Origin: a virus | Direction: 5' to 3' (one strand) | Virus record (IMG/VR): IMGVR_UViG_3300021957_005119 | Span: 1 to 20,842 of that record | DNA: 20,842 nucleotides | In this document: piece by piece, positions 1 through 20,842 of the stretch | How the letters are laid out: every line of letters starts with the position of its first letter | How positions within the stretch are numbered: the stretch's first letter is position 1 | Program-made: the position numbers and the translations under genes | Notes under the pieces: generated by a model | Database searches by the model: none | Seen by the model: the letters and a program-made list of their open reading frames with translations, nothing else | Told to the model about the DNA's origin: nothing

Positions 1-438
1 GATAATTTATTGTTAGTGTACAGTGGAAGAGGTAGAGTTGGAAATGATTTTCTTCAAAAACAATCTGATGCTATGTTAAATGATGATAAATTTAATAAAG
101 TTAGACAGAATAGAGATTTGGCATTTGAAGGAATAAAATATATTTTATCTGGAGATTTAGACTCTTTTGGTGATCTTTTACATCAATCTTGGATAAATAA
201 GAGACAGATTGTAAATGATATAACAGAGGATTATTTGGATAATATTTACAATGTAGCAAAAGAATCTGGTGCTATTGGAGGCAAATTGTTAGGTGCTGGT
301 GGTGGAGGATTCTTTGTATTTTATGTAAAGGAAGATAAGAGAGAGGAAGTTATTCATACTCTTAAAAATAAAACAAATTGTAAGATTTTTCCTTTTAAAT
401 TCTATGATGAAGGAACTAAAATTATGAGTTACGAATAG
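1..438 (+). CDS. GHMP-family sugar kinase, C-terminal part (5' end outside window)
   Basis: The reading frame is open from base 1 and ends with TAG at 436-438, so only about 145 C-terminal residues are present. The glycine-rich GGKLLGAGGGGFFVFYV segment, about 50 residues before the end, is the conserved C-terminal motif of GHMP kinases and is most like D-glycero-D-manno-heptose 7-phosphate kinases. The upstream LLLVYSGRGR segment also fits that family. Such kinases phosphorylate a sugar for nucleotide-sugar synthesis; in phages this could serve host surface glycan or capsule changes, which is inference. The ATP-binding motif lies outside the window. The exact substrate cannot be told from this fragment. 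The gene ends just before a strong promoter, so it probably closes its own transcription unit. Confidence 0.75.
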   Translation, partial: DNLLLVYSGRGRVGNDFLQKQSDAMLNDDKFNKVRQNRDLAFEGIKYILSGDLDSFGDLLHQSWINKRQIVNDITEDYLDNIYNVAKESGAIGGKLLGAGGGGFFVFYVKEDKREEVIHTLKNKTNCKIFPFKFYDEGTKIMSYE

Positions 439-441
439 TTC

Positions 442-470
442 TTGACAATTACAGAAATAAGGAATATAAT
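442..470 (+). promoter_or_regulatory. Consensus sigma70-type early promoter (TTGACA-N17-TATAAT)
   Basis: TTGACA lies at 442-447 and TATAAT at 465-470 with a 17-base spacer, a perfect match to the bacterial housekeeping consensus. It sits in the 37-base gap between the kinase stop and the ATG at 476. The expected start of transcription, 6-8 bases after the -10 box, falls on or just after that ATG, so the first mRNA may be leaderless. It probably drives the early operon that includes RNase H and PhoH. Confidence 0.85.
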
Positions 471-475
471 ATCAT

Positions 476-874
476 ATGTCAGAAAATAATAACGTAATTC
501 AATTTCCAATAGAAAAGATACAACAAAAAACAGACTATGATGAAAAAATACTTTCATCAAATATTTTAGACATAAAAGTAAATCATATTAATGAAGCTTT
601 AATGATTATACTACCATCATTATTTAATAATATTGATATAGCAGGATTTCCTCCTTCAGAAGCAATTGAAGATAATGATGTAAAAGATATTAATCTAATA
701 GTTGAATCATTAAGATCTTTACTTTGTAAATATTATGATGTAAAACACCCTTTTCAGGATTTAGCAGAGAAGGTTTTTGAAAAAGAAGAAGAAACTGACG
801 AATATGCATTGACTAAAAAATTAGATTTAGAATTTGACACTGATAAAATAGGAGAGGATATAAATATCCAATAA
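476..874 (+). CDS. Conserved-looking phage protein of unknown function, upstream of RNase H
   Basis: This is a 132-residue acidic protein with no motif I recognise. The N-terminus MSENNNVIQFP resembles the start of several phage proteins, which supports the ATG at 476. The middle (about residues 40-60) is hydrophobic and helix-like but not a clear membrane segment; the tail is rich in Asp and Glu. It is the first gene after the consensus promoter at 442-470, so it should be expressed early. Only five bases separate the -10 box from the ATG. An AAGGA at 459-463 lies inside the promoter and would not be transcribed if initiation is canonical. It is followed after four bases by the RNase H gene. 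A link to replication is suggested by position only. Confidence 0.75.
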   Translation: MSENNNVIQFPIEKIQQKTDYDEKILSSNILDIKVNHINEALMIILPSLFNNIDIAGFPPSEAIEDNDVKDINLIVESLRSLLCKYYDVKHPFQDLAEKVFEKEEETDEYALTKKLDLEFDTDKIGEDINIQ

Positions 875-878
875 GAAT

Positions 879-1718
879 ATGATTATTGTTGATACAAGTC
901 AGGTTATGCTTTCTAACTTAATGATGCAAATTGGAAATCATACTAATGCAAAATTAGAAGAAAATATGGTAAGACATATGATTTTGAATTCTTTAAGATC
1001 TTATAATATGAAATTTAAGAGTGAATATGGAAAAATGATTTTATGCTGTGACAGTTCAAACTGTTGGAGATATAATCATTTTCCATATTATAAAAGATCT
1101 AGAAAGAAAAATAGAGAAAATTCAGAACTAGACTGGAAAACTATTTTTGAGTTCATAAACAGTATAACGGAAGAGATTAAACAATATCTTCCATATAAAG
1201 TTCTAAAATGTGAAGGTGCTGAGGCAGATGATATCATCGCAACCTTGGTAAAACAAAATAAGGAAGAAAATATTCTGATTCTTTCAGCAGATAAAGATTT
1301 TATTCAGTTACATACTGATAAAGTAAAACAATATGATCCTGTGAGAAAAAGATGGATTTCTAATAAAGATCCTAGAACATATTTACTCGAACATATTTTA
1401 AAAGGTGATTCGTCTGATGGCATTCCAAACGTGTTGTCAAGTGATGATACTTTTGTTATAGGTAAAAGACAAAAACCTATGACAAGAAAAAGATTAGATT
1501 ATTATCTATCACTTGATGATAAATCTATAGAAAAAGAATTAGGTAAAAGATATCAAAGAAATAAAACACTTATAGATTTGAACTATATACCTGATAATAT
1601 TGTTGAAAAAATTGATGATGAGAAAAATAAAAATCAAACCGATGATAGATCAAAAATGATGAATTATTTTATTGAAAAAAAACTTAAAAATTTAACTGAA
1701 AATATTTCTGAATTTTAA
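879..1718 (+). CDS. rnh: T4-like RNase H (5'-3' exonuclease, FEN-1 family)
   Basis: The 279-residue protein matches the T4 RNase H/FEN family (T4 RNase H is about 305 residues), which removes RNA primers and flaps from lagging-strand fragments. Metal-binding acidic residues are in the expected order: Asp5 in MIIVDTS, Asp58 in LCCDSS, Glu115/Asp117/Asp118 in GAEADDII, Asp138 and Asp140 in SADKDF, then Asp177 and Asp180 in KGDSSDGIPN, the helix-hairpin-helix region. The RWISNKDP segment is also typical. The gene starts four bases after the preceding stop and is followed closely by another small conserved gene, so it is part of the early operon. Family assignment is very secure. Confidence 0.95.
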   Translation: MIIVDTSQVMLSNLMMQIGNHTNAKLEENMVRHMILNSLRSYNMKFKSEYGKMILCCDSSNCWRYNHFPYYKRSRKKNRENSELDWKTIFEFINSITEEIKQYLPYKVLKCEGAEADDIIATLVKQNKEENILILSADKDFIQLHTDKVKQYDPVRKRWISNKDPRTYLLEHILKGDSSDGIPNVLSSDDTFVIGKRQKPMTRKRLDYYLSLDDKSIEKELGKRYQRNKTLIDLNYIPDNIVEKIDDEKNKNQTDDRSKMMNYFIEKKLKNLTENISEF

Positions 1719-1729
1719 TGGAGTTATAA

Positions 1730-2146
1730 ATGCAAACCTCTACCTATGAAGTCTTGGAAAAAATTGGTAAACTAAGAAGAACAAAAGAAAAAGTGGATGC
1801 ACTTAGAGCAAATGACAGTTATGTCATCAGAGTTATTCTACAAGGTGTGTTTGATGAATCAGTAAAATGGTTACTTCCAGAAGGCGATCCGCCGTATACA
1901 CCTACTGAATTAGTAGACCAAGAAGGTATTCTCATAAATGAAGCAAGAAAAATACTTTACTTTGTAGAAGGATTTCACGATTTGCCTACTGCAAAAAGAG
2001 AACAAATGTTTATCGAGCTTTTAGAGCAAGTAGATCCAAAAGATGCGACTCTACTGTGTGCTGTGAAAGAAAAGAAGCTGCCATTTAGGGGCATTACTAT
2101 TCAACACGTTAAAGAGGCATTTCCAGGAATGATTCAAAATGGGTAG
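1730..2146 (+). CDS. Conserved T4-like marine phage protein, function unknown
   Basis: This 138-residue protein is of a type often found near RNase H or PhoH in T4-like marine phages (I recall it as a DUF6433-like family; the number is from memory). It begins QTSTYEVLEKIGKLRRTKEKVDALR and ends with a segment around KLPFRGITIQHVKEAFPG. It looks mostly helical, with no transmembrane segment and no catalytic motif I can point to. A TGGAG at 1719-1723 lies just after the RNase H stop and serves as ribosome binding site for ATG 1730. The start codon of the next small gene lies inside its last codons (overlap 2139-2146), suggesting coupled translation. Confidence 0.8.
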   Translation: MQTSTYEVLEKIGKLRRTKEKVDALRANDSYVIRVILQGVFDESVKWLLPEGDPPYTPTELVDQEGILINEARKILYFVEGFHDLPTAKREQMFIELLEQVDPKDATLLCAVKEKKLPFRGITIQHVKEAFPGMIQNG

Positions 2147-2309
2147 AGTTAAAAATAGATTTAAAGATTTTGATTATGAATATGATGAATATAATGATGA
2201 TATTTTATTGAAAGAAGAAAAGAAAAAAAGGAGAAAACAAAGGAAAATAAAAACTGCACTGAAGACTAAAAATATACAAGAGCTTATGTCTTATGAGGAT
2301 GATTACTGA
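2139..2309 (+). CDS. Small highly charged protein (56 aa)
   Basis: A 57-codon frame starts with ATG at 2139, overlapping the end of the upstream gene by 8 bases, and ends with TGA at 2307-2309, overlapping the next ATG by one base (TGATG). It fills what would otherwise be a 160-base gap in a tightly packed operon, the main reason to believe it. The product starts MGRVKNRFKDFDYEYDEY, is acidic and tyrosine-rich at first, then strongly basic (KEEKKKRRKQRK), then ends acidic. That polarity suggests a nucleic-acid or protein-binding peptide, but no function can be assigned. Confidence 0.7.
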   Translation: MGRVKNRFKDFDYEYDEYNDDILLKEEKKKRRKQRKIKTALKTKNIQELMSYEDDY

Positions 2310-2548
2310 TGCCAACATACAGTTTTAAAAATAATTTAACAAATGAAGAGTTTACTGATTTTATGTCTATCTCTGAGTTAGATTCGTTTTTAAAAGAAAA
2401 TCCTCACATAGTTCAATTAGTCAGTGCTCCTAGTATTGTATCTAGTGTATCAGGAAAGAAACCAGATGCAGGATTTAGGGATTTATTAAAGGACATGAAG
2501 AGTAAACATTCTAGGGGGATTTCACGTTCAACCATTAACACTTTCTAG
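2309..2548 (+). CDS. FmdB-like small phage protein lacking the zinc-ribbon cysteines
   Basis: The 79-residue product begins MPTYSFKN, like FmdB-type putative regulatory proteins (MPTY followed by a zinc ribbon), and continues with a conserved phage pattern: FMSISELDSFLKENPHI, then KKPDAGFRDLLKDMKSKH, ending SRSTINTF. FmdB-like proteins normally carry CxxC pairs; this one has no cysteine at all, so it cannot bind zinc in that way. Similar Cys-poor versions occur beside PhoH in T4-like marine phages (from memory). It overlaps the preceding gene by one base and is followed by PhoH after 13 bases that include a GAAGG ribosome binding site. Confidence 0.7.
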   Translation: MPTYSFKNNLTNEEFTDFMSISELDSFLKENPHIVQLVSAPSIVSSVSGKKPDAGFRDLLKDMKSKHSRGISRSTINTF

Positions 2549-2561
2549 AAGAAGGTAATAT

Positions 2562-3281
2562 ATGTCATCAAGAAGAGAAAAAAGAGTACTAAGAAAAGAA
2601 TTAAAGAAACCATCATTCAACATAAGGACAATAAATCCATTAACTGAAAACCAGCAAGTAGCATTTGATGCTTATGATGACGGTAAAAATCTTATGTTAC
2701 ACGGTATAGCTGGAACTGGTAAAAGTTTTATATCTTTGTATCTTGGACTTGATGAACTATTAAACAACAACTCTAACTATGATAAAATTATTATTATAAG
2801 AAGTGTTGTGCCAACAAGAGACATGGGGTTCCTTCCAGGCAATACTAAAGAAAAAGCAAAGGCATATGAATCCCCCTACTATGCCATTTTCACAGAATTG
2901 TTTGGAAGGTCTGACGCATACGACTATATGAAAAATAAAAATCAAGTTGAATTTATGACAACTTCATTTATTAGAGGTGTCACATTTAATAATGCTATTA
3001 TTATAGTCGATGAAATTGCAAACTGTACTTTACACGAACTTGATTCTGTAATTACTAGAATTGGTAAAAATTGTAGAATTATGTTTTGTGGTGATTTTAG
3101 ACAATCAGATTTCATAAAGAAAGCTGATAGAGGTGGATTACTAGATTTTCTGCGTATTATTCAAAAAATGAAATCATTTGAATTTATTGATTTTGATGAG
3201 AATGATATTGTTAGATCTAGTCTTGTGAAAGATTATATTATACAAAAGGACAGACTTAAAATTGCAACGCAAGCTATTTAA
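2562..3281 (+). CDS. phoH: PhoH-family P-loop ATPase
   Basis: The 239-residue protein has the PhoH fold signature: Walker A GIAGTGKS at residues 48-55, the RSVVPTRDMGFLPGN block at about 80-94, Walker B AIIIVDE ending at Asp150/Glu151, and a CGDFRQSD sensor region at about 176-183. PhoH proteins are ATPases of the helicase/ribonuclease type. In marine phages the gene is a common marker; its link to phosphate stress is debated. The length matches phage PhoH rather than the longer bacterial form. The gene has a good binding site before ATG 2562, and its last 20 bases overlap the next gene. Confidence 0.95.
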   Translation: MSSRREKRVLRKELKKPSFNIRTINPLTENQQVAFDAYDDGKNLMLHGIAGTGKSFISLYLGLDELLNNNSNYDKIIIIRSVVPTRDMGFLPGNTKEKAKAYESPYYAIFTELFGRSDAYDYMKNKNQVEFMTTSFIRGVTFNNAIIIVDEIANCTLHELDSVITRIGKNCRIMFCGDFRQSDFIKKADRGGLLDFLRIIQKMKSFEFIDFDENDIVRSSLVKDYIIQKDRLKIATQAI

Positions 3282-3918
3282 TCATAATCTTGTTACACCA
3301 ATTGAACTGACAACTGAGAACATAGATAATAAAAGACACTATGTTTTACCCGATGGGGATAAGCTAAAGTCAGTCACAACAGTCTTGTCGGAGAAATCTG
3401 ACAAGACTGCTTTGTTTGAATGGAAGAAAAGAGTTGGTGAAGAACAAGCACAAAAAATAACAACACAGGCATCTATTCGTGGAACAGCATTTCATAATAT
3501 TGCTGAACGATATGTTTTGAATGAAGAAGATTACAAGAAAAAAGAAATGCCTGTCAACATAGATTCTTTTAATCAAATAAAACCAATGCTTGACAAATAT
3601 GTTGATAATGTATATGGTACAGAGTTGGCTTTATATTCTAAAGTTTTAGGAGCAGCAGGAAGAACAGATTTAGTTGCTGAATATGATGGTGTTCCATCAA
3701 TTATAGATTATAAAACTTCTCGTAAAATTAAAAAAGAAAAATGGATACAAAACTATTTTTTACAATCAACAATTTATTCTATGATGTTTGAATATCATTA
3801 TAAAATAAAAATACCACAGATTGTAATATTAATGGCAGTAGACCACGAAAATCCACAGATATTTATAAAACAACGAAAACATTATGTGAATGAAGTTATT
3901 AAAACTTTTGTAGGTTGA
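3262..3918 (+). CDS. RecB/Cas4-like PD-(D/E)XK exonuclease
   Basis: The 218-residue protein carries the RecB-type nuclease core: SVTTVLS at about 37-43, GTAFHNIAE with His78, Glu121, Asp136 in GRTDLVAEYDG, and the catalytic pair Asp149 and Lys151 in IIDYKTS, followed by QSTIYSMMF (motif with Gln168). This family cuts single-stranded or end-processed DNA; in T4-like marine phages it may aid recombination or host DNA breakdown (inference). The start is a TTG at 3262 with an AAGGA upstream at 3246-3250; no better ATG lies near the conserved N-terminus. It overlaps PhoH by 20 bases. A perfect 10-bp inverted repeat lies within the coding sequence at 3380-3409. Confidence 0.85.
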   Translation: MQRKLFNHNLVTPIELTTENIDNKRHYVLPDGDKLKSVTTVLSEKSDKTALFEWKKRVGEEQAQKITTQASIRGTAFHNIAERYVLNEEDYKKKEMPVNIDSFNQIKPMLDKYVDNVYGTELALYSKVLGAAGRTDLVAEYDGVPSIIDYKTSRKIKKEKWIQNYFLQSTIYSMMFEYHYKIKIPQIVILMAVDHENPQIFIKQRKHYVNEVIKTFVG

Positions 3919-3919
3919 T

Positions 3920-4933
3920 ATGTTTATTGAATCTAAATATGTAGAACTGATATCCCCACAATTGAGAAATTTTAAAAAGACAGATAAAACTGTCTACAAC
4001 TTTTCTTGTCCTATTTGTGGAGATTCTAAACGAAATAAAAGAAAGGCAAGGGGTTATGTTTATGAGAAAGGTGAATATTATATATTTCACTGTCATAATT
4101 GTTCAGTCTCTATGCCATTTGCTAAGTTTTTAAAAGAGATTGATGAAACAGTGTATAAAGAATATTTGTTTGAAAAGTTTCAAAATAAAAAATATCAAAC
4201 TAATGAAAACATAACCTCTTTTACTCAAAAAATGAAAGCACCAAAGTTTTTAGATTTTGAACCATTGAAAAAACTAAAAAAGGTAAGTTCATTACCAATA
4301 ACACATCCAATCAAAAAGTATGTAGTGTCTAGAAAGATTCCAAACAATCAACACTTTAAACTTTTTGAATGTCCAAATTTTAAAGGATTTATAAATGAAA
4401 TAATACCACACAAATTTGCTTGTATAAAAAATGATGAAACTAGATTATTAATACCATTTATATATTCAAACAAGAAAGTTCATGCTCTTCAAGGAAGAAG
4501 TATGAAAAATTCTCTGCCTAAGTATATAACCATCATTTTAGATGAAACAGTACCAAAGATTTATGGTTTAGATACAGTTAAGTTCAGTGAAAAAGTTTTT
4601 GTGTTTGAAGGTCCTATTGATAGTATGTTTATTGAAAATTCAATAGCAACTGCAGGTGGAGATATTGTATCTGTTCTAGATGGTTATTGTAAAGAAAAGT
4701 TAACAGTAGTGTATGACAATGAACCTCGCTCAATAGAAACAATAAAAAAGATTGACAAGGCAATTAAATTGGGTTACAATGTTTGTATATGGCCAGAAAG
4801 TATAAAGTACAAGGACGTGAATGATATGGTGATGTCTGGAATGTCATCAGAAGAAATAAGAAACATAATCACTAATAATACTTTTAGTGGTTTAAAAGCA
4901 AAATTAACACTAGTTAAATGGAGCAAATTATGA
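3920..4933 (+). CDS. 61: DNA primase, T4 gp61 type
   Basis: At 337 residues it is close to T4 gp61 (342). It makes RNA primers for lagging-strand synthesis with the gp41 helicase. A zinc-binding module is present at the N-terminus (Cys30, Cys33 in CPICGD; Cys58 and Cys61 in CHNC, with nearby His57 and His59). The TOPRIM core follows: Glu230 in FEGPIDSMF, then Asp266 in VYDNEP, and GYNVCIWPES with KDVNDMV near the C-terminus. The start codon lies two bases after the upstream stop with only a weak AGG, so translation is probably coupled. The last bases overlap the following ATG as ATGA. Confidence 0.92.
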   Translation: MFIESKYVELISPQLRNFKKTDKTVYNFSCPICGDSKRNKRKARGYVYEKGEYYIFHCHNCSVSMPFAKFLKEIDETVYKEYLFEKFQNKKYQTNENITSFTQKMKAPKFLDFEPLKKLKKVSSLPITHPIKKYVVSRKIPNNQHFKLFECPNFKGFINEIIPHKFACIKNDETRLLIPFIYSNKKVHALQGRSMKNSLPKYITIILDETVPKIYGLDTVKFSEKVFVFEGPIDSMFIENSIATAGGDIVSVLDGYCKEKLTVVYDNEPRSIETIKKIDKAIKLGYNVCIWPESIKYKDVNDMVMSGMSSEEIRNIITNNTFSGLKAKLTLVKWSKL

Positions 4934-5112
4934 AAACATTTGTTTTAATAGTAGTAATTGGTGGTACAAATATTAATGGATATTTGTCTATTAAAAATTT
5001 TAAATCTTATAAAGATTGCACAAGAGTTATTAATTATGTAAAAGATAAAAAAGAAATCAAATTACTTGGTGTAAAATTAAAACCAGAATATATGAGGTGT
5101 AAAAAAGTATAA
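4930..5112 (+). CDS. Small protein with hydrophobic N-terminus (60 aa)
   Basis: I place the start at ATG 4930, which overlaps the primase stop as ATGA and has GGAG at 4920-4923 seven bases upstream; an ATG at 4918 in the same frame is less well placed. The product starts MKTFVLIVVIGG, a short hydrophobic stretch that could be a membrane anchor or signal sequence, followed by a basic domain with Cys at about residues 30 and 57. No family is recognised. It overlaps the ThyX start by one base, so it is translated as part of the primase-thyX run. Confidence 0.6.
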   Translation: MKTFVLIVVIGGTNINGYLSIKNFKSYKDCTRVINYVKDKKEIKLLGVKLKPEYMRCKKV

Positions 5113-5768
5113 TGAGTGAAGTGAAATTGATTGCATATACACAATCAAAAGAGATTGCTGGTATAACATCACAAGATATTATGGCATACTGTGCACGAGT
5201 ATCAAATCCATCTAATCAAAATAATTCAGAAACAGCAGAAAAACTTTTAAATTATTGTGTTAGAAATAAACATTGGTCTGTTTTTGAGATGTGTAATGTT
5301 GTTCTTGAGATAAATACAACTCGTGATATTGCTAGACAGATTCTTCGTCATAGGTCATTTCATTTTCAAGAATTTTCTCAACGATACGCTAATCCAAATG
5401 AACTTGGGTTTGAAACAAGAGAATTTCGTCTTCAGGATACTAAAAATAGACAAAATTCTATTGAGGTTGATAAAGACAATGAAATGACTAAATCCTGGAA
5501 AATAAAACAAGACCAACTTATTCACGAAACAAAACTTGCTTATAAATGGGCAATAGAAAATGGTATTGCAAAAGAACAAGCTCGTTCTGTTTTACCAGAA
5601 GGTCTTACTATGTCTCGTATGTATATGAATGGTACTGTTCGTGATTGGATTCACTATTGTCAACTTCGTAGAGGAAATGGCACACAAAAAGAGCATAGAA
5701 TTATTGCAGAAGAATGTTGGGTTATTCTTTGTGATTTATATCCATTTTTGAAAAAAATAGAAAATTGA
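5112..5768 (+). CDS. thyX: FAD-dependent thymidylate synthase ThyX
   Basis: ThyX converts dUMP to dTMP using methylenetetrahydrofolate, NADPH and FAD, supplying thymidine for an AT-rich phage genome. The 218-residue protein has the ThyX signature from RHR at 79-81 to SQRY at 89-92, and the C-terminal active-site block LPEGLTMSRMYMNGTVRDW with the conserved serine and arginines, then LRRGNGTQKEHR. Length is normal for the family. The gene overlaps the preceding small gene by one base and is seven bases from the next. No ThyA or dCMP deaminase is in this window; the split ribonucleotide reductase downstream serves the same deoxynucleotide pool. Confidence 0.95.
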   Translation: MSEVKLIAYTQSKEIAGITSQDIMAYCARVSNPSNQNNSETAEKLLNYCVRNKHWSVFEMCNVVLEINTTRDIARQILRHRSFHFQEFSQRYANPNELGFETREFRLQDTKNRQNSIEVDKDNEMTKSWKIKQDQLIHETKLAYKWAIENGIAKEQARSVLPEGLTMSRMYMNGTVRDWIHYCQLRRGNGTQKEHRIIAEECWVILCDLYPFLKKIEN

Positions 5769-5775
5769 AAGAATT

Positions 5776-6297
5776 ATGATTAATATAGAACGCTTTAATC
5801 TTGAAGAATTTTTTGGTTGTGTAGAAACAACTAATACACCTCAAATGAAATCCAATACGTTTAAAACTATTCGTACTTGGTTGCAGGAGAAATCTTTTGC
5901 GAAATGGAGTGATGGTCAGTTGGAATATGTTGGTGACATTAAAGACGGAACTGATTTTGTGTCTACTTGTGGAGTGAGTTATGAGATGAAAGGATCTTTG
6001 GGATTGTTTAATAAGAATGGATCTACAAAAACAATTATACTTAAAAATTTTTATGGTGAAAATAAAGTTATTAAAAAGACATTTGAATACATGTTTCTTG
6101 TAGATACTGCGAATATGTCTATTGGTTTTACTGATTGGAATACTGTTGAAAATCGTGTTTATTTTACTGATAAATCTGCTTTGGCAAAAGTTAAATTTCT
6201 TCCTGGAGATTTTGAAATTCTTGCAAAGAATGTAAAACCTATTAAGAAGAATATTACAGTTTCAGAAATTTTTAATCTTTTTCAGGATATTCTCTAA
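5776..6297 (+). CDS. Possible PD-(D/E)XK restriction endonuclease paired with adenine methylase
   Basis: The 173-residue protein is not clearly assigned to a family. It contains Asp60 in DGTDFVS and, nine residues later, Glu70-x-Lys72 in SYEMKGS, a spacing typical of PD-(D/E)XK restriction nucleases; both are flanked by likely beta strands. The gene ends in TAATG, overlapping the D12-class methyltransferase start by one base. That arrangement, a small acidic/beta protein directly before a methylase, is common in type II restriction-modification loci. Both genes use many CGT arginine codons, unlike the AGA-rich genes around 2500-4900. Alternatives are a methylase accessory protein or an unrelated phage protein. 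The nuclease assignment is inference from motif and position. Confidence 0.45.
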   Translation: MINIERFNLEEFFGCVETTNTPQMKSNTFKTIRTWLQEKSFAKWSDGQLEYVGDIKDGTDFVSTCGVSYEMKGSLGLFNKNGSTKTIILKNFYGENKVIKKTFEYMFLVDTANMSIGFTDWNTVENRVYFTDKSALAKVKFLPGDFEILAKNVKPIKKNITVSEIFNLFQDIL

Positions 6298-7172
6298 TGA
6301 AATCTTTAAAGACTCCTCTTCGTTATCCTGGTGGAAAATCTCGTGCTTGCAACAAGATGGATTCACACTTCCCAGATCTTCGTAGTTATAAAGAATTTCG
6401 TGAACCATTTATTGGGGGTGGAAGTGTGGCAATTTATATTACTAAGAAGTATCCTAATCTGGACATTTGGGTTAATGATCTTTACGAACCTTTGGTAAAC
6501 TTCTGGCATCAACTTCAGATGTTTGGGATGGAAATAAAGGATAAACTTATTGATTTAAAAACTTCAAATAATACTCCAGATAAGGCAAGAATTCTTTTTA
6601 ATAGTTCAAAGATTGTAATTAACGACTATAATAAAAATAATTTGGAAAGAGCAGTTGCTTTTTACATTGTTAATAAATGTAGTTTTAGTGGTCTTACGGA
6701 GAGTTCATCATTTTCGGAGCAGGCATCAAATTCTAACTTCAGTCTACGAGGGGTTGGAAAGTTGCCTGCGTATTCTAAATTGATTGAAAATTGGCGTATA
6801 ACTAATTACTCTTACGATTATCTTATGGATGGTGATACCTCTTGTTTTTTGTATCTTGATCCTCCTTATGATATTAAAGACAATCTCTATGGGAATAAGG
6901 GAAAAATGCACAAAGGATTTGATCACGGTAAATTTGCTAGTGATTGTGACTCTTGTTTTATGGATCAAATGATTAGTTATAACTCGGATCAATTAGTCAA
7001 AGATCGTTTTACCAATTCTAAGTGGAGAACATTTGATTTTGATCTTACTTATACAATGAGATCTGTTGGTGATTATATGAGAGATCAAAAAAAACGTAAA
7101 GAATTATTGTTGATGAACTATGAAAATATATCCATTTTTAGAAACTCTGGAGATGTAAATGAAAACAGCTAA
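6297..7172 (+). CDS. dam: DNA N6-adenine methyltransferase, D12/Dam class
   Basis: The 291-residue protein transfers a methyl group from S-adenosylmethionine to adenine N6. It shows the D12-class order: RYPGGKSRA near residues 9-17, the SAM-binding FREPFIGGGSVAI at about 34-46, and the catalytic DPPY at 188-191. The SFSEQASNSNFSLRG region lies where the target-recognition part is expected. T4 Dam is 259 residues and recognises GATC; the target here cannot be read from sequence. It may protect phage DNA from host restriction or from the adjacent candidate nuclease. Its stop overlaps the start of the next gene by 14 bases. Confidence 0.92.
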   Translation: MKSLKTPLRYPGGKSRACNKMDSHFPDLRSYKEFREPFIGGGSVAIYITKKYPNLDIWVNDLYEPLVNFWHQLQMFGMEIKDKLIDLKTSNNTPDKARILFNSSKIVINDYNKNNLERAVAFYIVNKCSFSGLTESSSFSEQASNSNFSLRGVGKLPAYSKLIENWRITNYSYDYLMDGDTSCFLYLDPPYDIKDNLYGNKGKMHKGFDHGKFASDCDSCFMDQMISYNSDQLVKDRFTNSKWRTFDFDLTYTMRSVGDYMRDQKKRKELLLMNYENISIFRNSGDVNENS

Positions 7173-7344
7173 AGGTGTGCTGATAGAACGATACGAGCAA
7201 TACAAAACTGATTTAGAGCAAGCAAAATTAGATATAGAAAAACAAGAGAAAAAGTTAGAGGAAGCACAAGAATCAAAAATAAGAGTAGAAAAATTACTAA
7301 AAGAATTTAAAGAAGCACTAGATAAATTAGATGTAAAAAAGTAG
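7159..7344 (+). CDS. Small coiled-coil protein (61 aa)
   Basis: The product is almost entirely charged and helical, with heptad-like spacing from about residue 12 to 58 (LEQAKLDIEKQEKKLEEAQ and onwards). The start ATG 7159 has GGAG at 7149-7152 and overlaps the methylase stop by 14 bases. It ends nine bases before nrdJ. A dimerising coiled coil is the only thing visible; no function is assigned. Confidence 0.65.
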   Translation: MKTAKGVLIERYEQYKTDLEQAKLDIEKQEKKLEEAQESKIRVEKLLKEFKEALDKLDVKK

Positions 7345-7353
7345 GAGCGGTTT

Positions 7354-8640
7354 ATGGACCTTTATCAACAATATATTCACAAATCACGTTATGCAAGATA
7401 TCTACCTGAACTAAAAAGAAGAGAACATTGGGATGAAACTGTTGATCGATTTGTGAGTTTTGTTGCTAGTAAAATCAGTAATAATGTTTTGACAACAGAA
7501 GTTAGAAATAATATTAAAAATGCTATTGTTGATATGAAAGTAATGCCCTCAATGAGAGCAATGATGACTGCAGGTCTTGCACTTGATAGAGATAACACTG
7601 CAGGATACAATTGTTCTTATCTACCAATTGATGATGCAAAAGCTTTTGATGAAGCAATGGTAATTCTTATGAATGGTACAGGTGTAGGATTTTCTGTTGA
7701 ACGACAATATGTAAATAAACTACCAGAAATTCCTGATGAAATCTATGATACAGATACAACTATCACTGTACGTGATTCAAAAGAAGGTTGGGGTAAAGCA
7801 CTACGTATGCTTATTGCTCTACTCTATTCTGGTGAATTACCAAAATGGGATCTTTCAAAACTTCGTTCTGCAGGAACAGTTCTAAAAACATTTGGTGGTC
7901 GTTCTTCTGGACCAGCACCACTAGATGAATTATTTCATTTTGTTGTAAATGTATTCAATGGTGCAAAAGGTAGAAAACTAACATCTATTGAATGTCACGA
8001 TATTATGTGTAAAATTGGTGAAGTAGTAGTTGTTGGTGGTGTTCGTCGTTCTGCTATGATTTCACTTTCAAATCTATCTGATGACCGTATGAGAAATGCT
8101 AAATCAGGTGCTTGGTGGGAACAAAATGTTCAACGAGCACTTTCAAATAATTCTGCTGTATATACCGAGAAACCAGATGTTCATCAGTTTATGCAAGAAT
8201 GGTTATCATTATATGAATCTAAATCAGGTGAACGTGGAATCTTCTCACGTGAAGCATCTAAAAATGTTTGTAAGAAAAATGGCAGACGTGACCCTGATCA
8301 TGATTTTGGAACTAATCCATGTTGTTTGCCTGGAGACACACAATTAAAAACACTTGAATATGGTCTAATAACAATTAAAGAAGTTGTAGAACTTATTGCT
8401 GATAATAAAGAAGTGACAGTTCTTTCACATAATTTGAATGATGGGGTTTCTGAATTTGTTCCTGTTGAAGCAGCAAAAATGACGAGACCTGATGCAGAAC
8501 TTATTGAACTTGAAATTGAAACTTTACATGGAACAAAAACACTAAAGTTGACTCCAGATCATAAAGTTTTTTCAAAAAATCGTGGTTATATTCGGGCAGA
8601 TGAATTGGATGAAAATGATGAACTGATTATTTCTGTGTAA
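7354..8640 (+). CDS. nrdJ: Class II ribonucleotide reductase, N-terminal half fused to N-intein
   Basis: Residues 1-323 are the N-extein of an adenosylcobalamin-dependent ribonucleotide reductase, which makes deoxynucleotides without oxygen. GYNCSYLPIDD with the conserved Cys, NGTGVGFSVERQYV, and GGVRRSAMISLSN are family hallmarks. The extein ends ...GTNPC at Cys323, which aligns with the thiyl-radical cysteine of class II reductases (NPCGEI). Cys324 onwards is the 105-residue N-intein. The partner half is at 9443-10471 and the spliced enzyme would be about 627 residues. GGAG lies before ATG 7354. CGT arginine codons are frequent, unlike in the endonuclease gene that follows. Confidence 0.95.
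   Translation: MDLYQQYIHKSRYARYLPELKRREHWDETVDRFVSFVASKISNNVLTTEVRNNIKNAIVDMKVMPSMRAMMTAGLALDRDNTAGYNCSYLPIDDAKAFDEAMVILMNGTGVGFSVERQYVNKLPEIPDEIYDTDTTITVRDSKEGWGKALRMLIALLYSGELPKWDLSKLRSAGTVLKTFGGRSSGPAPLDELFHFVVNVFNGAKGRKLTSIECHDIMCKIGEVVVVGGVRRSAMISLSNLSDDRMRNAKSGAWWEQNVQRALSNNSAVYTEKPDVHQFMQEWLSLYESKSGERGIFSREASKNVCKKNGRRDPDHDFGTNPCCLPGDTQLKTLEYGLITIKEVVELIADNKEVTVLSHNLNDGVSEFVPVEAAKMTRPDAELIELEIETLHGTKTLKLTPDHKVFSKNRGYIRADELDENDELIISV
8323..8637 (+). other. N-terminal half of a split intein (NrdJ-1 type)
   Basis: The segment encodes 105 residues from a catalytic Cys1 (CLPGDT, block A) to ADELDENDELIISV. Block B contains TPDH (Thr77, His80 of the intein). From memory of the NrdJ-1 split intein from marine metagenomes, the length, the TIKEVVE segment, the LTPDH/NRGYIRADEL stretch and the insertion point after NPC all agree. 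The frame ends in a stop directly after the split point, so splicing must occur in trans with the fragment at 9443-9556. Confidence 0.93.
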
Positions 8641-8652
8641 ACAATATTGAAA

Positions 8653-8707
8653 TCTTTTGAAGAAATCTTTGTTTTTATAAATACTACAAGGATTTCTTCC
8701 AAAGGAG
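8653..8707 (+). promoter_or_regulatory. RNA hairpin that would hide the endonuclease ribosome binding site
   Basis: Bases 8659-8667 pair perfectly with 8691-8699 (9 bp). After one mismatch (8658/8700), 8653-8657 pairs with 8701-8705, which is most of the AAAGGAG binding site (8701-8707) for ATG 8715. The 5' arm begins 12 bases after the NrdJ-N stop. Transcripts reading through from nrdJ would fold this stem and block endonuclease translation. A transcript starting at the late promoter within the loop would lack the 5' arm and be translatable. The pairing is seen; the switch is inferred by analogy with T4 I-TevI. Confidence 0.75.
8676..8683 (+). promoter_or_regulatory. T4-type late promoter (TATAAATA)
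   Basis: An exact TATAAATA lies in the gap between the NrdJ N-half and the endonuclease gene. In T4-like phages this octamer is recognised by the gp55 sigma factor, with transcription starting about six bases downstream, here near 8689. That would be inside the hairpin loop, after the 5' arm and before the 3' arm. Confidence 0.75.
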
Positions 8708-8714
8708 ATGGAAT

Positions 8715-9482
8715 ATGTTTACAGTAAACGACATTGAAAAATTTAATAAATGGTTTTCAACATACAAAAAACAGAAAAATTCAAGGAATAATTTTTCTAT
8801 TGGAAAAACTCAAAGAGAAATGTGGTTAGAACAGAATAAATGTCCAATAGAAGAAAAAATTGTTAAATTTTATAATAATGGTATTGGATATAAGAGACTG
8901 TGTAAAGAATTGAACATAAGTTATACTTCAAGTAGAAACTTGTTCAAGAAATTCGACAATATTAATGTCAGAACAGGGACTAATGTTGTTACTGACGAAT
9001 TGCGTAAAATACGATCAGAAAATGTAAAAGGGGAGAAATCTCCATTTTATGATTGGCCGAAACTAAGACCTAATTTAATGAAGACTAATGGAAAATCTAT
9101 ACAAGGATTTTATGAAAGAAAACATGATAAAAAAAAGGTTTGGTTAAGGTCAACATACGAATATATCTTTGCAAAATGGATTGATTGTCAGAATATTATA
9201 TGGTATATTGAGGAACAGTGTTTTGAATTAAAATCAGGTGAAAGATATAGACCAGATTTTTTTCTCTATGAAAATGATGTTTTAAAATCAATAGTAGAGG
9301 TAAAATCAAGATATTTTAATAAAGACAATAGAGAGTATAAATTTCACGAATTTAAAGAACAGTTTAACATAAATTGTATGTTAGTAACAGATATAAACAG
9401 GTTTATATCTGAAGACAGTAATTATCATAAGGAATTAAAAGAATGGAAACTATTACAGGAAAACTCAAATCAAAAAGAGTAG
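8715..9482 (+). CDS. Vsr-like (EDxHD-type) homing endonuclease inside the split nrdJ
   Basis: The 255-residue protein has a C-terminal Vsr/PD-(D/E)XK-like core: Glu149 in LRSTYEYIFAKWID, Trp163 and Glu166/167 in WYIEE, Asp181 in RYRPDFFL, and Glu195-x-Lys197 in SIVEVKSRY. The N-terminal half has a helix-turn-helix (about 47-80, GIGYKRLCKELNISYTSSRNL) and a NUMOD-like stretch around GEKSPFYDWPKLRP, typical DNA-binding parts. Homing endonucleases of this type were described in fractured genes with split inteins. Arginine codons are mostly AGA/AGG, while flanking nrdJ halves use CGT often, pointing to separate origin. Its last 40 bases overlap the start of the NrdJ C-half gene. AAAGGAG precedes the ATG. 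Confidence 0.88.
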   Translation: MFTVNDIEKFNKWFSTYKKQKNSRNNFSIGKTQREMWLEQNKCPIEEKIVKFYNNGIGYKRLCKELNISYTSSRNLFKKFDNINVRTGTNVVTDELRKIRSENVKGEKSPFYDWPKLRPNLMKTNGKSIQGFYERKHDKKKVWLRSTYEYIFAKWIDCQNIIWYIEEQCFELKSGERYRPDFFLYENDVLKSIVEVKSRYFNKDNREYKFHEFKEQFNINCMLVTDINRFISEDSNYHKELKEWKLLQENSNQKE

Positions 9483-9556
9483 TAACAAACGAAGATACGT
9501 ATGATATTCAAACAGAAAATAATAATTTTTACGCAAATGATGTTCTTGTTCACAAT
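9443..9556 (+). other. C-terminal half of the split intein
   Basis: The 38-residue fragment begins METITGKLKSK, has EDTYDIQT and NNNFYANDVLVHN (blocks F and G, with penultimate His and terminal Asn), and is followed by Ser as the +1 extein residue at 9557-9559. Length and pattern match the C-fragment of NrdJ-1. Ser as nucleophile is compatible with the Cys1 class I splicing pathway. Confidence 0.93.
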
Positions 9557-10471
9557 TCCGAAATTATTCTACGTCCATACCAATTCTGTAATCTTACAGA
9601 GGTTATTGCTCGTGCAGATGATACAGAAAATGATTTGATTGAAAAGGTAAAACTTGCAGCGATTCTTGGAACTATTCAATCTACTTTTACTAACTTTCCA
9701 TATCTAAGAAAGATTTGGAAAAAGAATACTGAGGAAGAAAGATTGCTTGGTGTTTCTATTACTGGTATCTATGATTGTCCTTTATTGAATGATTACAAAG
9801 ATCCATCATTACCAGGACGATTAGAGATGTTGCGTCAAGTTGCTATTGATACTAATAAAGAATTTGCTGAAATGTTAGGTATTCCACAATCTGCTTCTGT
9901 TACATGCGTCAAACCATCAGGCACAGTCTCTCAGTTAACAGATTCTGCTTCTGGTATTCACGCAAGACACGATCCATATTATTATCGTCGTGTTCGTAAT
10001 GATAATAAAGACCCATTGACACAATTTCTTATTGATGCAGGTGTTCCAAATGAACCAGATGTAACTAAACCAAATGCAACTACTGTATTTACATTTCCAA
10101 AGAAAGCACCAGAAAGTGCATTATCAAGAGGTGATATTTCTGCAATTGATCATCTAGAACTTTGGTTGATGTATCAAAGACATTGGTGTGAACATAAACC
10201 TTCTGTTACTATTTCAGTAAAAGAAAATGAATGGCCAACAGTTGGAGCTTGGGTTTGGGAACATTTTGATGAAATGTCTGGTGTATCTTTCTTACCTCAT
10301 GATGGTGGAACATATCGACAAGCACCATATGAAACAGTATCAGAGGAAAAGTATAATGAATTACTAGAAACTATGCCAGAAAGCTTTGATTGGACTTCAT
10401 TCGAAGAGAATCAAGATAATGTGGAAGGAGCACAGACATTAGCTTGTACAGCAGATAACTGTGAAATCTAG
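9443..10471 (+). CDS. nrdJ: C-intein fused to class II ribonucleotide reductase, C-terminal half
   Basis: Residues 1-38 are the C-intein, ending VHN; the C-extein begins SEIILRPYQFCNLTE, continuing the NPC/SEI active-site motif with its catalytic glutamate. The rest carries CVKPSGTVSQLTDSASGIHARH (phosphate-binding and barrel region), and a C-terminal CTADNCEI cysteine pair that matches the reducing Cys pair of class II enzymes. After trans-splicing, 304 residues join to the 323 of the N-half. The start ATG lies inside the endonuclease gene, with AAGGA at 9429-9433 upstream, so it has its own binding site. A strong terminator follows the stop within five bases. Confidence 0.95.
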   Translation: METITGKLKSKRVVTNEDTYDIQTENNNFYANDVLVHNSEIILRPYQFCNLTEVIARADDTENDLIEKVKLAAILGTIQSTFTNFPYLRKIWKKNTEEERLLGVSITGIYDCPLLNDYKDPSLPGRLEMLRQVAIDTNKEFAEMLGIPQSASVTCVKPSGTVSQLTDSASGIHARHDPYYYRRVRNDNKDPLTQFLIDAGVPNEPDVTKPNATTVFTFPKKAPESALSRGDISAIDHLELWLMYQRHWCEHKPSVTISVKENEWPTVGAWVWEHFDEMSGVSFLPHDGGTYRQAPYETVSEEKYNELLETMPESFDWTSFEENQDNVEGAQTLACTADNCEI

Positions 10472-10475
10472 AACT

Positions 10476-10508
10476 AAATAGGGGCAGAGAAATCTGCCCC
10501 TATTTTTT
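10476..10508 (+). terminator. Strong intrinsic terminator after nrdJ
   Basis: A 13-bp perfect stem (10476-10488 with 10493-10505) contains GGGGCAGA paired with TCTGCCCC and closes a GAAA tetraloop; it is followed by a T run (10503-10508). It starts five bases after the NrdJ stop and is by far the most GC-rich hairpin in the window. Confidence 0.92.
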
Positions 10509-10519
10509 AGGAGAAATGT

Positions 10520-11194
10520 ATGTCTACCTTAGTTACTAACTTACCCGCAATAGATGTTTGGGTTAGAAAAGAATATTTAAGAGACCATATAGATGGTCAC
10601 GGTGAATTTGTTAAAGGAGTTTGGGTTTCTGCTAAATCTATTCCTGGAAGAGCATTTTATTTTGAAACATATTTACCAGAATATGGTGCATTGTTTGATA
10701 AGTTACCAATTAGTGCTTTTATTGTTAGAGAAAATGATAATGAAGTACCAACATTACCAAATCCAGATTTAGATTTGAAAAACTTACAATTTTGGAATTG
10801 TATGGATTGGGGGGTTGTTTCAATACATAAACAATTTATTGGTTCTATGGATTTTGAAGTAAATACTAAAAACTTTGGAACTATCAATGCCACATATATA
10901 GCAACATTAGATAACTATCATTCAATTAGTGACGAAGTAGATTGGTCTACATCAGAAAAACCTTCTGAACATAAAAGTTTTAATTTACTTGAATTAGAAA
11001 ATGGTCAATTTTGTTTATATCCAAATAACAGAATGAGACTAATAGACATTAGTCTATCACCAGAGAAACTTTTGAAACCAGATTTTAAGGTTTCAAGTGT
11101 TTATTATTCTGTTGAAAATGAAAATAAATGGGGAAGATTAGGTGACACAGAAGATTATTTTTGGAAAACAGAAAAAGAAAAAGAGGAAATATGA
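10520..11194 (+). CDS. Conserved phage protein of unknown function (224 aa)
   Basis: The protein starts MSTLVTNLPAIDVWVRKEYL and is rich in aromatic residues and predicted beta strands, with no transmembrane segment. GEFVKGVWVSAKSIPGRAFYFETYLPEYGALFDKLPISAF reads like a conserved core; similar proteins occur next to nucleotide-metabolism genes in marine T4-like phages (from memory, not checked). It starts just after the nrdJ terminator with AGGAG at 10509-10513. I see no promoter between the terminator and the start, so it may depend on readthrough. Its stop overlaps the next gene as ATGA. Function is unknown. Confidence 0.75.
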   Translation: MSTLVTNLPAIDVWVRKEYLRDHIDGHGEFVKGVWVSAKSIPGRAFYFETYLPEYGALFDKLPISAFIVRENDNEVPTLPNPDLDLKNLQFWNCMDWGVVSIHKQFIGSMDFEVNTKNFGTINATYIATLDNYHSISDEVDWSTSEKPSEHKSFNLLELENGQFCLYPNNRMRLIDISLSPEKLLKPDFKVSSVYYSVENENKWGRLGDTEDYFWKTEKEKEEI

Positions 11195-11397
11195 AAGAAC
11201 TTTTAAGAGAATTATTTTTAATAATGGAAGATAATATATCAGATTCTAAAGAGAGATATGACATTTATCAACAGTTTATTTCACATCTATTTGAAGTTGA
11301 TAATGAAATTTTAGAATATCTTTTAGATAATAATGAAGAATTTTCTGATGCTTATCAAGATTATGTTGCTGAAATAGAGGCAGAAGAAGAGGAATAA
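11191..11397 (+). CDS. Small acidic protein (68 aa)
   Basis: I choose ATG 11191, which overlaps the upstream stop as ATGA and has GAGGA at 11183-11187 just upstream, over an in-frame TTG at 11161. The product MKELLRELFLIMED... is helical and very acidic, ending AEIEAEEEE. No family is recognised. The last codons and the stop (11395-11397) overlap a late-promoter-like AATAAATA, and a hairpin before the next endonuclease gene begins two bases after the stop. Confidence 0.65.
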   Translation: MKELLRELFLIMEDNISDSKERYDIYQQFISHLFEVDNEILEYLLDNNEEFSDAYQDYVAEIEAEEEE

Positions 11398-11426
11398 ATA
11401 ATACCATTGATGAAAGGATGGTATTA
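11393..11426 (+). promoter_or_regulatory. Hairpin with late-promoter-like box ahead of a GIY-YIG endonuclease
   Basis: Bases 11399-11407 pair perfectly with 11418-11426 (9 bp); the 10-base loop holds AAAGG at 11413-11417, the binding site for ATG 11426, and the A of the ATG closes the stem. AATAAATA at 11393-11400 differs from the T4 late consensus in the first base; initiation about six bases downstream (near 11406) would remove most of the 5' arm. The layout resembles those at 8653 and 16777. The promoter call is weaker because of the mismatch. Confidence 0.5.
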
Positions 11427-11821
11427 TGTGGTTATATAATAATAAAGATATTACTGAAGATGATATAAAAGGTTATGTTGGTTTTGTTTATCTAATTGAA
11501 AATTTAGACAATAATATGTACTATATTGGTAAGAAATCACTAAAAAAAACAAAAGTATATCAGAAGAATAAAAAGAAAAAAAGAATGCTTGTTGAATCGG
11601 ATTGGAAAGACTATACTGGTTCTAACGACTTACTAAATGAACACATTGAATCTGGTAATAAAATAAGAAAAACAATAATCAGAATGTGTAGGAACAAAAC
11701 TGAGATGAGTTATTATGAAGCAAAAGAACAATTTTCTCGTGATGTTCTGCTTGATAAAAACTCATATAACCAATGGATAATGGTGAGAGCAAGAAAGTCT
11801 AATTTAATGATTGACAAATAG
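11426..11821 (+). CDS. GIY-YIG endonuclease, free-standing (131 aa)
   Basis: The GIY-YIG core is visible: GFVYLI at 19-24, MYYIGKK at 31-37, basic residues around Arg82-Arg86, and the metal-binding Glu98 in YYEAKEQF. This family makes nicks or double-strand breaks; T4 seg genes are relatives. There is no extra DNA-binding domain after the core beyond a short basic tail, so it is a minimal form. It lies between an acidic small gene and a new promoter, and does not visibly split a gene. Arginine codons are mostly AGA. It sits behind a hairpin with a late-promoter-like box, as do the other two endonuclease genes. Mobility is inferred, not shown. Confidence 0.8.
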   Translation: MWLYNNKDITEDDIKGYVGFVYLIENLDNNMYYIGKKSLKKTKVYQKNKKKKRMLVESDWKDYTGSNDLLNEHIESGNKIRKTIIRMCRNKTEMSYYEAKEQFSRDVLLDKNSYNQWIMVRARKSNLMIDK

Positions 11822-11839
11822 AACTTACCTTGATATAAT
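11811..11839 (+). promoter_or_regulatory. Consensus sigma70-type promoter (TTGACA-N17-TATAAT)
   Basis: TTGACA at 11811-11816 and TATAAT at 11834-11839 are separated by exactly 17 bases. The -35 box lies in the last codons of the GIY-YIG gene, just before its stop. Transcription would start near 11846, ahead of AGGAG at 11851-11855 and ATG 11862. It probably drives the MazG-like/glutaredoxin cluster early in infection. Confidence 0.85.
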
Positions 11840-11861
11840 CTAACTACAATAGGAGATTTAA

Positions 11862-12059
11862 ATGGAACATATCAAAATTGTAGTTAATAGTTCTGGTAAA
11901 GGTGATGAGTTATTTGTGTTATTTGAAAAACATACAAATAAGGTTATTTCTGTCAATCAGTATTATAGTATTATTGATAGAACTGAATCTATAACTCAAG
12001 ATAATGGTTCCTATGGTAGTTTATTGAATATAGCAAGGAAAATTTTAGATGGTAAGTAA
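11862..12059 (+). CDS. Hypothetical protein (65 aa)
   Basis: First gene after the promoter at 11811-11839, with AGGAG at 11851-11855 before the ATG. The product MEHIKIVVNSSGKGDELFVLFEKHTNKVISVNQYY... reads as a small alternating beta/alpha domain with no recognised motif, no cysteines and no membrane segment. It overlaps the MazG-like start by 11 bases, suggesting coupled translation. Function unknown. Confidence 0.65.
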   Translation: MEHIKIVVNSSGKGDELFVLFEKHTNKVISVNQYYSIIDRTESITQDNGSYGSLLNIARKILDGK

Positions 12060-12441
12060 TTTTATTCGTGTAATAGATTTTATGAATAACTTTGGTCAAG
12101 AAGTTAAATATAATCCAGAATTTCCAGATGAAAAAGTTCAGAAACTCAGGATTTCTCTTATTGAAGAAGAGTTAGAAGAGTTGAAAGAAGCAATGGGAAA
12201 AGAAGATATGGTTGGAGTTGCTGATGCTCTTACTGATATTCTTTATGTTACATATGGTGCAGGTGCTGCATTTGGCATTGACTTAGATAAATGTTTTGAA
12301 GAAGTTCATAGTAGCAATATGTCTAAGCTTGATAGGAATGGACATCCAATCTATCGTAACGACGGAAAGATTCTAAAAGGTCCAGATTATTTTGAACCTA
12401 ATCTTGAAAAAATTATAGAAAATGGTATACAAAAATATTAG
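12049..12441 (+). CDS. mazG: MazG-like nucleotide pyrophosphohydrolase
   Basis: The 130-residue protein fits the all-alpha NTP pyrophosphohydrolase (MazG/HisE-like) superfamily: the EEELEELKEAM helix (about 39-49) supplies the first acidic set and VADALTDILYVTYG (about 57-70) the second, with Asp59 and Asp63. The segment GHPIYRNDGKILKGPDYFEPNL is typical of phage and bacterial members of this length. These enzymes cleave (d)NTPs or related nucleotides to monophosphates. In marine phages a role in changing alarmone or nucleotide pools has been proposed. AAGGA lies at 12035-12039 before ATG 12049. Substrate is not deducible. Confidence 0.85.
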   Translation: MVSNFIRVIDFMNNFGQEVKYNPEFPDEKVQKLRISLIEEELEELKEAMGKEDMVGVADALTDILYVTYGAGAAFGIDLDKCFEEVHSSNMSKLDRNGHPIYRNDGKILKGPDYFEPNLEKIIENGIQKY

Positions 12442-12471
12442 CAATTTACACAATGGAGGATATGACTTGTT

Positions 12472-12711
12472 ATGAAAAATGTAGTTCTATATACAAAATC
12501 TGAATGTGTTTTTTGTAATAATGCAAAAGCACTACTAACAATGAATAATATCAAATATACAGAAAAAAATTTAGATAAAGATTTTACTCGTGAAGAAATC
12601 AAAGAAAAATATCCTACACAAAAAACTTTTCCTGTAGTTCTTATCAATGAAGAATTTATTGGTGGATATACTGAATTATTTGACCGTTTGCGAGGAAAAA
12701 ATGAAGTCTAG
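12472..12711 (+). CDS. grx: Glutaredoxin
   Basis: The 79-residue protein has the glutaredoxin fold pattern: MKNVVLYTKSECVFC with the redox pair Cys12 and Cys15, then KTFPVVLINEEFIGGYTEL, containing the cis-proline TFPVV and the GGY motif that binds glutathione. It is the usual length for phage glutaredoxins. A likely role is supplying electrons for the phage ribonucleotide reductase, whose C-half carries a reducible Cys pair; this is inference. GGAGGA at 12455-12460 precedes ATG 12472 with a rather long 11-base gap. Its end overlaps the next small gene by 11 bases. Confidence 0.92.
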   Translation: MKNVVLYTKSECVFCNNAKALLTMNNIKYTEKNLDKDFTREEIKEKYPTQKTFPVVLINEEFIGGYTELFDRLRGKNEV

Positions 12712-12841
12712 TGAGATGTATATTAGACAACTTCTTCAAGATAATATTAATGAAATGAAACTTAAAATTAATAATACTAAAAAAAAGATTCAAGATTATA
12801 AAAAAGAAATAAAATTTCTGGAAAGTTTGATGAATGACTAA
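12701..12841 (+). CDS. Small coiled-coil peptide (46 aa)
   Basis: Start ATG 12701 lies in the end of the glutaredoxin gene, with GAGGA at 12692-12696. The product begins MKSSEMYIRQLLQD and is a single charged helix with Leu/Ile/Met repeats up to LESLMND. It overlaps the following membrane-protein gene by 8 bases. The overlapping chain and good binding site support it; no function is known. Confidence 0.6.
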   Translation: MKSSEMYIRQLLQDNINEMKLKINNTKKKIQDYKKEIKFLESLMND

Positions 12842-13013
12842 ATTTGAATTATATTTCATTGAAAATATCATTCCAATTATTCTTATTGGTAATATGTTTT
12901 TATTCATTTCTTGGATGGTAGACGGTCTAGTATATACCCCTTTGATAGTTTCACATATCTTAGCAGTATTATATTGTGGTTATAAATTTTTGAATCGAGA
13001 AAAAGATGGATGA
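12834..13013 (+). CDS. Small membrane protein (59 aa)
   Basis: A 60-codon frame from ATG 12834 to TGA 13011-13013 fills the space between two other small genes, overlapping both by 8 bases. Two hydrophobic segments are evident: about 9-27 (IENIIPIILIGNMFLFISW) and about 35-50 (YTPLIVSHILAVLYCG), followed by a basic end KFLNREKDG. It would be an inner-membrane protein with two helices. Context is an early cluster; function unknown. Confidence 0.6.
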   Translation: MTKFELYFIENIIPIILIGNMFLFISWMVDGLVYTPLIVSHILAVLYCGYKFLNREKDG

Positions 13014-13281
13014 GTTTGAAGCACAAAAACAAATCTCTGCTGCCTATAATGAAGGTAAAAGAGATGGTATAAACGAAACTAATGAGTTGACAAAAATTCT
13101 TAAACAGTTTATTGTGGATGATGTTCATGAATGGACTGCAGATACTTGGGAAAAATTTGATAATTATATGGGAATATATAAAGAACATACAAAAAATACA
13201 TCAAATGTGTATGATGATTTGCCATCGGATGTAGAACCACAAGGAGTCTATGAAATGAATGAAAACGGTATTCCAAAATGA
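13006..13281 (+). CDS. Hypothetical protein (91 aa)
   Basis: Starts in the tail of the preceding membrane-protein gene (8-base overlap) and ends overlapping the next gene as ATGA. The product MDEFEAQKQISAAYNEGKRDG... is acidic and helical, with EWTADTWEKFDNYMG in the middle and a loop-like PSDVEPQGVYEMNENG tail. No motif or membrane segment is recognised. Confidence 0.65.
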   Translation: MDEFEAQKQISAAYNEGKRDGINETNELTKILKQFIVDDVHEWTADTWEKFDNYMGIYKEHTKNTSNVYDDLPSDVEPQGVYEMNENGIPK

Positions 13282-13397
13282 CTTTAATTAAAAATATTTT
13301 AATGTTTTTTGGTATTTTTACCTTGACAGTATTAATCTTAAATGGTATATTATTTCTAATATTTGCCATTTGTTATAACAATCCAATTTGTGGATAG
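13278..13397 (+). CDS. Tiny membrane protein (39 aa)
   Basis: ATG 13278 overlaps the upstream stop as ATGA and the frame ends with TAG at 13395-13397. After a short basic start (MTLIKN) the product is one long hydrophobic segment (about residues 7-32), ending CYNNPICG. It is a plausible single-pass membrane peptide. The coding region also contains a sigma70-like promoter for the next gene, so conservation at DNA level would need care when judging it. Confidence 0.5.
   Translation: MTLIKNILMFFGIFTLTVLILNGILFLIFAICYNNPICG
13323..13351 (+). promoter_or_regulatory. Sigma70-like promoter (TTGACA-N17-TATATT)
   Basis: TTGACA at 13323-13328 and TATATT at 13346-13351 are 17 bases apart, with one mismatch in the -10 box. 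Transcription from about 13358 would leave a leader of roughly 50 bases before ATG 13407, including TAGGAG at 13395-13400. It would serve the exported protein, purS and perhaps the two tRNAs. Confidence 0.6.
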
Positions 13398-13406
13398 GAG
13401 TAGAAA

Positions 13407-13715
13407 ATGAACACTACAGGAAAAGTTTTGTTGACAATTGCAGCAGTTGCTGCTATTACTATTGCATTCGGTGTTTCTGCTGTAAGAGCAGGACCAAGTT
13501 TTGAATTGAATATTGGTCCTAAAGGATTTGATTTTAGGATTGATAAAAATGATAAACATTGGCAAAGATATCGTCGTAGACAAATTTGTCATCGTAGAGC
13601 AAGACGATATTGCTCACATTGGAGAGAAGAATATAAGCATTTTCGTGACAGATGGTATCTGAGGCAATATAAATCTTGTAAAAAAGATTATATGTGGATG
13701 TGTAGAAACACATGA
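13407..13715 (+). CDS. Exported Cys- and Arg-rich small protein
   Basis: The 102-residue protein has a classical signal peptide: MNTTGKVLL, a hydrophobic core to about residue 24, and an AxA-type cleavage site VRA before Gly29. The mature part is about 74 residues and strongly basic, with stretches such as QRYRRRQI and CHRRARRYC and four cysteines (61, 69, 91, 99), enough for two disulfides. It is also rich in Trp, Tyr and His. A secreted cationic, disulfide-containing product is unusual in a phage early cluster; it may act on the host envelope or on superinfecting phage, which is speculation. Its own promoter lies upstream and it overlaps purS as ATGA. Confidence 0.75.
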   Translation: MNTTGKVLLTIAAVAAITIAFGVSAVRAGPSFELNIGPKGFDFRIDKNDKHWQRYRRRQICHRRARRYCSHWREEYKHFRDRWYLRQYKSCKKDYMWMCRNT

Positions 13716-13936
13716 AATATGAAGTGTATGTAACTTTAAGAAATGGTATTCTTGATAAAGCAGGTAATGCTGTTACCAAAGTCTTGAATGATAGATATGG
13801 TGGAGTAGAATCTGTTCGCATTGGTAAGATTATTCATATTGAATGTAATGAAAAAGATATTGATAAGATTGCCAAAGAAGTTACAAATGAAGTAATGGAA
13901 GATTATGAAATAAAGACGTGTAGCTCAATTGGTTAG
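13712..13936 (+). CDS. purS: PurS, subunit of phosphoribosylformylglycinamidine synthase
   Basis: The 74-residue protein has the PurS pattern: YEVYVTLRNGILDKAGNAV at the N-terminus, VESVRIGKIIHIE in the middle and MEDYEI near the end. PurS bridges PurL and PurQ in the complex that makes formylglycinamidine ribonucleotide in purine synthesis; cyanophages are known to carry pur genes. No purL, purQ or purM lies in this window, so it would act with host or distant phage subunits. The start overlaps the preceding stop as ATGA. The last eight codons (TCSSIG and stop included) lie inside the following tRNA gene, which starts at 13914. Confidence 0.88.
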   Translation: MKYEVYVTLRNGILDKAGNAVTKVLNDRYGGVESVRIGKIIHIECNEKDIDKIAKEVTNEVMEDYEIKTCSSIG

Positions 13937-13990
13937 AGTCATTCGCTCATAACGGATCGGTTGGGGGTTCAAGTCCCTCCACGTCTACCA
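13914..13990 (+). tRNA. tRNA with CAT anticodon (elongator Met or Ile2)
   Basis: A full 77-base cloverleaf with encoded CCA: acceptor AGACGTG pairs with CACGTCT, D arm GCTC/GAGT, anticodon stem ATTCG/CGGAT, loop CTCATAA with anticodon CAT, T arm GGGGG/CCCTC around TTCAAGT, discriminator A. The first acceptor pair is A-T and the anticodon stem lacks GGG/CCC, so it is not an initiator. It is either elongator Met or, if the C is modified to lysidine, Ile reading ATA, a codon common in this AT-rich genome. It overlaps the end of purS by 23 bases. Confidence 0.95.
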
Positions 13991-13991
13991 T

Positions 13992-14067
13992 GGTCTCCTA
14001 GCTCAATGGACAAAGCAACTGCCTTCTAAGCAGTAGGTTCCAGGTTCGAGTCCTGGGGAGATCGCCA
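13992..14067 (+). tRNA. tRNA-Arg (TCT anticodon)
   Basis: A 76-base cloverleaf one base after the previous tRNA: acceptor GGTCTCC/GGAGATC (one G-T pair), D arm GCTC/AAGC with one mismatch at the loop end, anticodon stem ACTGC/GCAGT, loop CTTCTAA with TCT, T arm CCAGG/CCTGG around TTCGAGT, discriminator G, encoded CCA. It reads AGA and AGG, the main arginine codons of many genes here, notably the endonucleases. Confidence 0.96.
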
Positions 14068-14083
14068 ATATAGGATATATTCA

Positions 14084-14302
14084 ATGACAACATTTCTGAT
14101 TATATATTCAATAATTGCATTAGTAACAACAGTATCATTGTTGTGTATTTTTACAGTTCATAATGGTTTATTTGTAACAACAAGAAACGAAGTTGTTAAA
14201 ATTCAATTATGGGCTTGTGTTGGTCTTATTTTGATGGGAATATTTTGGCCAGTGTTTGCTATTCTTGTTTTCATTGGTTGGATTATGGATATGAGAAGAT
14301 AA
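14084..14302 (+). CDS. Small membrane protein (72 aa)
   Basis: Two strong hydrophobic segments are visible, about residues 3-25 (FLIIYSIIALVTTVSLLCIFTV) and about 42-67 (LWACVGLILMGIFWPVFAILVFIGWI), with a short polar link containing TRNE between and a basic end MRR. It starts 16 bases after the tRNA-Arg with TAGGA at 14071-14075. It overlaps the next gene by one base. No family is recognised; membrane location is clear. Confidence 0.7.
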   Translation: MTTFLIIYSIIALVTTVSLLCIFTVHNGLFVTTRNEVVKIQLWACVGLILMGIFWPVFAILVFIGWIMDMRR

Positions 14303-14523
14303 TGGATGGTATAGTTACAAATCGTAAATATAAACAATTACTTTCACCAAACCCATTTGAAATAGAATACAAAAATGAAATTGTTGATGGTAAAAAACAC
14401 GTTGTTGGATATATGAGTTGTAAAGAATGTGGTAGATATTTTGGTAAATCTTTATCAACAGATGAAATGGAAGATTGTCATAGTAATTGTATGGTCACAA
14501 AATCATTAACGATAACTGCTTGA
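14302..14523 (+). CDS. Small putative zinc-binding protein (73 aa)
   Basis: I place the start at ATG 14302, overlapping the upstream TAA by one base; an earlier in-frame start would lie deep inside the membrane-protein gene. The product has Cys40 and Cys43 in SCKECGRYFG and Cys59/Cys63 in EDCHSNC, a spacing consistent with one zinc site. The rest is basic and Asn/Tyr-rich. Function unknown. Its stop overlaps the -35 box of the hsp20 promoter. Confidence 0.65.
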   Translation: MDGIVTNRKYKQLLSPNPFEIEYKNEIVDGKKHVVGYMSCKECGRYFGKSLSTDEMEDCHSNCMVTKSLTITA

Positions 14524-14548
14524 CATTTCCTTATAAAAATGTTATACA
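14520..14548 (+). promoter_or_regulatory. Sigma70-like promoter for hsp20 (TTGACA-N17-TATACA)
   Basis: TTGACA at 14520-14525 overlaps the upstream stop; TATACA at 14543-14548 is 17 bases on, with two mismatches to TATAAT. Transcription would start near 14555, close to or inside the hairpin at 14552-14574, and the leader would carry AAAGGAG at 14591-14597. Confidence 0.55.
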
Positions 14549-14551
14549 TAG

Positions 14552-14574
14552 TATGTCAGTGAGTTACTGACATA
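14552..14574 (+). promoter_or_regulatory. Leader hairpin upstream of hsp20
   Basis: A perfect 9-bp stem (14552-14560 with 14566-14574) closes a 5-base GAGTT loop. It is followed by ATTTTCTT, a weak T-rich run, so it could be a weak terminator for the upstream genes, a 5' stabilising hairpin of the hsp20 mRNA, or both. The binding site at 14591-14597 is not part of the stem. Confidence 0.45.
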
Positions 14575-14602
14575 TTTTCTTGCTTAAACAAAGGAGAAAC
14601 AA

Positions 14603-15040
14603 ATGACTAAAAACGATCCACTATTTAAAGCTTTCACAGTTGGTTTTGATGAGATGTTTAATCGTGTTCAAAGCTTGAACACAGATTATTCAAAAGCAAT
14701 GTATTCATTCCCTCCCTATAATATTGTTAAGTTAGACGAAAACAAATATAGGGTTGAAGTGGCAGTTGCTGGTTTCTATAAAAATGAATTGGAAGTTGAA
14801 GTGAAGGAAAATACTCTAGTTCTTTCTGGTAAATCTAAGAATGATGAATCAGAAAACTTTGTTCATAAGGGTATTGCCAATCGTGCATTCAAACGATCTT
14901 TTGAACTTGCTGATACTGTAGAAGTTCAAAGTTCGGAATTAACTAATGGTATGTTGAAGGTATTTTTAGAAAACATTATTCCAGAAAGTCGTAAACCTAA
15001 AAAGGTTGACATTACTGAACCTGTTCCTGAAAAGGAATAG
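14603..15040 (+). CDS. hsp20: Small heat-shock protein (Hsp20/IbpA type)
   Basis: The 145-residue protein is an ATP-independent chaperone that holds unfolded proteins. It shows the IbpA-like layout: FPPYNIVKLDENKYRVEVAVAGF at about 36-58, NTLVLSGKSKN at 70-80, GIANRAFKRSFELAD at 90-104, and NGMLKVFLENIIPESRKPKKVDI at 115-137, the closing alpha-crystallin motif with the C-terminal tail. T4-like marine phages commonly carry one, probably to help capsid or replication proteins fold. It has its own promoter and a clear AAAGGAG, and is followed by a terminator at 15067. Confidence 0.95.
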   Translation: MTKNDPLFKAFTVGFDEMFNRVQSLNTDYSKAMYSFPPYNIVKLDENKYRVEVAVAGFYKNELEVEVKENTLVLSGKSKNDESENFVHKGIANRAFKRSFELADTVEVQSSELTNGMLKVFLENIIPESRKPKKVDITEPVPEKE

Positions 15041-15048
15041 ATATATTC

Positions 15049-15056
15049 TATAAATA
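15049..15056 (+). promoter_or_regulatory. T4-type late promoter (TATAAATA) upstream of a terminator hairpin
   Basis: An exact TATAAATA in the gap after hsp20, in the same local context (ATTCTATAAATAG) as the one at 16780. Initiation about six bases on (near 15062) would place the hairpin at 15067-15098 at the very 5' end of the transcript, ahead of the zinc-ribbon gene at 15124. Confidence 0.65.
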
Positions 15057-15066
15057 GTTAATAGTG

Positions 15067-15103
15067 AAGAACCTTATTGCCTTTGTAATAAGGTTCTTTT
15101 TTT
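15067..15103 (+). terminator. Intrinsic terminator after hsp20
   Basis: A 12-bp perfect stem (15067-15078 with 15087-15098, core GAACCTTATT/AATAAGGTTC) with an 8-base loop, followed by a run of T that begins in the 3' arm and reaches 15103. It ends the hsp20 transcript. Confidence 0.85.
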
Positions 15104-15123
15104 ATCAAACGAAAGGTATTAAT

Positions 15124-15261
15124 ATGTCTGATATCAAAGAAGGATGGAAGTGTCCTGTTTGTAAGAAAGTATTTGCACCAACACAGAAAATGTGTAAAAA
15201 ATGTTCCAAAGTAGAATCTACAAATAATCCTGAAGATTCTAAAATATTTCTACAAGATTAA
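15124..15261 (+). CDS. Small zinc-ribbon protein (45 aa)
   Basis: I start at ATG 15124, which has GAAAGG at 15110-15115 upstream; any earlier in-frame start lies in the terminator. The product MSDIKEGWKCPVCKKVF... has two CxxC pairs (Cys10/13 and Cys24/27), a textbook one-zinc rubredoxin-like ribbon, then a polar tail. Such small ribbons often bind nucleic acid or partner proteins. An exact late promoter lies upstream at 15049, so it may be expressed late. Confidence 0.7.
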   Translation: MSDIKEGWKCPVCKKVFAPTQKMCKKCSKVESTNNPEDSKIFLQD

Positions 15262-15283
15262 TATTGACAAAAGGAATAAAGTA

Positions 15284-15511
15284 ATGTATGATGATAGAGT
15301 AAAGTTAACGAATATAAAAATAGTACCTGAAGAAACCATCATACAATGTGCAAAAGATCTTTCCAATGAACAAAGAAATACTTTTGAGGATTTGCTAGAT
15401 GAAGCATATTATTTTAGGATGGTAGGACTTTCACCTGTTTTTATTACTACATCTAATATGAAGAATTTATTTGTAACTTCTAAAGAAAAACTTAGAAAAG
15501 AATATCACTAG
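15284..15511 (+). CDS. Hypothetical protein upstream of DNA polymerase (75 aa)
   Basis: The ATG at 15284 has AAGGAA at 15271-15276. The product MYDDRVKLTNIKIVPEETIIQCAKDLSNEQ... is a mixed helical/strand protein with no known motif and no membrane segment. It is followed by the polymerase N-half after ten bases. A TTGACA (15264-15269) with TATGAT (15287-15292) at 17-base spacing overlaps the start codon; if real it would serve the polymerase rather than this gene. Confidence 0.65.
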   Translation: MYDDRVKLTNIKIVPEETIIQCAKDLSNEQRNTFEDLLDEAYYFRMVGLSPVFITTSNMKNLFVTSKEKLRKEYH

Positions 15512-15521
15512 AAAGATCTAA

Positions 15522-16775
15522 ATGTCCAAATTCTATACGAATGTTTTCTCTCGGGGGAACAAGGTTTACGTTCGTGGATATGAGAACGGTAAAGCATTTC
15601 AAAAATATGAATATTATAAACCATATTTGTTTGTTGATGACAAGGATGGTAACTATAAAACTGTAGATAAAAAACCAGCTTCAAAGATAATGTTTAACAG
15701 CATTTCTGAAGCAAGAGAATTTGTCAGCAAATATAAAGATATACAAAATTTCAACTATTATGGGTTGGAGAATTTTCAGTATTTATATATCTATGATAAT
15801 TATTCTGGTGATGTGCAATATGATCCATCAAAGATGTCTGTTGTATCTCTTGATATTGAATGTATTGCCGATCAAGGATTTCCAGATATACAACTAGCAG
15901 ATAAAGAAATAACTGCCATCACCATCAGAAAGAATAAATTGAATTTGGTGTTTGGCTGTGGTGAGTTTGTAACTGATGATCCCAACACAAAATACTTTAG
16001 ATGTAAAGATGAGAAAGAACTTCTTTATAAGTTTGTTGATATTTGGAATCGTCCTTTTGTTAAACCAGATATTATAACTGGTTGGAACATAGAGTTTTTT
16101 GATATTCCATATCTAATAAACCGTATTCGTAATATCTGTGGTGAAGATCTTGCAAAGAATTTGTCTCCTTGGAGAATGATTAATGAAGGCAAGGTTCATT
16201 ACAAAGGCAAAGAGAATCAAAATTTTGTTCTGGTGGGAATATCAACACTTGATTATTACCAGTTATATCGTAAGTTTACTTTTGGTAATCAGGAGAGTTA
16301 TAAACTTGACTATATTGCATCAGTAGAACTTGGTGAGAAGAAAATTGATTATTCTGAATATGGTTCTTTGTTAGAATTGTATAAGAATAATTTTCAAAAG
16401 TTTATTGAATATAATATTCACGATGTTGTTCTTGTTGATAGGTTGGAAGAAAAACTTAAGTTTATTGAACAAGTAATGGCACTTGCATATGATGCAAAAG
16501 TAAACTTTGTTGATACTCTTACAACAGTTCGACCTTGGGATGTTATTATTCACAACTACCTATTGGATAGAAAAACAGTTGTACCTAAACTTGTCATAAA
16601 AGATAATAATGAAAGTTTGGTTGGTGGTTTTGTGAAAGATCCAAAAGTTGGTATGAGTGAATGGGTTGTATCTTTTGATGTCAACAGTATGTATCCAAAT
16701 TGTATTATTCAGAATAATATAGGTCCTGAAACAAGAGTAACAAAAAAAGATTTACTTAGTATGTTAAGTGAGTGA
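15522..16775 (+). CDS. 43A: DNA polymerase gp43, N-terminal half (exonuclease and motif A)
   Basis: This 417-residue product is the N-terminal half of a T4-type family B polymerase. The 3'-5' exonuclease is complete: Asp111 and Glu113 in SLDIECIAD (Exo I), TGWNIEFFDIPYLINR (Exo II) and NIHDVVLVDRLE (Exo III). Polymerase motif A, FDVNSMYPNCI, follows near the end. The frame stops at 16775, soon after NNIGPETRVTKK, which corresponds to NISPET in T4. The remaining palm, fingers and thumb are on a separate gene at 17484. No intein or intron boundary is visible, so the enzyme is presumably assembled from two chains. GAAAG precedes the start. Confidence 0.93.
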   Translation: MSKFYTNVFSRGNKVYVRGYENGKAFQKYEYYKPYLFVDDKDGNYKTVDKKPASKIMFNSISEAREFVSKYKDIQNFNYYGLENFQYLYIYDNYSGDVQYDPSKMSVVSLDIECIADQGFPDIQLADKEITAITIRKNKLNLVFGCGEFVTDDPNTKYFRCKDEKELLYKFVDIWNRPFVKPDIITGWNIEFFDIPYLINRIRNICGEDLAKNLSPWRMINEGKVHYKGKENQNFVLVGISTLDYYQLYRKFTFGNQESYKLDYIASVELGEKKIDYSEYGSLLELYKNNFQKFIEYNIHDVVLVDRLEEKLKFIEQVMALAYDAKVNFVDTLTTVRPWDVIIHNYLLDRKTVVPKLVIKDNNESLVGGFVKDPKVGMSEWVVSFDVNSMYPNCIIQNNIGPETRVTKKDLLSMLSE

Positions 16776-16776
16776 A

Positions 16777-16815
16777 TTCTATAAATAGATTAGGATAATA
16801 ACCACATTTATAGAA
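16777..16815 (+). promoter_or_regulatory. RNA hairpin over the GIY-YIG gene ribosome binding site
   Basis: Bases 16777-16786 pair perfectly with 16806-16815 (10 bp) around a 19-base loop. The 5' arm starts one base after the polymerase N-half stop, and the 3' arm runs into the AGAAAG binding site (16812-16817) for ATG 16826. The late promoter lies within the 5' arm, so late transcripts would lack it. The pairing is seen; repression is inferred. Confidence 0.7.
16780..16787 (+). promoter_or_regulatory. T4-type late promoter (TATAAATA)
   Basis: An exact late-promoter octamer between the polymerase N-half and the endonuclease gene. Expected initiation near 16793 falls in the hairpin loop, so the late mRNA would leave the ribosome binding site free. 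Confidence 0.75.
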
Positions 16816-16825
16816 AGATTTTAAT

Positions 16826-17491
16826 ATGAAAGAATGTTTTGTTTATGGGTTGTACGACCCAAATACAAATGAAATTTTTTATGTAGGAAAAGGATCAGGA
16901 TATAGAGATAAGTGTCACTTAAAACCTAGTTCTTGGCAAGAACCAAAAAAAACTTGTAATCCTTTTCTTTATTATAAAATAAAAAATCTAATGGAAAATA
17001 ATACACCACCTGAAACAAAAAAATTAAAAGAAAATTTATCTGAGGAAGAAGCATATCAATATGAAAATGAACTTATAAAAAAGCATGGAAGAAGGTTTTC
17101 TGAAGAAAATGGGAAACTTTTTAATATATCAGAATATAAAGGGGGTTCTAACATTGGTATCTCTAAACCATGGACAGATGAAAGATTAAAAAAACATATT
17201 GAGCAATCAAGAAAAAAAAGAAAGTATGATCCAGAATATGAAGAACTTTATGATGATTACATAATTCAAAGAAAAACTAGAAAGGAAATAGCAAAAGAAA
17301 ATGGATGTAGTGAAGTTTTAGTAAAAAAAAGATTATCTGAATTAGGAATATTTAAACCAAAAGAAAAACAATATCCAAAAAAGAGAAAATTTTCTTGTAA
17401 AAAATGTCAAAAGATGATATATGTACCAAAATCATGTAATACTAAAAAATATTGTTCTAGAAATTGTTATTTAGAGGATAGATATGGATAA
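16826..17491 (+). CDS. GIY-YIG homing endonuclease splitting the polymerase gene
   Basis: The 221-residue protein has a GIY-YIG nuclease domain (CFVYGLYDP at 4-12, IFYVGKG at 17-23, and the metal-binding glutamate in YENELIKKHG at about 79-88), a basic linker, a helix-turn-helix (about 148-175, RKTRKEIAKENGCSEVLVKKRL), and a C-terminal zinc finger (Cys191, Cys194, Cys204, Cys210, with Cys214). This is a typical homing endonuclease with a modular DNA-binding tail. Arginine codons are almost all AGA/AGG, while the flanking polymerase halves mix in CGT. It is free-standing: it ends in ATGGATAA, overlapping the C-half start by 8 bases, which leaves no space for an intron 3' end. Confidence 0.9.
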   Translation: MKECFVYGLYDPNTNEIFYVGKGSGYRDKCHLKPSSWQEPKKTCNPFLYYKIKNLMENNTPPETKKLKENLSEEEAYQYENELIKKHGRRFSEENGKLFNISEYKGGSNIGISKPWTDERLKKHIEQSRKKRKYDPEYEELYDDYIIQRKTRKEIAKENGCSEVLVKKRLSELGIFKPKEKQYPKKRKFSCKKCQKMIYVPKSCNTKKYCSRNCYLEDRYG

Positions 17492-18812
17492 AAAAGAGGC
17501 AATAGAATTCTTACTACAGAATATGTCAGAAAATTCTGTTGTCAATGGTGTTACCCCAGAAAGTATATTGAAAAATGATATAGATCCTAGAATATTAGAT
17601 GCCTGTAAAATATTAAATTTTACGATTACTGCCAATGGAACTTTATATAAAAATGAAAAACAAAGTTTTTTTGGTGAAATAGTTCAAAAAATGTATAACA
17701 GTCGTCAAAAATATAAACAAGAAATGATTGAAGCAAAGAAGAAATTTGAAATTTCTAAATCTGTTAAAGATTTAAATGATGTTTCTAAGTTACACAATCT
17801 TCAACTGGCAAAAAAAATTCAATTAAATTCTTTGTATGGTGCTATTGCAAATGTTTATTGTAGATGGCACAATTTTCATCACGCAGAATCTATTACTAAG
17901 TCTGGGCAACTTTCTATTCGTTGGATTGAAAAACGAATGAATGAGTTTATGAATAAAATGTTAAAGACTGATAATGTTGACTATGTTATAGCATCTGATA
18001 CAGACTCAATCTATATTGAAATGAAAGAACTTGTAAAACGAATTGATGTAAATGATGATGTCAAGATTGTGTCAGCAATAGATCAATTTTGTGAGCAGAA
18101 GATTCAACCATATCTTGACAAATGTTATCAAGAACTTGCTGATTATATGAATGTATATCAGCAGAAGATGTTTATGAAACGTGAAACTATTGCTAATAAA
18201 GGCATTTGGAAAGCAAAGAAGATGTATATTCTAAATGCTTGGAATGTTGAAGGTGTTCAATATGATTCACCTAAGTTAAAAATGCAGGGTATTGAAGCAG
18301 TTCGTTCATCAACACCACAGGTTTGTAGAGAATATATTCGCAAAGCACTTGAGATTATTATGAATGAAAGCGAAATATCTTTACAAAACTATATCTCACA
18401 AATAAGAGAAGAGTATAAAAATCTTCCATTTGACGATATTGCTTTTCCTCGTGGAGCAAATAATGTTGACAAATATTATGATAGAAGTCGCATATATGTG
18501 AAAGGAACACCCATTCACATTAAAGCATCTTTGTTGTATAATAATTTGCTGAAAAAGTATGGATTGAGAAATCTACAACCAATAATGAGTGGTGATAAAA
18601 TTAAGTATTGTTATTTAAAACTACCAAATAAAATACAAGACACCGTAATTTCTAACCTAGATAATTTGCCTGATGAGTTGGGATTAAACCAATATATTGA
18701 TTATGAAAAACAATTCGATAAATCTTTTATAGAACCACTAAAATCTATTACAAGTATTATTAGGTGGGATTATGAGAAGAAACTAACATTGGAGGATTTT
18801 TTTAATGTCTGA
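17484..18812 (+). CDS. 43B: DNA polymerase gp43, C-terminal half (motifs B and C)
   Basis: The 442-residue product supplies the fingers, rest of the palm, and thumb: motif B KKIQLNSLYGAIANV at about 110-124, motif C ASDTDSIYIEM with Asp172 and Asp174, then the KxY-type KKMYILNAW region. NGTLYKNEKQSFFGEIVQKMYNSRQKYK near 51-78 matches the T4 stretch after the palm start. With the 417-residue N-half the total is 859, close to T4 gp43 (898), so little or nothing is missing. GAGGA at 17475-17479 gives it its own binding site, so it does not need endonuclease translation. The C-terminal LTLEDFFNV could be the clamp-binding tail. Confidence 0.93.
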   Translation: MDKKEAIEFLLQNMSENSVVNGVTPESILKNDIDPRILDACKILNFTITANGTLYKNEKQSFFGEIVQKMYNSRQKYKQEMIEAKKKFEISKSVKDLNDVSKLHNLQLAKKIQLNSLYGAIANVYCRWHNFHHAESITKSGQLSIRWIEKRMNEFMNKMLKTDNVDYVIASDTDSIYIEMKELVKRIDVNDDVKIVSAIDQFCEQKIQPYLDKCYQELADYMNVYQQKMFMKRETIANKGIWKAKKMYILNAWNVEGVQYDSPKLKMQGIEAVRSSTPQVCREYIRKALEIIMNESEISLQNYISQIREEYKNLPFDDIAFPRGANNVDKYYDRSRIYVKGTPIHIKASLLYNNLLKKYGLRNLQPIMSGDKIKYCYLKLPNKIQDTVISNLDNLPDELGLNQYIDYEKQFDKSFIEPLKSITSIIRWDYEKKLTLEDFFNV

Positions 18813-19056
18813 TGAAGATATCTATGATTTCGGTTTTAGTTTAATGTCTGAAGATGAAATCAAAATAGAAGAAGAGAAACTTAAAAAAGTAGTTGAGAAT
18901 GAATCGCATAAACTGAATAAAGTAAGAGAAATGATTATGCCGCTTCTCAAAAATTTAATGAAAGAACCACAAAAGGAATATATTTATTGGCCGGATAGAA
19001 AAGAAAGAGTAGAACTTTTTATAAAAGAATTAGATAAGTTTATAGATTCACATTGA
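18805..19056 (+). CDS. Small conserved protein upstream of uvsX (83 aa)
   Basis: The protein starts MSDEDIYDFGFSLMSEDE, then a charged helix, then MIMPLLKNLMKEPQKEYIYWPDRKERVELFIKELDKF. This pattern (acidic IYDFGF start, helix, YIYWPxR) recurs just upstream of uvsX in T4-like marine phages, as I recall. It overlaps the polymerase stop by 8 bases, has GGAGGA at 18791-18796, and lies 12 bases before uvsX. Function unknown; the fixed position suggests a replication or recombination accessory. Confidence 0.8.
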   Translation: MSDEDIYDFGFSLMSEDEIKIEEEKLKKVVENESHKLNKVREMIMPLLKNLMKEPQKEYIYWPDRKERVELFIKELDKFIDSH

Positions 19057-19068
19057 CTGGAGAAAGAT

Positions 19069-20112
19069 ATGAGTTTAAAAGACAGGTTGATAAAAAATTC
19101 AACTATTGATTACACATCTACCCTTACAGAAAGTAAGATTTACACTAAAAAAGATATGATTCAAACCTCAGTGCCTATGATTAATGTGGCACTTGGTGGT
19201 TCTATTGATGGCGGTTTAACTCCTGGTTTAACAATGTTAGCTGGGCCGTCGAAACATTTCAAGACTGGGTTTTCTTTGCTATTAGCATCTGCTTTTCTAA
19301 AAAAGTATGAGGATGGTGTTGTTTTATTTTATGATTCAGAGTTTGGAACACCGCAATCATACTTTGAAACATTTGGTATCGATTTGGATTCAGTAATCCA
19401 TACACCAATCACAGATGTTGAAGAACTAAAACATGATATTATGAAACAGATGAAGGATATTGAACGAGGGGATAAGGTTTTTATTCTTGTAGATTCAATT
19501 GGCAATCTTGCTTCAAAGAAAGAAGTTGAAGACGCTCTAGATGGTAAATCTGTTGCTGATATGACAAGAGCAAAACAATTAAAATCTTTGTTTCGTATGG
19601 TAACACCACATCTATCATTGAAAGATATTCCAATGACAGTTGTCAATCATACTTATAAAGAAATTGGAATGTTTCCAAAAGATATCGTTGGTGGTGGTAC
19701 AGGAAGTTATTATTCAGCAGACAATATTTGGATTCTTGGAAGACAACAAGATAAAGATGGTTCTGAGATAGCAGGTTATCATTTCATTATCAATATTGAA
19801 AAATCTCGTTATGTAAAAGAAAAGAGTAAAATTCCCATTACTATTTCTTGGGAAGGTGGTATTAATAAATGGTCAGGTTTGTTTGATGTTGCACTTGAAG
19901 GAGAATATATTGTAAAACCAAAGAATGGATGGTATGCTCTTGTAGATAGAGAAACTGGAGAAATTCAGGAACCTAATATGAGAGCAAAAGATATTGTGAA
20001 TAATAAAGAACTTTGGATGAAAATGTTCAAAGAGACAGATTTTTCACAATATATTGAGAAGAAACATAAAGTTGGTTTTTCTAATATTATAGAGAAAGAT
20101 GAAGTAGAATGA
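19069..20112 (+). CDS. uvsX: UvsX, RecA-like recombinase
   Basis: UvsX forms filaments on single-stranded DNA and drives strand invasion for recombination-dependent replication. The 347-residue protein has Walker A GPSKHFKTG at 59-67, the catalytic glutamate in YDSEFGTP (Glu91), Walker B VFILVDSIGNL at about 137-147, and loop 2-like GGGTGSYYSADNIWILGR. T4 UvsX is 391 residues. The stop is TGA at 20110-20112, within an ATGA that also starts a remnant of the gp41 gene, so uvsX and gene 41 were probably overlapping before the 2OG oxygenase came between them. Confidence 0.95.
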   Translation: MSLKDRLIKNSTIDYTSTLTESKIYTKKDMIQTSVPMINVALGGSIDGGLTPGLTMLAGPSKHFKTGFSLLLASAFLKKYEDGVVLFYDSEFGTPQSYFETFGIDLDSVIHTPITDVEELKHDIMKQMKDIERGDKVFILVDSIGNLASKKEVEDALDGKSVADMTRAKQLKSLFRMVTPHLSLKDIPMTVVNHTYKEIGMFPKDIVGGGTGSYYSADNIWILGRQQDKDGSEIAGYHFIINIEKSRYVKEKSKIPITISWEGGINKWSGLFDVALEGEYIVKPKNGWYALVDRETGEIQEPNMRAKDIVNNKELWMKMFKETDFSQYIEKKHKVGFSNIIEKDEVE

Positions 20113-20147
20113 GCATAGAAAGAGTTATTTTTGATAACTTAATCTTT
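20108..20147 (+). repeat. 40-bp direct repeat, copy 1 (remnant of gp41 5' end)
   Basis: Identical over 40 bases to 20774-20813, with the two copies 666 bases apart and the oxygenase gene between them. This copy includes the ATG at 20109 that overlaps the uvsX stop. Confidence 0.95.
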
Positions 20148-20150
20148 TGA
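20109..20150 (+). pseudogene. Truncated gp41 start (13 codons then stop)
   Basis: The frame from ATG 20109 reads MSIERVIFDNLIF and stops at TGA 20148-20150, where the downstream copy continues with NETYGRK. It is the leftover 5' end of gene 41 in its original place, overlapping uvsX as ATGA. It may still be translated as a 13-residue peptide by coupling. Confidence 0.75.
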
Positions 20151-20177
20151 TAAAATGAAAGAATAAATGGAAGAGAC

Positions 20178-20759
20178 ATGAACATTGATAACATTTTCGT
20201 GAACATCTTGGCTCATGATGAACTGAATGTTGATAATACTAATATACTTGATTTTTGTGAAAAACTGCCAAATAATGATTCTGGAAGACAGGTCTCAAAT
20301 GAAGGCGGATATCAAAGTAATATTTTTGATATGTCAACAACCGAATCTTTACTCGAATTACATAAAAAAATCACAGAACATGTAAATTGGTTACATGATT
20401 ATATGGGATTAAAAACTTCACTCAAGAAAACCGTAGACCAATGTTGGGTAAATATAAATCCTCCTGGAACTCACAATTCGATGCATACTCATAATGGAGG
20501 TGTATTTACAGGAATCTATTATGTTAAGGTTCCAGAGCACTCAGGCAATCTTCAAATGATTACACCGATTGCACCTTTTGATTTCGTCATGAAAGGCGAA
20601 TACATTGATGTTCCAAACCAATTCAACAATTCTAACATCTTGGTTCAACCGAAAGAGAAACATTTATACATTTTTCCTTGTTGGATTTCCCATCAAGTTC
20701 AAACTAATCTGTCAAATGAAACAAGAATCAGTATTGCGTTCGATATTGACATTAGTTAA
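20178..20759 (+). CDS. 2OG-Fe(II) oxygenase, phage type
   Basis: The 193-residue protein resembles the putative 2-oxoglutarate/Fe(II) oxygenases common in marine T4-like phages: CWVNINPPGTHNSMHTHNGGVFTGIYYVKVPEHSG with His103/His105 and the beta strand after, then FPCWISHQV with the second metal His172, and Arg183 in ETRISIAF to bind 2-oxoglutarate. Such enzymes hydroxylate proteins or nucleotides; the substrate is unknown. GGAAGAG at 20169-20175 precedes the start. It sits between two identical 40-bp repeats and separates uvsX from gp41, so it appears to be a later arrival. Confidence 0.88.
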   Translation: MNIDNIFVNILAHDELNVDNTNILDFCEKLPNNDSGRQVSNEGGYQSNIFDMSTTESLLELHKKITEHVNWLHDYMGLKTSLKKTVDQCWVNINPPGTHNSMHTHNGGVFTGIYYVKVPEHSGNLQMITPIAPFDFVMKGEYIDVPNQFNNSNILVQPKEKHLYIFPCWISHQVQTNLSNETRISIAFDIDIS

Positions 20760-20773
20760 GAAAGGTAATACTA

Positions 20774-20813
20774 AATGAGCATAGAAAGAGTTATTTTTGA
20801 TAACTTAATCTTT
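20774..20813 (+). repeat. 40-bp direct repeat, copy 2 (functional gp41 start)
   Basis: Identical to 20108-20147. Here the repeat is followed by an open frame rather than a stop, so this copy belongs to the intact downstream gene. A new binding site AAAGG lies at 20761-20765, replacing the coupling to uvsX. Confidence 0.95.
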
Positions 20814-20842
20814 AATGAGACTTATGGAAGAAAAGTAATTCC
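20775..20842 (+). CDS. 41: Start of replicative helicase gp41 (probable; 3' end outside window)
   Basis: Only the first 22 codons are present: MSIERVIFDNLIFNETYGRK and on to the window edge. The xxLIFNExYxRKVI pattern is like the N-terminus of phage DnaB-type helicases of the gp41 family, and in T4 gene 41 lies downstream of uvsX. No motor motif can be seen, so the call rests on the N-terminus and gene order. Confidence 0.6.
   Translation, partial: MSIERVIFDNLIFNETYGRKVI

Follow-up and report, generated by a model that had tools for sequence, protein, structure and literature searches.

A predicted late-promoter hairpin carrying an insertion half-site copy ahead of a split-intein endonuclease gene

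In an uncultured phage, the endonuclease gene lying within the split ribonucleotide reductase gene nrdJ is preceded by a computed RNA hairpin that covers its ribosome binding site (RBS), holds a match to the T4-type late promoter in its loop and has as its 3' arm a copy of half of the intein insertion site. These features recur across a family of related loci from T4-related marine phages. We infer from them that transcription starts late near position 8689, that the RBS is blocked in vivo and that the enzyme represses itself. On balance, it is probable that the leader superimposes the two layers of an I-TevI-type double control, late-only translation and autorepression, on a PD-(D/E)XK endonuclease of a split intein.

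On readthrough RNA from nrdJ, a 20-bp hairpin would hide the Shine-Dalgarno sequence and an outer stem the AUG, so that early in infection NrdJ would be produced with hardly any translation of the endonuclease. Later, TATAAATA in the loop would direct transcription from about 8689 and give RNA missing the 5' arm, from which the endonuclease would be translated. The enzyme should then bind the half-site copy in the 3' arm, where there is no complete target for cleavage, and turn off the late promoter of its own gene. Late-only translation is the most likely reading of the computed structure and the well-matched promoter; self-limitation by the half-site copy is likewise most likely, judged from sequence similarity and analogy.

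Both control layers are already known from T4. In the td intron, the I-TevI RBS is held in a hairpin only on early and middle readthrough RNA, the late RNA being without the inhibitory structure (PMC2988022, PMC3014915), and an operator over the late promoter, similar to the homing site at 15 of 20 positions, is bound and not efficiently cut (PMC2988022). The leader described here resembles that of I-TevI in its predicted RBS hairpin, in a late promoter whose use would delete the 5' arm and in a homing-site-like sequence over the late start. It differs in its PD-(D/E)XK enzyme, in belonging to a split intein where I-TevI belongs to a group I intron, and in using the operator-like copy itself as the arm over the RBS. 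The free-standing endonuclease genes mobE of Aeromonas phage Aeh1 and segB of T4 also combine an RBS hairpin with a late promoter (PMC2988022); mobE shares the location inside a ribonucleotide reductase gene, but these enzymes are of the HNH and GIY-YIG classes and no split intein is involved. In the leader of the T4 lysozyme gene e, TATAAATA lies in the 5' part of an inhibitory hairpin that the late RNA escapes (PMC3014915), although gene e is not a homing endonuclease and its leader has no target-site copy.

The double control of I-TevI was thus known before for intron-borne and free-standing GIY-YIG and HNH endonucleases of T4 relatives. What the present leader adds is its nuclease family, its association with split inteins, its recurrence throughout a family of loci and the fusion of operator and RBS hairpin into a single element. 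That the same logic appears with an unrelated nuclease inside split inteins, in dozens of diverged phages, suggests that homing endonucleases generally need late-only, self-limited expression and that such control has arisen repeatedly. The leader also gives a concrete target-site prediction for an uncharacterised endonuclease family.

The split nrdJ gene and its endonuclease

The window, that is, the whole stretch of DNA analysed, is the 20,842-base record of an uncultured phage whose UvsX has its closest cultured counterpart in phage C48C1 of the Kyanoviridae (64% identical). Its nrdJ gene is split into an N half fused to an N-intein fragment, followed by the endonuclease gene and then by a C-intein fragment fused to the C half (Table 1). 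The N half matches the PHROG ribonucleotide reductase profile (1.4e-98), and the N-intein fragment matches the NrdJ-1 split intein (8ubs_A, E 1.9e-33). An endonuclease gene flanked by the two halves of a split intein is the arrangement reportedly described as 'fractured genes' by Dassa et al. in 2009 (cited in PMC3653736); the gene order here is the same, and the intein fragment is of NrdJ-1 type. The endonuclease family of that work is said to carry the motif EDxHD, which seems different from the E/PD/ExK pattern found here, and we know of no regulatory hairpin or operator from it.

The endonuclease was assigned, at superfamily level and from weak matches, as a probable helix-turn-helix (HTH) plus PD-(D/E)XK protein. 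Its fold hits are TnsA and other PD-(D/E)XK proteins with low TM scores, and its profile match to phage endonuclease I is weak. Within the pattern E149, P180-D181, E195-x-K197, the residues E149, P180-D181, E195 and K197 are invariant in 13 aligned sequences. The GIY-YIG class was considered and rejected, as the protein has no such catalytic domain and both Pfam and fold indicate PD-(D/E)XK. The first-pass annotation had spoken of a nuclease family different from that of I-TevI, and an HTH plus PD-(D/E)XK architecture, neither GIY-YIG nor HNH, bears this out. No cultured relative of the endonuclease was found among 50,697 phage records, and no relative was found in bacterial or archaeal genomes.

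The near-invariant C-terminal motif of the endonuclease, K-E-L-K-E-W-K, encodes in another frame the Shine-Dalgarno sequence and ATG of the nrdJ C half. In most loci where the motif can be recognised, the C-half ATG has an identical offset, and this end is also retained in L059, a degraded remnant of the endonuclease. Since the C-half start lies inside the endonuclease gene, ribosomes translating the endonuclease would cross it. Early silence of the endonuclease may therefore protect NrdJ production, much as keeping I-TevI repressed safeguards td splicing (PMC2988022), and the proposed scheme predicts how both halves of a fractured gene can be produced without expression of the parasite lying between them.

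Table 1 Features of the nrdJ-endonuclease region, in window coordinates
Feature	Position	Strand	Basis or remark
nrdJ (class II ribonucleotide reductase) N half fused to N-terminal split-intein fragment	7354..8640	+	ORF; ribonucleotide reductase and intein-splicing Pfam hits
Left (N-extein) half of intein insertion site, TTTGGAACTAATCCATGT; presumed target half-site	8305..8322	+	codons F-G-T-N-P-C
5' strand of outer stem	8640..8648	+	pairs with 8712-8719, takes in AUG
5' arm of predicted RBS-sequestering stem	8653..8672	+	fold, inverted repeat, pair list
TATAAATA, T4-type late promoter sequence	8676..8683	+	in 13-nt hairpin loop; predicted start about 8689
3' arm of stem	8686..8706	+	inverted repeat, pair list
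Operator-like half-site copy, TTTGGAAGAAATCCTTGT	8686..8703	-	15/18; overlaps predicted late start, forms most of 3' arm
Shine-Dalgarno AAGGAG of endonuclease gene	8702..8707	+	7 nt before ATG
Endonuclease gene, homing-type	8715..9482	+	helical/HTH N-terminal part, PD-(D/E)XK nuclease part
Shine-Dalgarno AAGGA and ATG of nrdJ C half	9429..9445	+	embedded in endonuclease codons K-E-L-K-E-W-K
C-terminal split-intein fragment (9443-9556) fused to nrdJ C-terminal half	9443..10471	+	ORF

The hairpin and the promoter in its loop

Folding of positions 8640-8725 (86 nt) gave a minimum free energy of -23.3 kcal/mol, compared with -11.6 +/- 2.7 for shuffled sequences (z -4.29), and none of 200 shuffles was as good. 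Positions 8653-8659 pair with 8700-8706 and positions 8660-8672 with 8686-8698, most with pair probabilities >0.84. The resulting stem has 19-20 bp, with one unpaired base (C8699 and C8700 compete for G8659) and one wobble, U8668-G8690. An ungapped inverted repeat of 19 nt (8654-8672/8686-8704) had the best score, 14.0, against a shuffled maximum of 10.0. A 14-bp stem joining 8653-8667 to 8691-8705 had been annotated at first; its register, with 8667 opposite 8691, was right, but the stem extends to 20 bp and 8653 has 8706 as its partner, not 8705. That the stem covers most of AAAGGAG, as also proposed, agrees with the mean unpaired probability of 8701-8707, which is 0.18 in readthrough RNA and 0.59 in RNA from 8689.

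The late promoter match was likewise correctly placed in the loop. Its predicted start, six bases past TATAAATA, yields a computed RNA that lacks 8653-8672, in keeping with the proposal that initiation there deletes the 5' arm. By computation, opening the start region costs 12.2 kcal/mol on readthrough RNA and 3.1 on RNA from 8689. With the sequence upstream of the predicted start shuffled, the cost was 5.9 +/- 1.6, and 12.2 was reached in 0 of 60 trials, which gives computational support to the idea of a silent readthrough RNA and an active late RNA. A ribosome terminating on nrdJ is not expected to open the stem, which starts 13 nt past that gene's stop codon. A stable hairpin between genes might also serve as a terminator, attenuator or RNA-processing element between the nrdJ N half and the endonuclease gene; this is extremely unlikely, as no T-run follows the stem, no terminator was called there and an Rfam search of the hairpin returned chance-level scores only, with no family above threshold.

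Late promoters of marine T4-like phages read NATAAATA/TATAAATA (PMC2984593). The window holds six copies of TATAAATA against 4.2 expected, and three of the four plus-strand copies are intergenic, although intergenic sequence makes up 1253 bases, or 6%, of the window. In the genome of phage C48C1 the motif is enriched (22 versus 3), whereas most AT-rich contigs of the relatives show no genome-wide enrichment of it. A second copy of the motif, at 16780, precedes a GIY-YIG gene (16826-17491) that splits the DNA polymerase B gene (15522-18812); we considered the same hairpin arrangement there and rejected it, since the promoter matches and the fold is not significant (z -0.31). A third homing-type gene in the same 20.8 kb encodes a SegE-like GIY-YIG protein (11426-11821).

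Recurrence of the leader among related loci

Relatives were collected by three protein searches and two alignment searches of viral contigs, and clustering by upstream sequence gave 58 loci, 56 of them usable. Start codons were picked by Shine-Dalgarno match and expected length, with structure ignored. Nearly all of these 56 non-redundant endonuclease loci lie between split-intein halves in a ribonucleotide reductase gene. The median opening cost was 11.6 kcal/mol at the 56 endonuclease starts versus 4.2 at 123 other starts of the same loci (Mann-Whitney p=5e-18). We observed TATAAATA within 100 bases upstream in 18 of the 56 loci, most often at -24 to -45, where control windows predict 0.9, an enrichment of about 20-fold. 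The remaining 38 loci are without an exact TATAAATA, and many have TAYTTATA in or near the loop instead. The variants TATTTATA and TACTTATA occur in 11 and 7 loci, respectively, against 0.4 and 0.2 expected; TAYTTATA, like TATAAATA, has no whole-contig enrichment in the AT-rich contigs of the relatives. One or other variant replaces TATAAATA in the loop of L042, L043, L046, L060, L061, L161, L189, L194 and L211.

Thirteen loci have a predicted late start before the start region. Their mean opening cost was 11.3 on readthrough RNA, 5.4 with the upstream sequence shuffled and 3.4 on late RNA, and at 11 of these 13 testable loci at most 1 of 60 shuffles reached the real blocking value, indicating that it is the upstream sequence that blocks the RBS. 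The first-pass annotation had looked for stem pairing to be kept in relatives. It is kept widely, with different sequences, but not everywhere: L056 and L141 have little or no late-dependent blocking, and in L012, the nearest distinct relative (endonuclease ~52% identical), the main local stem lies downstream of TATAAATA and the late transcript retains part of it, opening cost going from 9.5 to 5.3. Leader geometry varies throughout, some close relatives being without the exact arrangement.

Stem lengths and loops are too varied for a covariance model, and an arm-swap test was used in its place. Arms from the same locus paired better than swapped arms (p=3e-7), and for the window none of the 55 swaps did as well as the native arms. 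The only leader relatives of the window's own stem are near-identical copies, hence fine-scale covariation is absent for this stem. In the group of L060, changes on both sides can be seen by eye; the alignment misplaces the 5' arm there, and we claim no formal pair count. Split-intein loci without an intact endonuclease carried neither TATAAATA nor the half-site core described below, which indicates that the leader travels with the endonuclease.

The insertion half-site copy in the 3' arm

Read as its reverse complement, the 3' arm copies the left half of the nrdJ insertion site, a resemblance that the first-pass annotation overlooked and that probably adds an operator to the switch, by sequence likeness and analogy with I-TevI. 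When the window was searched with TTTGGAACTAATCCATGT, allowing up to 3 mismatches, the sole other match was the minus-strand copy at 8686-8703 (15/18), where 0.04 would be expected in 20.8 kb. We take the insertion site to be the enzyme's target from how homing works.

The same core recurs in the family. CANGGRTT, the reverse complement of the Asn-Pro-Cys codons, is present near the start in 32 of the 56 loci versus 0.5 expected, and the direct form AAYCCNTG in 17 of the 56 versus 0.3; scrambled core patterns were found in 0-1 loci. An initial test with 13-base windows across the whole junction was weak per locus, and the signal became clear with the core pattern and the left half alone. In the 48 loci for which the insertion site could be defined, the left half scored above controls (p=9e-8), and the right half no better than controls (p=0.39). 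Scrambled 18-mers scored 9.84 versus 11.29. Copying of the left half alone is compatible with the predicted lack of cutting at the operator. The copy is weakly nearer to its own locus's site than to those of other loci (p=0.11 in the window's group, 0.02 in the other group). Where TATAAATA and the core are close together, the core begins ~3-5 bases past TATAAATA and thus lies on the predicted start.

The copy could be read as a scar, left when the endonuclease gene inserted at a target-like site and now without function. Invasion by a mobile gene could leave target-like sequence beside it, but we regard this as very unlikely, given that highly diverged loci retain the copy in comparable positions and that split-intein loci without the endonuclease lack it.

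An RNA switch alone, as in I-TevI or mobE, would account for hairpin, promoter and RBS without a repressor, the resemblance of arm and site being a by-product, for example of convergence, GGATT serving as a Shine-Dalgarno sequence; stems without the Asn-Pro-Cys core do exist (L042, L043, L061). This explanation is nevertheless unlikely. The 15/18 copy includes TTTGGAA, which lies outside any RBS function, the copy is well clear of the RBS in L014, L028, L151 and L187, at -35 to -67, and copying is limited to the left half.

Conversely, the inverted repeat might act only on DNA, as a pair of endonuclease binding sites around the promoter, with the RNA hairpin as the by-product. Both arms are half-site-like in many relatives (L169, L171, L196, L202), yet the stems reach beyond the core and vary in sequence from locus to locus, each arm pairing best with its own partner, and the RBS is also hidden by coreless stems (L042, L061). 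In the window, the 5' arm has diverged from the site and still pairs through G-U, and G-T makes up 18 of the 43 non-Watson-Crick oppositions in the arms. A purely DNA-level role therefore appears quite improbable.

Because the Asn-Pro-Cys codons of ribonucleotide reductase read GGATT in reverse, the presumed target sequence can fill both roles. Extended to the whole family, the proposal is that the half-site copy is a dual element, a DNA operator over the late start and an RNA arm that hides the Shine-Dalgarno sequence and, in some members, supplies it; we put this tentatively, at somewhat short of an even chance. At some loci the copy stands a long way upstream of the RBS, its pairing partner being the initial codons. 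In L014, L151, L186 and L187 the endonuclease itself starts with N-P-W-like codons that copy the half-site (AATCCATGG), paired with an upstream reverse copy, and in L013 the endonuclease is preceded, at positions 1370-1530, by about four tandem copies of a GTATGTACCACAGGGATTAAAGAC-like sequence that includes the half-site core.
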